DNA from: Pseudomonadota bacterium
GTDB taxonomy: Bacteria > Desulfobacterota > Desulfovibrionia > Desulfovibrionales > Desulfovibrionaceae
Length of the DNA: 64,000 bases
Reading direction: 5' to 3'
Assembly (NCBI GenBank): GCA_018816865.1
Contig: JAHIUW010000025.1
Location: forward strand, 62,001 to 126,000
The position numbers and the translations under genes were made by a program. Below are positions 1 through 64,000 of this stretch, piece by piece. Under the pieces are notes generated by a model, which had not been told where the DNA came from, ran no database searches, and worked only from the letters and a program-made list of their open reading frames with translations. The first letter of the stretch is position 1; every line of letters starts with the position of its first letter.

Positions 1-1
1 G

Positions 2-595
2 GCAGACGTACGGCCCCTGCGCAATGACGACAGCGTGGACGAATCCGAGCCCATGATTCCCAAGGTGGAGATCCCGGTCCTCTGGGGCGGCCCGGAGCGT
101 GGCGTGGTCTGCCCGCCCATGCCCGGCACCCTCTGCGACATCACCTATTACGACGGCGATCCCAACTATCCAAGAATCAGTAATTTTCGTTGGGCCGGGA
201 ACAAGGCCCCGGCCTGCGAGGTGGGCGCGTTCGTGATCCAGGCCGATCCCGAGACCTACATCAAGATCGACGCTGTCAGGAAGATCCTCCAGATCACACC
301 TGGCGACATCGAGACCAGAGCCGGAGGGGACAGCACAACCGAGATCGGCGGGGACAAGTCGGAAACCATCGGCGGCGTCTGGACCATCAAGGCTCCGCTC
401 ATCATTCAGGAGGGCAATGTCCAGGCCACCGGCGCTGACGGCGCGGTCGGCACCGTCAGCTGCAAGGCCCACACTACTCAGGAAGGCAGTTTTGATCTGG
501 TCGGGCCGATGATTGTGGACAGTCTGATCGTGCGCGGTGACGCGCAGATCGGCGGCAACTGCGACGCGGCCACCAGATCAGGGGGGACGATATGA
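2..595 (+). CDS. Phage baseplate assembly protein V / Mu gp45-like spike (5' partial)
   Basis: The frame is open to the window edge, so the GTG at 35 is probably internal and the true start lies upstream. The visible part has an OB-like middle region (PVLWGGPERGVV, followed by a glycine- and aspartate-rich stretch). It is followed by short repeats rich in EIGGDKSETIGG and IKAP, typical of the beta-helical tip of contractile-tail spikes. In Mu-type phages this protein forms the central spike that punctures the outer membrane. It is the first gene of the baseplate module and is followed by the W/gp25-like, J and I-like genes, which fixes its role. The C-terminus is glycine-rich, and the next forward gene is separated by an inserted reverse-strand gene. 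Confidence 0.75.
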   Translation, partial: ADVRPLRNDDSVDESEPMIPKVEIPVLWGGPERGVVCPPMPGTLCDITYYDGDPNYPRISNFRWAGNKAPACEVGAFVIQADPETYIKIDAVRKILQITPGDIETRAGGDSTTEIGGDKSETIGGVWTIKAPLIIQEGNVQATGADGAVGTVSCKAHTTQEGSFDLVGPMIVDSLIVRGDAQIGGNCDAATRSGGTI

Positions 596-600
596 CGAGG

Positions 601-1122
601 CTACAGGGTGATGCCCAGCGCCAGGGCCACGGTCTTGAGCGCTGCCATAGGATCGTCCAGAGTCTTTTCGATGAGCTTGGTGGTGATCGTTTGCAGAACG
701 GTGCCGGGAGCCTTGCTGATGGCCTCGCGGATGGCCCCTTTCTTTTTCTCGGGCAAGTCAGCGCGGAGCAAACCGGCCTCAATCATGCTGCGGATATTCT
801 CCGCGTCGAATTTCACGGTCACGGTGTTCAGGATGGCCGACAGGCCCCCGTCGTTCTCAAGATGATCAATCCCAAGAGAAGATATTCTAAAGAAACCATT
901 ACCATTATTTTCAAGCAATTTGTGCCCAGCGAGATAATTTGTATTAAATATAACACTCTGACGTTGTGTCTCGCTTATTGCCCCTACACCCAGTTCATAA
1001 AAGGCCCTAACCGCCAACGAGTGTTGATCGATGTGATTGGGGTAAGTGCTTTTCAGTGCTTCAAGGATCCTGCGTTGAATTTTCCTATCGACCACTTTTT
1101 CTTCTCCCTTTTCACCCCCCAT
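601..1122 (-). CDS. Unrecognised protein, probable phage cargo (moron) with winged-helix-like N-terminus
   Basis: A reverse-strand gene inserted between two baseplate genes that are normally adjacent. Its first 270 bases are clearly more AT-rich than the surrounding tail genes, which suggests recent acquisition. The protein (173 residues from the ATG at 1122) begins with a helix-rich segment ending in FFRISSLGIDHLE, a pattern common at the end of winged-helix domains. The rest is predicted to be mostly helical (DLPEKKKGAIREAI...). A GTG at 1095 has a better ribosome site (AAGGGAG, 8-nt spacing) and would give a 164-residue protein. I do not recognise the family. By position and base composition it is likely a lysogenic-conversion gene, possibly expressed in the prophage state. 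Confidence 0.6.
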   Translation of the reverse strand: MGGEKGEEKVVDRKIQRRILEALKSTYPNHIDQHSLAVRAFYELGVGAISETQRQSVIFNTNYLAGHKLLENNGNGFFRISSLGIDHLENDGGLSAILNTVTVKFDAENIRSMIEAGLLRADLPEKKKGAIREAISKAPGTVLQTITTKLIEKTLDDPMAALKTVALALGITL

Positions 1123-1160
1123 ACGTCCATTCAATCATCTTGTCATGCGGAGGTTCTCCA

Positions 1161-1595
1161 ATGAGCGGCGAAGTCTACGGCCAGGACATCCGCCTCGGCG
1201 CGGACTTTCAGGCGCTCGTGGCCGCCAACGGTGAGCTGGTGCTTTCGGACGGTGTGCAGACCGGCGAACAGGACGTGCGGCTCAGGCTGTTCACCCGCCT
1301 GGGCACCTTATTCTACGACGTAAATTTCGGCTCTCTGATCCACGACTGGATCCACGACGAGAACACGTCGACCAACCGCCTGGGCCTTGCGTCCGAGCTG
1401 GCCGTGCGCGTGGCGTTGGATTCACGGGTGGAGCCCGGCACCGTGGTCAGCTCGGTCCTCAGCTGGAACGAGACCGGCCTGGTGATCCAGGTCGCTTGGA
1501 CATTCATTGACGAGGACCATCCCAGCAACCTGGTGCTCGAAGTGGGCGAGGACGGAACAATCAGCGAGGTATTGCAGGATGTCGCTACCGATTAA
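1161..1595 (+). CDS. Phage baseplate wedge protein, W / gp25-like (Mu gp46 position)
   Basis: A 144-residue protein. It begins YGQDIRLGADFQALV and contains the LSDGVQTGEQDVRLRLFTRLGTLFYD segment typical of gp25/W-type baseplate proteins, where a conserved start-up strand precedes a small alpha/beta core. It is expected to link the baseplate hub to the wedges of the contractile tail. The ATG at 1161 is preceded by GCGGAGG at 1147-1153. The 3' end overlaps the next gene by 17 nt, so the two are likely translationally coupled. The gene lies between the spike gene and the J-like gene, as expected for a Mu/P2-like baseplate operon. Confidence 0.75.
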   Translation: MSGEVYGQDIRLGADFQALVAANGELVLSDGVQTGEQDVRLRLFTRLGTLFYDVNFGSLIHDWIHDENTSTNRLGLASELAVRVALDSRVEPGTVVSSVLSWNETGLVIQVAWTFIDEDHPSNLVLEVGEDGTISEVLQDVATD

Positions 1596-2763
1596 CAAAA
1601 GCCTGAATGACATCCGTGCCCAGGTGTTCGGCCACGTTGAAGACGTGCAGAACGAATACCAGGCCAAGGGTTGGTTGCCGGGCAGGATGAACCTGAACAA
1701 GGGCGTGGTGCGTGGCCTGCTGGAAATCTTCTGCTGGGGCCTGTTCCAGCTCTATCTGTTCATGCAGGACAACCTCTGCCAGGCGTTCCCCCACATGGCC
1801 ACCGGGACCTGGCTGGACCTGCATTCCGAACAGGTGGAACTGCCACGCAAGTCGGCCACCAAGGCCCAGGGCGTGGTCTACTTCCTGCGCGAGGGAACCA
1901 CGGGCAACGTCCTGATCCCAGCCGGGCGCATTCTGCGCACACCCGCCGATGGCCAGGGCCAGGTCCGGCGCTTCGTGACCACCAAACAGGCGGTCATGCT
2001 GAATGGCGCGACCGAGGTGGCCGTTCCTGTCGAAGCAGAGGACTACGGCGCGGGCTCCAACGTCACCGCCGGGCAGATTCAGGAAATCGTCACTGCCATC
2101 GGAGGCATTCAGGGCGTTGAAAACCGCGCCGATTGGCTGACTCTGGAAGGCGTAGACGAAGAAATCGATACGCATCTGAACACTCGTTATGTGCTGCGCT
2201 GGAAGGGCAACAACGCGTCCAACAAGTATGCCTATGCCTCCTGGGCGTTGTCCGTGCCTGGGGTGGTGGCCGTTCGCATTATGGACCAACACCCCCGGGG
2301 CCAGGGCACCGTGGATGTGGTGATCAAGGGCGCGGCAGGCATCCCCACCCAGGAGCTGCTGGATGAAGTCACCGAGGCCGTTGCCAACTGCGGAGCCGCC
2401 GCCTCCGAGAACGCTGGCCCGCCCATCAATGATGACTGGATTGTCATTGGCCCCACACCCGTGGCCATAGACATCGCTGGTGAGCTGGTGCTGCTGCCCG
2501 GGGCTTCCGCCCAAACCGCCTTGGCCGAGGCCGAGGCCAGGATCCGCGCCCTGTTCGAAGATCCCTCGACCGTGGACGGCATCAGCCCGCTCCAAATTGG
2601 GGACGACCTGCCCCTGGATCGCTTGACGGCGGCGGTGATGGCCGTGACTGGCGTCAAAAAGATCCTCTGGTCCACTCCGGATGTGGACGTCGAAGTCCCC
2701 GCAGACGGGCTGGCCGTGCTGACCTCGCTAACGCTCACTCCCGCCGAAGCCGGGGAGGCATAA
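1579..2763 (+). CDS. Phage baseplate assembly protein J (Mu gp47-like)
   Basis: A 394-residue protein with the usual J-family layout. The N-terminal segment carries ATGTWLDLHSEQVELPRK, close to the family signature in which the phage checks for a complete wedge. It is followed by GVVYFLREGTTGNVLIPAGRILRT, then GAGSNVTAGQI, and a central region with TRYVLRWKGNNASNKYAYASWALSVPGV. In contractile phages J builds the outer baseplate wedge. The chosen ATG at 1579 overlaps the 3' end of the W-like gene and has GAGG 11-14 nt upstream. The longer frame back to 1507 lies wholly inside the W-like gene and is not needed. Confidence 0.85.
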   Translation: MSLPINKSLNDIRAQVFGHVEDVQNEYQAKGWLPGRMNLNKGVVRGLLEIFCWGLFQLYLFMQDNLCQAFPHMATGTWLDLHSEQVELPRKSATKAQGVVYFLREGTTGNVLIPAGRILRTPADGQGQVRRFVTTKQAVMLNGATEVAVPVEAEDYGAGSNVTAGQIQEIVTAIGGIQGVENRADWLTLEGVDEEIDTHLNTRYVLRWKGNNASNKYAYASWALSVPGVVAVRIMDQHPRGQGTVDVVIKGAAGIPTQELLDEVTEAVANCGAAASENAGPPINDDWIVIGPTPVAIDIAGELVLLPGASAQTALAEAEARIRALFEDPSTVDGISPLQIGDDLPLDRLTAAVMAVTGVKKILWSTPDVDVEVPADGLAVLTSLTLTPAEAGEA

Positions 2764-3411
2764 ATGGGATTCTGGAGCTATTTCCGCGACGAATTGCGCT
2801 GGCCACTCATCTGGAAGCCCGGCCCCATCTCCGCTCTGGTGGAGGGACTGGCCAGGACTATGGATGATGCTCGGGCTGATGTGTTGTGGTTCCGCAATCA
2901 GTTCAACCCAGCCACCTGTGACGACGCGAATCTGGCCGAGCATGCTGCAAGCCGAGGTCTTGAGCGCCACCGGCTAGAAACCGATTTAGGACATCGGGCG
3001 CGGTGTGAGAAGGCCTTTGCCTGGCAGGCGCTTGGCGGAGGGCAAGTTGGCGTTCCGAAAATTCTGGAGCATCTCGGCTATCCCAACAGCGCCATCCGCA
3101 ACATCCGCGAGGAGGATGAGGAGCGCTGGGCGGAATTCAAGGTCCGGACCAGGGTCCCAGAGCGCGGCATTGAATCCGTGGATCTGGAACTGATCGCCTG
3201 GGCGGCCAACGATCAGAAACCTGCCCGCAGCATCCTGGCCGGGTTGGAGACCGAAGGCGTCATCGGGGGAGGGGCCTATGCCGCCACCGTGCTGTTGACC
3301 GGCACTGTGGTCACCCTTGGCCCAGAGATTCCAGCCGAGACGAACGTCATCGCGCAGCTATACGTGGGCAGCTACATTCACGGCATTTCAACCACAACAC
3401 TGGGAGAATAA
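2764..3411 (+). CDS. Phage tail protein I-like (Mu gp48 position)
   Basis: A 215-residue protein starting directly after the stop of the J-like gene (TAA then ATG). Its ribosome site (GGGGAGG) lies inside the end of J. The N-terminal segment PLIWKPGPISALVEGLARTMDDAR, a central region with GGQVGVPKILEHLGYP, and a basic middle part are like P2 gpI-type tail proteins, which join the baseplate wedge to the tail fibres. Sequence divergence is large in this family, so the assignment leans on gene order: J is followed by I and then the tail fibre in P2- and Mu-like phages. Confidence 0.7.
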   Translation: MGFWSYFRDELRWPLIWKPGPISALVEGLARTMDDARADVLWFRNQFNPATCDDANLAEHAASRGLERHRLETDLGHRARCEKAFAWQALGGGQVGVPKILEHLGYPNSAIRNIREEDEERWAEFKVRTRVPERGIESVDLELIAWAANDQKPARSILAGLETEGVIGGGAYAATVLLTGTVVTLGPEIPAETNVIAQLYVGSYIHGISTTTLGE

Positions 3412-3414
3412 AAT

Positions 3415-4623
3415 ATGTCCCTGATACTGACAAAAGCGGGCCTGGCTGCCCTCGTGCAGGCCGAAAGCACCGGCACCAAGATTCAGGCCACCCACATGGC
3501 CGTTGGCGATGGTGGAGGAGCAACACCGGAACACACCAGTGCCTCCACCGGGTTGGTGCATGAGAACTGGCGCGGAGCGCTCCAGTCCATCGCCATCAAC
3601 GAACAAGGCGAGACCGAAGCTGGGGAACAGGTCGTGTTTGAGGTCCATATCCCCATCACCGTGGGGGGCTGGTACATTCGCGAATGCGCCATCTATGCCA
3701 ACGACACGCTCCTGGCCATCGGGGCGCACCCGGTTCTCTACAAGCCGGATCCCGAGGATGCTACCAAGGCCGAACACATCATCAAGGCCCTGATCACATT
3801 CTCCAATGCCGCGCTGGTGAATCTCACAGTGGACCCCAATGTGGTGTTGGCAAGCCAGAGCCATGTGGCGGAGAAAGTTGCCGAACATGATGCCGATGAG
3901 GCCGCTCACCAAGAGCTTATGGCGGCCATGGCTGGAGGCCTGACGGCCCATGCAAGTCGAACCAACAACCCCCACGCGGTGACCGCTGAACAGGTGGGAG
4001 CGGCCCCTGCGGACCATACGCATGATAACGCTGCCCCCACCGGAACCATCCGGGCCATAGACTCCGAAACCGTACCGACAGGCTACCTGGAACTGGACGG
4101 CTCGCTAATCACTGTTGCCGAGGACGCCGATCTGGTGGCCGTTGTGGGCACCAAGCATGTCCCAGACTGGTCGAACGGTGAAACCGTGGCCGTCGGAGTG
4201 CTGCGCGCCGCGCTGGCGGATGGCGCGGTGTATATCTCCACATCGTCCGGCACCACGTCCGGCACCGATGTCGGTGATGACACCGGCGTGACCTGGACGG
4301 CGAGTACGTCGGTCTATCTGGGCGACTGGCGCGGGCGTTTCCCGCGTGGCTGGGACCATGGTCTGGGCCTCGATCCAGGTCGTGCACTTGGATCAACGCA
4401 GGACGATGCACTCCAAGGTCATGGGCACGCGCTCCGAGCCGAAGGTGGCGCGTCAATCAATTACGCATTGGTCAGAGGCGCAGGTGCCTCTAATGCGTTT
4501 GTCTCCGGGCAGACGGATAGAGTCCACGCCTATGAAGCAGAGGAGCACCTGCACGGCGTCCCTCGCGAGGCTGTCGAAACACGACCTCTGAACATATCAA
4601 CCATGTGGATTATTAAACGCTAG
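3415..4623 (+). CDS. Phage tail fibre protein
   Basis: A 402-residue host-recognition fibre. The N-terminal ~150 residues (LTKAGLAALVQAESTGTKIQATHMAVGDGGG ... GGWYIRECAIYANDTLLAIG) are the conserved attachment domain of P2 gpH/Mu-type fibres that docks on the baseplate. A helical, histidine-containing linker follows (HDADEAAHQ, NNPHAVTAEQVGA), then a collar-type domain with RGRFPRGWDHG. The C-terminus ends ETRPLNISTMWIIKR, the standard last strand of collar-containing fibres. The start overlaps nothing and sits 3 nt after the upstream stop. The C-terminal third should decide receptor specificity and is the part expected to vary between relatives. Confidence 0.85.
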   Translation: MSLILTKAGLAALVQAESTGTKIQATHMAVGDGGGATPEHTSASTGLVHENWRGALQSIAINEQGETEAGEQVVFEVHIPITVGGWYIRECAIYANDTLLAIGAHPVLYKPDPEDATKAEHIIKALITFSNAALVNLTVDPNVVLASQSHVAEKVAEHDADEAAHQELMAAMAGGLTAHASRTNNPHAVTAEQVGAAPADHTHDNAAPTGTIRAIDSETVPTGYLELDGSLITVAEDADLVAVVGTKHVPDWSNGETVAVGVLRAALADGAVYISTSSGTTSGTDVGDDTGVTWTASTSVYLGDWRGRFPRGWDHGLGLDPGRALGSTQDDALQGHGHALRAEGGASINYALVRGAGASNAFVSGQTDRVHAYEAEEHLHGVPREAVETRPLNISTMWIIKR

Positions 4624-4641
4624 AGAGCAGGAGCATAGACA

Positions 4642-5319
4642 ATGATTATCTATAATTATCATCCTCAGACTGGCGAATTCATGGGCAGTACGATGGTTCG
4701 CCTCCATCCCGATTCCGGCAGGCCGATGGTCCCCGCTGGGTCTACGCAAATTGCCCCCCCGGAGGATATCCCGTCCGGGCAGGTTGCCTGCTGGACTGGT
4801 GCGGCCTGGGAGCTGGTGGAGGACCATCGCGGCGTGGTGCTGTACTCCACGGCCACGGGCGCGACCGTCGAGATCACCGAACTGGGGCCGATCCCGGACG
4901 GGCTGACCGACACCGCCCCGGGTGAATTTGAGACCTGGGACGATGTGGCCGAAGCCTGGGTTTTTGACCTGGTGGCTGCCAAGGCAGCTAAGCTCCAACT
5001 CATCCAGGCCGAGAAAAACAGGGTGAGAGACGGCGGCTTTGAGGTTGACGGGACACTGTTCGACTCCGACATCTCGGCTCGAGTGAGCTACTCCGAGTTC
5101 AAGGGCAAACTCACTACGCATCCGGGATTCGTTGTCCAAAAATGGAAGGCCAGCAGCGGGGTGTGGGTGGTGATGGATGCTACCCTGTATGCCCAGGTGG
5201 AGGCCGTAGGCGAGGCCCACCAACTGACCGTCTTCACTTGGCAGGCAGAACGGGATGCCGAAGTGGCCGCAGCTGGGGATGCCATCGCCCTGGAGGCCGT
5301 GAGCATGATCTACAGCTAA
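4642..5319 (+). CDS. Tail-fibre-associated protein with C-terminal DUF4376-like domain
   Basis: A 225-residue protein downstream of the fibre gene. The N-terminal part (MIIYNYHPQTGEFMGS, later VACWTGAAWELVEDHRG) looks like fibre assembly or fibre-tip proteins that begin with short beta segments and a W-containing motif. The C-terminal ~100 residues (RVRDGGFEVDGTLFDSD ... AEVAAAGD) match the DUF4376 pattern of a conserved G-G-x-x-V followed by D-T-x-x-x-S spacing and a long helix. The gene is likely cotranscribed with the fibre and ends at a strong hairpin. It may be a fibre chaperone or part of the fibre tip; the sequence alone does not decide between them. Confidence 0.6.
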   Translation: MIIYNYHPQTGEFMGSTMVRLHPDSGRPMVPAGSTQIAPPEDIPSGQVACWTGAAWELVEDHRGVVLYSTATGATVEITELGPIPDGLTDTAPGEFETWDDVAEAWVFDLVAAKAAKLQLIQAEKNRVRDGGFEVDGTLFDSDISARVSYSEFKGKLTTHPGFVVQKWKASSGVWVVMDATLYAQVEAVGEAHQLTVFTWQAERDAEVAAAGDAIALEAVSMIYS

Positions 5320-5325
5320 CAACAA

Positions 5326-5353
5326 AGGTGGGTAGGGATATCCCCGCCCACCT
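5326..5353. terminator. Hairpin terminator between convergent phage genes
   Basis: AGGTGGG (5326-5332) pairs with CCCACCT (5347-5353) around an inner GGGATATCCC. The hairpin follows the stop of the fibre-associated gene and precedes the end of the reverse-strand HEPN gene. It probably serves both directions; no long T run is present. Confidence 0.6.
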
Positions 5354-5383
5354 GCTCTTTGACAATCAAATAGGAATGGAAGT

Positions 5384-6121
5384 CTAGCCTTTGAGGCGCT
5401 GGGCCAGTCGCCCCAGCGCCTCGGCTGCTTGGTCGGCGCCATCGGTGGGCATAACGCCCCCATACGGTTTAGTTTTATAGCCGAAGAAGGCGTCACAGAG
5501 GTTTGTCACCAGAGACCGAGCATGGCTGATAAGCCGACGCATATTCAGGAAAAGCCCATCCATCTCCGGGATCATTTCATTATGGGCCACATGCTTGTCC
5601 CGCCATCGTTTGACGTGCTCCAAATAGGTCGACAGATCATCGCCTTCAATGACCTTCGGTTGAGGTATTGCCTCCAGACCTTGTTCCCCAAAGGTGCGAA
5701 CCATCTGGATGATTCCCTGCCTCTCTTGGTCGTAGTAGGCCTTGATTTCCTCTTCGGACATTTTCTCCCACTCCCCATCGCCAAGCATGCCTGGAGAGAT
5801 GGGGCGGCAGTCATGCCCCGTCAACCGCGCCAAAAGGTCGGGATTGGCCGGGGTCAGAGTCTCCGCGTTATCAAGAATATATTGATACGCAAGAGGAAGC
5901 CCAAGGATCTGGTAGTCCTTCTTTGGCGGTTCATATATCCGACAGGTCAACAGAATGGCCATCGCTTGCGCGTGCTGGCGCACGGCAAAGATGAGAGGGA
6001 ATAGATCCCCCCCAAGTTCTTCGGTGTGTGCGAATGTCTTGAAAAAAAGCTCATCCGCCTGCGTGACCATCCAAATGTCATTGGCCGGACCCTCTTTGAT
6101 AATTCTGAACAGCTCTTCCAT
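5384..6121 (-). CDS. HEPN-domain protein, AbiU2-like, probable anti-phage cargo gene
   Basis: A 245-residue helical protein on the strand opposite to the tail genes. The C-terminal half carries KRWRDKHVAH (residues 171-180), giving R174-x5-H180, the Rx4-6H catalytic signature of HEPN ribonucleases. The surrounding helices and the early AVRQHAQAMAILLTCRIYE segment resemble the AbiU2-type HEPN family associated with abortive phage defence. The ATG at 6121 has GGGGGAC upstream; the longer frame to 6373 runs over the com gene and is not used. It sits between the fibre genes and the modification genes, a common cargo position in Mu-like phages. The likely role is superinfection exclusion by RNA cleavage. 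This is inference from the motif. Confidence 0.65.
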   Translation of the reverse strand: MEELFRIIKEGPANDIWMVTQADELFFKTFAHTEELGGDLFPLIFAVRQHAQAMAILLTCRIYEPPKKDYQILGLPLAYQYILDNAETLTPANPDLLARLTGHDCRPISPGMLGDGEWEKMSEEEIKAYYDQERQGIIQMVRTFGEQGLEAIPQPKVIEGDDLSTYLEHVKRWRDKHVAHNEMIPEMDGLFLNMRRLISHARSLVTNLCDAFFGYKTKPYGGVMPTDGADQAAEALGRLAQRLKG

Positions 6122-6165
6122 GGCGTCCCCCAAACGTGGTTTGAGCTTCAAACGGAGGAACAGGC

Positions 6166-6213
6166 GGGGGCGCGGTAACGCCCCCACTGGCCCGGTGCGC
6201 GAACACCGGCCCA
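6166..6213. promoter_or_regulatory. Two adjacent hairpins in the divergent HEPN/com intergenic region
   Basis: The first hairpin has a perfect 7-bp stem, GGGGGCG (6166-6172) with CGCCCCC (6179-6185). The second pairs CCGGTG (6192-6197) with CACCGG (6204-6209), extended by three more pairs beyond one mismatch (6188-6213). Both lie in the 172-bp region that must hold the divergent promoters of the HEPN gene and com. They may be operators or leader structures. In Mu, com/mom expression is tightly regulated at this point, but the sequences here are not those of Mu. Confidence 0.35.
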
Positions 6214-6293
6214 CCGCCCGTAGGCAGCTGCTCCAGGTCCCTGTACAGGGTACCAAATGTCTAGCAGCCACGGGATTAATCGTAAAGGTGATC

Positions 6294-6458
6294 ATGACAA
6301 AGGAGATCGAGATCCGCTGTGCCCATTGCAACAGGCTACTGGCTAAAGGTCGGGCCATCAGCCTGGCCATCAAATGTCCCAGGTGCGGGACGATTAATCA
6401 TCTGAGAGCCGAGAGCACCAGCCGAGAGTCCCAACAGGAGGACCACTCGGAGAGATAA
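6294..6458 (+). CDS. com: Com-family zinc-binding translational regulator
   Basis: A 54-residue protein too short for many gene callers. It has the Com layout: a short N-terminal strand, C9-x2-C12 (RCAHC), a hydrophobic spacer, C28-x2-C31 (KCPRC), and a basic/polar tail. In phage Mu, Com binds the mom mRNA and opens its ribosome site so that the DNA-modification gene is translated. Here the next gene, one base after the stop, is a DNA methyltransferase in place of mom, so this Com probably switches that gene on. The start at 6294 has AAGGTG upstream. The tail STSRESQQEDHSER lies over the start of the next gene's leader. Confidence 0.8.
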   Translation: MTKEIEIRCAHCNRLLAKGRAISLAIKCPRCGTINHLRAESTSRESQQEDHSER

Positions 6459-6459
6459 G

Positions 6460-7209
6460 ATGATCAAGATTGGAGATGCCCAACTGCACCAGGGCGAGGC
6501 TCTGGGAATTCTGGCTACCATGGAAGACAACAGCGTCGACGCTATTTTGACTGACCCTCCGTACTCCAGTGGAGGTATGACCTTGGGGCAAAAGCATCGG
6601 CCTCCATCGGAAAAATATCAGAGCACCAGCGCTAAAAAATTCCCTGAGTTTTCTGGGGATAACAGGGATCAACGCTCTTTCATGTCTTGGGCGACCCTGT
6701 GGTTGGCCGAGTGCCACCGCATTGCTAAGCCTGGCTCGGTGTGCATGATGTTCACCGACTGGCGGCAGCTGCCCACCATGAGCGATGCCCTCCAGGCCGG
6801 AGGCTGGCTCTGGCGGCGCATCGTGATCTGGGACAAGCCCACGGCAAGGCCGAGCATGGGAGAATTTAGGAATCAATGTGAATTCGTCTTGGTTGGGACG
6901 AAAGGGCAATTCGCCCCGGTGCATAAACGCTGCCTGCCGGGGATCTTCCGGCAATCCATCGTCTCCGGGCCGTCCCGCAAGCACATGACTGAAAAGCCTG
7001 TGCCCCTGCTGCGGAATCTCATGGAAATCACACCTGAGGGTGGGACGATTCTCGACCCGTTTATGGGCTCTGCATCGACCGGCCAGGCTTGCCTGGAAAC
7101 GGCCCGCAAATTCGTCGGAATCGAGATGACAGAGGCCTATTTCGACATTGCTTGTGACCGATTGAGCGAGATCACCTCCTGGGGCTGCACATCACCCCGA
7201 CAACCCTAA
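6460..7209 (+). CDS. DNA methyltransferase, N6-adenine or N4-cytosine type, beta-class order
   Basis: A 249-residue enzyme. The catalytic motif IV is LTDPPYSS (about residues 31-38), and the AdoMet-binding motif I is DPFMGSASTG near residue 190. Motif IV before motif I is the beta-class arrangement. The DPPY form means exocyclic amino methylation of adenine or cytosine, and which base is not decidable here. It takes the place of mom at the right end of the prophage and follows com by one base, suggesting translational control by Com. The likely role is to modify phage DNA against host restriction. No cognate nuclease is nearby, so it is an orphan methylase. Confidence 0.85.
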   Translation: MIKIGDAQLHQGEALGILATMEDNSVDAILTDPPYSSGGMTLGQKHRPPSEKYQSTSAKKFPEFSGDNRDQRSFMSWATLWLAECHRIAKPGSVCMMFTDWRQLPTMSDALQAGGWLWRRIVIWDKPTARPSMGEFRNQCEFVLVGTKGQFAPVHKRCLPGIFRQSIVSGPSRKHMTEKPVPLLRNLMEITPEGGTILDPFMGSASTGQACLETARKFVGIEMTEAYFDIACDRLSEITSWGCTSPRQP

Positions 7210-7215
7210 ACAAAA

Positions 7216-7247
7216 CCCCCTCCCCAAGTCTAAACGAGGGGAGGGGG
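7216..7247 (+). terminator. Perfect 10-bp inverted repeat after the methyltransferase
   Basis: CCCCCTCCCC (7216-7225) pairs perfectly with GGGGAGGGGG (7238-7247) around a 12-nt loop. It follows the methylase stop by 7 nt and has no T run, so it may be a factor-independent terminator of modest strength or an mRNA-stabilising hairpin. The stretch from 7248 to 7322 shows a short alternating CGCACACA region and nothing recognisable as a gene. Confidence 0.55.
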
Positions 7248-7322
7248 ACACATCAGCATCAACGCGCACACACGCGCACACGTAGCCAAAATCGTTCCAA
7301 ACGAAAATCAGGAAGGAAGCGA

Positions 7323-7370
7323 CTTCTCATCTTGGGTGACTGAATTTCTCATTTTGAGTGAGTGCTTACA
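7323..7370. repeat. Right-end repeats of the Mu-like prophage, ending in CA
   Basis: Two direct repeats, CTTCTCATCTTGGGTGACTGA (7323-7343, shown here less its last base: CTTCTCATCTTGGGTGACTG) and TTTCTCATTTTGAGTGAGTG (from 7345), agree at 17 of 21 positions and start 22 bp apart. Tandem 22-bp transposase sites at the very end are the known design of Mu-type right ends. The block finishes with CTTACA, and the CA at 7369-7370 fits the terminal dinucleotide of Mu-like elements. Host-like coding sequence begins directly after it. Confidence 0.6.
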
Positions 7371-7520
7371 TTTGGTCTGTCCGACGAGGTCCTGACCGCC
7401 AGCCGCTTCAAGCTCTCGCTGTCACCCATGACCTTCCCCCACGAAATGGCCCGCGTCGTGCTGCTGGAGCAGTTGTACCGGGCCGCGGCCATTGCCAAAG
7501 GCAGCCCCTACCACCACTAG
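7371..7520 (+). pseudogene. 3' remnant of a host gene interrupted by the prophage
   Basis: Reading from the base after the inferred prophage end, the frame is open for 49 codons to a TAG at 7518-7520. It has good codon use and ends [22 protein letters not shown]. No start codon or ribosome site precedes it, and its 5' part must lie beyond the left end of the prophage, outside the window. It therefore looks like the C-terminus of a disrupted host protein. I do not recognise the family. The region up to the next gene (7521-7624) shows nothing further. Confidence 0.6.
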
Positions 7521-7624
7521 CCTCCTTGCTGAATCCCCCTTCTCATCCGAACCTCACAGAGGCTCTTTACCAGCGCAGGCATTTGTGGCATCAGCGAGGC
7601 CGAACCCGTAACAGGAGAACAGCC

Positions 7625-7849
7625 ATGCCCCTCATGGACATCACGGTCTTGGAAAAACTCGAGGAATTCATCACCTCGGGAGACCTGGCCTTTGAATTCG
7701 AGCACGCCGACGAAGACAAACGCTTCAAAATTTTGGATTATCTTGAAAAGCTGATGGATGTGGCGGAGCTGGCGGACACCCAGGCCACCAAGCTGATCTT
7801 CAAGGAAGGCTACCTGGAAGAGCTCGCAGGCGACAACGCCCAGAAATAG
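7625..7849 (+). CDS. Small conserved-looking hypothetical protein, acidic and helical
   Basis: A 74-residue acidic protein (MPLMDITVLEKLEEFITSG ... LEELAGDNAQK) with regular heptad-like hydrophobic spacing, predicted to be two or three helices. The ATG at 7625 has AGGAG 8 nt upstream. The longer frame back to 7358 runs through the host-gene remnant in another frame and is not real. The last 40 bases overlap the 3' end of rsmG on the other strand. No function is recognised. The strong ribosome site and codon use support it as a real gene. Confidence 0.6.
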   Translation: MPLMDITVLEKLEEFITSGDLAFEFEHADEDKRFKILDYLEKLMDVAELADTQATKLIFKEGYLEELAGDNAQK

Positions 7850-8454
7850 CGCTGTCCGCCCGGGGCCGGATAGCCCGACACGCGGACGGTCTCCCAGCCC
7901 GGAAACTGGCGGGGCGGCTCCTCGTTGGCCATGATCACGCACAGCCCTCCCGGAGCCAACCAGGGCCCAACCAGGGCCAGCAGCTCATCCCAGGGCATGA
8001 AGGCCCGGCTGAGCACGAGATCGACGGGAAAGGATTCCTCTGGAAGCTCCTCCACCCGGCAACCGGCAACCAGGGTCCGCTCCAGGCGCATGCGCGAGAG
8101 CACAAAACGCATGAACGCCACACGCTTCAAGCGGATTTCCACCAACGTATAGTCCCCCGCCTCCCAGAACACGCGCAGCGGGATACCGGGCAGGCCCGCA
8201 CCGGCCCCCAGGTCCAGACAGCGCGGCGACTCGGGCAGGGACTGAGTGGTGAGAAAATCGGCCAGATGCCAGGAATCGGCAACCAGATTCGAGAGCGCGT
8301 CGCGCCAATGGTCCGCGCCCACGAGATTCATGGAGCGGTTCCACTTGGCCAGGGTTCCCAGATATTCGGCCAAGAGCCCGGCTTGGCGCTCATCCATCTC
8401 CCGTCCCAGGCTTGCCGCCAGGGCGGCCACTTCATTGGGGCTAGGCTTTCGCAT
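7810..8454 (-). CDS. rsmG: 16S rRNA (guanine527-N7)-methyltransferase
   Basis: A 214-residue protein of the RsmG (GidB) family, which methylates G527 of 16S rRNA in the 530 loop using AdoMet. The N-terminal helical part contains LAKWNRSMNLVGADHW, close to the family signature in which N-L-x-x-x is followed by a conserved region. The AdoMet motif is CLDLGAGAGLPGIPL, with the later VLSRAF motif typical of the active site. Length is normal. The ATG at 8454 has AAGGA upstream. The gene stands alone on the minus strand, divergent from fabD, and its 3' end overlaps a small convergent gene by 40 bases. Loss of RsmG is known to give low-level streptomycin resistance in other bacteria. Confidence 0.93.
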   Translation of the reverse strand: MRKPSPNEVAALAASLGREMDERQAGLLAEYLGTLAKWNRSMNLVGADHWRDALSNLVADSWHLADFLTTQSLPESPRCLDLGAGAGLPGIPLRVFWEAGDYTLVEIRLKRVAFMRFVLSRMRLERTLVAGCRVEELPEESFPVDLVLSRAFMPWDELLALVGPWLAPGGLCVIMANEEPPRQFPGWETVRVSGYPAPGGQRYFWALSPASSSR

Positions 8455-8483
8455 GAATATCCTTTAAAGAGATACACGATTTC

Positions 8484-8520
8484 GCCGCCCGTCAGGGCGG
8501 CCAGGCCGGGTCATAACCCG
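8484..8520. promoter_or_regulatory. Two small hairpins in the rsmG-fabD divergent spacer
   Basis: GCCGCCC (8484-8490) pairs perfectly with GGGCGGC (8495-8501) over a GTCA loop. CGGGT (8507-8511) pairs with ACCCG (8516-8520) over CATA. They lie in the only spacer available for both promoters. They may be leader hairpins or protein sites; no promoter hexamers stand out. Confidence 0.3.
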
Positions 8521-8616
8521 ACGGCCCCATGCGGGCAAGCGTAGCTTCCACAGCGGACAGAACGAGACAGGCGCCACAGCACACACGACGCCGCATGAAT
8601 ATATGGAGGACACACC

Positions 8617-9558
8617 ATGAATGCAATCACCCCGCTGACGGCGGTACTTTTTCCGGGCCAGGGTTCACAGGTCAAGAATATGGGCCGCGACCTTGCCGAG
8701 AACGATTCCGAATACATGTACTGGTGGACCAAGGCCGAAGCCATCAGCCAGCTATCGCTGCGCGAGGTCTACTGGGGCGGAGACGACCAGGACATGGCCG
8801 ACACCCGCGTGCTGCAACCCGCATTGACCGTGACCAACCTGACCCTGTGGATGCACGCCGCAAAAAAGATCAAGACCGACGTCTTTTCCGGGCACAGCCT
8901 GGGCGAATACGCGGCCCTGGCAGCAGCCAAGGTCCTGGACGTGGAAAAGGTCCTGGAGCTGGTCTCCTTGCGTGGTCGCCTGATGGCCGAGGCCGGAGCG
9001 CCCGACCAGGGCATGACCGCCCTGCTGAAGCTGTCCCAGGAGGACGTCGAAGCACTGGTCGAGACCGCCCGCGAACAATCCGGAGCAGAGTTGATCGTGG
9101 CCAACTACAACACCCCCGGCCAGTTCGTGATCAGCGGCCAGAAGCCCGCTCTGGAGGCCGCCGCCGTCATTGCCAAGGAGCTGAAGGGTCGGGCCATCCC
9201 CCTGCCCGTGTCCGGCGCCTTCCACAGCCCGCTCATCGCCGAGGCTGCCCTGGAGTTGCAAGTACAGCTCAAAAAAGCCGAATGGCGCACCCCCCAGGGC
9301 AAGGTCTTCTTCAACGTCACCGCAGGCCCTGAAGACAACCCCGAATCCATCAAGGACATCATGTGCCGCCAGATGGTCAGCCCCGTGCGCTGGATCGAGA
9401 TCAACCAGACCCAGCACCGGGCAGGCTGCCGGACCTTCATCGAGGTCGGCCCCAAAGGCGTCCTGACCAAGATGCTCGGCCAGAATCTGAAGGACATGGA
9501 CAACGACTGGACCGGAACCAGCCTTGACACCATGGCGGCCATCGACGAAGCCAGATAG
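8617..9558 (+). CDS. fabD: ACP S-malonyltransferase
   Basis: A 313-residue malonyl-CoA:acyl-carrier-protein transacylase, which loads malonate onto ACP for fatty-acid elongation. Visible motifs are FPGQGSQ near residue 11, the nucleophile elbow [10 protein letters not shown] (Ser near residue 91), and [12 protein letters not shown] followed by SGAFHSPL (catalytic His). The C-terminal [11 protein letters not shown] is also present. Length is normal. The ATG at 8617 has GGAGG upstream. It is 41 bases ahead of argS and probably cotranscribed with it. No other fab gene lies nearby, so this copy is separated from the main fatty-acid cluster. The N-terminal [16 protein letters not shown] segment is somewhat unusual for canonical FabD, so a specialised transacylase role is possible. 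Confidence 0.88.
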
Positions 9559-9599
9559 AACGAAGACAACATCAACTAGCAATAAAGAGAATATTCACG

Positions 9600-11258
9600 A
9601 TGCGCGCAAACGAAACACTGCGGAAACTGCTGGCCTCTTTCGTGGCAAAGAATGGCTTCGAGTGGCCCGAAAAAACCACCATCGAGCAGCCCAAGGACGA
9701 AAGCTTCGGCGATCTGGCCACCAATCTGGCCATGATGCTCACCACCCAGGCAGGTAAGCCCCCGCGCGAGGTCGCCGCCGACATCCAGGACTTCATCAAG
9801 GGCCAGGTCTCCGAAATCACGAAAATCGAGATCGCCGGACCGGGTTTCCTGAATGTCTTCTTCAACGCCGACTTCTGGCAGCAGACCGTGCTGGACGTGT
9901 TGGGCGACGGCGACAATTACGGAAACCTGAAAATTGGTAAACGCAAACGGGTTCAGGTGGAATACGTCTCCGCCAACCCCACCGGCCCCCTGCACATCGG
10001 CCACGGTCGCGGTGCGGCCCTGGGCGACAGCCTGACCCGCATCCTGCGCGCCGCGGATTTCAACGTACAGACCGAATACTACCTGAACGACGCCGGACGC
10101 CAGATGCGCATCCTGGGCAATTCCGTCTGGTTCCGCATCCAGGAAATCCTGGGCCGCGAGGTCGAAACGCCCGAGGACCTCTACAAGGGCGAGTATATCA
10201 AGGAAATCGCCGAGGCCCTGCTGGATGCCGAGGGCGTGGACTGGTTCAACTCCGCCCCCCTGGATGAGATCCTGGCCATGTGCCAGGAGGTCGCCATGGA
10301 GGAGATCCTGGAAGGCATCAAGCTGGACCTGGCCGAGTTCAACGTGGAGCACGAGGTCTGGTTCTCGGAAAGCAGCCTGCTTGAGTCCGGAGCCGTCGAC
10401 CTGACCTTCGAGCGCCTGCGCGAGGCCGAGCTGGCCTACGACAAGGATGGGGCCTTCTGGTTCAAGTCCACCGACTTCGGCGACGACAAGGACCGCGTGC
10501 TCAGGAAATCCGACGGCTCACTCACCTACCTCGCCTCGGACATCGCCTACCACGACAACAAATTCGACCGTGGCTTCGAACTGCTGGTGGACATTTGGGG
10601 CGCGGACCATCACGGCTATGTGCCGCGCATGAAGGCCGCCGTGCAGGCCCTGGGCAAGGAGAAGGAATCCCTGCAGGTGCTGCTGGTGCAACTGGTGAAC
10701 CTGTTGCGCGATGGCGAGCAGGTGGCCATGTCCACCCGCGCCGGTGAATTCGAGACCCTGGCCGACGTGGTCGCCGAAGTGGGCGCAGACGCCGCCCGCT
10801 TCATGTTCCTGTCGCGCAAGTCCGACAGTCAGTTGGACTTCGACCTGGAGTTGGTCAAGCAGAAGTCCATGGACAACCCCGTGTACTATGTCCAGTACGC
10901 CCATGCCCGCATCCAGTCCGTGATGCGCAAGGCCACCGAGCGCGGCATCGATGCCGTCTCCGTGGACACCGGCCTGCTGGCCGCCCTGGACACCCCCGAG
11001 GACAAGCGGCTCCTGAAGATCATGGAACAGTTCCCGGACGCCGTGGCCTCCTCGGCCCGAACCCTGTCCCCGCACCATGTGAGCTATTATCTGATGGAGC
11101 TGGCCGGATCCCTGCACAGCTACTATCACTCCAACCAGATCCTGGGGGCCGAAAACCAGAATCAGATGCGTGCGCGCATGCTGCTCCTGGACGCCGTGGC
11201 CCAAATTCTGAGGAACGGACTGGCCCTGCTGGGCGTCAGCGCCCCGGAATCCATGTAA
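9600..11258 (+). CDS. argS: Arginyl-tRNA synthetase
   Basis: A 552-residue class I aminoacyl-tRNA synthetase charging tRNA-Arg. It has the ArgS-specific N-terminal Add-1 domain (residues 1-~110), then the HIGH motif in [14 protein letters not shown] with the family's adjacent Gly-Arg-Gly, and the KMSKS-equivalent [11 protein letters not shown] typical of bacterial ArgS. The C-terminal helical anticodon-binding domain (from about residue 430) ends [10 protein letters not shown]. Length is normal. It lies between fabD and a SPOR protein in one forward unit. The tRNA-Arg(ACG) gene in this window (61.6 kb) would be one of its substrates. Confidence 0.96.
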
Positions 11259-11285
11259 CCGGCCTGCGAGCACAAGGAAACATCC

Positions 11286-11975
11286 ATGCCCCGCGAAGCC
11301 CACACCAAGGAACGCAAAGAGCAGAACGAACCCAGGCGATTCAGCTTCAGCCTGTCCACAGCGGGCGTGGCCTCCCTGATCGTGGTCAGCGCCGCGGCCC
11401 TGGCCTGGGTGTTCATTCTCGGCGTCCTTGTGGGACGGGGCTATCATCCCGAACAGGCCGTGCCCCAGCTGGCCCAGATCATGCCGCGAGCCGAACAGCA
11501 GACCGCTGAACCCGAAGGCGTACTCAAGGCCGAGGATCTTGATTTCTATGAGACCCTGCAGAAAAAGCCGGGTGCGGCCCCCGGTCAATCCAGTCCGAAG
11601 GCTAAACCAGAGCCCGACGCTCCTGTTGCCAAAGCCAGTCCCGCAGCAGCGGTTCAGCAACCCCCGGTCGAGTCCCCTGCCGAACCGACAGTGATCGACC
11701 GACAGCCGCAGGCACAGCAGTTAGAGACTCAGCAGTTCCGCTATGTCTATCAGGTGAGTTCGCTCAAGGACCCGGATATGGCGCTGATCTTTGGCGGCAA
11801 GCTGAACAAGATGGGCCTGAAGACCAGCATCGAACAGGCCCAGGCCTCGGGGGCCACCTGGTACCGGGTGCTGGTGCATTACACGGGCACGCCCGAGGGC
11901 ACCGACGAGCTCAAAGCCGCCCTGGCCACTGTGGGAGTGAAAAAACCCATCATGAAATCCAAGCAGCCCCTGTAA
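11286..11975 (+). CDS. SPOR-domain membrane protein
   Basis: A 229-residue single-pass protein. A charged N-terminus (~residues 1-20, KERKEQNEPRRFSF) is followed by a membrane segment (about 22-50, VASLIVVSAAALAWVFILGVLVG). A long proline-, alanine- and glutamine-rich periplasmic linker (about 60-145) leads to a C-terminal SPOR domain (QFRYVYQVSSLKDPDMALIFGGKLNKMG ... YRVLVHYTG). SPOR domains bind denuded glycan strands at the division septum, so a role in cell division or wall remodelling is likely. It follows argS by 27 bases with a good terminator after it. The pairing with argS is seen in sulfate reducers. Confidence 0.82.
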   Translation: MPREAHTKERKEQNEPRRFSFSLSTAGVASLIVVSAAALAWVFILGVLVGRGYHPEQAVPQLAQIMPRAEQQTAEPEGVLKAEDLDFYETLQKKPGAAPGQSSPKAKPEPDAPVAKASPAAAVQQPPVESPAEPTVIDRQPQAQQLETQQFRYVYQVSSLKDPDMALIFGGKLNKMGLKTSIEQAQASGATWYRVLVHYTGTPEGTDELKAALATVGVKKPIMKSKQPL

Positions 11976-12002
11976 AATAGCGTCTCTATTTTGACAAAAT
12001 TG

Positions 12003-12035
12003 AAGACCGGAGTCCGAAAAGGCTCCGGTCTTTTT
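12003..12035 (+). terminator. Rho-independent terminator of the fabD-argS-SPOR unit
   Basis: AAGACCGGAG (12003-12012) pairs perfectly with CTCCGGTCTT (12023-12032), followed by a T run. It is a textbook intrinsic terminator 28 bases after the SPOR gene stop. Confidence 0.9.
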
Positions 12036-12296
12036 GCCTTTATTGTTAAAAATAAAGCAATATCGCATTAAGTGACGCCTTTCATACTGTCGCGGATGTC
12101 GAAAGACAAAATCATGCACGCCAAAAGCATAGTTATTAATGAATTTGGAATGTTAAAATAATAATTAATTCCAATGTACATTCAAAATCAGTTTTTAAAC
12201 ATTTTTGTTGTCAACTTCTTCCAAAAGCCATAACAGAAGTGAACTTTTAGTGCAGCACTCTTGTTCTATTCAATATCAAACATGAGGGACAATAAC
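12036..12296. other. AT-rich intergenic region with the promoter of the glutamate-synthase-like gene
   Basis: About 260 bases without a gene, markedly AT-rich against its flanks. It contains a widely spaced inverted repeat TGGAAT (12146-12151) / ATTCCA (12168-12173). Nothing more definite is seen. The promoter of the downstream gene is presumably here, possibly with an operator. Confidence 0.4.
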
Positions 12297-13940
12297 ATGT
12301 CACACTGGCCAAAAGGGAATGATGTTCTCGGAACGACCAATCGAGGCAACGCCATTGAGTCTGGCTTATGCACCCTGTGCCGCGCGGACTGCATGGGCAA
12401 ATGCGAAACATGGCTGTCCAGCCTCCAGGGACGTGAGACTCTGTATCCCCGTGATTTTGGATCCATCACTGCCGGTAGCGGCAACACAGAACACGTCGGC
12501 GTGTCCTATAACTCCCTGCGCATCCAGGGCGGCAGCTTCGGCGCTTGTGGCATGAATGGCAACCAGGCCAAGGCCGACAGCGGCGACTGCCTGTTCACCG
12601 ACGTCGAATTGGAAACCTCCTTCGGTAACGAAGTAAAAACCAAGTGTCGCCTGCCCTTCATGACGGGCGCACTGGGATCGACCTTCATCGCCGCCAAATA
12701 TTGGGACTCCTTTGCCGCAGGGTGTGCACTGGTGGGCATCCCCATCGTGGTCGGTGAAAACGTGGTCGGCGTGGACCGCAACTCCATTCTCGAGAATGGA
12801 CGCATCCAGAAAGCTCCGGAACTGGAACGCCGCATCGACACCTATCTTCGCTATCATGATGGCTACGGCGGCATGATCGTGCAGATGAACGTCGAGGACA
12901 CCCGCAACGGTGTTGCCGAATACTTGGCCGAAAAGTACGCCGACAAGATCATCATCGAACTCAAGTGGGGCCAGGGCGCCAAGAATATCGGCGGTGAGAT
13001 CGAAGTCACCAGCCTGGAATACGCCCTGTTCCTCAAGAAGCGCGGCTACCTCGTGGACCCCGACCCCGAACTCTCCGAGGTTCAGGAAGGATTCAAGGCC
13101 GGTGCCATCCACTCCTTCGCCCGCCACAGCAGACTGGGCTATACCCACCTGGACAGCTACGAGAAAGTTCAGGACGAATTCATGAACAGCGTCAAGTACC
13201 TGCGTAGCCTGGGCTTCAAGCGCATCACCTTGAAAACCGGCTCCTACGGCATGCAATCCCTGGCCATGGCCATCAAGTTCGCCTCCGAGGCCGGACTGGA
13301 CCTGCTGACCATGGATGGCTCCGGCGGTGGAACGGGCATGAGCCCCTGGAATATGATGGAAGCCTGGGGCGTACCGTCGATCCTGTTGCACTCCAAGGCG
13401 CATCAGTATGCCTCCCTGCTCGCAGAACGCGGCAAGCGCGTGGTGGACATGTCCTTTGCAGGCGGCTTTGCCAAAGAGACCAGCATCTTCAAGGCCCTGG
13501 CTCTGGGCGCGCCCTTCACCAAGCTGGTCTGCATGGGCCGCGGGATGATGATTCCCGGGTTCCTGGGCACCAACATCGAAGGCGCACTTCATCCCGAGCG
13601 CCGCGAAGCCATCCACGGAAACTGGGACAAGCTGCCCTCCACCGTCAGCGAACGCGGCCAATCTGCCGATAAAATCTTTGCCGGGTACCACTCCCTGGAA
13701 AAGAAGATCGGCAAAGATGAGATCAAAAAGGTCCCCTACGGCGCCATTGCCATGTGGACCTGCATGGACAAGCTGTCCTGCGGTCTGCAACAGTTGCTGG
13801 CCGGAGCCCGCAAATTCGACCTGGCCGACATCAGCCGCGAGGACATCGCTTCGAGCAACCGCGAGACCGAGCGCGAGACAGGCATCGCGTTCATCACCGA
13901 CGTGGGTGACGAAAAGGCCCAGCAGATCCTCTTGGGCTAA
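12297..13940 (+). CDS. FMN-binding glutamate synthase family protein (no amidotransferase domain)
   Basis: A 547-residue protein made of the FMN-binding synthase domain of glutamate synthase. Recognisable segments are the flavin-site loop LLTMDGSGGGTGMSPWNMME and the following PSILLHS and DMSFAGGFAKETSIFKALALGAPF. The N-terminal glutaminase domain of GltB is absent. The N-terminus instead has a Cys cluster, CTLCRADCMGKCE (residues 22-34), that could bind a metal or iron-sulfur cluster. The ATG at 12297 has GAGGGA 7 nt upstream, so the ORF start at 12261 was rejected. Such stand-alone proteins can act with separate partners; the ammonia or amide donor here is unknown. It is flanked by its own terminator and is apparently monocistronic. 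Confidence 0.75.
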   Translation: MSHWPKGNDVLGTTNRGNAIESGLCTLCRADCMGKCETWLSSLQGRETLYPRDFGSITAGSGNTEHVGVSYNSLRIQGGSFGACGMNGNQAKADSGDCLFTDVELETSFGNEVKTKCRLPFMTGALGSTFIAAKYWDSFAAGCALVGIPIVVGENVVGVDRNSILENGRIQKAPELERRIDTYLRYHDGYGGMIVQMNVEDTRNGVAEYLAEKYADKIIIELKWGQGAKNIGGEIEVTSLEYALFLKKRGYLVDPDPELSEVQEGFKAGAIHSFARHSRLGYTHLDSYEKVQDEFMNSVKYLRSLGFKRITLKTGSYGMQSLAMAIKFASEAGLDLLTMDGSGGGTGMSPWNMMEAWGVPSILLHSKAHQYASLLAERGKRVVDMSFAGGFAKETSIFKALALGAPFTKLVCMGRGMMIPGFLGTNIEGALHPERREAIHGNWDKLPSTVSERGQSADKIFAGYHSLEKKIGKDEIKKVPYGAIAMWTCMDKLSCGLQQLLAGARKFDLADISREDIASSNRETERETGIAFITDVGDEKAQQILLG

Positions 13941-13968
13941 TTACCCCCTCGACGCTACCGACATTGAC

Positions 13969-14000
13969 AAAGCCCGTCCGGTTTCAACCGGGCGGGCTTT
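13969..14000 (+). terminator. Rho-independent terminator after the glutamate-synthase-like gene
   Basis: AAAGCCCGTCCGG (13969-13981) pairs with CCGGGCGGGCTTT (13988-14000), allowing a bulge, over a TTTCAA loop. A short T run ends the stem. It lies 28 bases after the stop. Confidence 0.85.
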
Positions 14001-14235
14001 ATCTATCAAGACGTTGCATCTGGCTCCAACTGACGGTATGAAATCTGCGCGCAGCAATTTTCTGATGCGCCCACCCTCAATCCGCCCCGTGGCGAGGTTT
14101 TTTTGAAGAATAAGGATCTTGTGTAGGAACCCGCTCTTGGTAGTCACTTCTGCCCGGCTCACAGGGCAGCACTCAACCAGAACGGATTCCGACCGGCCCT
14201 GTGTCGGACTCCATACCCATACGGAGACTGCAACG

Positions 14236-14997
14236 ATGCAGGAAGAACGACTGATTGAACTACTCGTCAACCTCCACGACGGACTGTCCCGGCTCGGCCC
14301 CGGCAATGCCCCGTCCACCCTTCGCGCCCTGAACATGTGCCAGGGACTGCCCGCCGCACCCGACATCCTTGATGTTGGTTGCGGCTCAGGTTCACAGACC
14401 CTGGTCCTGGCTTCGGCCACTCAGGGGCGCATCACGGCAACGGATCTGTTTCCATCCTTTTTTCAGACGCACCTTCAAAAGGTCGCACTCGAAGAAGGAC
14501 TCAGCGAACGAATCCAAACCGTCCAGGCCGACATGAATGACCTGCCCTTTGACGAGGAAGCCTTTGACCTCGTCTGGAGCGAAGGTGCGGTCTACATCAT
14601 GGGCTTTGACAATGGCTTGACCAGGTGGCGTCCACTGGTCCGCCCCGGAGGCTATCTGGTGGTCAGTGAGGCCTCGTGGTTCACTGATAGTCCACCTGAT
14701 GAGCTCTGGAAATTCTGGACAACTCATTACCCGGGCATGCGCAATGTGCAGGCCAACCTTGAAGCCGCACGATCCCTGGGCTGGACATCCATTGGGCATT
14801 TTCATCTGCCCGTGGAAGCCTGGACCATCGATTACTACGGCCCGCTCAGGGAGCGTCTGCCCCTCTTCCGCGCGGCAAACGCCGATGACGCCGACGCCCA
14901 GGCCGTGGCCGACATGACCGAATACGAAATGTACCTCATGGACAGCTATTCGGAGCACTTCGGCTATGAGTTCTATATCCTGAGGCGCAACGCCTAG
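14236..14997 (+). CDS. Class I SAM-dependent methyltransferase
   Basis: A 253-residue Rossmann methyltransferase. The AdoMet motif is DILDVGCGSGSQTLVLA (about residues 42-58), followed by the acidic motif II ITATDLFPSF, motif III QADMNDLPFDEEAFDLVWSEG and RPGGYLVVSE. The substrate-binding half is small-molecule-like (Methyltransf_11/25 type), so the substrate is not predictable. The ATG at 14236 has CGGAG 9 nt upstream; the longer frame to 14119 has no good ribosome site. It has its own terminator and faces the end of the RND operon. Confidence 0.8.
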   Translation: MQEERLIELLVNLHDGLSRLGPGNAPSTLRALNMCQGLPAAPDILDVGCGSGSQTLVLASATQGRITATDLFPSFFQTHLQKVALEEGLSERIQTVQADMNDLPFDEEAFDLVWSEGAVYIMGFDNGLTRWRPLVRPGGYLVVSEASWFTDSPPDELWKFWTTHYPGMRNVQANLEAARSLGWTSIGHFHLPVEAWTIDYYGPLRERLPLFRAANADDADAQAVADMTEYEMYLMDSYSEHFGYEFYILRRNA

Positions 14998-15025
14998 GAT
15001 CACAGGACAGCCATGCTACACACAG

Positions 15026-15049
15026 AAAGGCCCGCATGAGCGGGCCTTT
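15026..15049. terminator. Terminator between the methyltransferase and RND genes
   Basis: AAAGGCCCGC (15026-15035) pairs with GCGGGCCTTT (15040-15049) over ATGA. Both arms carry an A or T run, so it can serve the forward methyltransferase and probably also the reverse RND operon. Confidence 0.8.
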
Positions 15050-15163
15050 CCTTTGGGGAAGGGGATGGAACCGGAACAGGGGAGGCGAAGCCGGCCGTGC
15101 CGGGGGAGGATGGCACGACCGACTCCACCGATTGGAGCGCCAGGGGGGATGACTCTCCAAATA

Positions 15164-18100
15164 TTATGAAACCTCTACCCGTTGCGCAGACCGTTGCTTT
15201 TTGCGTTCGGCATAGCCATCCGCCAACGAACACAGCGACGGCACCACCACCAGTGTCAACACCGTGGAGAACAACAGCCCGAAGATCACGGCCACGGCCA
15301 TGGCTCCCCACCACTGCGAGGACTCGCTGCCGATCTCCCAGCTGAAATGCATGAAGTCGAAACTCACACCCGTGGCCATGGGCAATAGGCCCAAGATCGT
15401 TGTAATGGCGGTCAGGATCACTGGCCTGAAACGTGTCCTGCCCGCCTGGATCAAGGCCTCGCGCACGGCCATGCCGCCCGCCTTCAGCTGGTTGTAATAG
15501 TCGATGAGCACGATGGCGTTGTTGACCACCACACCAGCCAAACTGATCACTCCCACCCCCGTCATGATGATGGAAAACGCCGTACCCGTGACCAGCAGAC
15601 CGATGAACACGCCGATCAGCGACAGCACCACCGAGGTCAGGATGATGAACGGGGTGACGATGGAATCGAACTGCGTCACCAGCACGAGGAAAATCAGAAA
15701 CAACGCCGCCACAAAGGCCTTGGACAGGAAGTCCGAAGCCTTCTGCTGCTCCTCCTGCTCGCCAGTGAAGGAATAGGAATAACCCCGCGGCAGGTCCACG
15801 CCGCGCATGACCTTCTGAGCCTCGGCAATGACCTCGTTGGCCGTGCGCCCCGAGACGTCGCCGGAGATGGTCACCACGCGCTTCTGGTCGATGTGCTTGA
15901 TGCCACCGATACCGCTGCTCATCTCCACCCGGGCCAGGCTGGTCAGGGGCACAGGCGCGCCGTCTTTGCCGGACACCGTGATCCGCCGGATGCTCTCCAG
16001 GGAGTCCCTGTCCTTCTTGGGCAGCTTGGCAACGATGTCGTATTCGTCCTTGCCCTCGCGGTAGGTACCCACCTTGGAACCGCCCACAGCGGTCTTGATC
16101 GTGGCACCCACGGCGCTGGCGGACAGGCCGGTGATGGCAGCCTTTTCCTTATCCACCCGGATGCGGATTTCGGGCTTGCCCTCGATGTAGTCGGTCTTCA
16201 GATCCACCAGACCGGGGATGTCGCGGATGGCGGCCATGATCTCGTGAGTCAATTCACCGAGTCGGTCCATGTCCGTGCCCACGAGTTCCATATTCACAGG
16301 GTCACCCGCCGGGGGGCCCATGGCCTCCTTCTCAACGCGGACCTCTGCACCCACAAGGGCCTTCTTCAGACGACGACGGGCATCGTCCACCACGGCGGAA
16401 GAGGAGATGGAACGCTCCCGAAAGTCCTTGAATTCCATGGTCACCTGCGAAACGTGCGCACCCGAGCCCTCGCTGGAGAATGGATTGCCACCTGAGGTAC
16501 CTACCTGAGTGATGACATGATCCACATCCGGGTACTCGGCCAGCAGTTCCTCGGCCACCTTCACGATGCGGTCCGAGGCCTCGAGATTGGTGCCCACGGG
16601 GGCCTTGATGTGCACATAGGCCCGCTTGGGGTCGGACGAAGGAAACAGCTCCACCCCCTTGCCCAAGGCGCCAAAGGCCAAAGCCGAAGTCACAAGCAGG
16701 GCAAAGGACAACCCCACAACCAGACCGCGATGGTCCAGGGCCCAATCCAACAAGCGCACATAACTGGTCTGAACCCCGTCCAGCAGCCTGTCCATGCGCC
16801 GGGGCTTGGCCTCGGCTGCGCGCACGGTCTGGTAGCGGGCGGAGAGCACCGGGTTGATGACCAGGGCCACGAAAAGTGAAGCCGCCAGGGACATGATCAC
16901 GGTCTGGGGCAGAAAAGTCATGAACTCGCCCATGATGCCCGGCCAGAAGATCATGGGGATGAACGCACCCACTGTGGTCAGGGTCGAGGCAATGACCGGC
17001 CAGGCCACCTCGTCGGTGGCGATGAGGGCCGCCTGCTCGCGGGTCGCGCCCTCCTGCATGTGGCGATAGATGTTCTCCACCACCACAATGCCGTTGTCCA
17101 CGAGCATCCCCAGGGCCAGGATCAGGGAAAACAGGACCACCATATTCAGGGTGATGCCGAAGGACTGGAGCAGGACAAAGGTCACCAACATGGACAGGGG
17201 AATGGACAGGGAGACGAACACGGCGCTGCGCCCGCCGATGAAGATCAGCACCACAGCCAGCACCAGCACCAGGCCGGTGATGATGTTGTTCTGCAGATCC
17301 GACACCATCATCCGGATGTCCTTGGACTGATCCGAAAGGGTGTCCACCTTGAGACTGGGGGGCAACTCGGCCTGAACCTCGGCCACGGCCCGCAACACGC
17401 CCTCCACGGTATGCACGATGTTCTCACCCGTACGCTTCTTGACCAGCAGGGTCACGCTCTGCACACCGTCCAAACGACTCATGGTATCGGGGTCCTTGGC
17501 GGCATCCTCGATCCTGGCCACGTCGCGCAGGTACACGGGCTTCCCCCCGCGCACAAAGGCCACGAGGGAGTCGATCTCGCTGGGATGCTGGAAGTCCTCG
17601 GGTACGCGCACCGTGTACTTCTGGTCGCCAATGTCCATGGTGCCGCCGGGCACGTTGACGTTGGCCTCCTGGACCGCCGCCAGCAGGCTGTCCACGGGCA
17701 TGCGGTAGAAGGCCACGCGGTCCAGATCGAACAGCACATGGATCTCGCGTTCCAGTCCGCCCACGATCACGGCATCCAATACGCCGGGCACGGCCTCCAC
17801 CCGGTCCTCAAGCTCTTCGGCAAAGACCTTGAGGCGCTTCAGGGAGAACGGACCCGACAGCACCAGATTGACGATGGGCTCGTCAGAAAAGTTCATTTCC
17901 GTGATCATCGGATCATCGGCCAGATCCGACGGCAGATCGGGCTTGGCCTGGTCCACCTTGTCACGGACCTTCTGCATGGCGTCGTCGATGACCACGTCCG
18001 GGTCGAACTTGACCGCAATGACGCTAAAACCATCCTGGGAGGTGGAGCGGATTTCCTCCACCCCGGAGACGCCCGTCAGCTCCCGCTCCAGCGGGATGGT

Positions 18101-18289
18101 CACGAGTTTCTCCACATCCGCCGGCGCCACGCCCTCGTACTCCGTGGTCACGAACACAAAGGGGATCTGGATGTCCGGGTTGGACTCCAGAGGCAGGGAC
18201 GAATACGCGGACAGGCCAGCCAGGGTAATGAAGACCATCAGCACCAGCACGGTGGACTGGCGCTTCAGAGCGGAGCGATTGATGATCAT
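15164..18289 (-). CDS. RND efflux transporter, inner-membrane permease (AcrB/HAE family)
   Basis: A 1041-residue inner-membrane pump of the resistance-nodulation-division family. An N-terminal membrane helix (about 11-31) precedes a large periplasmic domain with the PADVEKLVTIPLEREL motif. The TM4 segment NMVVLFSLILALGMLVDNGIVVVENIYRHM carries the Asp-Asn that replaces the usual proton-relay Asp pair. The second half repeats the plan, with GVISLAGVVVNNAIVLIDYYNQL. It has fewer of the hydrophobic-pump features of AcrB and resembles the heavy-metal/aromatic HAE-type exporters of Deltaproteobacteria. It overlaps the adaptor gene by 4 bases (ATGA). No outer-membrane TolC-type gene lies next to it, so a shared channel is likely. 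Confidence 0.93.
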   Translation of the reverse strand: MIINRSALKRQSTVLVLMVFITLAGLSAYSSLPLESNPDIQIPFVFVTTEYEGVAPADVEKLVTIPLERELTGVSGVEEIRSTSQDGFSVIAVKFDPDVVIDDAMQKVRDKVDQAKPDLPSDLADDPMITEMNFSDEPIVNLVLSGPFSLKRLKVFAEELEDRVEAVPGVLDAVIVGGLEREIHVLFDLDRVAFYRMPVDSLLAAVQEANVNVPGGTMDIGDQKYTVRVPEDFQHPSEIDSLVAFVRGGKPVYLRDVARIEDAAKDPDTMSRLDGVQSVTLLVKKRTGENIVHTVEGVLRAVAEVQAELPPSLKVDTLSDQSKDIRMMVSDLQNNIITGLVLVLAVVLIFIGGRSAVFVSLSIPLSMLVTFVLLQSFGITLNMVVLFSLILALGMLVDNGIVVVENIYRHMQEGATREQAALIATDEVAWPVIASTLTTVGAFIPMIFWPGIMGEFMTFLPQTVIMSLAASLFVALVINPVLSARYQTVRAAEAKPRRMDRLLDGVQTSYVRLLDWALDHRGLVVGLSFALLVTSALAFGALGKGVELFPSSDPKRAYVHIKAPVGTNLEASDRIVKVAEELLAEYPDVDHVITQVGTSGGNPFSSEGSGAHVSQVTMEFKDFRERSISSSAVVDDARRRLKKALVGAEVRVEKEAMGPPAGDPVNMELVGTDMDRLGELTHEIMAAIRDIPGLVDLKTDYIEGKPEIRIRVDKEKAAITGLSASAVGATIKTAVGGSKVGTYREGKDEYDIVAKLPKKDRDSLESIRRITVSGKDGAPVPLTSLARVEMSSGIGGIKHIDQKRVVTISGDVSGRTANEVIAEAQKVMRGVDLPRGYSYSFTGEQEEQQKASDFLSKAFVAALFLIFLVLVTQFDSIVTPFIILTSVVLSLIGVFIGLLVTGTAFSIIMTGVGVISLAGVVVNNAIVLIDYYNQLKAGGMAVREALIQAGRTRFRPVILTAITTILGLLPMATGVSFDFMHFSWEIGSESSQWWGAMAVAVIFGLLFSTVLTLVVVPSLCSLADGYAERKKQRSAQRVEVS

Positions 18290-19341
18290 TGCACGGATAC
18301 CTTCACGCCTTCCTCAACCGCAGCCTGTCCGGCAACGATCAAGTTCTCGCCCGGAGCCAGCCCCTCGACGATCTGCACCAGACCGCCCTGGACCACGCCC
18401 ACCCGCACGGTGCGCGAATGGGCCACACCCTGATCCTCAACATAGAGCACCAACTCGCCACCACGGTCCTGGATGGAGGACAGGGGAGCGGCCACGGCTC
18501 CCTCAATCCTGCGTCTCAGGAATGCGGCACGGGCCAGCATCCCGGGGCGGATCGCCCCATCGGCATTGTCCACCAGCACCCGGGTGCGGAAGGTCCGCGT
18601 TCCGGCATCAGCCTTGGAGGAGATGAAGTCCACCGTGCCCGTCCATTCGCGACCGGGCCAGGCATCCACGGTGATACCCACGGTGTCGCCGGAATTCAGG
18701 AAACGCACGTCCAGTTCGGGAACGCTGACGTAGACCCGCACGATGTCGCGGTTCACGATAGCCACCAGGGTCGTGGCCTTGTCCACGAACTCTCCGGTGT
18801 CCACATGCAGCTCGTCAACCACGCCGTCCACCGGCGACAGCACCAGACCCTGACGGAAGTTGGCCCAAGCCTCGCCCTCCATGGCGCGCCCCTCGTCCAG
18901 GGCGGTCAGGGTCTCGTCCAGCTCTTCGCGGCTGACCACGCCCTTGGCAAACAGCTCGCTGCGGCGCTGGGCCTGCTGTTCGGCCAGGTGCATCGAGGCC
19001 TGGGCCTTGTCCAGCTGGGCCCGCAAGGAGGCCACATTGATCTTCATAATGGGCTGGCCCTTGACCACGCGCCCACCTTCGGCGGGACCGATCCATTCCA
19101 CCCGGCCCGAGGTCTCGGCGGACAGGGTCACGTCCTGCAAGGCCTCGGTCTCGCCCGGCAGGGTCAGAACATCGGACAAGGTCATCGGTTCGATGCGCGA
19201 CACGGACACCTGCACCACCCGCAGGGCGGGTCCCTGCTGGGTTTTCGCCTCGGCTTCAGCGGCCTTCTCGCCACAGCCGGAGAGTGCCCCGGCAAGCCCC
19301 GCCACCAAGGCGGAAACAACAATCACCTTCAAAAACTTCAT
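18286..19341 (-). CDS. RND periplasmic adaptor (HlyD/MFP family), lipoprotein
   Basis: A 351-residue membrane-fusion protein. The N-terminus is a lipoprotein signal with the lipobox LSGC (Cys23), so it is anchored in the inner membrane facing the periplasm. It contains a barrel-sandwich half (SAETSGRVEWIGPAEGGRVVKGQPIMKI), a helical hairpin (AQLDKAQASMHLAEQQAQRRSELFAKGVV), the second sandwich half (VLSPVDGVVDELHVDTGEFV) and a beta-barrel. It links the RND pump to an outer-membrane channel. It overlaps the TetR gene by 4 bases at its start and the permease by 4 bases at its end, so all three genes form one tightly coupled operon. Confidence 0.92.
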   Translation of the reverse strand: MKFLKVIVVSALVAGLAGALSGCGEKAAEAEAKTQQGPALRVVQVSVSRIEPMTLSDVLTLPGETEALQDVTLSAETSGRVEWIGPAEGGRVVKGQPIMKINVASLRAQLDKAQASMHLAEQQAQRRSELFAKGVVSREELDETLTALDEGRAMEGEAWANFRQGLVLSPVDGVVDELHVDTGEFVDKATTLVAIVNRDIVRVYVSVPELDVRFLNSGDTVGITVDAWPGREWTGTVDFISSKADAGTRTFRTRVLVDNADGAIRPGMLARAAFLRRRIEGAVAAPLSSIQDRGGELVLYVEDQGVAHSRTVRVGVVQGGLVQIVEGLAPGENLIVAGQAAVEEGVKVSVQ

Positions 19342-19988
19342 ACCAAGGACTCCTTGACCGCCCGGATGCCTCCGAGGGTGAATAACGTCATGTGCCGGGC
19401 CACGCGGTCGATTTCTTCCTCGCTCCGCAGGGACTGGAATTCGTTGGGGTCCATCACGTACCCCACAAAATAGGTCAATACCTGTCCGATGATGGAATCC
19501 AGACAGCCATTGAGTTCGGTCGGGGCGGCCTTGCCCAGCAGCCGTCCGACGATGGGGGCCAAATGCTCGAACATCTGTCTGTGATTCTCACACCCCTCTT
19601 CCAAATCCCGAAACAACCCATCGGACAACTGGTGCATGAAGACCTTGGCCCGGCGATACGAATTTGTTGAATCCGGTGTGGCCAGCAGAATGCGTCTGAG
19701 CATCGAGCGGTAAAAGGCCCCGATCAGCAGCTCATCGCCGGCGTCCTCGCCCAGCCCCATATCCAAGGGGTATTGCTCCTGGGCGGACCTTTTCCAGGCG
19801 CTGAGCACCAGCAGAAAGAGGTCCTTCTTGTCGCGGAAATGATAGTTCACCGCCGCGACGTTGGCCCCGGCGCGTGAGCATATATCCCGGACAGTGGCTT
19901 TTTCGAAGCCAAACTCCGCAAAGACATCCGAGGCCGCCGCGAGGATCCGATCCTTGGTGCCAAGTTTGCGTCCATCCATTTCGATCAT
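19338..19988 (-). CDS. TetR-family repressor of the RND operon
   Basis: A 216-residue regulator. The N-terminal HTH (RILAAASDVFAEFGFEKATVRDICSRAGANVAAVNYHFRDKKDL, about residues 15-57) is typical TetR. The C-terminal part fits the CecR/DUF1956-type ligand domain. The ATG at 19988 has GGAGAG 5 nt upstream; the TTG at 20003 is rejected. It is the first gene of the operon and overlaps the adaptor by 4 bases. With a near-perfect palindrome 19 bases upstream of its start, it most likely represses its own operon and is released by a pump substrate. Confidence 0.9.
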   Translation of the reverse strand: MIEMDGRKLGTKDRILAAASDVFAEFGFEKATVRDICSRAGANVAAVNYHFRDKKDLFLLVLSAWKRSAQEQYPLDMGLGEDAGDELLIGAFYRSMLRRILLATPDSTNSYRRAKVFMHQLSDGLFRDLEEGCENHRQMFEHLAPIVGRLLGKAAPTELNGCLDSIIGQVLTYFVGYVMDPNEFQSLRSEEEIDRVARHMTLFTLGGIRAVKESLV

Positions 19989-20006
19989 ATTCTCTCCAAA
20001 CAATTA

Positions 20007-20025
20007 ATTCAAACGTCGTTTCAAT
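20007..20025. promoter_or_regulatory. Candidate TetR operator upstream of the RND operon
   Basis: ATTCAAACG-T-CGTTTCAAT is a 19-bp palindrome with one mismatched pair of nine. It lies just upstream of the ribosome site of the tetR gene, where a self-acting repressor would bind. A related half-site, TTGAAT, follows at about 20032. Confidence 0.55.
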
Positions 20026-20250
20026 GATTGCTTGAATGGATGTATTACTTTCTCAACCAAAGTCAATCCGCGGCAAGAAAAAAAATGTAAAAATGCGTAA
20101 ACGAATCACTTATTCATCAATTATATGAGCGGATAATCAGTGTCATGGTCATTGTCTCCAGCTCCCGGAAAAAGTTTTCCCCCAGGGTTGACCCGTCACC
20201 GGCTTCACAGTTCATGCTCAGTTTTTAACCCGTAAAACAAGGAGATCAGT

Positions 20251-20766
20251 ATGCAGAACAACCACCACAAACGAGACAAGCGGCAGAGCATGGCCAGGCA
20301 ACCCGTCCACGGCAGGCTCTTCACCCAGGCCACGACCATGAGCCTGCCCGCACCACCCGAGCAGGTGTTCCCCCTGCTCTGTCCGGTGCTCGAGTATGAC
20401 TGGATTCCCTACTGGGATTGCCGGATGGTCCACTCTTCCTCGGGGGTGGCCGAAAAAGACTGCGTCTTCGAAACGGACCTGCCAGATCGAGGTCACGAGA
20501 TCTGGATCTGCACGCGCTACGAGCCGCCGCATAACATCGAATACGTGCGTTGGTCGTCGCGCGGGCTGGTCAGGCGCCTGACAATCACCCTCGGCGCCAG
20601 TCAGGACCAGACGACCAGCATGCTCTGGGAAACGTCTGCCACCCCGCTCACTCCCGAGGGAAAAGCCATGGTTGAGAGAATGGCCCAAGGACAGTATGGA
20701 CAGGAAATCCTGTTGGTCGAGAATCTGCTAAGGCATTACTTGGCAACCGGGACGATGCTCGACTAG
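20251..20766 (+). CDS. SRPBCC-fold hypothetical protein
   Basis: A 171-residue soluble protein. Residues from about 25 (FTQATTMSLPAPPEQVFPLLCPVLEYDWIPYWDCRMVHSSSG) fit the START/Bet v1 (SRPBCC) fold, in which a first strand is followed by A/P-x-x-V-F/W and a small hydrophobic ligand cavity is formed. The FETDLPDRGHEIWICTRYEP segment continues the sheet. The ATG at 20251 has AAGGAG upstream. It precedes the MerR-family gene by 30 bases and may be controlled with it. The ligand is unknown. Confidence 0.7.
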   Translation: MQNNHHKRDKRQSMARQPVHGRLFTQATTMSLPAPPEQVFPLLCPVLEYDWIPYWDCRMVHSSSGVAEKDCVFETDLPDRGHEIWICTRYEPPHNIEYVRWSSRGLVRRLTITLGASQDQTTSMLWETSATPLTPEGKAMVERMAQGQYGQEILLVENLLRHYLATGTMLD

Positions 20767-20796
20767 CCCTCGCACCGACAAACCACGGAGAGGATA

Positions 20797-21363
20797 ATGG
20801 AATCCATCGGCAGCCTCGCCAAACGCTTCGGCATCGCCAGAAGCACGCTGTTGCACTATGACCGCATCGGCCTGCTGGTCCCCAGCGAACGGTCCAAAAG
20901 CGGTTATCGTCTCTACACCGCAGCTGAGGCCCTACGTCTTGAACGTATCCTTGAACTGCGCAAAGCGGGGCTGGCGTTGGACGGAATCAGGGATCTGCTG
21001 GAGGCCGAACACGGGGCCGTCCAGCAGGCCCTGACCTTGAGACTGGGCGAGATCAACACCGACATTGAGCGTCTGCGAGAGCAACAGCGCTTCATTCTGG
21101 GCGTCCTGCGCTCTCCCGAGGCCCAGGCCTTTGTGGGCATCATGAACAAGAAGCACTGGACCGACCTGCTCAGGGCCTCGGGTTTCAGCGAACAGGACAT
21201 GGTGCGCTGGCACGGTGAATTCGAACGCAGCTCCCCGGACCGGCATCAGGCCTTCCTGGAATTTCTATGCATCCCCGTCCAGGAGATCGAGGGCATCCGA
21301 AACTGGGCCAGGCGCTGGGCCAGGCGCAATCCACCCTGTGACCCTGCCCAGAACACTCCCTGA
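20797..21363 (+). CDS. MerR-family transcriptional regulator
   Basis: A 188-residue regulator. The N-terminal winged HTH is SIGSLAKRFGIARSTLLHYDRIGLLVPSERSKSGYRLYTAAEALRLERILELRKAGLAL, with the R-x-Y-x-x-GLL-x-P-x-R pattern of MerR proteins. A coiled-coil dimerisation helix follows (about residues 80-105), then a C-terminal domain (about 110-180) without a MerR metal-binding Cys pair. It more likely senses an organic ligand. It is 30 bases after the SRPBCC gene, suggesting a two-gene unit in which the SRPBCC protein may handle the same ligand. The C-terminus ends in an Arg-rich run. Confidence 0.85.
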   Translation: MESIGSLAKRFGIARSTLLHYDRIGLLVPSERSKSGYRLYTAAEALRLERILELRKAGLALDGIRDLLEAEHGAVQQALTLRLGEINTDIERLREQQRFILGVLRSPEAQAFVGIMNKKHWTDLLRASGFSEQDMVRWHGEFERSSPDRHQAFLEFLCIPVQEIEGIRNWARRWARRNPPCDPAQNTP

Positions 21364-21550
21364 GCAGCGGGTCCGCCCCGGCTGTCCCGGCCCACGGCCA
21401 TGCCTGCTCCATTGGAAACCCATCAATTCGCGAAGTCCGTCAAGGAGGATTGACCAGGACCGTGGGGCCAACACCGCCAGCTATTTCCCGGGGCATCCTG
21501 TCCCTGAACAAATCTGATGGAGCACATTGCGCGTCCAGGATCGCTCCAGC

Positions 21551-21588
21551 AAAAAGGCCGACAACCCCGGGGAGCTATCGGCCTTTTT
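21551..21588. terminator. Bidirectional terminator between merR-type and PhnA-like genes
   Basis: AAAAAGGCCGA (21551-21561) pairs perfectly with TCGGCCTTTTT (21578-21588) around a GC-rich loop. A/T runs on both sides allow termination of both converging genes. Confidence 0.85.
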
Positions 21589-21630
21589 GCTGCTGGCATT
21601 GGATATCGACTCATTCACTCCCTTTGAAAA

Positions 21631-21840
21631 CTATGCTTTTTTCAAAAAACAGGTTTTCAGCACAAGCTGGGATCGACCGATTTTGCACTCAATCTCTTCA
21701 GCCTTGGAAGTCAGACGGATATTCTTGATCAACTCCCCCCTCTTGAGGGTTGTCGAAGAGCCCTTGACCTTGAGATCCTTGATCAATGTCACAGCATCGC
21801 CATCACTCAACAGATTGCCATTGCTATCTTTCACTTCCAT
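21631..21840 (-). CDS. Short PhnA/YjdM-type protein
   Basis: A 69-residue protein matching the C-terminal domain of PhnA/YjdM proteins: [31 protein letters not shown], then [17 protein letters not shown] and LKTCFLKKA. The N-terminal zinc ribbon of the full-length family is missing. This short form is known from other genomes, so it need not be a fragment. Despite the name, a role in phosphonate use is not established for the family. It has its own terminators on both sides and is probably monocistronic. Confidence 0.75.
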
Positions 21841-21959
21841 GACAAGACTCCATATTCATCAATCACACGATTATGAGGACAATCATCCTCGCTCAGCATC
21901 TATTTCAGACATCAAACAGCAGCCAGCGGCGAGGTTTGGCATGCTGCGCGCCCAAGGAA

Positions 21960-21990
21960 AAGGCCCACACGGCAAAACCGTGCGGGCCTT
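21960..21990 (-). terminator. Terminator of the OmpH-like gene
   Basis: AAGGCCC (21960-21966) pairs with GGGCCTT (21984-21990), with inner CACGG/CCGTG pairing. It lies 22 bases past the stop of the minus-strand gene. Confidence 0.8.
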
Positions 21991-22011
21991 GATGTCTGAT
22001 CTTTGCAGCCG

Positions 22012-22581
22012 CTATTCGGATTTCTTTTCCTCGGCAGCGGGAGCGGCCTCAGTGGCGGGAGCGGCTTCGGCAGCGGGAGCGGCTTCGGCAGCGGGAGCTA
22101 CCTCTGCCTTTCCGGGCAAGGCCAGGTCGATGCCGGACTCGTTCATGGCGGCGATCATGGCCGCAGTGATGTCATCGCCCTCATCAAAGGACAGGACATT
22201 TTCCTTGTTCATGATCACGGCCACGTTGTTCTTGGCGCGGTACTCGTTCATGATCTTCACGAAACCCTCGTTGAGCATGCCCGCGATGCGGTTCTGCTCG
22301 GCAGCCATCTCGGCCTGCAACTCGGCGTAACGCTCCTGGAACTTCTTGGGGGCGTCCTCGCTGGTGTCGGACTGCATGGCGGCCTGCATCTCGGTCAACT
22401 CGGTGCGCATCTTGTCGCTCATGCCGCGCAGGTATTCGCCACCCTCCACGCAGATCTCGCAGGTCTGGAAGACCTGCGCCGGATCAAGCACGGCAACCTT
22501 GGCAGCTTCCTTCTGCTGGCAGGAGGCCAGCAGCATCACAGCCGCACAGGCGGCGACAAGCAGATTCACTTTAAATTTCAT
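22012..22581 (-). CDS. OmpH/Skp-like periplasmic lipoprotein with Ala-Pro-Glu-rich repeat tail
   Basis: A 189-residue protein. An N-terminal lipoprotein signal ends in LLASC (Cys21). The following region (KVAVLDPAQVFQTCEICVEGGEYLRGM ... FQERYAELQAEMAAEQNRIAGMLNEGFVKIMNEYRAKNNVAVIMNKENVLSF) has the OmpH/Skp plan of a long coiled-coil between short strands. Skp chaperones outer-membrane proteins. The lipid anchor and the two Cys at about residues 41-44 (TCEIC) are not typical Skp features. The C-terminal 25 residues repeat the unit PAAEAA with TEAA variants. The ATG at 22581 is chosen because it gives a proper signal; the frame to 22668 adds residues without one. It has its own terminator and no clear operon partner. 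Confidence 0.75.
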   Translation of the reverse strand: MKFKVNLLVAACAAVMLLASCQQKEAAKVAVLDPAQVFQTCEICVEGGEYLRGMSDKMRTELTEMQAAMQSDTSEDAPKKFQERYAELQAEMAAEQNRIAGMLNEGFVKIMNEYRAKNNVAVIMNKENVLSFDEGDDITAAMIAAMNESGIDLALPGKAEVAPAAEAAPAAEAAPATEAAPAAEEKKSE

Positions 22582-22706
22582 GGGGTATGCTCCAACGTTG
22601 TTTAATGTTTTCCAGGTTCTTTCAGCACCTGTCTTGCGGCAGCATGAATACCTGCCCAGCCAGATCATTGCAAGCCCCGAGGCCAGGTTTCAGCCAGTCC
22701 TCCGCA

Positions 22707-24632
22707 TCAGACGGTCTGGACCTGTGCAGCGCGCGCAACGGCGCGGCCCACCAGGGTAAAAGTCGCCAATAGCGTAATACCTGCGGCATGAGACGTCATC
22801 TCGGGCCACATCAGCAGCGCGGCGCAACAGAGATAGCCCAGCCGCCAAGCCCAGTTCAGGTGACGATGGCAGAAGCCCTCGAAGAAGACCGCTACGCAGA
22901 ACAGCCCGGCCGTGCCCATAAGCGTGACCTCGGCCACCTGCCAAAGGGGCCCCTCAAACAGGATGGGTGTGTAGCAAAACAACAGCGGGATCAGATACAG
23001 GCCTTTGGCCAGCTTCCAGGCCTCAATCCCCGTCTCCAACGGCCCCGAGCCCGCAATACCTGCGGCGCTGTAGGCTGCCAGGCAGACCGGCGGGGTCACG
23101 TTGGCGTCCTGCGAATACCAGAAGATGAGCATGTGCGCGGCCAGCAGGCTGACGCCCAGGGTCTGCATGGCGGGTGCGGCCAGCACGGCCAGCACGATGT
23201 ACGAGGCCGTCACGGGCAGGCCCATGCCCAGAATCAGCGAGGCCAAGGCGATCAGCACGATGGTCAGCGGCAGACTGCCCCCGGAAATCTCGGTGATCAA
23301 CATGGAGAACTTGATACCCATGCCCACCATCAGCACCACCCCGATGACGATGCCCGAACAGAGCAGGATCACGCCCGTGGTGACCATGTTCCGCCCGCCC
23401 TCGGACAAGGCGTCCAGGATATCGCGACCGCCCATGCGGGTTCTGGGGTTCAGCCAACTGGAAATCACGATGGAGACGATGCCCCCACAGGCCGCAAAGG
23501 TGGGGGTATAGCCCTTCATCAGCAGACCGATGAGCACGGCGATGGGGATGAAAAAGTTCCACCCCTCCTTGAGCACCTCGCGCAGGCGCGGGATCTCGGA
23601 CTCGGGCATGGGTTTCAGGCCGCGCTTGCGGGCACGCAGGTGGATAAAGAAGGCCACGGACAGGAAATACATGATCGCCGGGATGAAGGCCACGCCCACG
23701 ATCTTGAGATACGAGATCTGGGTCCACTGGCTCATGATGAACGCGCCGGCGCCCATGATGGGCGGCATCAGCTGCCCACCCGTGGAGGCCGCGGCCTCGA
23801 CCCCGCCAGCGAAACGAGGTGAAAAACCGATACGCTTCATCATCGGGATGGTGATCGAGCCGGTGCCCACGGTATTGGCCACAGCACTGCCCGAGACCGA
23901 GCCCATGATGCCACTGGCGAACACGGCCATCTTGGCCGGGCCACCCACGGAACGTCCCATGAGCGCCAGAGCCATGCGGATAATGAACTCCCCTGCCCCG
24001 GATTTGAGCAGAAAGGCTGCAAACAGCACAAACAGGAAGACAAAGGTCGAACTGATGGTGGCGATGCTCCCGAAGATGCCGTCCGGCGCGAAATACATGC
24101 GATACAGCATCCGCTCCACGGTCACCCCCGGAAAATGCCACAGTCCGCCCAGAAACCTCCCGCCGCCCAGGCCATATCCCAGGAAGACCATGGCCAACAC
24201 GGGAATCAACAGACCCGTGGTCCGTCGGGTGATCTCCAGCATCAGCACGATGGACACGCCCGCCACCACAAGGTCGATGAGCAGCGGCACCTCGTTGCGC
24301 GCATGCAGGGCATCCTCGAACAGCACCAGATACAGGGCCACCGCAAAGGACAACAGCCCCAAGGCCCAGTCCAGGCCCAACGTGGCCCGGGCATGCCTGC
24401 GCGCCAGGGGATAGAGGATGAAACCCATGAGCAGCATGAACCCGTAATGCAGAGCGTTGCGCTGGATTTCGGGCATCACGCCCACGGTGTTCACCCAGAG
24501 GTGAAACAGGGAACAGGCCACCCCGACCCAGTAGACGAAGGCCGCTGAAAAGCCGGACAACTCGCGCTTCACGGCCAGGGTCTCTCCGCTCAGGTCCTTT
24601 TCCACGCCGTTACCAAGCGCTCCAGTCATCAT
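22707..24632 (-). CDS. TAXI-type TRAP transporter, fused membrane subunit (DctQM fusion)
   Basis: A 641-residue integral membrane protein with an N-terminal DctQ-like four-helix part fused to a DctM-like part of about twelve helices (DUF3394-type C-terminus). DctM features are GSVSGSAVANTVGTGSITIPMMKRIGFSPRFAGGVEAAASTGGQLMPPIMGAGAFIM and later LGMGLPVTASYIVLAVLAAPA. Together with the TAXI binding protein upstream it forms a sodium- or proton-driven uptake system for an organic acid. The ATG pair at 24632/24629 with AGGGAG upstream is preferred over the annotated 24701. The binding-protein gene lies 103 bases upstream and the two are likely cotranscribed. Confidence 0.9.
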   Translation of the reverse strand: MMTGALGNGVEKDLSGETLAVKRELSGFSAAFVYWVGVACSLFHLWVNTVGVMPEIQRNALHYGFMLLMGFILYPLARRHARATLGLDWALGLLSFAVALYLVLFEDALHARNEVPLLIDLVVAGVSIVLMLEITRRTTGLLIPVLAMVFLGYGLGGGRFLGGLWHFPGVTVERMLYRMYFAPDGIFGSIATISSTFVFLFVLFAAFLLKSGAGEFIIRMALALMGRSVGGPAKMAVFASGIMGSVSGSAVANTVGTGSITIPMMKRIGFSPRFAGGVEAAASTGGQLMPPIMGAGAFIMSQWTQISYLKIVGVAFIPAIMYFLSVAFFIHLRARKRGLKPMPESEIPRLREVLKEGWNFFIPIAVLIGLLMKGYTPTFAACGGIVSIVISSWLNPRTRMGGRDILDALSEGGRNMVTTGVILLCSGIVIGVVLMVGMGIKFSMLITEISGGSLPLTIVLIALASLILGMGLPVTASYIVLAVLAAPAMQTLGVSLLAAHMLIFWYSQDANVTPPVCLAAYSAAGIAGSGPLETGIEAWKLAKGLYLIPLLFCYTPILFEGPLWQVAEVTLMGTAGLFCVAVFFEGFCHRHLNWAWRLGYLCCAALLMWPEMTSHAAGITLLATFTLVGRAVARAAQVQTV

Positions 24633-24735
24633 GCCGTCTCCCTGTTCCTGCGCCCGTGCCAAGGCCACCATACGGAGGGGATGAAAAGCGGTGAAAGTCA
24701 CCCTCCACCGCCGATGATGCCAAGGGCCGCTGCCC

Positions 24736-25725
24736 TTACTTGATGACGCCCACTTCGCGATAGTACTTCTCCGCGCCCGGATGCAACGGGGCGGGCAGGC
24801 CGACTGTGGCGCGCTCCAGGCTCATGGCCGTGGTGGCCTTGTGGATGTTGTGCAAAAAAGACAGATTTTCATAGATGGTCTTGGTCAGCTTATAGACAAC
24901 CTCGTCGGACAAGTCGGCCCGGCAGGCCAGGAAGTTGGGCTGGGCAATGGTCCGGATATCCTTTTCCTGAGCAGGATAGGTCCCGGCGGGAATCACCTTG
25001 CGGGTCCAGATGGGGTAGGACTTCTGGATGGTGGCCAATTGCTTATCCGTGAAGTCCAAGACCTGGACCTTCGCGGCACCCAGCTGAGCGTAGAGCATGG
25101 TGATGGCGGACACGGGGGGACCGGCAGGAATGTTCGCACCCACGATGCGGTTGTCCATCATGGCCTGGGCAGACGGGGTATAGGCCAAATATTCCAGCTC
25201 CATATCCTTGGCGGGGTCAATACCTAGGGCCGCCAGCAGGGCAAGGCCCGACCCCTCGGTGCCGGAGCCGCGTTTGCCGATGGAAAATTTCTCACCCAGG
25301 TTGTGCAAATCGGAGACATCCCCCTTCTTGACGTACTTGCCCAGCAGCGCGAAGTGCTCCACGTTCTCCCAGAGCATGGTCACGGAGCGAAAATCCTTAT
25401 AGGCCTGCCCCTTGTAGGGACCTTTGCCATGATAGGCATTCAGGCCAAACAAGGCCTGCAGGATCGCCAGATCGCACTCCTTGTTCTTGAGCATCTGAAT
25501 GTTCTCACCGGAACCGGCGGAATTGATGGCCGTGGCGGTAATGCCGTCCGACGCCGACAGCTTGATGCTCGCCAGGGTTCCGATGGCAACACCCACGGGG
25601 TAGTAGGTCCCACCCGTGGTCGCAGTGGCAATGATCAGGTTCTTGTCGCCGGCCTTGGCATTCACTGCTCCAAACGTCACACACAGTGTGCATACCATCG
25701 CCACAATCATCAGACGTCTAAGCAT
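24736..25725 (-). CDS. TAXI-family TRAP solute-binding protein
   Basis: A 329-residue periplasmic protein. It has a signal peptide (about residues 1-25, ending NAKAGD) and the TAXI family N-terminal motif NLIIATATTGGTYYPVGVAIGTLA. The central segment KFSIGKRGSGTEGSGLALLAALGID and a C-terminal KVIPAGTYPAQEKDI region are also typical. TAXI proteins bind small organic acids such as glutamate or related carboxylates, but the ligand cannot be read from the sequence. It precedes the fused membrane subunit by 103 bases. The ATG at 25725 has GGGAGAG upstream. Confidence 0.92.
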   Translation of the reverse strand: MLRRLMIVAMVCTLCVTFGAVNAKAGDKNLIIATATTGGTYYPVGVAIGTLASIKLSASDGITATAINSAGSGENIQMLKNKECDLAILQALFGLNAYHGKGPYKGQAYKDFRSVTMLWENVEHFALLGKYVKKGDVSDLHNLGEKFSIGKRGSGTEGSGLALLAALGIDPAKDMELEYLAYTPSAQAMMDNRIVGANIPAGPPVSAITMLYAQLGAAKVQVLDFTDKQLATIQKSYPIWTRKVIPAGTYPAQEKDIRTIAQPNFLACRADLSDEVVYKLTKTIYENLSFLHNIHKATTAMSLERATVGLPAPLHPGAEKYYREVGVIK

Positions 25726-25988
25726 TGCCCTCTCCCGCTAAAATGAACGATCAAAGAATACTCCCGAGACCCCATTGTCTTGTACTCACCCAAAAAAACT
25801 CCGTGCCTTCAACTCCGGCAACAGGAAATGCAGATGCGGTATTGATCCCCATCCGTGCCTGCGCCATAGCATACCTATATATTAATCTCAAATATCCTTG
25901 GCAATTCAGTGATAATCCAAGCTTGATCCACGCCAAAGACCAAACACTCCCCACCCGTACGCCCTGCGACACAACAACCGGGAATCGC

Positions 25989-27656
25989 TCAAAAACCGAA
26001 AGCCAGACCATCTCCCCGGGCATCGCTGCCCCCGCACAGCCAGCCCGTTGCCGGGTCGCGCAGGATGACCTGCCCCCGACCAAACAGCGCACGGTCCCAG
26101 CCCCGCACAAAGGCGGTCCTGTGGCCCATGGCCCGCAGTTCAGCGCGCAGAGACTCCGGGAACCCCTGCTCCAGGGCCACGACGTCGCCGGGTTTCCCGG
26201 CGGGCAGGCAGAACCGCAGGCGGTCCAGGGCGGTCTGCGGGTCCAGCCCGTCATCCAGCAAGGCACCCAACAGCTGCACATGCCCCTGGGGCTGCATGAA
26301 GCCACCCATCACCCCGAACGGCCCGTACAGGGAACCGTCGGCCTCGCGCACGGCCAGGCCCGGGATGATGGTGTGGTAGGTACGCTTGCCCGGCCCCAGA
26401 GCATTGGGATGTCCAGGGTCCAGGGAGAAATTGTCGGCCCGATTCTGGAGCGAGAACCCGAGCCCCACGGGGGTAATGCCCGTGCCGAAACTCCTGTACA
26501 CGCTGTTGACCATGGAACAGGCATTGCCCTGTCCGTCCACCACGCAAAAATACACCGTGTCCGACGAGGCCAGGGGAGCCCCATGGGGGACATCGACCAT
26601 GGCCCGGTCCAGCCGCACAAGCCCGGCACGGGCAGTGGCATAGGCGGGATCAAGCAAGGCCTCGACACCGGCGTCCATGGTTTCGGGGTCGGCAATGAAT
26701 CGATGGGCGTCGGCAAAGGCCAACCGCAAGGCTTCGATCTGCAGGTGCACCCGCTGGGCGGACAGCGGCCGTGATTTGCCCGGGGCATCCAGGGCAGCGA
26801 GGATATTCAAAGCCATGAGCGCAGTCAGCCCTTGTCCGTTGGGCGCACACTCGAAGATGCGCATCCCGTTGTAGACCGTGCTCACGGGCTCGGGATGCAA
26901 GGTCTCATGGGTCCCCAGGTCCGCCGCCGTCAGGACGCCGCCAGCCTCTCTCACGGCCTGCGCCACGCCCGAGGCGATTCTCCCCTTATAGAACAGATCG
27001 AACGCGTCCATTGCCGTCCCGGCCTCGGCCAGTGCCGCAAGCAGACGCCCCAGATCGGGATTGCTGACCAGCTGGCCGGCCCGTGGGGCCTTCCCTCCGG
27101 GCAGCAAGGCGCGTCCGCCAGGGGCTGAGACAAGTACTTCCTTCGCGCCCTCGGCCCAGAGATTCGCCGAGACCGGACCCACGGGGAATCCATCCACGGC
27201 ATGGCGAATAGCAGGTTCCAGCAGCGCTCCGAACGGCAACGTCCCGTGCCGCTCCAGCAATGAACACCAGGCCCCCACCGCACCCGGCACGGTCACGGAC
27301 AGGGCCGAGCGGGGAGGGAGTTCCTTGAGGCCCCGCTTGTGAAGCAACTCATGAGTCAACCCCTGGGGGGAACGTCCAGAACCGTTCAGGCCATGCACCC
27401 TGCCCGTCCGGGCGTCAAAGAACAGGGCGAAGGCATCTCCGCCCGGCCCGGTGCTGGCCGGTTCGGTCACGGCAAGGACCGCGGCCATGGCCACGGCTGC
27501 ATCGGCGGCGTTGCCACCCCGGCGCAGCATGGACAGTCCGGCTTCCACCGCCAGTGGCTGACTGGCGGCGGCCATCCCTCCCCTGGCATAGACAGGAGAA
27601 CGTCTGGAATCGAATCTGAATTCAGGGGGCACTGAGCAATGCGGCTCTGCGGGCAT
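25989..27656 (-). CDS. Gamma-glutamyltransferase / cephalosporin acylase family protein
   Basis: A 555-residue Ntn hydrolase of the gamma-glutamyltransferase family. The N-terminal SPVYARGGMAAASQPLAVEAGLSMLRRGGNAADAAVAMAAVLAVTEPASTGPGGDAFALF is the large-subunit signature. The autocleavage site is SSDTVYFCVVDGQGNACSMVNS, with the Thr of D-T-V as the expected nucleophile exposed by self-processing. The FGVMGGFMQPQGHVQ segment is conserved too. No signal peptide is apparent, so it may act in the cytoplasm, unlike periplasmic E. coli Ggt. The ATG at 27656 with AAGGAG 6 nt upstream is chosen over the longer frame to 27935. Its substrate may be glutathione conjugates or another gamma-glutamyl compound. 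Confidence 0.85.
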   Translation of the reverse strand: MPAEPHCSVPPEFRFDSRRSPVYARGGMAAASQPLAVEAGLSMLRRGGNAADAAVAMAAVLAVTEPASTGPGGDAFALFFDARTGRVHGLNGSGRSPQGLTHELLHKRGLKELPPRSALSVTVPGAVGAWCSLLERHGTLPFGALLEPAIRHAVDGFPVGPVSANLWAEGAKEVLVSAPGGRALLPGGKAPRAGQLVSNPDLGRLLAALAEAGTAMDAFDLFYKGRIASGVAQAVREAGGVLTAADLGTHETLHPEPVSTVYNGMRIFECAPNGQGLTALMALNILAALDAPGKSRPLSAQRVHLQIEALRLAFADAHRFIADPETMDAGVEALLDPAYATARAGLVRLDRAMVDVPHGAPLASSDTVYFCVVDGQGNACSMVNSVYRSFGTGITPVGLGFSLQNRADNFSLDPGHPNALGPGKRTYHTIIPGLAVREADGSLYGPFGVMGGFMQPQGHVQLLGALLDDGLDPQTALDRLRFCLPAGKPGDVVALEQGFPESLRAELRAMGHRTAFVRGWDRALFGRGQVILRDPATGWLCGGSDARGDGLAFGF

Positions 27657-27822
27657 GGAGGTCTCCTTGATCATTGGTATTTCCATGCACCTGCGTAGCC
27701 CAAGACGCGCCTGGCTCGCAAGGGGCAACACCGCCTTTCGGCTGATCATCAGAAGCCCCCGTGCCTCACCCGCCCAACAAAACCCACACTTTGTCCTTGC
27801 CTTGGCTCCTTTCTTGAATACT

Positions 27823-30800
27823 ATGAATACAATGCACACACTATTGCTAGTCTTGGCCCTGGTGTTCGGTTTCCTGCCCCTCCCCGGCCTCGCCCTGGCG
27901 GACGCAGAACAAGAACAGGTGACCCTGCAACTCAAATGGAAGCACCAGTTCCAGTTCGCCGGCTACTACGCCGCCATTGAGCAAGGTTATTACGACCAGG
28001 CCGGGCTTGTGGTCACCCTGCTCGAAGGCGCCCCGGGCATGGACCCGTCCGTTTCCCTTCTGGACGGGACCGCCCACTATGCAGCCCACAATTCCGACGC
28101 ACTGCGCAGTTACCTTGCCGGCACCCCCATCGTGGCCCTGGCCGTCATCTTCCAACATTCTCCTACTGCGCTCGTGGTGCGGGCGGATTCCGGCATCGTC
28201 TCCCTGAGCGATCTGAAGGGACGGCGGATCATCACCAGCCCCACCCAAGACGCCGAAATCCTGGCCATGCTGCGCGTGGAAGGCCTGGATGCAGCCGACT
28301 ACCAGCTTGAGCCGCACGACGGGGACATGCGCAAACTGATCACCGGCGAGGTGGCGGCCATGTCCGTGTATGTCACCAACGAACCCTATCGGTTGGGGCA
28401 TCTGGGCATCCCCGTTTCGTTATTCCAGCCATTGTCCCGCGGCATCGATTTCTATGGGGATATTCTGATCACAAGCAGGGAAGAATATGAAGCCCATCCT
28501 GCTCGGACGAAACGCTTTCTGAAAGCCTCCCTTCAAGGGTGGCAATACGCCATGGATCATCCCGGCGAAATGGTGGACCTCATCAGCCGCAAGTACGCCC
28601 CGGACAAGCCCCGCGAGGAACTGTTCCAAGAGGCCGAAGCCATGCACGGCCTGATCCAGCCCCAACTGGTCGAATTGGGCTCCATGAACACACAGCGCTG
28701 GAAACGCATCGCCGAAGCCTACGCTTCACTGGGCATGGCTCCGCCAGGCGTCGGCCTGGAAGATTTCCTGCCGCTGGAAAAGAAATATTCCTCAGAAGAC
28801 CTGAGAACCATCTCCCTCTGGGGGGGGAGCACCTTGGCCGTGCTGCTCATCGGGGCCCTGGCCCTGATGGCCTTCAACTCCCGGTTGCGCTGCCGGGTCG
28901 TTGAACGCGAGCGCATCATGGACAGCATCCTCTCTGTCTCGCCCTTCGGCCTGGTCCTGTGCCGCGACCGCTTCGTGGTCTGGGCCAACGACGCCATGAG
29001 CCACATGTTCGGCCATTCCCCACAGGATTTCCAGGGGATGCCCACCCGCCGACTGTACGATACTGATGAGAAATACTTTCAGGTGGGCCAGTCCATCGAC
29101 CTGGCACGACAGAACGGCGGCGAGGTGATGCTCGATGTGGACATGCAGCACCGCGACGGCGGCGAGGTCGTGGTCCAGATGTCCATCCGCTTCATCGCCC
29201 CCAAACGCCCAGAGGAGGGCTACATCGTCTCCCTGGTGGACATCGCCGAGCGCAAACGCGCGGAGAACCATCTTCGTCAGGCCGCCAAAGTCTTTGAGCA
29301 GAGCCGTGAATCAGTGATCATCACCGACCCCGAAGGCGTCATCCTGGACTGCAACCAGGCCTTCACGGAGACCACGGGCTACACCCGCGAGGGAGTCCTG
29401 GGGAAAACCCCCGGAGTCCTGAAAAGTGGCCGCCACGGCTCGGATTTCTACAGACAGATGTGGCAGAGCATCGCCTCGGACGGCCTCTGGAGCGGCGAGA
29501 TCTGGAACCGCAAGAAAGACGGCGAGCTGTTCCCGGCCTGGCTGCGCATCACCGCGGTCAAGGACAAACAGGGGCAGATCATCAACTTCGTGGGAACCAT
29601 CTCCGACCTGACCGCGGAGAAACTGAGCGCTGAGAGCATCTACCGCCTGAACAACTACGATCTGCTGACAGGGCTGCCCAACCGCGCCCTGCTGCTGAAC
29701 CTGCTGCGGCAGGAACTCGTTCACGCTCGCCACGACGGCAGCAGCGTCGCCGTGCTGGTGCTGGATCTGGACAATTTCAAGACCGTCAACGAGTCCATGG
29801 GCATCGCCAGCGGGGACGAACTGCTCCAGGAGGCTGCGCACAGACTGTCCGGCCCCGGAGACAACGGCCTGACCGCCGCACGCCTGGGCAGCGATGAATT
29901 CGCCCTGGTCCTGACCGGCTTTGCCGTCACCGAATCCATCGCCCCGGTGATCCAGGCCACCCAGGACAGCATCTCGCGCCCATTCATCCTGCCCGCCGGA
30001 GAGGCTGTGCTGACGTGCTCCATCGGCGTCAGTGTCTACCCCGATGACGCAAGCAACCCCGAGGAGCTTCTGAAAAACGCCGAGAACGCCCTGCATCACG
30101 CCTCTCTGACGGGGGCCGGGAGCTACGAGTTCTTCTCCCCGGACATGACGGAACGAGCCTCGGAACGCCTGCAGGTGGGAACGGCACTGCGCCGGGCCGT
30201 CACCGAAGGTCAGTTCGTGCTGCACTACCAGCCAAAGGTCGATCTCAAGACCCGGCGCACGGTCGGTGCGGAGGCCCTGATCCGCTGGAACCATCCCCAA
30301 TGGGGACTGGTGGCTCCGGGACGTTTCATCCCGCTGGTGGAAGAGACCGATCTGGTTCATTCGGTGGGCGAGTGGGTGCTCAACGAGGCCTGCCGGGCCA
30401 CGCGCAGGATGCACGAGGCCGGACACCCCGAACTGCGCATGGCCGTCAACGTCTCCCCCAGGCAGTTCCTGGAAAAGGACATGCCCAGGCTGGTAAGGGA
30501 ACTGCTGGCCCAGACGGGCCTTGCCCCGCAGTTCCTGGAACTGGAGATCACCGAGGCCCTGCTGGTCAGCGATGTGCAACGGGTCAGAAATTCTTTTCTC
30601 GAACTAAAGAAACTCGGGGTGAGCCTGGCCATCGACGATTTCGGGACCGGCTACTCTTCGCTGTCCTACCTGACCAGCTTTCCGCTGGACACCCTGAAGA
30701 TTGACCGTTCCTTCATCGCCACCATGGAGCAGAACCCCGGCCATGCGGCCATCACCTCCACCATCCTGGCCATGGCCGAAAACCTAGGACTCAGTGTCGT

Positions 30801-30948
30801 GGCTGAAGGCGTGGAGACCCACACCCAAGAGAGCATGCTCCAGAAGCTGGGCTGCGGCTTGGCGCAGGGATTTCTGTATTCCCCCGGCCTGCCCGAGGCC
30901 AAGTTCCTGGCGCTGATCAAGGCCCCGCGCTGGCCCAGCGACATCTAA
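27823..30948 (+). CDS. Periplasmic NMT1-like sensor with PAS, GGDEF and EAL domains
   Basis: A 1041-residue membrane signalling protein. After a signal-like N-terminus, an NMT1/ThiY-type binding domain (about residues 25-325) starts QVTLQLKWKHQFQFAGYYAAIEQGYYDQAGL. A membrane helix (about 330-352) leads to two PAS domains (about 365-475 and 485-605). These are followed by a GGDEF domain whose active-site loop reads GSDEF (at 689), not GGDEF, so cyclase activity is doubtful. The EAL domain has EALIRW (from about 816), DDFGTGYSS (from 938) and VAEGVET, and looks like an active cyclic-di-GMP phosphodiesterase. The ligand is probably a thiamine- or pyrimidine-like molecule. No good ribosome site precedes either Met, so the start is uncertain; 27832 is the alternative. 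Confidence 0.85.
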   Translation: MNTMHTLLLVLALVFGFLPLPGLALADAEQEQVTLQLKWKHQFQFAGYYAAIEQGYYDQAGLVVTLLEGAPGMDPSVSLLDGTAHYAAHNSDALRSYLAGTPIVALAVIFQHSPTALVVRADSGIVSLSDLKGRRIITSPTQDAEILAMLRVEGLDAADYQLEPHDGDMRKLITGEVAAMSVYVTNEPYRLGHLGIPVSLFQPLSRGIDFYGDILITSREEYEAHPARTKRFLKASLQGWQYAMDHPGEMVDLISRKYAPDKPREELFQEAEAMHGLIQPQLVELGSMNTQRWKRIAEAYASLGMAPPGVGLEDFLPLEKKYSSEDLRTISLWGGSTLAVLLIGALALMAFNSRLRCRVVERERIMDSILSVSPFGLVLCRDRFVVWANDAMSHMFGHSPQDFQGMPTRRLYDTDEKYFQVGQSIDLARQNGGEVMLDVDMQHRDGGEVVVQMSIRFIAPKRPEEGYIVSLVDIAERKRAENHLRQAAKVFEQSRESVIITDPEGVILDCNQAFTETTGYTREGVLGKTPGVLKSGRHGSDFYRQMWQSIASDGLWSGEIWNRKKDGELFPAWLRITAVKDKQGQIINFVGTISDLTAEKLSAESIYRLNNYDLLTGLPNRALLLNLLRQELVHARHDGSSVAVLVLDLDNFKTVNESMGIASGDELLQEAAHRLSGPGDNGLTAARLGSDEFALVLTGFAVTESIAPVIQATQDSISRPFILPAGEAVLTCSIGVSVYPDDASNPEELLKNAENALHHASLTGAGSYEFFSPDMTERASERLQVGTALRRAVTEGQFVLHYQPKVDLKTRRTVGAEALIRWNHPQWGLVAPGRFIPLVEETDLVHSVGEWVLNEACRATRRMHEAGHPELRMAVNVSPRQFLEKDMPRLVRELLAQTGLAPQFLELEITEALLVSDVQRVRNSFLELKKLGVSLAIDDFGTGYSSLSYLTSFPLDTLKIDRSFIATMEQNPGHAAITSTILAMAENLGLSVVAEGVETHTQESMLQKLGCGLAQGFLYSPGLPEAKFLALIKAPRWPSDI

Positions 30949-31087
30949 CCGACCCAAGGGCCGGGCCGGCCCTCACGGCATCGCCAAGTCTTCAGCCTGG
31001 AACAGTCTCATTCCAGCCTGCTGTCCAACGACCAGGATTCGTCAGCCGACGCGCCCCCAAGGGCACGCCCCGCTGAAGCGCGGTCGC

Positions 31088-31111
31088 AAAAAAAGCCGCT
31101 CTCTACGCGGC
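31088..31111 (-). terminator. Terminator overlapping the end of the dksA-like gene
   Basis: On the minus strand GCCGC and GCGGC (31095-31099 and 31107-31111) form a stem over GTAGAGA, followed by a T7 run. The gene's stop codon lies in the loop, so termination is immediate after translation. Confidence 0.8.
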
Positions 31112-31432
31112 CTGTTCGGTCTGTTCCTGGCAAGTGATGCAATACAGGGCCTGGGGATTGGCCTTGAGCCGGGCCAGGCCGATATGCTCTCCGCACTCCT
31201 CGCAAAACCCGAAGGAAGGCTCCTGGAGTCTGTGCAGGGCCTCGCGCACCTCCCGCAGCTGGCGGCTCTCCCGCTCACGCATCACCACGTTGAAATGCAT
31301 TTCGCTGACCAGGGAGGCATATTCATTCTCGTCAGGGCAGCTGGGGGCATCGATGGACACATTCCTGGACTCGAGAAACCGAAGTCTTTCGTGTAAGTAT
31401 TCACGAATTTCGAGCTTGTCATCCGCAGTCAT
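31103..31432 (-). CDS. DksA/TraR-type zinc-finger protein
   Basis: A 109-residue protein. A coiled-coil N-terminal part (LEIREYLHERLRFLE ... MRERESRQLREVREALHRLQE) is followed by a C4 zinc finger, FGFCEECGEHIGLARLKANPQALYCITCQEQ (about residues 75-105). DksA-type proteins bind RNA polymerase through its secondary channel and act with ppGpp. This protein is shorter than DksA (~150 residues) and has a weakened tip in its coiled coil. The tip Asp pair of DksA is not clear, so a variant function is possible. The ATG has AGGAGGAG upstream. A terminator starts within its last codons. It lies between the signalling protein and glnD and is transcribed alone. Confidence 0.88.
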   Translation of the reverse strand: MTADDKLEIREYLHERLRFLESRNVSIDAPSCPDENEYASLVSEMHFNVVMRERESRQLREVREALHRLQEPSFGFCEECGEHIGLARLKANPQALYCITCQEQTEQAA

Positions 31433-31642
31433 GGCTGTCTCCTCCTGTATTGGATTTGAGCCTTTCTACAGGCGCTGCGTTACAAGAATGTTGAGGTCCT
31501 CCGACAAATGCGAGAACTCCGGATACATTGAATTTTCTCCGCGCAGACAAGAGGTTAGCTTCAATCACCCTTGGCCGCCAGTTTGCCCCCGGGCCGAGGC
31601 GTCCCCGCGTGGAGACCGTCGCCCTGTCCCAGGGGCGCACGC

Positions 31643-31685
31643 AAAAGCCCCATTGAGTCCAACAACCTGGAGTCAATGGGGCCTT
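31643..31685 (-). terminator. Terminator of glnD
   Basis: On the minus strand GGCCCCATTGACTCC pairs with GGACTCAATGGGGC (arms at 31671-31685 and 31647-31660) over a ~10-nt loop, followed by a short T run. It lies 33 bases after the glnD stop. Confidence 0.8.
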
Positions 31686-31717
31686 TGCCAAACAGGGTCG
31701 TTCATCACTGGTGAAAA

Positions 31718-34339
31718 TCAGTCTCGCTCCAGGCAAGCCAACAGGGCATGGCGCACCTCGCGGATTCTCTCAACGCTTGTGACCTTGCCGCCATCCTCGC
31801 GCACATAGAACACGTCGGCCACCTGATCGCCGTACGTGGCGATCTTGGCCAACTGGATCGACAGTCCCAGATTCAGCATGGCACGCGCCACATCATACAA
31901 CAGCCCCACGCGGTCCGGGGCGGCGATTTCGATCAGGGTGTAGAAATCCGAAGCCTCATTATGCAAGGCGATCTCCGGTGCGGCATCCACAAACTTGCGG
32001 GCCAGCGGAGAACGGCGCTTCTCCGTCAGACGATATGACAATGACAACTGCCCGTTCATGGCGTTGCGGACACTGGCTGAGACCCGGGACTCAAAGACCC
32101 CGGGAGGCAGGTGATCGGGCGGATCGGAGACCACGAACACATCCACCACTGTCCCGTCGCGCCACAGAAAACACTCGGCAGACACGATATTGATGTCATG
32201 CAGGGCCAGGACTCCGGCGATGGTGGCGAACAGGCGTGGATCGTCCTGGGCGGCCACGGCCACCTCCCAAGCTCCGCTCTCGGGAATCTCACGAGTCTCG
32301 ACCACAACCACACCCGCGCCTCCCCTGCCGCCAGGCCGGGTGCGTTTGGCCTCCTCCACGAAGGCCTTCAGACGCCGCACCATGTCCACATGCCGCAGGA
32401 TATCCTCGGCCTCCATGGACAGGGTGTATCGCGTGGGCAACAGGTCCATGAACAATTCCACGGCTTCTTCGTTGTCCGAACCTTCAGCGGCCCGGCGCAA
32501 GGCCTCAAGGGTGGTGCGTGATTTGTTGACGGCGTTCGACGAGGCCAACCGCCCGCGCCGCAACATGCGCAGGACCTTGCCGTGCAGCTCCCACAACAGA
32601 CTGGCGGACCACTTGGTCCAGGCCCCCGGGCCTGTGCCCCCGGCATCGGCCCAGGTCAGCAACATCAGCATGTCCAGGCGACGCTCGCCCCCCACTCGTC
32701 CGGCACAGCCTGCAACCACGGACTCGTCACCCAGGTCACGACGGGTCGCTGTCTCGAAGACCACCAGATGTTCCCGCACCAGAAACGCAATATCCTGCGT
32801 CTCGTCCTGCGGCCAGTGCCAGCGCTTGAGGACCTCGCGCGTGATAACCTCACCTTTGTCCGAGTGCCCGCCGCCCAGGCCCTTGCCCACGTCGTGAAAG
32901 AAGGTGCCCAACAGCAAGGTTGAAAGATCCTCGCAGGCGTCGCGCAATTCCAAAAACTTCCGATCCGGCTGACGGAAGGACCCCTCCAGACGGCGGAGGG
33001 CCTCCAGCGTGTGCCACCCCACGGGATGGATATGGTAGGTGTCGAACTGCACCACGTCCTGCACGCGACCGAACTCGGGCACAAAGGCCCCCAGAAAGCC
33101 GCTCTCCATCATCTGTTCCAGGGTCTGGGCCGCCTTGCCCGAAGTCAGGATGGACACAAAACCACGGGCCGCCTCCGGCGAGGCTGACAGATGTTCGCCC
33201 ACCAGGTGCAGATGTCCGGAGACAAAACCTCGCGCCCCCAGAGACAGAGGCAGGCCAGTGCTGGCCGCACAGAGGAATATTTCCATGAGCACCATGGGAT
33301 CGTGCGGGTAGCCCCGGGGCAGGTCAAAGACCAACTGCCCATCCAGTTCCGCGACACCAGGGGCCAAGGCCCTGGGCCTGCCGTCCTTTTTTATGCCGCG
33401 CATCGCCCGGGTCATCATCGAGGCATTGAGGGCTTTGATGGCCGCCATTTCGCGGTGCAAGCGCGCCATGAACAGCTCCACAGCCAGGGCCCCGCCCACA
33501 TTTTCGAAACCCAGGGCGCGGGCGATGGCCTCCTGATGAATCATATGCAGACGGTCATTGCGCCGCCCCGATTCATGGTGCAGCAGGTTGCGGACCCTGA
33601 GCAGAAAACGGGCATTGTCCTCCAGCACATGGGCCTGGGCCTCGGTAAGCAGACCACTGCGCAGCAACTCGTCCACGCCCCTGCCCCCCTTATCCACCTG
33701 CCCCAGCCACAGGATCTGATGGTAATCCCTGAGGCCTCCGATGCCCCGTTTGAGATCGGGTTCCAGAAGCGCGCTGGCATCACCGAAACGGCTCAGGCGC
33801 TCCTTGTTGCCCTCCATCAGCCACCGGCTGAAGTCGATCCTCTTCTTGACCACCACCTTCTCGGCAAAGGCGGTCTCGAACGTCTCGAACACCTGGCGGT
33901 TGCCGTCGATGAAGCGCGCGTCCAGCAGGGAGGCGAAGACCTGGAAATCCTTGCGTGCCAGGGAAAGATTCTCCTTGATGCTGCGAAAGCCATGCCCCAG
34001 GTCGTATCCCAGATCCCACAGCGGAAAGAACAGCGCCTGGGCCAGATCCAAAGCCTGGGGGGGAATGCGGCGCTCATAGACCAGCAGGATGTCCACGTCC
34101 GAGCGCAGGCACAATTCGCGCCGACCATAACCGCCCACGGCCACAACGGCAAAAGGGCTGTCCTCCGGGGACGGCCCTTTCTTGGGCCAGATCTCCCGCA
34201 GCCGAGCCCCGAAATAGGCGTCCACCAGCGACGTCAGTTCCGCGCAGAAGGTGTCGCCCGGCAGCTCAGCCGCTTTCGCGGCCAGATCATCACGGCCCTT
34301 GGCCAAGATCTTCGCTGCCCTGGATGCCTTCGTCTCCAT
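31718..34339 (-). CDS. glnD: [Protein-PII] uridylyltransferase / uridylyl-removing enzyme
   Basis: An 873-residue bifunctional sensor of glutamine. The nucleotidyltransferase site is AVGGYGRRELCLRSDVDILLVYE (about 68-90), which transfers UMP to the PII Tyr. The HD-domain uridylyl-removing site shows TFFHDVGKGLGGGHSDKGEVI (about 480-500). Two C-terminal ACT domains bind glutamine (DDPRLFATIAGVLALHDINIVSAECF and AAPDRVGLLYDVARAMLNLGLSIQLAKIATYGDQV). Length is typical. It works on GlnB, encoded 154 bases away and followed upstream by amtB. Together the three form the nitrogen-sensing set. No glutamine synthetase or adenylyltransferase lies in this window. Confidence 0.95.
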   Translation of the reverse strand: METKASRAAKILAKGRDDLAAKAAELPGDTFCAELTSLVDAYFGARLREIWPKKGPSPEDSPFAVVAVGGYGRRELCLRSDVDILLVYERRIPPQALDLAQALFFPLWDLGYDLGHGFRSIKENLSLARKDFQVFASLLDARFIDGNRQVFETFETAFAEKVVVKKRIDFSRWLMEGNKERLSRFGDASALLEPDLKRGIGGLRDYHQILWLGQVDKGGRGVDELLRSGLLTEAQAHVLEDNARFLLRVRNLLHHESGRRNDRLHMIHQEAIARALGFENVGGALAVELFMARLHREMAAIKALNASMMTRAMRGIKKDGRPRALAPGVAELDGQLVFDLPRGYPHDPMVLMEIFLCAASTGLPLSLGARGFVSGHLHLVGEHLSASPEAARGFVSILTSGKAAQTLEQMMESGFLGAFVPEFGRVQDVVQFDTYHIHPVGWHTLEALRRLEGSFRQPDRKFLELRDACEDLSTLLLGTFFHDVGKGLGGGHSDKGEVITREVLKRWHWPQDETQDIAFLVREHLVVFETATRRDLGDESVVAGCAGRVGGERRLDMLMLLTWADAGGTGPGAWTKWSASLLWELHGKVLRMLRRGRLASSNAVNKSRTTLEALRRAAEGSDNEEAVELFMDLLPTRYTLSMEAEDILRHVDMVRRLKAFVEEAKRTRPGGRGGAGVVVVETREIPESGAWEVAVAAQDDPRLFATIAGVLALHDINIVSAECFLWRDGTVVDVFVVSDPPDHLPPGVFESRVSASVRNAMNGQLSLSYRLTEKRRSPLARKFVDAAPEIALHNEASDFYTLIEIAAPDRVGLLYDVARAMLNLGLSIQLAKIATYGDQVADVFYVREDGGKVTSVERIREVRHALLACLERD

Positions 34340-34381
34340 GACGCCTCCTCTTGCTGCTCATTGTCATTTTGAACCAAACGA

Positions 34382-34412
34382 CCCCGCTCCTGCCGAGTTG
34401 GCGGGTGCGGGG
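34382..34412. terminator. Hairpin between glnB and glnD
   Basis: CCCCGC (34382-34387) pairs with GCGGGG (34407-34412), and the inner CCTGCC/GGCGGG pair with one wobble. It lies in the 154-bp glnB-glnD gap. It may terminate glnB transcripts or attenuate glnD; the T run on the minus side is weak. Confidence 0.4.
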
Positions 34413-34493
34413 CCGGTTGTAGCAATTTTGAGAAACCAAGACCAGCCGTCAAAGGCCACTCCTGATCCAGCAAGCTGTCAATAATCCAACCTG

Positions 34494-36108
<1,615 letters not shown>

Positions 36109-36482
36109 GCGGCTCCTCCTACATAGGCCTTAATATGACAAATATGAAAGATCAAACAGTGCATGCCTTAACATTTTTGGCAATAAGATAATTGTGCCTT
36201 GTGCGCATCAATCATTTAACCATCTATTTTTATTGATTTTTCAACAAAAACCATGAAATCATTACAAACACCGACCCTTCAAACTAGCAAAACCGGGGCC
36301 AAACCCAGCAAAGCTGACTTCAATTATCTCCCGGTTCACACGACAGAGCACCTTGTGCGCCTAACCATATATATTTATTCAATAATAAAAATCCACTCGG
36401 CGGTTTGTACGCTGAAAATGAGACTTGCCTTGACCGCACTTTTTGTTCAAAGTGCCCTTTTTCCAATACCGGGGGTTGATGC
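36109..36482. other. AT-rich divergent spacer between amtB and gpt
   Basis: About 370 bases without a convincing gene. It must contain both promoters. I looked for a GG-N10-GC sigma-54 promoter for amtB and for a purine riboswitch ahead of gpt and saw neither. The amtB side shows a direct repeat TTGTGC-x2-TTGTGC (about 36193-36205) that could be a regulator site. A short ORF (36253-36510) is not supported by codon use. Confidence 0.35.
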
Positions 36483-36986
36483 ATGGGCAGCAAAACAGAA
36501 CGATACATAAAGACCTACCCGGTCTCCTGGGAACAACTGCACCGGGACTCCAAGGCCCTGGCCTGGAGGCTGCTGGAGTTAGGCCCGTGGCAGGGCATCG
36601 TGGCAGTGACCAAGGGCGGGCTTGTCCCTGCCTCGGTGGTGGCCCGCGAACTGGACCTGCGCACCATCGATACGGCCTGCATCTCCAGCTACGACTGGAA
36701 GGATCAGGGCCAGGCCCAGATCCTGAAAAAACCAACCCTGGCCGGCGATGGCCACGGCTGGCTGATCATCGACGATCTGGTGGACACCGGAGGAACGGCC
36801 AAGATCCTGCGGGCCCTGCTGCCCAGGGCCCACTTCGCCACGGTCTACGCCAAGCCCCTGGGGCGTCCACTGGTGGATACCTTCATCACCGAGGTCAGCC
36901 AGGACACCTGGATTCTGTTCCCCTGGGACGCGGAATCGAAGTTCGTGGCACCCATCGCCACGATGCGTGAAAACGGGGAAGCGTAA
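36483..36986 (+). CDS. gpt: Xanthine-guanine phosphoribosyltransferase
   Basis: A 167-residue type I phosphoribosyltransferase. The PRPP-binding loop is [21 protein letters not shown] (about residues 98-118). The N-terminal [23 protein letters not shown] and the C-terminal WILFPWD segment are typical of XGPRT. It converts xanthine and guanine to nucleotides. Length is normal. The ATG at 36483 has GGGGG upstream. It precedes the BMP-type nucleoside ABC transporter by about 100 bases, fitting a purine salvage cluster. Confidence 0.9.
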
Positions 36987-37089
36987 CCCCGGAATGTCAT
37001 AGCCCTCATTTCCGGGTCTTTCCGACTTGCCCAATTCATTATAGATGGGATAACCCGTGATGAAACAACCATGAATTTGGAGGATGACG

Positions 37090-38154
37090 ATGCGTAAATT
37101 CTGGACTCTGGTTCTCGCTGCGGCTGTCGCCGCCATGGCCTTCGCGGGAGTGGTGCAAGCCGAGGACGCCAAAGTTGGTTTCATCTATGTGTCGCCCATC
37201 GGCGACGCCGGCTGGTCCTACGCCCACGACCTGGGCCGCAAGGCTGTGGAAGACATTCCCGGCGTGAGCACCTCTTTCGTCGAGGCCGTACCCGAAGGCG
37301 CCGATGCCGAGCGCGTCATCCTGAACATGGCACGCAAGGGGTACACCGCCATCTTCGCCACCAGCTTCGGCTACATGGACCCCATGCTCAAGGTGGCCAA
37401 GCAGTTCCCGGGCGTGAATTTCATGCACTGCTCCGGCTACAAGACCGCCCCCAACATGAGCGCCTACTTCGGCCGCATGTATGAGGCCCGGTTCCTGGCT
37501 GGCATGGTGGCGGGCTCCATGTCCAAGACCGGCAAGCTGGGCTACGCCGCAGCCTTCCCGATCCCCGAAGTCATCCGCGGCATCAACGCCTACGCCCTGG
37601 GTGCCCAATCCGTGAACCCCAAGGCCGAGGTCCGCGTCGTCTGGACCAAGACCTGGTATGACCCCGCCAAGGAGAAGGAAGCGGCCAAGAGCCTGCTGGA
37701 TGTGGGTTGCGACGTCATCGCCCAGCATCAGGACTCCCCCGGACCCCAGGAAGCCGCCGAAGAGCGCGGTGTCTACTCCGTGGGTTACAATACCGACATG
37801 AGCCAATTCGCCCCCAAGGCCCACATGGTCGCCCCCATCTGGAACTGGGCCCCCTGGTACGAAAACGCCGTGAAGCAGATGCTGGCCGGCACGTGGAAAC
37901 ACACCTCCTACTGGCCCGGTCTGGCCGAGGGCATTGTGGACCTCTCACCCTTCGGAGCCATGGTTCCCCAAGACGTCCAGAACAAGGTCAACGCCAAGAA
38001 GCAGGCCATCAAGGACGGCGACTACAAGGTCTTCACCGGCCCCGTGTTCGATCAGGCCGGAACGCCCAAGGTCCCCGCAGGCAAGGTTGCCGACGACGAA
38101 ACCCTGCTGGGTATGACCTGGTTCGTCCAGGGCGTCATCGGCACCACCGAATAA
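37090..38154 (+). CDS. BMP-family ABC substrate-binding protein (purine nucleoside type)
   Basis: A 354-residue periplasmic protein. Signal peptide to about residue 24 (VVQAED). The BMP/Med/TmpC features are KVGFIYVSPIGDAGWSYAHDLGRKAVE, then ATSFGYMDPMLKVAKQFPGVNFMHCSGYK and HQDSPGPQEAAEERGVYSVGYNTDM. Members bind purine nucleosides or autoinducer-like molecules; the neighbour gpt favours purines. The ATG at 37090 is preferred because GGAGG (37079-37083) is then 6 nt upstream; 37084 would be too close. Three membrane and ATPase genes follow without large gaps. Confidence 0.88.
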   Translation: MRKFWTLVLAAAVAAMAFAGVVQAEDAKVGFIYVSPIGDAGWSYAHDLGRKAVEDIPGVSTSFVEAVPEGADAERVILNMARKGYTAIFATSFGYMDPMLKVAKQFPGVNFMHCSGYKTAPNMSAYFGRMYEARFLAGMVAGSMSKTGKLGYAAAFPIPEVIRGINAYALGAQSVNPKAEVRVVWTKTWYDPAKEKEAAKSLLDVGCDVIAQHQDSPGPQEAAEERGVYSVGYNTDMSQFAPKAHMVAPIWNWAPWYENAVKQMLAGTWKHTSYWPGLAEGIVDLSPFGAMVPQDVQNKVNAKKQAIKDGDYKVFTGPVFDQAGTPKVPAGKVADDETLLGMTWFVQGVIGTTE

Positions 38155-38167
38155 CCCGCTGGAATTC

Positions 38168-39229
38168 ATGTTTGGTTTAACAGTCATCACGAGGCAGGAG
38201 CCTCCCAAGTGGGGCTCCTGTCTCATTTTTCCGGCCGCACTGGCCCTGTCGCTGGGGGTGAGCTGTCTGCTGCTCGCCGCCCAGGGCAAGCCGGCGTTGG
38301 GCGGCCTAATCATCCTCTTCCAGGGGGCCTTTGGAGCGAGTTACGCAGTGGTGGACACCCTGCTCAAGACCGTGCCCATCTTCCTCTGTTCCCTGGGTGT
38401 GGCCGTGGCTTTCAGGATGCAGGTCTGGAACATCGGAGCCGAGGGGCAATTCGCCCTGGGGGCGGTGGGATCGACCTGGGCCGCATTGACCTTCCCCGGT
38501 CTGCCCGCCTGGCTGTTGCTGCCGCTGATGTTCACGTCCTCGGCCGTCCTGGGAGGCCTGTGGGCCATGATCCCGGCCTGGCTCAAACTTAAACTCTCCA
38601 TCAACGAGATCGTGACCACCCTGATGCTGAACTACATCGGCATCCTGATCCTGGACTATCTCGTGTACGGTCCCTGGAAGGACCCGTCCAGCTACGGGTT
38701 CCCCATGACCAAGGAATTTCCGGCCGCAGCCATCATCCCGACCTTTGCGGATTCGCGCCTGCACTGGGGTATGGTGCTTTGCGTGGTCTGCGCCTTGCTG
38801 CTGTGGGTCTTCCTGACCCGGACCCGCCTGGGGTACGAGTTGAAGGCCAGCGGCGAAAGCCTGCGAGCAGCGCGCTACGCGCGCATGCCCCACGGCTTCC
38901 TGGTACTCCTCGTCATGGGCCTGTGCGGAGCGCTGGCGGGTTGGGCGGGACTGATGGAAGCCTCCGCCGTGGTGGGTCGCCTGCAACCCAGCCTGATCGT
39001 CGGATACGGCTACACGGCCATCGTGGTGGCCTGGCTGGCCCAATTGAATCCCGGCAAGATCGCCCTGGCCTCATTCTTTTTGGCCGCCCTGCGCGTGGGC
39101 GTGGAGAACCTGCAACTGGAACTGGGTGTGCCCGCCGCCTTCGGCGGCATCATCGAGGGCCTGATCCTGCTCTCCGTACTGGCCGGGCAATTCTTCAACC
39201 ACTACCGCTTCAAGCGTTCGGCGTCCTGA
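38168..39229 (+). CDS. ABC transporter permease, BMP-associated (first subunit)
   Basis: A 353-residue membrane protein of the BPD_transp_2 family with about nine hydrophobic segments. It has the motifs FRMQVWNIGAEGQFALGAVGS and LKLKLSINEIVTTLMLNYIGILILDYLVYGPWKDP, plus the C-terminal VGYGYTAIVVAWLAQLNPGKI. The N-terminus starts with a short positively charged segment. It starts 13 bases after the binding-protein stop and pairs with the permease that follows. Together the three form a nucleoside uptake channel. Confidence 0.88.
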   Translation: MFGLTVITRQEPPKWGSCLIFPAALALSLGVSCLLLAAQGKPALGGLIILFQGAFGASYAVVDTLLKTVPIFLCSLGVAVAFRMQVWNIGAEGQFALGAVGSTWAALTFPGLPAWLLLPLMFTSSAVLGGLWAMIPAWLKLKLSINEIVTTLMLNYIGILILDYLVYGPWKDPSSYGFPMTKEFPAAAIIPTFADSRLHWGMVLCVVCALLLWVFLTRTRLGYELKASGESLRAARYARMPHGFLVLLVMGLCGALAGWAGLMEASAVVGRLQPSLIVGYGYTAIVVAWLAQLNPGKIALASFFLAALRVGVENLQLELGVPAAFGGIIEGLILLSVLAGQFFNHYRFKRSAS

Positions 39230-39239
39230 GGACAAGGGC

Positions 39240-40169
39240 ATGATGACGGAAATGCTGATCCCCCTGCTGACCGCCGCCGTGCAGTCGGGCACCCCCATCC
39301 TTTTCGCCACTCTGGGCGAGATGTTCACCGAACGCGCCGGCGTCCTGAATCTCGGCGTCGAGGGCATGATGATCGTCGGGGCACTGGCCGCCTTTCTCGT
39401 CAGCCTGGCCACGGGGAACCCCTGGCTGGGCGTGCTGGCTGCGGGCTGCGCCGCCGCCGCCCTGGGGGCCCTGCATGGCCTCGTCTGCCTGAGCTTTTTG
39501 GGCAACCAAGTGGTCTCGGGCCTAGCCCTGACCATTCTGGGTGTGGGCCTAGCCAACTATCTAGGCACCCCCTACATCGGCAAACAGGCGCCGGGCTTCT
39601 ATGCCTTCGACCTGCCGTTTCTCTCGACCCTGCCCTTTGTGGGCAAGATCTTTTTCAAGCACGACGCCCTGGTCTACCTGTCCTACGTCATGCCCCTGGC
39701 CTTCTGGTTCTTCTGGCACCGCACCCGCACCGGACTGGCCCTCACGGCGGCCGGTGAGTATCCCCCCGCGGCCAGCGCAGCCGGGCTAAATCCTGTGCGC
39801 CTGCGCTGGCTGGGTATCCTGGGAGGAGGCTTTCTGGTGGGCATCGGCGGGGCGTACCTGTCCCTGGCCTACACCCATCTCTGGACCAACGGCATGACCG
39901 CCGGGCGCGGCTGGATCGCCGTGGCCCTGGTCATCTTCGCCTTCTGGCGTCCCGGTCGCGCAGTCTTCGGGGCCTATCTGTTCGGCGGGGTCATGGCCTT
40001 CCAGCTACGCCTGCAGGCATCGGGTACCCAGGTACCCTCCTCGTTCCTGCTGATGCTGCCCTACGGGTTGACCATCGCGGCGCTGCTGTTCTCGGCCCTG
40101 CGCGGACGCGGCGGCAGTTCCAGCTCAGCCCCGGCGGCTCTGGGCGTGAACATCGAGCCGGAGCAATAG
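39240..40169 (+). CDS. ABC transporter permease, BMP-associated (second subunit)
   Basis: A 309-residue membrane protein of the BPD_transp_2 family. The ERAGVLNLGVEGMMIVGALAAFLVSLATG segment is the hallmark of this subunit, and the later GNQVVSGLALTILGVGLANYLGTPYIGK and VALVIFAFWRPGRAVFGAYLFGG are conserved. It has about eight membrane helices. Two Met codons (39240 and 39243) are possible. It is spaced 10 bases from the first permease and 3 bases from the ATPase, so the genes are in one operon. Confidence 0.88.
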   Translation: MMTEMLIPLLTAAVQSGTPILFATLGEMFTERAGVLNLGVEGMMIVGALAAFLVSLATGNPWLGVLAAGCAAAALGALHGLVCLSFLGNQVVSGLALTILGVGLANYLGTPYIGKQAPGFYAFDLPFLSTLPFVGKIFFKHDALVYLSYVMPLAFWFFWHRTRTGLALTAAGEYPPAASAAGLNPVRLRWLGILGGGFLVGIGGAYLSLAYTHLWTNGMTAGRGWIAVALVIFAFWRPGRAVFGAYLFGGVMAFQLRLQASGTQVPSSFLLMLPYGLTIAALLFSALRGRGGSSSSAPAALGVNIEPEQ

Positions 40170-40172
40170 ACC

Positions 40173-41675
40173 ATGACCACAGCCAGCACAGCGACCCCGC
40201 CCGTGGTCCAACTCGAAGCCATTTCCAAGTCATTCGGCCCGATCAAGGCCAATCAGGACATCAGCCTGGACATCCACGCAGGCAAGGTTCTGGCCCTGCT
40301 GGGCGAGAACGGCGCGGGCAAGTCCACCCTGATGAACATGCTCTCGGGCGTGTACCCCCCCGACAGCGGTCGGATCCTGATTGACGGAGCAGAGGTGCAC
40401 TTCGTTTCACCCAGGGACGCCATCGACGCGGGCATCGGCATGGTTTACCAGCACTTCAAGCTGGTGAACTCCATGACCGTGGCCCAGAACGTGCTCCTGG
40501 GGCAGGAAGGTTCCTTCATCATCCGCCCCCGCGAGATGGAGGCCCGGGTAGGTGAACTGGCCAAGCGCTACGGGCTGGGCATCGACCCCGCCACACGTGT
40601 CAGCACCCTGTCCATGGGCGAACGCCAGCGTGTCGAAATCCTGAAGCTTCTCTACCGCGACAGCCGGGTCCTGATCTTTGACGAACCCACAGCCGTGCTG
40701 ACCCCCGGGGAGACCGAACACCTGTTCCTGGCCTTGAAGCAAATGACCAGCCTGGGCAAGGCCATCGTCTTCATCAGCCACAAGCTCAAGGAAGTTCTCC
40801 AGGTCTCGGACAGCGTGGCCATCCTGCGCCGGGGTGAAATCGTGGGCAATACCCCGCGCAATCAGATCACCTCCAGCGCCGACCTGGCCAAGCGCATGGT
40901 GGGCCGCGAGGTCCTCCAGGAAATCGAACGCGGAGAGGTGATCAAAAAGGAACCCGTTCTGCAGCTCCAGAACCTCTGCGGCAACGGCCTGGACAACCTG
41001 AACATCAGCCTTCGCAAGGGCGAGATCATCGCCGTGGTGGGCGTGGGCGGCAACGGCCAGCAGGAACTGGTAAACGTCGTGACTGGTGCCATGGCCCCTG
41101 GCGAGGGAAGCGTGCAGCTGCTTGGCCGGGACTGGAAGCAGTTCTACAAACGCCCCTCATGGCGCGATACCATCGCCCACATCCCCGAGGACCGGCTGGG
41201 CATGGCCACCTGCCCGGAACTGGACCTGACGGACAACGTCCTGTTGACCACCCGCCAGGGATTCGCACCAAAGCTGTTCCTGAACAGGACCCTGGCCCTA
41301 GACGTGACCAAGACCATCATCCGCCGCTTCCACGTGGCCTGCCCCGGCCCCCAGGCCCACGCCCGGCAGCTGTCGGGCGGCAACCTGCAGAAACTGGTCC
41401 TGGGACGCGAATTTTTCCGCCGCCCACAGATCATCGTGGCCGAACAGCCCAGCCAGGGCCTGGACATCTCCGCCACCGAGGAGGTCTGGCACCGGCTGCT
41501 CAACGCCCGCACCACCGCCGGTGTGCTGCTGATCACCGGCGACCTGAACGAGGCCCTGCAATTGGCTGACCGCATCGCGGTCATGTACAAAGGGCGGTTC
41601 ATGGACGTCTTCGACGCCTCGGATGAAAAAAAAATCGCCTCCATCGGGCTGATGATGGCCGGTGTCAGCCCGTAG
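40173..41675 (+). CDS. ABC transporter ATP-binding protein, two-domain, BMP-associated
   Basis: A 500-residue ATPase with two ABC domains. The first has the Walker A GENGAGKSTLMNML, the signature LSMGERQRVEILK and Walker B LIFDEPTAVL. In the second, the P-loop region is degenerate (VGVGGNGQQEL) with signature LSGGNLQKLVLGREF. Such sugar/nucleoside-type dual ATPases are known for an inactive second site. It energises the two permeases upstream. Start at 40173 follows the previous stop by 3 bases. Confidence 0.93.
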   Translation: MTTASTATPPVVQLEAISKSFGPIKANQDISLDIHAGKVLALLGENGAGKSTLMNMLSGVYPPDSGRILIDGAEVHFVSPRDAIDAGIGMVYQHFKLVNSMTVAQNVLLGQEGSFIIRPREMEARVGELAKRYGLGIDPATRVSTLSMGERQRVEILKLLYRDSRVLIFDEPTAVLTPGETEHLFLALKQMTSLGKAIVFISHKLKEVLQVSDSVAILRRGEIVGNTPRNQITSSADLAKRMVGREVLQEIERGEVIKKEPVLQLQNLCGNGLDNLNISLRKGEIIAVVGVGGNGQQELVNVVTGAMAPGEGSVQLLGRDWKQFYKRPSWRDTIAHIPEDRLGMATCPELDLTDNVLLTTRQGFAPKLFLNRTLALDVTKTIIRRFHVACPGPQAHARQLSGGNLQKLVLGREFFRRPQIIVAEQPSQGLDISATEEVWHRLLNARTTAGVLLITGDLNEALQLADRIAVMYKGRFMDVFDASDEKKIASIGLMMAGVSP

Positions 41676-41879
41676 CCAACTCCTCATTCAGATTTGAACG
41701 CCTCGGAATCAATAGACTATTGCCCAGTCCGTCCTCCTGCCCCTTGGCCAAGGCCCCGGGCAGGTCGGGGCTTGTCAGCATGGCCCATATTGGAGTAGTT
41801 GATTTTATTCGGGTTTCAAGCTGTCTTGCCGGTAGGCGACTCGTCCCGGTCGGACAATTCTCAAGTCATTGGAAGGATT

Positions 41880-41894
41880 GTGGCAAGGTGCCAC
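41880..41894. promoter_or_regulatory. Inverted repeat upstream of the amino-acid binding protein
   Basis: GTGGCA (41880-41885) and TGCCAC (41889-41894) form a perfect inverted repeat with a 3-nt spacer, 28 bases before the start codon. It may be a regulator site or a leader hairpin. Confidence 0.3.
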
Positions 41895-41922
41895 ACCACT
41901 TGAACAAACGGAGGAGACGAGC

Positions 41923-42660
41923 ATGTTTAAGAAATTTCTGTTGGCCTTGGTGGCCGTAGCCTTCATGGCAAGCGTTGCTCAGGCCAAAACCATCACCTTC
42001 GCAGCCGACGCCACATGGCCGCCCATGGAAATGGTCGACGCCCACAAGAACATCGTCGGCTTCTGCCCCGAGCTGGTGGCAGCCATGGCCAAGGCCGGCG
42101 GCTTCACTGCCGAGATCAAGAACACGGCCTGGGACGGCATCTTCGCCGGTCTGGCCTCGGGCAAGTACGACGCCATCGCCTCCTCCGTCTCCATCACCGA
42201 TGAGCGCAAGGTGGCCATGGACTTTTCCGATCCCTACTTTGAAGTGAAGCAGGGCGTGGTTGTGCGCGAAGGCAGCGGCATCACCGACGCCGCGGGCCTC
42301 AAAGGCAAGACCATCGGTGCCCAGATCGGCACCACCGGCTACTTTGCCGCCAAGAAGATCGCCGGAGCCGACCCCAAGTCCTATGACGAAGTGGGCCTGG
42401 CCATCACCGACCTGAACAATGGCCGTCTCGACGCCGTGATCTGCGACGACGCAGTAGCTGCCGACTACGCCCTGACCAACCCCAACTACGCCAAGAGCCT
42501 GTCCCTGGGATTTTTGATCACCCCCGATTCCCCCGAGTACCTTGGCTTTGCCGTCGAGAAGGGCGATACGGAGACCGTGGAGATCCTGAACAAGGCCCTG
42601 GCGGCTGTCAAAGCCTCCGGTGAATACGACAAGATCTTCGCCAAGTGGTTCGGCAAATAA
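41923..42660 (+). CDS. Amino-acid ABC transporter substrate-binding protein
   Basis: A 245-residue periplasmic protein of the SBP family 3. A signal peptide ends AQAKT (about residue 22). The mature part has FAADATWPPMEMVDAHKNIVGFCPELVAAMAKAGG, then AWDGIFAGLASGKYDAIASSVSITDERKVAMDFSDPYFEV and GKTIGAQIGTTGYF, typical for basic or polar amino acids. The DERK and GTTG contacts bind the alpha-amino and carboxyl groups, but the side-chain specificity is not clear; arginine/lysine-type proteins look most alike. The ATG at 41923 has GGAGGAG upstream. The permease and ATPase follow. Confidence 0.92.
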   Translation: MFKKFLLALVAVAFMASVAQAKTITFAADATWPPMEMVDAHKNIVGFCPELVAAMAKAGGFTAEIKNTAWDGIFAGLASGKYDAIASSVSITDERKVAMDFSDPYFEVKQGVVVREGSGITDAAGLKGKTIGAQIGTTGYFAAKKIAGADPKSYDEVGLAITDLNNGRLDAVICDDAVAADYALTNPNYAKSLSLGFLITPDSPEYLGFAVEKGDTETVEILNKALAAVKASGEYDKIFAKWFGK

Positions 42661-42684
42661 ACCGACAATCCATCTGATCCATTA

Positions 42685-42712
42685 CCGGGACCGCGCGCTT
42701 GCGCGGTCCCGG
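42685..42712 (+). other. Perfect 12-bp intercistronic hairpin in the amino-acid ABC operon
   Basis: CCGGGACCGCGC (42685-42696) pairs with GCGCGGTCCCGG (42701-42712) over a GCTT loop, without a T run. It lies between the binding-protein and permease genes, where such hairpins protect the upstream mRNA and lower downstream expression. This fits the known excess of binding protein over permease. Confidence 0.7.
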
Positions 42713-42741
42713 ATGCTTCAACAACCAGACAGGGTTTCATC

Positions 42742-43674
42742 ATGATTTCCAAGAAAAAGGTCACCATCGAGGTTGGTGACGGTGCGGCCATCCCCCGAAA
42801 AAAGGACCGCGGCATTGTCGATGCATGGTGGCTCTCCTTTATCGGGGCCATCGTCGTCATCAGCTATCTCTGCCTCGCCAAGCCCGAGCCGTACCTGCGC
42901 ATCCTGAAGTTCGTATTCGGCGAAATAAAAAGTACCCCATGGGAAACACTCCTGTCCCTCTGGGACTCAGGGGTGGGAGTCACATTCAGGGTGACGATCC
43001 TCTCGATCATGGTTGCCTTGGTGCTGGGCCTGATCACCGGACTGGGACGGCTGTCGCGCAACCGACTGATCAACCTCATCGCCTCGACCTACGTCGAGGT
43101 GGTGCGCGGCATCCCGCTGCTGGTGCAGCTGTTCTACCTCTATTTCGCCTTGGGGCATGTGTTCCGCAACCTGCCGAGCCTGGAAGAGGCTCAGGTTCTG
43201 TTCGCCGCCTGGCCCGGTTTCGTGACCTATCTGCTGAGCCACGGCTGTGACGAACTGAAGAATATGTCGCCCTTGGTGTCCGCTGTCTCGGCCATGGGTA
43301 TCTGCTACGGCGCTTACATGGGCGAGGTCTTCCGTGCAGGCATCGAGTCCATCGACAAGGGCCAGACCGAGGCCTCCCGCTCCCTGGGCTTCACTCGCGC
43401 CCAGACCATGTTCATGGTCATCCTGCCCCAGGCCTGGCGGACCATCCTGCCCCCCGTGGGCAACGAGTTCATCGCCCTGCTGAAGGACTCCTCACTGGTC
43501 TCCATCCTCGCGGTGGCCGACATCCTGCGGCGCGGGCGTGAGTTCGCCAGCGAATCGTTCTACTATTTCGAGGCCTACACCATGGTTGCCCTGGTGTATC
43601 TGGTCATTACCTTGGTGCTGTCCAAGGCCGTCGGCAGCATGGAACAGAGGTTGAATTTCTATGACCGCGACTAA
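42742..43674 (+). CDS. Amino-acid ABC transporter permease
   Basis: A 310-residue HisM/GlnP-type membrane protein. An N-terminal extension (about 45 residues before the first helix) is longer than usual for the family. The core shows [29 protein letters not shown], then [22 protein letters not shown] and [66 protein letters not shown], the EAA loop that contacts the ATPase. An insert of about 35 residues near [28 protein letters not shown] is not in the standard family and may extend the periplasmic side. It overlaps the ATPase gene by 14 bases. Confidence 0.92.
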
Positions 43675-44401
43675 TCCCATCATCCAGATCAAGAATGTCT
43701 ACAAGTACTTCGGGGACCTGACGGCCCTGAATGACGTCAGCTTGGACATCGTGAAAGGCGAGAAGGTGGTCATCCTGGGCCCCAGCGGCTCGGGCAAATC
43801 CACCCTGCTCAGATCCATCAACCGCCTGGAGGAGATCGATCGGGGCAAGATCATAGTGGACGGGGACGACATCCACGACCCGGCCAACGACATCAACAAG
43901 ATCCGCCAGGAACTGGGCATGGTCTTCCAGAGTTTCAACCTCTTCCCGCACAAGACCGTGTTGCAGAACCTGATGATGGCCCCCATCAAGCTCAAGGGCA
44001 TGCTCCCGGACGATGCCCGCGAGATGGCCATGCGCCTGTTGACCAGGGTCGGCATTCCGGACAAGGCAGGGGTCTTCCCCGCCAAGCTCTCGGGCGGGCA
44101 GCAGCAACGCGTGGCCATTGCCCGCGCCCTGGCCATGAGCCCCAAGATCATGCTTTTCGACGAGCCCACCAGCGCGTTGGACCCGGAGATGATCGGCGAG
44201 GTGCTGGACGTCATGGTCAAGCTGGCCAAGGAAGGAATGACCATGGTCGTGGTGACCCACGAGATGGGCTTTGCCCGTGAAGTGGCCGACCGCGTGGTGT
44301 TCATGGACTTCGGCCAGATCGTGGAGGTCGGCCCCCCGAAGCACTTCTTCGAGAGCCCGCAACACGAGCGCACCAAGCTGTTCATGCAGCAGATCCTCTA
44401 G
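43661..44401 (+). CDS. Amino-acid ABC transporter ATP-binding protein
   Basis: A 246-residue GlnQ/HisP-type ATPase. Walker A is [15 protein letters not shown], the Q-loop segment is [19 protein letters not shown], the signature [19 protein letters not shown] and Walker [15 protein letters not shown], and the switch His is in VVTHEMGFA. Length is normal. It overlaps the permease by 14 bases, implying translational coupling, and it ends at a strong terminator. Confidence 0.95.
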
Positions 44402-44432
44402 CAGCCAAGCCACATCCCAAGGAACGCATTGC

Positions 44433-44458
44433 AAGGGCACCCCGATGGGTGCCCTTTT
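44433..44458 (+). terminator. Terminator of the amino-acid ABC operon
   Basis: AAGGGCACCC (44433-44442) pairs perfectly with GGGTGCCCTT (44447-44456) over CGAT, followed by a T run. It also lies 63 bases from the end of the reverse-strand PAS gene, so both may use it. Confidence 0.88.
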
Positions 44459-44520
44459 CCATTCACAGGCGTGCCGAAAGCGACTCTCTTCTGCCCGAAG
44501 CGAAGAGGGGTCGATTCCGT

Positions 44521-46164
44521 TCAGTACTCTCGGCGTTCCGCCCCCAGCCCAGAAAACAGCCAGTCCATGGACCAGCCCGTGTCCCGGCCCACAGCCAGCA
44601 GCCAGTCGGCAGGAATACGCTGGGCACGCTTGGCATTGGAGATCGAGGCCGGGGAGACGTTCAGGAACTCCGCCAACTCGCGGTTGCTCGCCGCACCAGC
44701 GGCCTTCTTGAGACGCTCCAGGACCCGCTCGGCCCGCCTCAATTGCATGGCCCGCGCCATGTCCCTGGCCACCACATACATCCTGGGTTCGCTGAAAAAC
44801 TCCTCGTTGAAGTAGGACTTCACCCCCACTCGCACATAGCTGCCTCTGGCGTTCTTGACCCGGCATTCCATGCTTTCAGGCCCTTTGCCCGCCAGCACCC
44901 GGCGCATACTGCGCTGGGCCCGGGGCAGGTCCTCGGGGTGCAGGATGTCCAGAATCCCCGTCAATTCAGGTAAGTTCCCGGGGACGCCGTCATCGACACC
45001 CAAGACCGTGGGCGTGAACAGGGTCGAGCTGCGCCGGATCAGCCGACCCTGGGCATCAATAACCAGCACGGCGTCTCCCTGCTCCTCGACAATGGATTCC
45101 ATGAAGGCGGTTTCGCGCCCGGCCTGGCGGGTGATGTCCCGGCAGATGCCCAAGAGGCCCACGACCTCGAGTCCGGACTGGTCGAAGATGGGGCGGCGCA
45201 CCACGCGGTACCACTGCGCCCCGCCGCCGAAATGGGCCATCATGGGCGTTACGATCTCGCGGCGCTCCTCGAACACACGGATGGCGGCCTGGATCAGTCC
45301 CTGAGCAATGGTCGGGGGAAACAGCTCGTTTTCCTGCCCGCCAACGGCATCCTCGCGCCGCAGACGAAAGGCACGCAGATAGCTGGCATTGACCGCCGCC
45401 AGGCGGTGGTCCCGGCCCGTCACCCAGGCGATGTCCGGCAAGGCTTCCACAATGGCCCCAAAGGTCTTGAGCATCTCCGGGGCCTTGGGCGTCTTGCGTG
45501 AACGGAAATACCCGGAGTAGGCCCAGACACTCCCATCGCGCTGACGCAGGGCATGTGCCGTGAACAGGAAGGCCTGAGGCGCACCGTCTTTGCAGCGCAG
45601 GGTCACCTCGCCGCGCTTGATGCCATCGGATTCCGTCAACCCGTGCAGGATGCGCCGGTGTTCCTCGCCGTCGTAATAGAGCTGGCCGGTGTTCATGGCC
45701 AGCACCTCGGAGCGGCTGTATCCGCACAGGCGGCAGATCTCCGCACTGACGTCCAGCACCGTGCCATCCGGGCGAATGGTAAAGCCCATGCCCTCGCCAT
45801 CCCCTCCCACGGGATCCAGATGCCGGCCCAGGGCCATGATCAGCATCCCGCCGTGCTCTGGCAGATGCAACTCCACTCCCCGCCACAGCATCTGGCGCAT
45901 GCCCCGGCCGTCATCGGTACTGACCGTCACCACAAAATCGCTCATGGGTGGGCCGCCTCTGGCCTCGGCGATGGAACGGCGCAAGACTTCGGCCTCGCCT
46001 TCCTGCATCCCGTCGTAAACGCTGCCCAGGTCCCGTCCGGGACGCACCCCGCGCCGCCTACGCCAGGTCCTGTTGGCATACAGGATTCGCCCCGAGGGTT
46101 CAAAAAGCAACCCATACTCGCTGGTTCGCTCCAGGCGTTCGGCATACAGCTCGAACATATCCAT
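44521..46164 (-). CDS. Multi-PAS sensor with C-terminal phage-CI-type HTH
   Basis: A 547-residue one-protein regulator. It appears to have three or four PAS-like domains (about 5-110, 125-230, 235-350, 360-460). Clear ones start with SGRILYANRTWRRRRG, FTIRPDGTVLDVSAEICRLCGYSRSEVLAMN and RDHRLAAVNASYLRAFRLRREDAV. The last 70 residues (VLERLKKAAGAASNRELAEFLNVSPASISNAKRAQRIPADWLLAVGRDTGWSMDWLFSG) match the helix-turn-helix of phage CI-type repressors. No membrane segment or kinase is seen, so sensing and DNA binding seem to be direct. Many such fusions occur in Desulfovibrio. It is divergent from the FadL-type porin and may control it. The ATG has GGAGG upstream. Confidence 0.82.
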   Translation of the reverse strand: MDMFELYAERLERTSEYGLLFEPSGRILYANRTWRRRRGVRPGRDLGSVYDGMQEGEAEVLRRSIAEARGGPPMSDFVVTVSTDDGRGMRQMLWRGVELHLPEHGGMLIMALGRHLDPVGGDGEGMGFTIRPDGTVLDVSAEICRLCGYSRSEVLAMNTGQLYYDGEEHRRILHGLTESDGIKRGEVTLRCKDGAPQAFLFTAHALRQRDGSVWAYSGYFRSRKTPKAPEMLKTFGAIVEALPDIAWVTGRDHRLAAVNASYLRAFRLRREDAVGGQENELFPPTIAQGLIQAAIRVFEERREIVTPMMAHFGGGAQWYRVVRRPIFDQSGLEVVGLLGICRDITRQAGRETAFMESIVEEQGDAVLVIDAQGRLIRRSSTLFTPTVLGVDDGVPGNLPELTGILDILHPEDLPRAQRSMRRVLAGKGPESMECRVKNARGSYVRVGVKSYFNEEFFSEPRMYVVARDMARAMQLRRAERVLERLKKAAGAASNRELAEFLNVSPASISNAKRAQRIPADWLLAVGRDTGWSMDWLFSGLGAERREY

Positions 46165-46208
46165 TCTCAGCCTCCATTCACCATCAATGTCCGTCTAGTG
46201 CATCATTA

Positions 46209-46223
46209 TTCACCAAAAGTGAA
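46209..46223. promoter_or_regulatory. Candidate operator between the PAS/CI regulator and the FadL-type gene
   Basis: TTCAC-CAAAA-GTGAA is a perfect palindrome in the 183-bp divergent spacer, with a further TTCACC half-site at about 46178-46183. A CI-type regulator divergent from its target is a natural binder. It is only an inference that this protein uses the site. Confidence 0.45.
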
Positions 46224-46347
46224 CAAAGACCTTGCTTCGTTAACAAATAATTTATGAAAATCAGCTTGTTGCAGCTTGATCAAATGGCCCTACCGTCTAT
46301 AGTCCCAGCGCCCTTTCATAAATCATCTCACCACTGGAGACGCGTCC

Positions 46348-47664
46348 ATGCATCGAGCGGCCCTAGCGATCCTGTCGCTGCTGTTGATCCTGACCACCGC
46401 CACCACCGGTCACTGCGCCGGATACGCCCTGTATGAATGGAGCGCCCGGGGCAACGCCCTGGGCGGAGCCTTCGCGGCCAAGGCCGATGATCCCTCGGCC
46501 ATCGCCTTCAATCCCGCAGGCATCACCCAGTTGCAAGGCAGCCATTTTCAGACCGGCGTGTCCTTCATCGCCCCCAACACAAACGTCAACGCCGCAACCA
46601 TCGCAGGCGATGACGGACGCGGCGAAGGTCAGATCTGGACCATCCCCAATGCCTATTACACCCGCCAGATGAACGATCATGTCTGGCTGGGCCTGGGCAT
46701 GTACTCACGAGTAGGCCTGGGCTCCGACTACAGCAACGAGGAGACCTGGTTCGGTCGCTACAACTGCGCAGCGGCCAGCATCAAATCCACGTCCCTGGCC
46801 ACGGCCTTTGCCTGGAAGGTCACCGATGAGCTGTCCCTGGCCTTTGCGCCGGAGATCATCATCATGGACTTCGGCTACACCAAGTTCACCGATGCCTCGA
46901 TGACCAACAACCCCGCAACCACGGCCAACGATGTACGCCAGGAGATCAGCGCCCAAGGCTGGGCCCCCGGCTACACCTTTGCCCTGCATTGGAAGCCCGA
47001 GGACTGGCTGGCAGCGGGTCTGGTCTACCGGGGCGAAACCCAACTGACGGTGCGCGGCAGCGCCGATTTCGAACGCGGCCCCAGCGTCGACGCCACCCTG
47101 GCCGTTCTCAAGGGCAATCCCAGCCCGATTATCGCGGGCACGGCGGCCCTCTATGACGCGGGTCTGCGCGACACTGAGATCCAGGGCACGGAGCCCATCC
47201 CCGGCTCGGCGACCATAGGCCTGATGGTCAAGCCCCTGCCCAAGTTAAGCGTGGAGTTCGACCTCACCAGGACCTTCTGGGGGGCCTATAAGGAACTCGT
47301 GTTCAACTACAGCAACGTGCTGGACAAGCAGGGCGCCGACAAGAACTGGGTGGACACCTGGCGCTATCAGCTGGGTCTGGAATACAACGCCACGGATTGG
47401 TTAGATCTGCGGGCCGGTTACGTCTACGACGAATCACCCATTCCCGACGGTTATGTGGACTACGCCGTGCCCGGCAACGACCGCCAGATCGTCAGTCTTG
47501 GGGCGGGCCTGAAGTTCGACAACCTGACCGTGGACTTCTCCTACGGCTACCTGTGGGTCCTGGACCGCAACGTGGAGTCCCGTGCCAGAGAAGGGGTCTT
47601 CGACTCCAACTTCGAGGGTGGCAAGACCCACATCGTGGGCCTATCCGTGGGTTACCAATTCTAA
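46348..47664 (+). CDS. Outer-membrane transport protein, OmpP1/FadL/TodX family
   Basis: A 438-residue outer-membrane beta-barrel. Signal peptide to about residue 25. The mature N-terminus GYALYEWSARGNALGGAFAAKADDPSAIAFNPAGITQLQGSHFQTGVSF is the FadL hatch signature with its N-P-A-G-(I/L)-T motif. The end YQF is a typical barrel C-terminus. Family members take up long-chain fatty acids or aromatic hydrocarbons. The ATG has a GGAG ribosome site. It is divergent from the PAS/CI regulator and has its own terminator. Confidence 0.92.
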   Translation: MHRAALAILSLLLILTTATTGHCAGYALYEWSARGNALGGAFAAKADDPSAIAFNPAGITQLQGSHFQTGVSFIAPNTNVNAATIAGDDGRGEGQIWTIPNAYYTRQMNDHVWLGLGMYSRVGLGSDYSNEETWFGRYNCAAASIKSTSLATAFAWKVTDELSLAFAPEIIIMDFGYTKFTDASMTNNPATTANDVRQEISAQGWAPGYTFALHWKPEDWLAAGLVYRGETQLTVRGSADFERGPSVDATLAVLKGNPSPIIAGTAALYDAGLRDTEIQGTEPIPGSATIGLMVKPLPKLSVEFDLTRTFWGAYKELVFNYSNVLDKQGADKNWVDTWRYQLGLEYNATDWLDLRAGYVYDESPIPDGYVDYAVPGNDRQIVSLGAGLKFDNLTVDFSYGYLWVLDRNVESRAREGVFDSNFEGGKTHIVGLSVGYQF

Positions 47665-47702
47665 AAGCCACGCGCCTGGACACTAGAAAAGGCCGACAGC
47701 AA

Positions 47703-47732
47703 AAAAGCCCTCCGGTCTCCCGGAGGGCTTTT
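47703..47732 (+). terminator. Terminator of the FadL-type gene, part of a ~46-bp dispersed repeat
   Basis: AAAAGCCCTCCG (47703-47714) pairs with CGGAGGGCTTTT (47721-47732) over GTCTCC. The stretch 47707-47752 recurs almost unchanged at 51464-51510, including the non-hairpin tail ending CAGGCA(A)TGGG. Confidence 0.88.
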
Positions 47733-47942
47733 CACATTGAAACAGGCATGGGCTAGAGGACAACTCTTCCGGGGTCCAGGCAGGACTAGCCCACCTCCTT
47801 CTTGCTGTGCTAACAGATAAAACATCTCATTCAATCAGTTCATCGACAGGAGCATTGCAGAGCCGGACAACGATCCAGGTCCCGGCATTCAGAATCAGTT
47901 CAGACGCTCACACAGTGGCCCAACCGACACAGGACAAACGAC

Positions 47943-49322
47943 ATGACCGAACCAAGGACACCCCACCCCATAGGTCAGAACCCGCAATCTCCGAGATTGC
48001 AGCGGATACTCGACAGCGTCGCCTTGGGCATCTTTGCCGTGGACAAGAACTGGAACATCACCTTCTTCAATCGTGAGGCTGAGCGCATCACCGGATATGG
48101 ACGCGAGGAAGCACTGGGCAAGAAATGCTGGAACATCCTGCCCAATGAGCGCTGCCACAAACGCTGCCACATGCGCCAGGCCATGCGCACGGGCAGAAGC
48201 GTGATCAAGGCCAGGGTGCACGTCCTGAACAGAAGCCACCGGAGGATTCCCCTGGAAATCACGGCAGCGCTGCTCCATGACGATGCCGGGGAGATGATGG
48301 GGGGAGTGGAATCGTTCATGGACCTCACAGCTCGTCAGTCACTGGAAGATTTCGTCAGACAATCCTACCAATATCACAGCATGATCGGCCGCGACAAAGG
48401 CATGCGCCACCTATTCAGCATCGTGAAGACGGTGGCCCCCACCGAGGCCTCCCTGCTCCTGCTGGGCGAAACCGGCACCGGCAAGGATCTGCTGGCCAGG
48501 GTCGTGCACAACGCGAGTTCCAGGGCAGACAAGCCGTATATCAAGGTCAACTGCGCGGCTATCCCCCACAACCTCTTGGAATCGGAACTTTTCGGGTACC
48601 GCAAGGGCGCGTTCACAGACGCCCGGCGGGACAAGCCAGGCCTCTTCGCCCAGGCCCAGGGAGGCACCATCTTCCTGGACGAGATCGCGGATATCCCCAA
48701 GGAACTACAGGCCAAACTTTTTCAGGTGCTCGATGAAAGCGCGTATTACCCCCTGGGCGCAACCTCGCCGGAGACGGTCGACGTGCGCTTCATTGCGGCC
48801 ACCAACCTCAACTTGGCGGCCCTGATGGAGCGAGGTGAATTTCGTGCCGACCTCTATTTTCGCCTGCGCGTCGTGGAATTGGTCCTCCCCCCTTTGCGCG
48901 ACCGCCCCTCGGACATTCCCCTGCTCATCGAACATTTCCTGCATGAATTCGCGGCGCAGCAGAGTAAGCACATCACAGGTATGGAGCCCGAGGCCATGCA
49001 CCTGCTGCTCAATTACGACTACCCTGGAAATGTACGGGAACTCCGCCACATCGTGGAGCACGGCGTCATCCTGTCCTGCGGGGATTTCGTTGAACTCGAA
49101 GACCTGCCCCAAAGCCTGATCGACAGAGCAAACTCTCACGCCCAACCACAGGGCCAGCCCCTGTTGAGCGAAGTCCCCACATCCCTGGACCTGAAAGGTC
49201 GCGAACGCATCATGCTCCTGGAGGCCCTTCAGGAACACGGTTGGCGCATAGGCGAGACCGCCAGCGCCCTGGGCATTGACCGCACCACCCTGTGGCGCAG
49301 GAAAAAGAAGCTGGGTCTTTAG
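47943..49322 (+). CDS. PAS-AAA-Fis sigma-54-dependent activator with Cys-rich PAS
   Basis: A 459-residue enhancer-binding protein. The PAS domain (about 17-130) contains KKCWNILPNERCHKRCHMRQAM, a Cys cluster (three Cys) seen in redox-type PAS of sulfate reducers. The AAA+ domain (about 145-375) has Walker A GETGTGKDLLAR, the loop GAFTDA (222-227) where most activators have GAFTGA, Walker B GTIFLDEIADIPKELQ and the arginine finger region. The last ~45 residues are a Fis HTH (EALQEHGWRIGETASALGIDRTTLWRRKKKLG). It is 339 bases upstream of the HdrD-like selenoprotein, whose spacer has sigma-54 and palindrome features. The GAFTDA change may alter how it contacts sigma-54. Confidence 0.92.
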   Translation: MTEPRTPHPIGQNPQSPRLQRILDSVALGIFAVDKNWNITFFNREAERITGYGREEALGKKCWNILPNERCHKRCHMRQAMRTGRSVIKARVHVLNRSHRRIPLEITAALLHDDAGEMMGGVESFMDLTARQSLEDFVRQSYQYHSMIGRDKGMRHLFSIVKTVAPTEASLLLLGETGTGKDLLARVVHNASSRADKPYIKVNCAAIPHNLLESELFGYRKGAFTDARRDKPGLFAQAQGGTIFLDEIADIPKELQAKLFQVLDESAYYPLGATSPETVDVRFIAATNLNLAALMERGEFRADLYFRLRVVELVLPPLRDRPSDIPLLIEHFLHEFAAQQSKHITGMEPEAMHLLLNYDYPGNVRELRHIVEHGVILSCGDFVELEDLPQSLIDRANSHAQPQGQPLLSEVPTSLDLKGRERIMLLEALQEHGWRIGETASALGIDRTTLWRRKKKLGL

Positions 49323-49326
49323 CCCT

Positions 49327-49354
49327 GTTGCACCACATGCTGCGAATATGCAAC
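49327..49354. promoter_or_regulatory. Distal TTGCA-type inverted repeat (possible activator site)
   Basis: GTTGCA (49327-49332) and TGCAAC (49349-49354) form an inverted repeat with a 16-nt spacer, about 250 bases upstream of the sigma-54-like promoter. The same arms recur in the proximal site. Confidence 0.4.
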
Positions 49355-49470
49355 ATGACTCGAGCACCAAAGGCCTTGCTTTATTAAAAATCTCCGCTTT
49401 CAGTTGAAACAGCACATCATTCCGCAAAGTTATTTACACCTGACAAGACCAGCCAACAGGCGCTGACCAG

Positions 49471-49496
49471 TGCAATATATGTTGCATTTGTGCAAC
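49471..49496. promoter_or_regulatory. Proximal TTGCA-type repeats (probable activator site)
   Basis: TGCAA (49471-49475), GTTGCA (49481-49486) and TGCAAC (49491-49496) lie together, the last two as an inverted repeat with a 4-nt spacer. They sit about 90-110 bases upstream of the GG-N10-GC promoter, a usual distance for the enhancer site of a sigma-54 activator. The activator is encoded just upstream. Confidence 0.5.
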
Positions 49497-49581
49497 AAAA
49501 ATTGTGCTGGTGCAGCGCCTCTTTCAGTTTTTTGGACCTAACACTTTACAATGACAGACATTGCCACCGGGCGCCCCCAAC

Positions 49582-49596
49582 GGCCCCCCTTTTGCT
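49582..49596 (+). promoter_or_regulatory. Candidate sigma-54 promoter of the selenoprotein operon
   Basis: GG (49582-49583) and GC (49594-49595) are separated by exactly 10 bases, with a TTTTGCT -12 element. The -24 element (CGGCCC) departs from TGGCAC, so the match is partial. The start codon lies 66 bases downstream of the -12, so a short leader with the GGAGGAGGG ribosome site would follow. Confidence 0.5.
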
Positions 49597-49661
49597 AAGG
49601 CCAAGAGAGAAGCCCCACGCAACCAGCACCATCAGCTGCCTGGAAAACAAGGGAGGAGGGC

Positions 49662-50960
49662 ATGAACGAGACATCCACAACATTGATCCAACCACTTGAG
49701 CCTATGTTTCTGAAAAAGGCCGCAAGCCTGCTGCCCGAAGGTGGAAACCTCAACCTATGCCTGACTTGCGGGGCCTGTGTTGCCGGGTGCCCGGCCTCGG
49801 GGCTGGAGGACATGGACCCGCGCAAATTCCTGCGCCTGGCCCTTTTTGGACAATACGAGGAATTGACCACCACCCCCTGGGTCTGGCAATGCACCATGTG
49901 TCGGCGTTGCGTCTACGCCTGCCCCATGCATGTGGATATTCCGAGTCTGGTCTACCTATGCCGCCAGACATGGTCCAGGGAGACCCGGCCCAAGGGGATT
50001 CTCGGCTCCTGCGAGCAGGCCCTGAACACACCTGGAAACAGCGCCATGGGCGCATCCAGCGATGATTTCGCCTTCGTCGTCCAGGACGTTGTCGAAGAGG
50101 TCCGCGAAAATCAGCCTGGCCAGGAAAACCTTGAAGCCCCCATGGACAAGCAAGGTGCCTATTATTTCCTGAACCAGAACTCACGCGAACCAGTGACCGA
50201 GCCCGACGAGATGGTCCCACTGTGGAAGATTCTGAACATGGTGGGTGCGGATTGGACATACAGCACCAAGGGCTGGGCCGCAGAAAACTACTGCATGTTC
50301 CTGGCCGATGACGAAGCCTGGGAAAAAGTGGTCCGCAACAAGGCCAAGGCGGTGGAGGACCTGGGGTGTAAGGTCTGGCTCAACACCGAATGAGGCCACG
50401 AATTCTATGCGGTCCGGGCCGGACTGCAAAAGTTCAATATTGAGTACAGCTTCAAGCTGGAAAGCATCATCTCCCTCTACGCCAAGTGGATTCGCGAGGG
50501 CAAACTGCCCGTCAATTCCGACTGGAACAAGGAACTCGGCATCAAGTTCACCGTTCAAGACCCCTGCCAACTGGTGCGCAAGTCCCTGGGCGATCCTGTG
50601 GCCGATGATTTGCGCTTTGTGGTCAAATCGGTGGTCGGCTATGACAACTTCATCGACATGTGGCCCAACAAATCCAACAACTACTGTTGCGGGGGAGGGG
50701 GAGGATTCCTCCAATCCGGTTATGCCGAAGCCAGACGGGCCTATGGCAGGGTCAAACTTGATCAGATTCTGCAGACAGGGGCCGACTATTGCATCGCCCC
50801 CTGCCACAACTGCCATTCGCAGATTCATGACTTGAGCGAATTCTACGAAGCAGGATTCCCGGTGGTGCATCTCTGGACCCTGATCTGTCTTTCCCTGGGC
50901 ATCCTCGGAGAGAACGAACGGGAATACCTGGGGGACGACCTGCGAAACGTCGGACTCTAA
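49662..50960 (+). CDS. HdrD-like iron-sulfur protein with an in-frame TGA read as selenocysteine
   Basis: A 432-residue protein if TGA 50391-50393 encodes selenocysteine (residue 244); ORF finders stop at 243 residues. The N-terminus has two [4Fe-4S] ferredoxin motifs: C33-x2-C36-x2-C39-x3-C43 and C77-x2-C80-x2-C83-x3-C87. The C-terminal CCG domain has C302 (DPC), C342-C343 (CCGGGGG) and C381-x2-C384, the canonical C-x39-CC-x37-C-x2-C spacing. The TGA falls in NTE-U-GHE, where homologs have the E-C-G-H cysteine before the CCG domain. Such proteins carry out heterodisulfide or electron-transfer chemistry. The frame is clean on both sides and a hairpin follows the TGA. It is not a pseudogene in my judgement. 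The GGGAGGAGGG ribosome site supports the start. Confidence 0.8.
50394..50427 (+). promoter_or_regulatory. Candidate bacterial SECIS hairpin
   Basis: After the TGA, GCGGTCCG (50409-50416) pairs with CGGACTGC (50420-50427) through 8 pairs, one of them a G-U wobble. The apical loop begins with G (GGC). The loop starts 23 nt after the TGA, inside the 16-37 nt window used for bacterial SECIS elements. SelB binding to this hairpin would direct selenocysteine insertion. Confidence 0.65.
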
Positions 50961-50966
50961 GATGCA

Positions 50967-51371
50967 ATGAGGCAAGACACCCCGCATGAGGATCGTCAAC
51001 GGCGTGCGCAGAAGCTCCAGACAGACATGGGACGCTATTTGGATGAAATGGCCAACCACATCGGCAAAGCAGCTGGGGATGAACAGGACGAAGCGCTGCT
51101 TACGACGCACTTCTTGGGCCAGAACTACAGCCTGGCCCTGAGCTGCCAAGCCCGGGGGCTGCGCCGCTTTGTGGTCCGCATGCAGGAGCCGTGGCCGCAA
51201 ACCCTGGTCATTGGCCGATTGTTGCCCAACGGCAGAGCCCGGGTCTTTGACCACGGTGTGGCGTTGTTCTCAGACTATCTGTTGCACGAGGGCCTGTTCG
51301 AGGAGTTTTGTCGCGACCTCAAGGAGTCCCTGGCCCTGTGTGCCTGTGGCGACCCGAAAATGATTGATTGA
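50967..51371 (+). CDS. Unrecognised protein downstream of the HdrD-like selenoprotein
   Basis: A 134-residue cytoplasmic protein starting 7 bases after the selenoprotein stop, likely translated by coupling. It has a helical N-terminus (QKLQTDMGRYLDEMANHIGKAAGDEQDEALLTTHF), a central region with SCQARGLRRFVVRMQEPWPQTLVIGRLLPNGRARVFDHGVALFSDYLLHEG, and a short Cys-containing end (LALCACGDPKMID). No family is recognised. Its position, close coupling and shared terminator suggest that it acts with the iron-sulfur protein, perhaps as a partner or maturation factor. Confidence 0.55.
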   Translation: MRQDTPHEDRQRRAQKLQTDMGRYLDEMANHIGKAAGDEQDEALLTTHFLGQNYSLALSCQARGLRRFVVRMQEPWPQTLVIGRLLPNGRARVFDHGVALFSDYLLHEGLFEEFCRDLKESLALCACGDPKMID

Positions 51372-51463
51372 TCCGTCCAAAGGCGTGAGGTGATAACGCA
51401 GCACAAACCAATTGTTCCGATCAGCCTCCACAAGGGACTGTCCGGCACCATGAAAACAAGCAG

Positions 51464-51489
51464 GCCCTCCGGTCTTCCGGAGGGCTTTT
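51464..51489 (+). terminator. Terminator of the selenoprotein operon, second copy of the dispersed repeat
   Basis: GCCCTCCGG (51464-51472) pairs perfectly with CCGGAGGGC (51477-51485) and is followed by TTTT. The 47 bases from 51464 match 47707-47752 closely, including the non-hairpin tail. It serves the forward operon and lies just past the end of dxs. Confidence 0.8.
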
Positions 51490-51515
51490 CAACGTTCAAC
51501 AGGCAATGGGAGGGG

Positions 51516-53414
51516 TTATTCCAGGGCCCCCAGCACGGAGGCCTTGATGCCGTTCTTATCCAGCCCCAGCGAGGCCCGCAGTTCCTTCTGCTTGCCATGT
51601 TCCACAAAGGCATCGGGCAGTCCCAGGCGGCGAACCGCAACTCCGCAGATGCCACGGTCGGCCAGCATCTCCAGCACCGCGGAGCCGAACCCGCCGGCCA
51701 GGGCATTTTCCTCCACCGTGATCACGACCTTGAAGCGTGCGACCAGTTGGGCGATCTGCTCGGCGGGCAGCGGCCGCACAAAACGGGCATTGAACACCGC
51801 GACCTTCTTGCCGGTCTCGGCCTCGATCTCCTGGGCCGCAACCAGACTCGGATGGACCCGACTGCCCAGAGCAATGATCACGGCGTCCTGGCCATCACGC
51901 AGCAATTCGCCCTGCCCCAGGGGCAACGGCTCGAGCCGCTCCGCGGGGATCGCCCCCACGCCCACGCCCCGTGGGTACCTAAGCGCCACCGGTCCGTCAT
52001 GGGCCATGGCCGTCGCCAGCATGGCCGCCAGTTCGGCCTCGTCCTTGGGAGCCATGCACACCAGATTCGGGATATGGCGCAGAAAAGATAGGTCGAACGC
52101 GCCGTGGTGAGTGGGACCGTCCTCGCCCACCAACCCGCCCCGATCCAGGCACAGGGTCACCGGCAGGTTCTGCAGACAGACATCGTGCACAATCTGGTCG
52201 TAGGATCGCTGCATGAACGTGGAATAGATGGCCACCACGGGCTTGAATCCCTGGGTGGCCATCCCGGCGGCATAGGTCACCGCATGCTGCTCGCAGATGC
52301 CCACATCCACAAACCGGTCCGGAAAACGCTCCGCGAATTTGATCAATCCCGTGCCTTCGGGCATGGCGGCAGTGATGGCCACGATGCGTTCGTCTTCCTC
52401 GGCCAGACGGGTCAGGGTCTCCCCGAAGACGTCGGTGTAGGAGGCCATGGCACAGGCTCCGAATTTCTTGGCTTCGCCGGTCTCGGGCTCGAAACAGCCC
52501 ACGCCGTGGAAATAGGTCGGATTGCTCTCGGCGGGCTCGTAGCCCTTGCCCTTCTGGGTCAGCACATGCACCAGAATCGGTCCCTTGAGCTCGCGGACCT
52601 GCTGGAAGACCCCGGCCAAACCGTCGATGTTGTGCCCGTCAAAAGGCCCGAGATAGTTGAAGCGGAAGGCCTCGAACAGCATCCCGGGGGTGAAGAAATG
52701 TTTGAAGGCCTCTTCGGACTTGCGGGCGTAATCGGCCAGGTCGGCACCGATCTTGGGCACGTGCTTCAGCAGCGCCTCGACATCCTTCTTGAAGCGCACG
52801 ACCCAGCTCTTGGTCAGGTTCCTGGAGAAGAACTGTGAGAGAGCGCCCACGTTGCGCGAGATGCTCATCTCGTTGTCATTGAGCACGACCACGAGATCCG
52901 AGCCCTGATCGCCCCCCTGATTCAGGCCCTCATAGGCCTGCCCGGCAGTCATGGAGCCATCGCCGATCACGGCCACGACCTTGTGATTCTTGCCCGCCAG
53001 ATCCCGGGCCTTGGCCATGCCCACGGCCGCCGAGATGGAGGTGGACGAATGCCCCACCCCGAAGTGGTCGTAACGGCTCTCGCTCATCTTGGGAAAGCCA
53101 CTGACCCCGCCCATGGTCCGCAAGGTACCAAAATTCGCAGCGCGCCCGGTCAACAGCTTGTAACCATAGGCCTGATGCCCCACGTCCCAGACGATCTTGT
53201 CCTGATCGGGATCAAAGACCTTGAGCAGGGCCAAGGTCAACTCCACCACGCCCAGTGACGGGGCCAGATGCCCGCCGTTGGCGGCCACGGTGTCGATAAT
53301 CACCCGGCGCATTTCATCGGCCAGGGTGACCAGTTGCCGCGAATCCAGATCCTGTACATCCCCCGGACGCTTCAGACCCTGAAGAATGCCTTGGGAACCG
53401 TTGTCGATAGTCAT
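51516..53414 (-). CDS. dxs: 1-deoxy-D-xylulose-5-phosphate synthase
   Basis: A 632-residue thiamine-diphosphate transketolase family enzyme, first step of the non-mevalonate (MEP) isoprenoid pathway. Visible motifs are GGHLAPSLGVVELTLALLKVFD, the ThDP site GDGSMTAGQAYEGLNQGG ... NDNEMSIS, and in the second domain DVGICEQHAVTYAAGMATQG and DRGGLVGEDGPTHHGAFDLSFLRHIPN. Length is normal. The ATG at 53414 has AGGGA upstream. ispA and xseB lie upstream in the same direction and ispG, also MEP pathway, is about 6 kb away. Confidence 0.97.
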   Translation of the reverse strand: MTIDNGSQGILQGLKRPGDVQDLDSRQLVTLADEMRRVIIDTVAANGGHLAPSLGVVELTLALLKVFDPDQDKIVWDVGHQAYGYKLLTGRAANFGTLRTMGGVSGFPKMSESRYDHFGVGHSSTSISAAVGMAKARDLAGKNHKVVAVIGDGSMTAGQAYEGLNQGGDQGSDLVVVLNDNEMSISRNVGALSQFFSRNLTKSWVVRFKKDVEALLKHVPKIGADLADYARKSEEAFKHFFTPGMLFEAFRFNYLGPFDGHNIDGLAGVFQQVRELKGPILVHVLTQKGKGYEPAESNPTYFHGVGCFEPETGEAKKFGACAMASYTDVFGETLTRLAEEDERIVAITAAMPEGTGLIKFAERFPDRFVDVGICEQHAVTYAAGMATQGFKPVVAIYSTFMQRSYDQIVHDVCLQNLPVTLCLDRGGLVGEDGPTHHGAFDLSFLRHIPNLVCMAPKDEAELAAMLATAMAHDGPVALRYPRGVGVGAIPAERLEPLPLGQGELLRDGQDAVIIALGSRVHPSLVAAQEIEAETGKKVAVFNARFVRPLPAEQIAQLVARFKVVITVEENALAGGFGSAVLEMLADRGICGVAVRRLGLPDAFVEHGKQKELRASLGLDKNGIKASVLGALE

Positions 53415-53491
53415 TGATACTCGTCCCTGAATACTGTGGTGCAATGGATACAGCCCTTGAGCCCGCAGAGGCGGGTCAGGGCCTTTCTCAA

Positions 53492-54385
53492 TTAACAGGT
53501 CCGCTGTACGATGTACGCGGCCAGATGACGCAAAAAATCAGCCTGGGGCCCAGTGTACTTCCTGATCTCCAGGTTGGCGCTGGCCGCCACCTGCACGGCG
53601 AGGTTCCTGCTCTCCTCCAGGCCGATCAGGGAGGGGTAGGTGTTCTTGCCCTGCTCCTGGTCGCTGCCCACGGGCTTGCCCAGTTCCTGCTCGTCGCCGA
53701 TCACATCCAGGATGTCGTCGGCGATCTGGAAGGCCATGCCCACGTTCTTGCCCCATTCCATAGCGGCCTTCATGTCGTCCTCGTTGCCGCCGCCCAGAAT
53801 GCAGCCCGCCAGACAGGACGCGGTGATCAGGGCCCCGGTCTTCAGGGCATGCATCTGCTGCAACTCCTGGAGCTCGACCCCGTCCTTGCCGGTCAGGTCC
53901 ATGTCGATCTGCTGGCCGCCGACCATGCCGTTGGGTCCCGCCCCGTAGGCCATGATGGACGCGGCCTGGAGCACTCGCTCAGCCGGGACATCATGGACAT
54001 TGAGCATCATCCCGAAGGCCTCGGTCAGCAACGCATCGCCCGCCAGGATGGCCGTGGCCTCGCCGTAAACCTTGTGGCTGGTGGGCTTGCCACGCCGCAG
54101 ATCGTCATCGTCCATGGCCGGCAGGTCGTCGTGGATCAGCGAGTAGGTATGGATGCACTCGATGGCCGCGGCAAAGGGCATGACCTTGGCGGACTCAATG
54201 CCCGCGATCTCCGCCCAGACCAGGCACAGCACCGGGCGCAGGCGCTTACCGCCCGCCATCAGGCTGTACTCCATGGCCTCCTGAAGCCGGGGGGTGATGG
54301 TCCGATCTTTCAGGCAGGTCTTCAGATATTCCTCAACCTCGGCCGCATAGTTGGCCAGGGTCTTTTTGACATCCACATCAGGCAT
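53492..54385 (-). CDS. ispA: Farnesyl diphosphate synthase
   Basis: A 297-residue polyprenyl synthase. The first Asp-rich motif is LIHDDLPAMDDDDLRRGKPTSHKVYGEATAILAGDALL, and the second is FQIADDILDVIGDEQELGKP. It condenses isopentenyl and dimethylallyl diphosphate to geranyl and farnesyl diphosphate. The GGKRLRPVL motif near residue 50 is conserved. The start at 54385 overlaps xseB by 8 bases, so the genes are coupled. dxs follows 77 bases downstream. Confidence 0.95.
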   Translation of the reverse strand: MPDVDVKKTLANYAAEVEEYLKTCLKDRTITPRLQEAMEYSLMAGGKRLRPVLCLVWAEIAGIESAKVMPFAAAIECIHTYSLIHDDLPAMDDDDLRRGKPTSHKVYGEATAILAGDALLTEAFGMMLNVHDVPAERVLQAASIMAYGAGPNGMVGGQQIDMDLTGKDGVELQELQQMHALKTGALITASCLAGCILGGGNEDDMKAAMEWGKNVGMAFQIADDILDVIGDEQELGKPVGSDQEQGKNTYPSLIGLEESRNLAVQVAASANLEIRKYTGPQADFLRHLAAYIVQRTC

Positions 54386-54605
54386 CGTCTTCCTCCGTAT
54401 GGAACTCTTTGAGCTTGCCGTCCGTGAGCAGCTTGACCTCATTCTTGGCCTTTTCCAGCTGTTCACGGCACGAACCCGCCAGTTCCACGCCCTCCTTGAA
54501 CAGGGTCACGCCGTCTTCCAACGCCAACTCCCCTGTTTCCAAAGATTCCACGATTTCCTGCAACCGTGCAAGGCGCGTCTCAAAATCCTGTTTCTTTTTA
54601 GCCAT
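54378..54605 (-). CDS. xseB: Exodeoxyribonuclease VII small subunit
   Basis: A 75-residue protein, predicted as two helices: FETRLARLQEIVESLETGELALEDGVTLFKEGVELAGSCREQLEKAKNEVKLL, the XseB signature. It binds the large subunit in several copies and controls single-strand DNA digestion. The ATG at 54605 is used; an upstream TTG is not needed. It overlaps ispA by 8 bases, and the large subunit xseA lies about 1 kb away in the same direction. Confidence 0.93.
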   Translation of the reverse strand: MAKKKQDFETRLARLQEIVESLETGELALEDGVTLFKEGVELAGSCREQLEKAKNEVKLLTDGKLKEFHTEEDDA

Positions 54606-54822
54606 CTCGCTCGTCCTCAAAAAAGCCCTGGGGCAGCTGTATCATCTCTGCGCCGAAGCTTGGCGCGGCAGTCATGGCCTCAACAACCAAGGCCTATAGC
54701 AGGCGGTCCGAAACTAGTCAGTTGCGCGGCGCAAGAAAATTCAAGATCGCGCGTATCTTCAGATACGTAAGTCTTTGTACTTTTTCGAAGCAACAAAGCA
54801 CTGGCTGTTTCTGGGCCGCCTA

Positions 54823-55695
54823 CTAGGGGCTGACCCGGCCCTCAATCAGCGGCATGGGGTCCACATACTGGCCCAACACGGACAATCCAAAGTGCAAATG
54901 CGGCCCGGTGACCCGGCCCGTGGCCCCCACCTTGCCCAGCACCTGCCCGGCGGACACGAACTGGCCCTCGGACACCTCGATGGACGAGAGGTGGCAGTAG
55001 ACGCTGACCACTCCCAGTCCATGATCAATGTAGACGATATTGCCGGAAAAATAATGATCGCCCGTGAGCCTGACCTCGCCTGGGGCCACGGCCTTGACGG
55101 GCGAGCCCTGCGCGCCCCTAAAATCCACACCCGCATGCGGCTTGCGCGGCTCACCATTGAATATCCGCCGCAGCCCATAGGTGCTGGAGAGCCCCCCGGG
55201 GACCGGACGCTGGAAATGAGCATCCCAGAAGCGCTCGGGGGAAACGTCTCCCAGGACCATCATCGCCTGGGCCTGCTCGCGGTAGTGACGATCCAATTGG
55301 GCCTTGGTCAGGTTGACCATCTTCTTGGCCACGTTCAACCGCTGCTCCTCGAAGTGGCGCGGCGTGATGGCCACGGCATGCGTCAGGTCCTGTGCGCCGA
55401 CGGAACCGCTGACCTGGATCTTGACCTGTCCGCTGCCGGGCTTGGCCATGGAGCCGGTGCCCAGCATGGCCAGCGCCACCCAGACCCTACCCTCTTTGCG
55501 CACGGAGGCGTCCACGGCCATGGCTCCCCAGGACAGGTGCACCGCGTCCACGGGCTCGTCCGAGACCACCCGCACAAAGAACGGCTCACCCTGGGGGACC
55601 GAATCCGGGCATTCCAGACGCACGCCTGCCAGGGCGGTGGGGGCAATCAGCAGTATCGACAACAGGCACAGCAGGGCCCTGAATAATTGCATCAA
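54823..55695 (-). CDS. M23 family metallopeptidase, secreted
   Basis: A 290-residue secreted protein. Signal peptide to about residue 23 (PTALAG). The first part is a beta-sandwich with VRLECPDSVPQGEPFFVRVVSDEPV. The C-terminal LytM/M23 domain has the zinc ligands in HAGVDFRG (H-x3-D) and HLHFGLSV (H-x-H), with YGLRRIFNGEPRKPHAG as the usual lead-in. It likely cuts peptidoglycan cross-links or acts as a murein hydrolase. It overlaps xseA by 4 bases at its start. Spacer 54606-54822 (217 bases) to xseB shows nothing specific. Confidence 0.88.
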   Translation of the reverse strand: MMQLFRALLCLLSILLIAPTALAGVRLECPDSVPQGEPFFVRVVSDEPVDAVHLSWGAMAVDASVRKEGRVWVALAMLGTGSMAKPGSGQVKIQVSGSVGAQDLTHAVAITPRHFEEQRLNVAKKMVNLTKAQLDRHYREQAQAMMVLGDVSPERFWDAHFQRPVPGGLSSTYGLRRIFNGEPRKPHAGVDFRGAQGSPVKAVAPGEVRLTGDHYFSGNIVYIDHGLGVVSVYCHLSSIEVSEGQFVSAGQVLGKVGATGRVTGPHLHFGLSVLGQYVDPMPLIEGRVSP

Positions 55696-57080
55696 TCGTC
55701 CTTTTCAATCCGTGTCACTTCTGCCCCGAGGCGTCCATCACGCACGCGAATCTCCAGGGCGTCGCCCGGGGCCGCATCGTCCACACTCCGCAAAAATCGC
55801 CCGGTCCTGGAGCTGCGCACCAAGCCGTAGCCCCGTTCCAGGGGCTTCTCCGGGTCCAGGCCCACCAGGGTGGCCGAGGCCACGGCCAGATCCCGGTCCA
55901 GGGCTCGCAGCCGCCCATCCAGCCCCAGGGCCAGCCGCCCGACAAAGGCCTCCAGCACGGCGGCCTTGCGCTCCATGATCTGTGGCCCGAAGGCCGCCAG
56001 CAATTCACGCCCCGCCTGGTCCAAGGCCGAAATCTTGCGCCCTTGAAAATCATCCCAGGCCCGGGTCAGGTCGCGGGTCGCCACCGCGAAGCGCTCGCGC
56101 CAGCGGTCCACCTGGCGCACCGGAGACAGCCAGGCCAGGGCGCGTTCTTCCACGCGCAGGGTCCGCTCGCGTCCCTGGATCAGCCCCTGCCCCGCCCGCA
56201 GCAAGGCCAGTTCCAGCCCATCCAGGCGTTGCATCAACTCGCGCCGCTCGGGCCAGAGCATCTGCGCGGCGTGACTGGGCGTGGCCGCTCGGGCGTCGGC
56301 CACATAATCGGCGATGGTCACATCCACCTCATGGCCCACGCCGCACAGTACCGGCAGCGTGGCCCGCTGGATGGCATCGGCCACGGGCTCGGTGTTGAAG
56401 GCCCAGAGGTCCTCAATGGAGCCTCCTCCACGGATCAAGACCACCACCTCGGCCCAACCCTGCACGCAGATCTCGTCCAGGGCCGCGGCGATCTGTTCAG
56501 GGGCCCGGTCCCCCTGCACCAGCGAGGGCTGGATGTGGATCTCGCAGCCCGCCCCGCGCTCGCTGGCGATGCGCAAAAAATCGCGGATGGCCGCTCCCGT
56601 GGGGGCGGTGACCACCGCCACCCGCGCGGGCGAAGCGGGCAGGCGCATCTTGCGGTCCTCATCGAAATAGCCCTTGGCCCGCAGCTTGGCCTTCAAGGCC
56701 TCGAACTGCAGATACAACTGGCCCACGCCCTCTTCCTGGACGATCTCGGCCACCAGTTGATAGGTCCCGCGCGGCTCGTAGACGTTCAGCCGCCCGGCCA
56801 CCAGAACCTGCATGCCATCCTCGACATCGGGCACAAAGCCGTGCTCCAGGACCTCGCCGGTGGCGGGGTCCACGCCTCCGGCCTGCACCTCACGCCGGGA
56901 GGACTTGAACCAGACCACGGACAGCTGGGCGCGCTCGTCCTTCAGGGTGAAATAGAGGTGTCCGCTGGGCGGGCGCGTCACGCCGCTGACCTGGCCCCGC
57001 ACCCAGACAAAGGGGAACTGGCTCTCCAGCACGTCCTTGACCGCTTGGGTCAGTTCGGCAACCTCGAAGATATGGGGCAC
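55692..57080 (-). CDS. xseA: Exodeoxyribonuclease VII large subunit
   Basis: A 462-residue nuclease. The N-terminal OB fold (FPFVWVRGQVSGVTRPPSGHLYFTLKDERAQLSVVWF) binds single-stranded DNA. The catalytic part shows RVAVVTAPTGAAIRDFLRIASERGAG, then VVVLIRGGGSIEDLWAFNTEPVADAI and GVGHEVDVTIADYVADARAATPSHAAQM. A helical tail for the small subunit and a short C-terminal segment follow. Length is normal. The 3' end overlaps the M23 gene by 4 bases. Confidence 0.96.
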   Translation of the reverse strand: MPHIFEVAELTQAVKDVLESQFPFVWVRGQVSGVTRPPSGHLYFTLKDERAQLSVVWFKSSRREVQAGGVDPATGEVLEHGFVPDVEDGMQVLVAGRLNVYEPRGTYQLVAEIVQEEGVGQLYLQFEALKAKLRAKGYFDEDRKMRLPASPARVAVVTAPTGAAIRDFLRIASERGAGCEIHIQPSLVQGDRAPEQIAAALDEICVQGWAEVVVLIRGGGSIEDLWAFNTEPVADAIQRATLPVLCGVGHEVDVTIADYVADARAATPSHAAQMLWPERRELMQRLDGLELALLRAGQGLIQGRERTLRVEERALAWLSPVRQVDRWRERFAVATRDLTRAWDDFQGRKISALDQAGRELLAAFGPQIMERKAAVLEAFVGRLALGLDGRLRALDRDLAVASATLVGLDPEKPLERGYGLVRSSRTGRFLRSVDDAAPGDALEIRVRDGRLGAEVTRIEKDD

Positions 57081-57088
57081 GGGCTCTC

Positions 57089-57700
57089 CTACTCGGCCAT
57101 CACCGCGGCACCGGTACCGATCATCACCGCGCCAGCGCTACGGTTGGCGATCTTCCAAAGTCGCGTCGTACGCATCGCACCGCGCCCCCGGGCCGCCAGC
57201 CAGGCGTACCCGACGGGGATCAGGAACACGATGGGGCAAATCACCGCGATGACCGTGGCCGCGTCGCTCGGCGTAAGGGCGGTCAAATCGATAAACGCCG
57301 GCAGGAACCCGCAATAGAAAGCGATGGCCTTGGGATTGCCCAGAGACACGCACATCCCACCCAGGAAAGAACGCCCACGCGCCTTACCCGAAGGGCTCGA
57401 AGCACCCTCGGCAGGTGGCCTGGCGGTCCAGGCCCGAAGGCCCATCCAAATCAGATACCCGGCCCCGAGATAGCGCAACACGATAAACCCGTCGCCCAAT
57501 TGCGAGGCCACCCAGCCCATGCCGAACAGGGCCATGAGCAGATAGATCATGTCGCCCAGCACCTGTCCGGCGGTCCACAGCACAGCCGTGCCCAGCCCTC
57601 GCGCCAAGGCCTGGGCCACCACAGCCATGACCCCAGGGCCGGGGATCAGGGCGAACAGCGCCGTGGCCCCGGCCAGGGCAATAAGTCCTTCCACCGTCAT
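57089..57700 (-). CDS. LysE/RhtB family amino-acid exporter
   Basis: A 203-residue inner-membrane protein with about six hydrophobic segments. The N-terminal ALFALIPGPGVMAVVAQALARG is the family signature in which P-G-P is conserved in the first helix, and the RYLGAGYLIWMGLRAW and CVSLGNPKAIAFYCGFLPAFI segments are characteristic. Members export amino acids such as threonine, homoserine or lysine. It starts 6 bases after the proS stop and is likely coexpressed with it. The exported compound is not predictable. Confidence 0.9.
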   Translation of the reverse strand: MTVEGLIALAGATALFALIPGPGVMAVVAQALARGLGTAVLWTAGQVLGDMIYLLMALFGMGWVASQLGDGFIVLRYLGAGYLIWMGLRAWTARPPAEGASSPSGKARGRSFLGGMCVSLGNPKAIAFYCGFLPAFIDLTALTPSDAATVIAVICPIVFLIPVGYAWLAARGRGAMRTTRLWKIANRSAGAVMIGTGAAVMAE

Positions 57701-57706
57701 TACGAG

Positions 57707-59464
57707 CTACCTGCAAACATCCAGATTGTCGCCATCCGTCAGGCCCCAACCGCACCACACGTCGCGACGCCAGGCCACGAAATCACGTTCGAAGTTGTCC
57801 AGGCCAAGTTCGATCTTCTCGCCCGTGCGACGGTCCTTGCATTCCACAATGCCCTTCAGGATGCCCTTGCCGCCCACCACGATCTGGATGGGATAGCCCA
57901 CCAGATCGGCGTCCTTGAACTTCACGCCCGGGCGTTCGTCGCGGTCGTCCAGCAGGGTATCGGCCCCCGTGGACTTGATAATGTTGTAGATCTCCTCGGC
58001 CTTGCCCAGGATCTCTTCCTTCTTGGGGTCCAGGCAGAGCACTGCGGCCTCGAACGGGGCCACCGGCGGCGGGAAGACAATGCCGTTCTCGTCGTGGTTC
58101 TGCTCGATGCAGGCGGCCACCACACGCGACACGCCAATTCCGTAACAGCCCATGATCATCAGCTGTTCCCTGCCGTTCGCATCCAGGAACTTGGCCTGCA
58201 TGGCCTCGGAATACTTGGTGCCCAGCTTGAAGACATGGCCAACCTCGATGCCCTTGGGCATGGACAGCTGACCGCCGCAGTGCGGGCAGGGATCGTCCAC
58301 GGTGATCACGCGCAGGTCGAGGAACTGAACCTTGGCGCCCACATCGCGTCCCAGGTCCACATGACGCACATGGGTGTCGGCTTTGTTGGCCCCGACCACG
58401 AAATCCGTCGCGCCCCTCAGTTCCTTGTCCGCCAGAATGCGCGAGACCTTGAGTCCCACGGGGCCGGCAAAGCCCACGGGCGCGCCGGTCCACTCCTGGA
58501 CCTGCTCGGGGCTGGCCATGACCAGCTCAGCGCAGCCCAGGGCGTTCTTGAACTTCACTTCATTCAGCTCGCGGTCGCCGCGCACCAGCGCGGCCACGGC
58601 CTCGCCATCGGCATCAAACAGCAAGGTCTTGATGACCTGCATGGAGTGCACGTTCAGGAACTCGGCCACTTCCTCCACGGTATGCGTCCCGGGGGTGGCG
58701 ACCTCCACCATCATCGGGCCCTGGTCCATGCAGGGCTTGATCTCACCCGCGACCCCGGCCTTTTCCAGGTTGGCGGCGTAGTCACAGGCCGTGCAGACCG
58801 CAATGGTATCCTCGCCGGTGTCGGCCAGGACCATGAACTCGTGGGAGAAACTGCCACCAATGGAGCCGGAGTCGGCCTCCACGGCGCGGAAGGTCAGGCC
58901 CAGACGCTCGAAGATGGCGCTGTAGGCGGCGTACATGGCCTTATAGCTGGCCTCGGCGCCGGCATCATCGGCATCGAAGGAGTAGGCGTCCTTCATCACG
59001 AACTCACGGCCGCGCATCAGGCCGAAACGCGGGCGGATCTCGTCGCGGAACTTGGTCTGGACCTGATAGAGATTGATGGGCAGCTGCTTGTAGGAATTGA
59101 CCTCACCACGCACCAGGTCGGTCACGACCTCCTCGTGCGTGGGTCCAAGACAATAGTCCCGGCCATGCCGATCCTGGATGCGCAGCAGTTCCTTGCCATA
59201 GAACTGCCAACGGCCGGTCTCCTTCCAGAGGTCGCCGGGCTGGACCATGGGCATGGAAATCTCCTGGGCCCCTGCGCGGTTCATTTCCTCACGCACGATG
59301 GCCGCGACCTTGTTCAGACTCCGAAGGCCCATGGGCAGATAGGTGTAGATGCCCGAAGTCAGCTTGCGGATCATTCCCGCTCGAATGAGCAGTTGATGGC
59401 TGACGACCTCGGCATCGGCCGGGGCTTCCTTCAACGTGGGCACATATAGGTTGGTGTAACGCAT
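57707..59464 (-). CDS. proS: Prolyl-tRNA synthetase (bacterial type, with editing domain)
   Basis: A 585-residue class II synthetase. Motif 1 lies near [31 protein letters not shown], motif 2 in [27 protein letters not shown], and motif 3 near [17 protein letters not shown]. Between motifs 2 and 3 the INS editing domain (about 225-380) deacylates Ala-tRNA-Pro. A C-terminal anticodon-binding domain completes it. Length is normal. The gene starts just one base from ispG's stop, so ispG-proS form one unit. Confidence 0.96.
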
Positions 59465-60577
59465 CTATTGATTCTCCTCTCTGAGTTCTTTGAGAAATGT
59501 ATCCAGTTCATGCAAAAATTCAGGCAGCAGATTTTCCTCGCCCTTGATCTTGCGCACCACCTCGCCCTTGCGGAAGATGATGCCCACGCCGCGCCCCCCG
59601 GCAATGCCGATGTCGGCCTCGCGCGCCTCGCCGGGGCCATTGACCACACAGCCCATGACCGCCACGGTAAAGACCTCGGTCACCGGACGCAGGTGGCGCT
59701 CCACCTCTTCCACCAGGGCGACGAGCCCGATCTCCGTGCGCCCGCAGGTGGGGCAGGAGACGATCTCCGGCCCCCGGGCACGCAGATTGAGCGAGCGCAG
59801 AATCTCCCAGGCCACGTCCATCTCGGGCACGGGGTCGCCGGTCAGCGAAACCCGCATGGTGTCGCCCAGGCCCTCGTAGAGCAGTACGCCAAGCCCCACC
59901 GAGGATTTCACAGTGCCCCGGCCCGGGGTCCCGGCCTCGGTCACACCGATGTGCAGCGGATAATCACAGCGCCCGGCCAGCAGGCGATAGGCCGCGATGG
60001 TGGCGGGCACGGACGAGGACTTCAGGGAAATCTTGGTGTCGAAGAAATCCCGCTCCTCCAGGAGACGCACATGCTCCATGGCGCTCTCCACCATGGCCTC
60101 GGGCGTGGGCCCGCCAAACTTCGCCAGCAGCTTCTTGTCCACGGACCCGGAATTGACCCCGATGCGGATGGGCGCGCGCGCGGCCTTGGCCGCGGCCACC
60201 ACCTTGTCCACGGGGCCTGCCCCGCCGATGTTGCCGGGGTTGATGCGCAACCCATCCACGCCCGCATCCAGGGCCAGCAAGGCCAGACGATGATCAAAAT
60301 GGATGTCCGCAATGAGCGGCACGGGCGAGGCCTTGCGGATGGCGCCGATGGCCCGGGCGGCCTTCTCGTCCAGCACGGCCAGGCGCACGATCTCGCAGCC
60401 TGCCTCGGCCAGGGCGTCTATCTGGGCCACTGTGGCATCCACATCGCGGGTGTCGGTGTTGGTCATGGACTGGACCACCACCGGGGCGTCGCCGCCCACG
60501 GCCACGCTCCCCACATGCAGGGTCCGGGTCTTGCGCCGCGCCGGGCGGTATGGGTCGTCAATCAGATGGGTGGTCAT
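59465..60577 (-). CDS. ispG: 4-hydroxy-3-methylbut-2-en-1-yl diphosphate synthase (IspG)
   Basis: A 370-residue iron-sulfur enzyme of the MEP pathway. The N-terminal TIM barrel has VGGDAPVVVQSMTNTDTRDVDATVAQI. The C-terminal cluster domain shows ISCPTCGRTEIGL (Cys ligands) and VMGCVVNGPGEAREADIGIAGGRGVGIIF. Length fits the bacterial type. Its product feeds the same pathway as dxs and ispA in this window. It directly precedes proS, with the two genes adjoining without a gap. Confidence 0.97.
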   Translation of the reverse strand: MTTHLIDDPYRPARRKTRTLHVGSVAVGGDAPVVVQSMTNTDTRDVDATVAQIDALAEAGCEIVRLAVLDEKAARAIGAIRKASPVPLIADIHFDHRLALLALDAGVDGLRINPGNIGGAGPVDKVVAAAKAARAPIRIGVNSGSVDKKLLAKFGGPTPEAMVESAMEHVRLLEERDFFDTKISLKSSSVPATIAAYRLLAGRCDYPLHIGVTEAGTPGRGTVKSSVGLGVLLYEGLGDTMRVSLTGDPVPEMDVAWEILRSLNLRARGPEIVSCPTCGRTEIGLVALVEEVERHLRPVTEVFTVAVMGCVVNGPGEAREADIGIAGGRGVGIIFRKGEVVRKIKGEENLLPEFLHELDTFLKELREENQ

Positions 60578-60766
60578 GGGTCCTCTTCTCTATTCTACTA
60601 AAGAGCGCATTAGTTATCCCATTTCGCTGCTCAAGCCAAGGGCGCAGGGAGGGCCAAAGGCGCTTTAAACAAGAGGGCGCAAGGGACGGAATGCCCCAGG
60701 AAAGATGGAAGCGGGACCGGAGCGCAACCAGACAATCACCCCTCAACGCAACCCGAATATGATTAT

Positions 60767-61498
60767 CTAGAAATATCCAAGACTATGCAGGGTCTCCAGC
60801 ATAGCCTCCTTGTCCTGGTCGCGCCCCGCGCGTTCACCCTGCCCTGTTCCGGGGGCAGCGGTACACGGCATGCAGCCCAGGGAGCGATAGCCCTGGCGAT
60901 ACAGAGGGCAGGCCGGGAGTCCATGGTCCATGATGAAGGACCAGACATCCATCTCGGTGAGATTCAGGATGGGATGCAGGCGCAGGTGGGCGGGCTCGGC
61001 CATGGTTTCCACCGCCGGGCGCGCGGCGCGGGAGGGATGCTCGTCCGCACGGATACCCGTGAGCAGCAGAGAGATGCCCGTGTCCTCGATGGCCCGGTTC
61101 AGGGGCAGGACCTTCAGTTCACGACAGCAGGCGGCCTTGTCCCGGGCCACGAGATAGTCTGAGAGATCGACCTCGGGCCGGGCGATGGTCAAGGCGATGC
61201 CCCATTCCCTGGCCAGGGCGTCGCGGAAGGCGATGACCTGCGGAAACTTGCAGCCCGTGTCGATGGAAATGGCATTGAGCGCCGCGCCCGGGGCCAGTTC
61301 GGCCAGCCGCTGGCGCAGCAGATGCAGCACCAGTGTGGAGTCCTTGCCGCCGGTCCAGGCCACGGCCAAGGCCTGTGGCCCCACCGTGGCGATGGCGGAG
61401 TCGATGCTGGCCACGACCTCGGCAATCTTGCTCTCCAGCGTTGGACCGCCGGGCTTGGGGACATACAGTCGAGCTACGAGCTGTTCTTGATTCGTCAT
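60767..61498 (-). CDS. PP-loop sulfurtransferase/PAPS-reductase family protein
   Basis: A 243-residue protein of the adenine-nucleotide alpha-hydrolase superfamily. The PP-loop is AVAWTGGKDSTLVLHLLRQ (about residues 44-62). The later DTGCKFPQVIAFRDALA and TGIRADEHPSRAARP (R-x-D-E) motifs, and the C-terminal CPLYRQGYRSLGCMPCT, resemble PAPS/APS reductases and CysD-like proteins. Assimilatory PAPS reductase has a conserved C-terminal ECGLH motif; here it is not seen, so it is more likely an ATP-sulfurylase-like or thiolation enzyme. Downstream it has no partner gene. Confidence 0.72.
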   Translation of the reverse strand: MTNQEQLVARLYVPKPGGPTLESKIAEVVASIDSAIATVGPQALAVAWTGGKDSTLVLHLLRQRLAELAPGAALNAISIDTGCKFPQVIAFRDALAREWGIALTIARPEVDLSDYLVARDKAACCRELKVLPLNRAIEDTGISLLLTGIRADEHPSRAARPAVETMAEPAHLRLHPILNLTEMDVWSFIMDHGLPACPLYRQGYRSLGCMPCTAAPGTGQGERAGRDQDKEAMLETLHSLGYF

Positions 61499-61647
61499 GA
61501 TATCCTACCCGGTGCGCTTCAGGGTGGGCTTCGAATACGGCAGCTCGCCAGACATGGCAACCTGACACGTGAAGGAAAATGATATTTTCGAAAAAACCGC
61601 TTGACGAAGAAGGGCCGTTTGAATAGATACCAACTCCTCGACGACGT

Positions 61648-61724
61648 GGGCCCGTAGCTCAGCTGGATAGAGTGCCTGGCTACGAACCAGTAGGTCGCAG
61701 GTTCGAATCCTGCCGGGCCCACCA
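61648..61724 (+). tRNA. tRNA-Arg (anticodon ACG)
   Basis: GGGCCCG (61648-61654) pairs with CGGGCCC (61714-61720) as the acceptor stem, with discriminator A and encoded CCA (61722-61724). The D arm is GCTC-AGCTGGATA-GAGT, the anticodon loop is CTACGAA (anticodon ACG), and the T arm contains GGTTCGAATCC. The outer anticodon-stem pair looks mismatched (C-T), which is the only oddity. ACG would be edited to ICG by TadA. Confidence 0.95.
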
Positions 61725-61731
61725 CTTTTCG

Positions 61732-61763
61732 AAAGGCCCCTGGAAATTCCAGGGGCCTTTTTC
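61732..61763 (+). terminator. Terminator of the tRNA-Arg
   Basis: AAAGGCCCCTGGAA (61732-61745) pairs with TTCCAGGGGCCTTT (61747-61760), followed by a T run. It lies directly after the tRNA. Confidence 0.88.
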
Positions 61764-61852
61764 TTTGCATGCCGTTTTCAGGGCATCAACGGGACCGACC
61801 ATCCACCACTCCGTCCCGATCAGGTTCGTTCACCCTTCAGATAATCTTGATA

Positions 61853-61902
61853 AAGCTCCTCTCACCCATGCTTGACGAAGCTCCTCTCACCCATGCTTGA
61901 CG
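61853..61902. repeat. 25-bp tandem duplication of the pirin gene's 3' end
   Basis: A 25-bp unit beginning AAGCTCCTCTCACCCATG occurs twice in direct tandem (61853-61877 and 61878-61902), then a third partial copy starts. On the minus strand the unit includes the last codons and stop of the pirin gene, with the extra copy just downstream of the stop. It looks like a recent slippage duplication. Confidence 0.9.
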
Positions 61903-62729
61903 AAGCTCCCGTCCTGGAATTCCCCGAAGGCCAGATCCAACTCCGCCTGGGTATTCATCACGATGGGTCCGCGCCAGGCAATGGGCTCGCGCAGCGGCTT
62001 GCCGGACACCAGCAAAAAGCGCAGCGATTCACTGCCTGCGGACAGGGCCAACTCATCGCCATCGTCGAACAGCACCAGCATCCGGTTCTGCACCGGGGTG
62101 CCGCCCACGCTGCCCTGGCCGCCGATGGCATAGATGAAGGCGGTATGCCCCCTTTTCACAGGGTGCACGAACTCGACTCCGGCAGGGACTGTGCAATCCA
62201 GATATTCCGGGTCAATAACGATATCCGTGATCGGACCTCCCACGCCATCCACGCTCCCAGCGATGACCTTGATGGTGGTTCCGTCGGCCCGGACCACCGC
62301 AGGGATCTCCGCAGCCGTGATCCCCCGATAGCGAGGGGCCATCATCTTGTTCGCTGCGGGCAGATTGGCCCAGAGCTGGAAACCGAGCATGGCGCCATGC
62401 TCATCGCCCTTGGGCATCTCCTGGTGGATGATGCCGCTGCCCGCCGTCATCCACTGCACGTCCCCCGTACCGATGACCCCCTTGTTGCCCAGGCTGTCGC
62501 CATGCTCCACGTCACCGCCGATGACATAGGTGATGGTCTCGATACCGCGGTGCGGGTGCCACGGAAAGCCCTTGATAAAATCCTCGGGTTTCTCGGCCCG
62601 GAAATCGTCCAGCATCAGGAAAGGGTCAAACAGGCCGGTCTCGTAATAGCCGAACACCCTGCGCAGACGGACCCCAGCCCCTTCGGTCACGGGTTCACCC
62701 TCAAATATCTGTTTGATTTCACGCCTCAT
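61887..62729 (-). CDS. Pirin family protein
   Basis: A 280-residue bicupin. The metal site motifs of the N-terminal cupin are HPHRGIETITYVIGGDVEHGDS and GSGIIHQEMP, giving the H-H-H-E set. The C-terminal cupin is also recognisable (PVQNRMLVLFDDGDELALS). Pirins show quercetinase activity in some species, but the role in anaerobes is unknown. The 3' end is part of a tandem duplication. It stands between the tRNA and the MFS gene. Confidence 0.9.
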   Translation of the reverse strand: MRREIKQIFEGEPVTEGAGVRLRRVFGYYETGLFDPFLMLDDFRAEKPEDFIKGFPWHPHRGIETITYVIGGDVEHGDSLGNKGVIGTGDVQWMTAGSGIIHQEMPKGDEHGAMLGFQLWANLPAANKMMAPRYRGITAAEIPAVVRADGTTIKVIAGSVDGVGGPITDIVIDPEYLDCTVPAGVEFVHPVKRGHTAFIYAIGGQGSVGGTPVQNRMLVLFDDGDELALSAGSESLRFLLVSGKPLREPIAWRGPIVMNTQAELDLAFGEFQDGSFVKHG

Positions 62730-62811
62730 GCGTCCTCCCTTTGTGCATAATCAGCAAGCCTTTCCAAGCGACGTTCAAGGAGCGTAGCAAGGATCATCAC
62801 AAACCAACCTC

Positions 62812-64000
62812 TCATACTTTGGCAGGCATTCCCTTCCAGACAATACCAACGAGGGCCACGGCGCAAAAGACGGCACCGACATAAAAGGTGACCGACGCCC
62901 CGAACCGGTCCCACAAAAAACCCGCCAGTACGCTGGCCACAAGCATCGCAACGCCGCCCACGAGGTTAAAGAAACCATAGGCCGTGCCTCGCAAATCCGT
63001 TGGCACGGTATGGGCCACCATCGCCGCCAGCAGCCCCTGGGTCATGCCCAGATGCACGCCCCAGAGAGCGACACCCACCAGCACAAACCCCGGGCGATTA
63101 TTTGCCGCCAACACCAGATCCGCCACAAGCAAAACCAGCAGCCCACAGGCCAGCAGCTTTTTGTGACTCATCCGGTCCGAGAGTTTGCCGAAGGGATACG
63201 CCGTGACGGCATAGACCATATTCATGACCATCATCACCAGCGGCACAAGGGCGATGGGGGTCCCGCCCTGCAGGGCACGCAGCACAAGAAACGCCTCGCT
63301 GAACCGCGCCAAGGTGAAGACCGCCCCGATGCCCACCACCCACCAATAGGCACCGCCCAATCGTTTCAGATTTTCCCGCCGGATGGGATTGCTGCGTGTT
63401 GCGCTCTGTCGGCGCTCTGGTTCATGCAGACCAAAGAAGAGCAACAGCACAGCCAGCGCCCCGGGAATCACGGCCACCCAGAAGACCGCGCGGAAATCAT
63501 TGGCCCAGAGCAGCATCAGGCACACGGCCAACAGGGGCCCCAGAAAAGCACCCACCGTATCCAGGGCCTGGCGCAGGCCGAAGGCGGCACCGCGCAGATT
63601 AGCCGGGGTGATGTCCGCAACCAGGGCGTCCCTGGGCGCGCCACGGATGCCCTTACCCACCCTGTCCAGAAGACGGGCGCTGAGGACAAGCCCCAGAGTG
63701 GTCGCCACCGCAAACAGCGGCTTTGTCAGAGCTCCCAGGGCATATCCACATACGGCCAGTGTTTTGCGCTTGCCGAGGTAATCACTCAAGACGCCCGAGA
63801 ACACTTTCACGATCAGGGCGGTCGACTCGGCCAGCCCCTCGATCAGTCCCACGGCCAGGGTGCCGGCCCCTAGGGTCGTGACCATGAACAGCGGCAGCAG
63901 GCTATGGGTCATTTCCGACGAAATATCCATCAGCAGGCTGACACCCCCAAGGACCCACACCCCAGAGGGGATCTGGCTCAAGGTGCCTTTTGTTGTGTCG
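62812..64000 (-). CDS. MFS transporter (5' end possibly outside the window)
   Basis: A membrane protein of about 390 residues with twelve expected helices. The region after TM2 has the MFS loop GVLSDYLGKRKTLAVCGYALGALTKPLFA, followed by LLDRVGKGIRGAPRDALVADITPANLRGAAFGLRQALDTVGAFLGPLLA, typical of the family with a Major Facilitator loop and a conserved R-G-A-P-R-D. The frame begins near the window end at a TTG (63981) and stays open to 64000, so the true ATG may lie upstream. The transported substrate is unknown. The gene points toward the pirin, spacer 82 bases. Confidence 0.88.
   Translation of the reverse strand, partial: DTTKGTLSQIPSGVWVLGGVSLLMDISSEMTHSLLPLFMVTTLGAGTLAVGLIEGLAESTALIVKVFSGVLSDYLGKRKTLAVCGYALGALTKPLFAVATTLGLVLSARLLDRVGKGIRGAPRDALVADITPANLRGAAFGLRQALDTVGAFLGPLLAVCLMLLWANDFRAVFWVAVIPGALAVLLLFFGLHEPERRQSATRSNPIRRENLKRLGGAYWWVVGIGAVFTLARFSEAFLVLRALQGGTPIALVPLVMMVMNMVYAVTAYPFGKLSDRMSHKKLLACGLLVLLVADLVLAANNRPGFVLVGVALWGVHLGMTQGLLAAMVAHTVPTDLRGTAYGFFNLVGGVAMLVASVLAGFLWDRFGASVTFYVGAVFCAVALVGIVWKGMPAKV

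Follow-up and report, generated by a model that had tools for sequence, protein, structure and literature searches.

The TGA codon at positions 50391-50393 of the window (the whole stretch of 64,000 nucleotides that was analysed) is almost certainly decoded as selenocysteine (Sec). Taken as a whole, the data are very probably best explained by a gene, in a sulfate-reducing bacterium, for an HdrD-like iron-sulfur redox protein into which SelB inserts Sec under the guidance of a hairpin. The gene and its recoded codon were assigned as follows.

49662-50960, + strand: gene for an HdrD-like (Fe-S)-binding selenoprotein of 432 residues including Sec244, predicted from the frame, the domains and 80 homologous loci
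50391-50393, + strand: in-frame TGA, predicted to be read as Sec244 in the motif E-U-G-H, from TGA in relatives and Cys in TGA-free copies

The frame begins with ATG at 49662, ends with TAA at 50958-50960 and, as the first-pass annotation of this DNA had stated, is clean except for a single TGA. This is codon 244 (context NTE-U-GHEFYAV), and 188 residues follow it, among them the cysteines that had been claimed for the continuing frame (C302, C342-C343 and C381-x2-C384). The first-pass annotation had also predicted that ordinary annotation would yield a truncated protein and a separate fragment, and mechanical ORF calling gave exactly that split, into 49662-50393 and 50574-50960. At least the 80 relatives examined would be divided in the same way, so that an electron-transfer subunit found repeatedly in sulfate reducers goes unnoticed.

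The split is what would be seen if the TGA were a true stop, leaving a 243-residue HdrC-like protein and a downstream pseudogene fragment or separate gene. The downstream ORF would begin at residue 305, after C302, and would therefore be without one of the five cysteines of its CCG domain. Relatives were collected from GTDB contigs and the best 80 of 331 were kept, with identities of 68-82%. Among these 80 loci, codon 244 is TGA in all and TAA or TAG in none, and the aligned frame passes through the TGA in every one, so that no kept homologue ends at residue 243, an arrangement that the first-pass annotation had named as speaking against Sec. In eight relatives, pN was 0.05-0.17 and pS 0.52-0.84 both before the TGA (over 100 codons) and after it (over 180), with 3 of the 16 values too saturated for a ratio. 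The low pN downstream indicates that purifying selection acts on this part at the protein level, and the five CCG cysteines C302, C342, C343, C381 and C384 are invariant in 30 aligned sequences. A true stop was rejected on the conservation of the frame and the selection downstream of the TGA, and is considered highly improbable.

Sequencing error or recent nonsense mutation can also put a lone in-frame stop into an individual assembly. This explanation was refuted by the conservation of the TGA, which occupies the same codon in a 72% identical paralogue from the same genome (L010) as well as in the 80 other loci, and its probability is vanishingly small. The triplet U-G-H was present in 83/83 TGA rows. 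The paralogue lies on genome contig C18 (C18:24048-25307), a contig without an hdrA match. The tree sister of L010 is a Desulfomicrobiaceae sequence (L069), and the two Sec copies in the genome therefore do not seem to stem from a recent duplication.

The residue that replaces Sec was studied in more distant copies. It had been claimed that homologues carry Cys in the E-x-G-H motif; this held for the distant copies and not for the nearest homologues, all 80 of which carry TGA. In a tally of the site at E <= 1e-30, with the own-genome matches L013-L020 outside it, the only Cys versions among the 80 loci and the tallied own-genome paralogues were remote paralogues (28-31% identical) and one tandem copy in locus L028 (62%). 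A census taken across 395 genomes in the phylum (E <= 1e-90) returned at least 53 genomes with a match and at least 74 rows, at least 55 with one TGA and at least 19 without; these are lower bounds because no more than four candidates were scored per genome. The position of the TGA was verified in 5 of the 55 TGA rows (the window, L010, L132, L133 and L134). Among the TGA-free copies, 17 of 19 were fetched (G001 and G077 were left out), and all 17, at 50-65% identity, encode Cys at the site, as TGC in 16 and TGT in one. Trees were quick ones with SH-aLRT support only. In the one tree of 53 chosen rows, the Cys forms were scattered at several points within the Sec clade, and six Sec/Cys changes were needed, three of them forced by well-supported branches.

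Two loci are recorded here as separate observations. L073 (9120-10259) contains a 35% identical relative with TGA at the same site and three of seven hairpin pairs in this register; it groups with CGGG-type Cys paralogues on the tree, on a long branch that makes its placement unsure. In L028 (3625-6290), a Cys version, 62% identical to the copy in the window, and a Sec version, 74% identical to it, stand in tandem behind a single sigma-54 activator.

At least 11 of the 53 genomes with a match in the census carry both a TGA and a TGA-free copy, and the pairing of Sec and Cys forms within one genome offers a natural test of what selenium adds. It would also be in keeping with regulated readthrough, in which selenium shortage would give a 243-residue HdrC-like product while other organisms would switch to a Cys paralogue; the N-terminal part does contain both cubane cluster motifs. 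In the window genome, however, there are two TGA copies, and the closest relative lacking a TGA reaches only 30% identity; such regulation is judged improbable here.

Next, the genome (3.64 Mb in 42 contigs) was searched for the Sec machinery. The first-pass annotation had proposed a check for selA, selB, selC and selD, with absence of selB or selC as evidence against Sec. All four are in the genome, each with one match over its family cut-off: tRNA-Sec (selC) at 76 bits, SelB at 392, SelA at 606 and SelD at 345. Note that in 14 control genomes the searches for tRNA-Sec, selB and selD gave weak matches in every case, with matches over the cut-off in five, two and two genomes, respectively. The selD match (L104; C21:41386-42303) itself has one in-frame TGA inside it, and the selenophosphate synthetase is therefore probably a selenoprotein too.

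The DNA immediately downstream of the TGA folds into the following element.

50408-50428, + strand: SECIS-like hairpin of 9 bp in the lowest-energy fold, with a loop starting with G, predicted from folding and conservation

The stem and the G-starting loop described by the first-pass annotation are real. The hairpin begins 14 nt after the TGA and not 23 nt after it; the latter figure matches the distance to the loop of an 8-bp version, while the fold of lowest energy (-16.7 kcal/mol) forms a stem of 9 bp with a GGC loop, and a possible lower stem would extend it to 50400-50435. Shuffled sequences folded as well in 1/200 cases for a 50-nt stretch, 14/200 for 60 nt and 11/200 for 64 nt. Among 80 distinct sequences, the first loop column was G in all, the seven inner pairs were standard in 74 to 80, and the two outermost pairs were poorly conserved (26/80 and 51/80). 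Compensatory changes were present at several inner pairs, such as columns 21/33, where G-C is replaced by T-A and by A-T. Two hairpin codons are near-fixed, CGG and GGA each in 79/82, and the lower stem is mostly invariant, hence it holds little covariation information. The paired fraction over nine pairs was 0.87 against 0.10-0.43 in slid controls; double-sided base changes, at 17 against up to 24 in a slid control (+4), were not decisive. A search of Rfam with the hairpin gave no match.

The Cys copies served as a natural control. Because L042 and L134 represent a single region, the 86 Sec rows reduce to 85 distinct places, and all seven inner pairs were present in 72 of these against none of 24 Cys copies. 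Of the other Sec places, 12 had six of the seven pairs and the remote L073 copy had three; the best of the 24 Cys copies were two that reached six. Where Cys copies have lost the hairpin, the loss goes in part with amino-acid substitutions at that place, so the data show coupling and not its direction. That retention of the hairpin is coupled to the TGA is strongly supported by this comparison. The same data bear on a selenium-free alternative, suppression that inserts Trp or Cys at the TGA: the hairpin goes with the TGA, the Sec system is complete, and the alternative residue was Cys and never Trp in the copies examined. Such decoding was rejected on the evidence of machinery, Cys replacement and hairpin together, and is extremely improbable. 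Several marks of a bacterial selenoprotein were found, namely a conserved UGA with Cys homologues, a hairpin with a G loop, and selA, selB, selC and selD.

The encoded protein was explored at the level of domains and fold, and two regions were assigned.

49749-49934, + strand: HdrC-like domain with sites for two cubane [4Fe-4S] clusters (Pfam Fer4_8 at residues 30-91)
50550-50825, + strand: second CCG domain with the five-Cys motif for a noncubane cluster (Pfam CCG at residues 297-388)

The cubane ligands C33, C36, C39, C43, C77, C80, C83 and C87 are, like the five CCG cysteines, invariant in the 30 aligned sequences. As expected of HdrD, two [4Fe-4S] motifs precede a CCG domain pair of HdrB type. 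HdrD is also defined by two complete five-Cys CCG motifs, and here the second motif is complete while the first keeps residue 244 alone; Pfam detects the second CCG domain only. The label 'HdrD-like' is therefore fair by domains and fold, although the first CCG domain is degenerate. An AlphaFold (AF2) model built from the 30-row alignment had a pLDDT of 87.9. Its best fold match was EtfD of Mycobacterium smegmatis (9ojn; Z 26.5, 373 residues, rmsd 2.9), at 16% identity. HdrB chains gave Z 21-22, and about as good as HdrB were LutA (9a6l, Z 21.2) and a Helicobacter pylori protein (3kwl, Z 20.8). A sequence search for a solved HmcF-like chain found none.

The position of Sec was mapped on EtfD. 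The first CCG domain was placed via this protein alone, because the HdrB profile aligned the second CCG domain only, and weakly (against the C-terminal CCG of HdrB, probability 35%, E 4e-4). In the EtfD profile alignment, which has a two-residue gap nearby, U244 falls on Cys581 and H246 on His583, and the counterparts of Cys503, Cys538 and Cys584 are A166, T199 and E247. The 30-row alignment shows no substitution at residue 244 (with U taken as C), A166 or T199; at H246, 26 rows have His and four, all of them remote Cys paralogues, have Gly. According to the accessible text on the EtfD structure, Cys581 together with Cys503, Cys538 and Cys584 holds a linear [3Fe-4S] cluster, D1, and the last ligand of the noncubane cluster D2 is His583 (PMC13083937). 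With A166, T199 and E247 at the ligand positions, a D1-type cluster could not be held in the EtfD way, and only residue 244 and the histidine remain in the first CCG domain.

One interpretation of these data is that Sec244 is a ligand, either to the noncubane cluster or to a remnant of D1, and tunes a potential instead of catalysing. The part played by its counterpart Cys581 in EtfD argues for this and the replacement of the other three ligands argues against it, and a ligand role is considered rather unlikely. The preferred reading places Sec244 next to the noncubane cluster, where it would be free to act on a substrate, and Sec is probably a redox-active residue beside that cluster. A catalytic role for it there is put forward at a little less than an even chance. 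Sec appears to lie where the HdrD/DsrK-type fold has its reaction centre. The accessible portions of the literature searched yielded no explanation for the role of the conserved E-C-G-H cysteine.

The surroundings of the gene were examined for regulation, and the following features were noted.

47943-49322, + strand: regulator of PAS / sigma-54 activator / Fis type by its domains, probable activator of the Sec gene
49480-49497, no strand assigned: palindrome TGTTGCA-N4-TGCAACA, candidate site for the upstream activator, from similar palindromes elsewhere
49582-49595, + strand: sigma-54-type -24/-12-like site, GG-N10-GC, 80 bases upstream of the ATG, from comparison of loci
50967-51371, + strand: ORF of 134 residues, of no known family in family searches

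Copies of the activator lie upstream of the gene in L024 (64% identical), L132-L134 (50-51%) and L028 (43%). The pairing of activator and gene recurs in L024, L042/L134, L132 and L133, and in L028 the activator stands before the Cys-Sec tandem. With L042 and L134 again counted as one region, the seven activator-adjacent rows represent six distinct loci. A GG-N10-GC site lies between activator and gene in five of these six, against 4 of the 77 other loci with enough upstream DNA; in L028 there is no such site upstream of either the Sec copy or the preceding Cys copy. Palindromes of the TTGC/GCAA type lie between activator and gene in four of the six. On this comparison, the upstream sigma-54 activator probably controls the Sec gene in this lineage.

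The 134-residue ORF begins six bases after the Sec gene and matched no family in Pfam or NCBIfam. Its only relatives among the loci examined are in L024 (44%), where the relative is downstream of the Sec gene, and in L028 (31%), where it lies between the activator and the Cys copy.

Neighbouring genes in the 80 relatives' loci were identified by tblastn (E <= 1e-12); the queries were reference proteins taken from these loci and recognized by the domains CCG (HdrB), Fer4_9 (HdrC), Usp, MTHFR (MetF), PF12225 (MetV), FlpD (MvhD), and flavin plus Fer4 (HdrA). The protein with PF12225, the MTHFR C-terminal domain, is named MetV here, and the neighbours' NCBIfam matches to HdrA2, VhuD and HdrB were below cut-off. 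Within the locus DNA examined there was an hdrA-like gene in 38 loci, mvhD-like in 29, metV plus metF-like in 19, usp in nine and hdrB plus hdrC-like in eight; none of the reference genes was present in 32, some of which are short contigs. Three orders recurred in eight loci each: hdrA-hdrC-hdrB-usp-[Sec gene], near relatives (L021-L023, L025 and L026) included; hdrA-mvhD-[Sec gene]-metV-metF; and metV-metF-[Sec gene]. A usp gene lies between the hdrACB-like genes and the Sec gene in L021, L022, L023, L025, L026, L030, L044 and L059.

The recurrent hdrA, mvhD and metV-metF orders suggest that the Sec protein gives an HdrBC-like service to HdrA complexes. A comparable arrangement, the MetFV-HdrABC-MvhD set of Moorella, is described in the part of PMC6085437 that was available. 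In the window genome, the two contigs that carry the Sec genes (C40 and C18) were searched for hdrA and gave no match; an hdrACB set is on contig C38.

A working model can be proposed on these predictions. SelB would insert Sec at the UGA, guided by the SECIS hairpin just downstream, to give a soluble HdrD-like redox protein in which HdrC and HdrB are fused. The two cubane clusters would pass electrons to the noncubane [4Fe-4S] cluster of the second CCG domain. Close beside that cluster would lie Sec244, with His246 as its neighbour, in the first CCG domain, whose own cluster would have been lost. Its selenolate could then attack a disulfide-type substrate, forming a selenenyl-sulfide that the noncubane cluster would reduce, or the reaction could run in reverse. 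HdrA-type complexes are the likely electron partners, and the adjacent sigma-54 activator probably controls the gene in this lineage. The combined proposal, a site of selenium and noncubane cluster for disulfide-type chemistry in a protein whose first CCG domain gave up its cluster, fed by HdrA and switched by sigma-54 in some Desulfovibrionaceae, is a tentative one, possible but not quite probable.

Selenoproteins of this kind are already in print. In the accessible text of a 2006 study, 'Fe-S oxidoreductase (GlpC)' is among the selenoprotein families; it has five members, one of them in D. vulgaris, and in some species shares an operon with hdrA and frhD (PMC1794560). A TGA cluster was named Fe-S oxidoreductase in 2007, in the available part of PMC1914089, and the portion seen of a 2026 review gives Fe-S oxidoreductase (GlpC) as predicted with high confidence, with the motif UGH (PMC13188914). 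A Sec-containing HdrD4 is reported from Desulfobacterium autotrophicum HRM2 in the accessible section of PMC2702500. The window selenoprotein therefore belongs to a known kind. It fits the GlpC family (PTHR43551) by motif, host group and description, sharing the UGH motif, deltaproteobacterial hosts and the Fe-S oxidoreductase annotation, the match being one of description. Some GlpC members stand in hdrA-frhD operons, whereas the window copy stands beside a sigma-54 activator; an operon of hdrA with frhD/mvhD, which does not define the family, is absent around the window gene, in line with the lack of hdrA on C40 and C18. HdrD4, also compared by description, is likewise a soluble HdrD-type protein (HdrC plus HdrB) with Sec, but from a different organism and gene context.

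HmcF, TmcB and DsrK are subunits of membrane complexes. They are the nearest NCBIfam models, far under their cut-offs (169/750, 160/735 and 124/400 bits, respectively), and an HmcF-type protein of the same genome (L012, which scores over the HmcF cut-off) has the E-C-G-H site in common with the window protein, as well as the CCG motif at the C terminus. Methanogen HdrB/HdrC have the same fold, a second CCG domain with all five Cys and the HdrC-like N terminus; the window protein differs in being one fused chain, in having Sec for Cys, and in a first CCG domain that keeps only residue 244 among the cluster ligands. EtfD of M. smegmatis is membrane-bound, and its linear [3Fe-4S] ligands other than at residue 244 are missing in the window protein. 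The sigma-54 pairing, the EtfD-based placement of Sec and the chemistry of the site were not found in the accessible portions of the openly licensed literature searched, PMC4641369 included. Thus, the selenoprotein family has been known since 2006, and what is added here is the placement of Sec by way of EtfD and the pairing with a sigma-54 activator.
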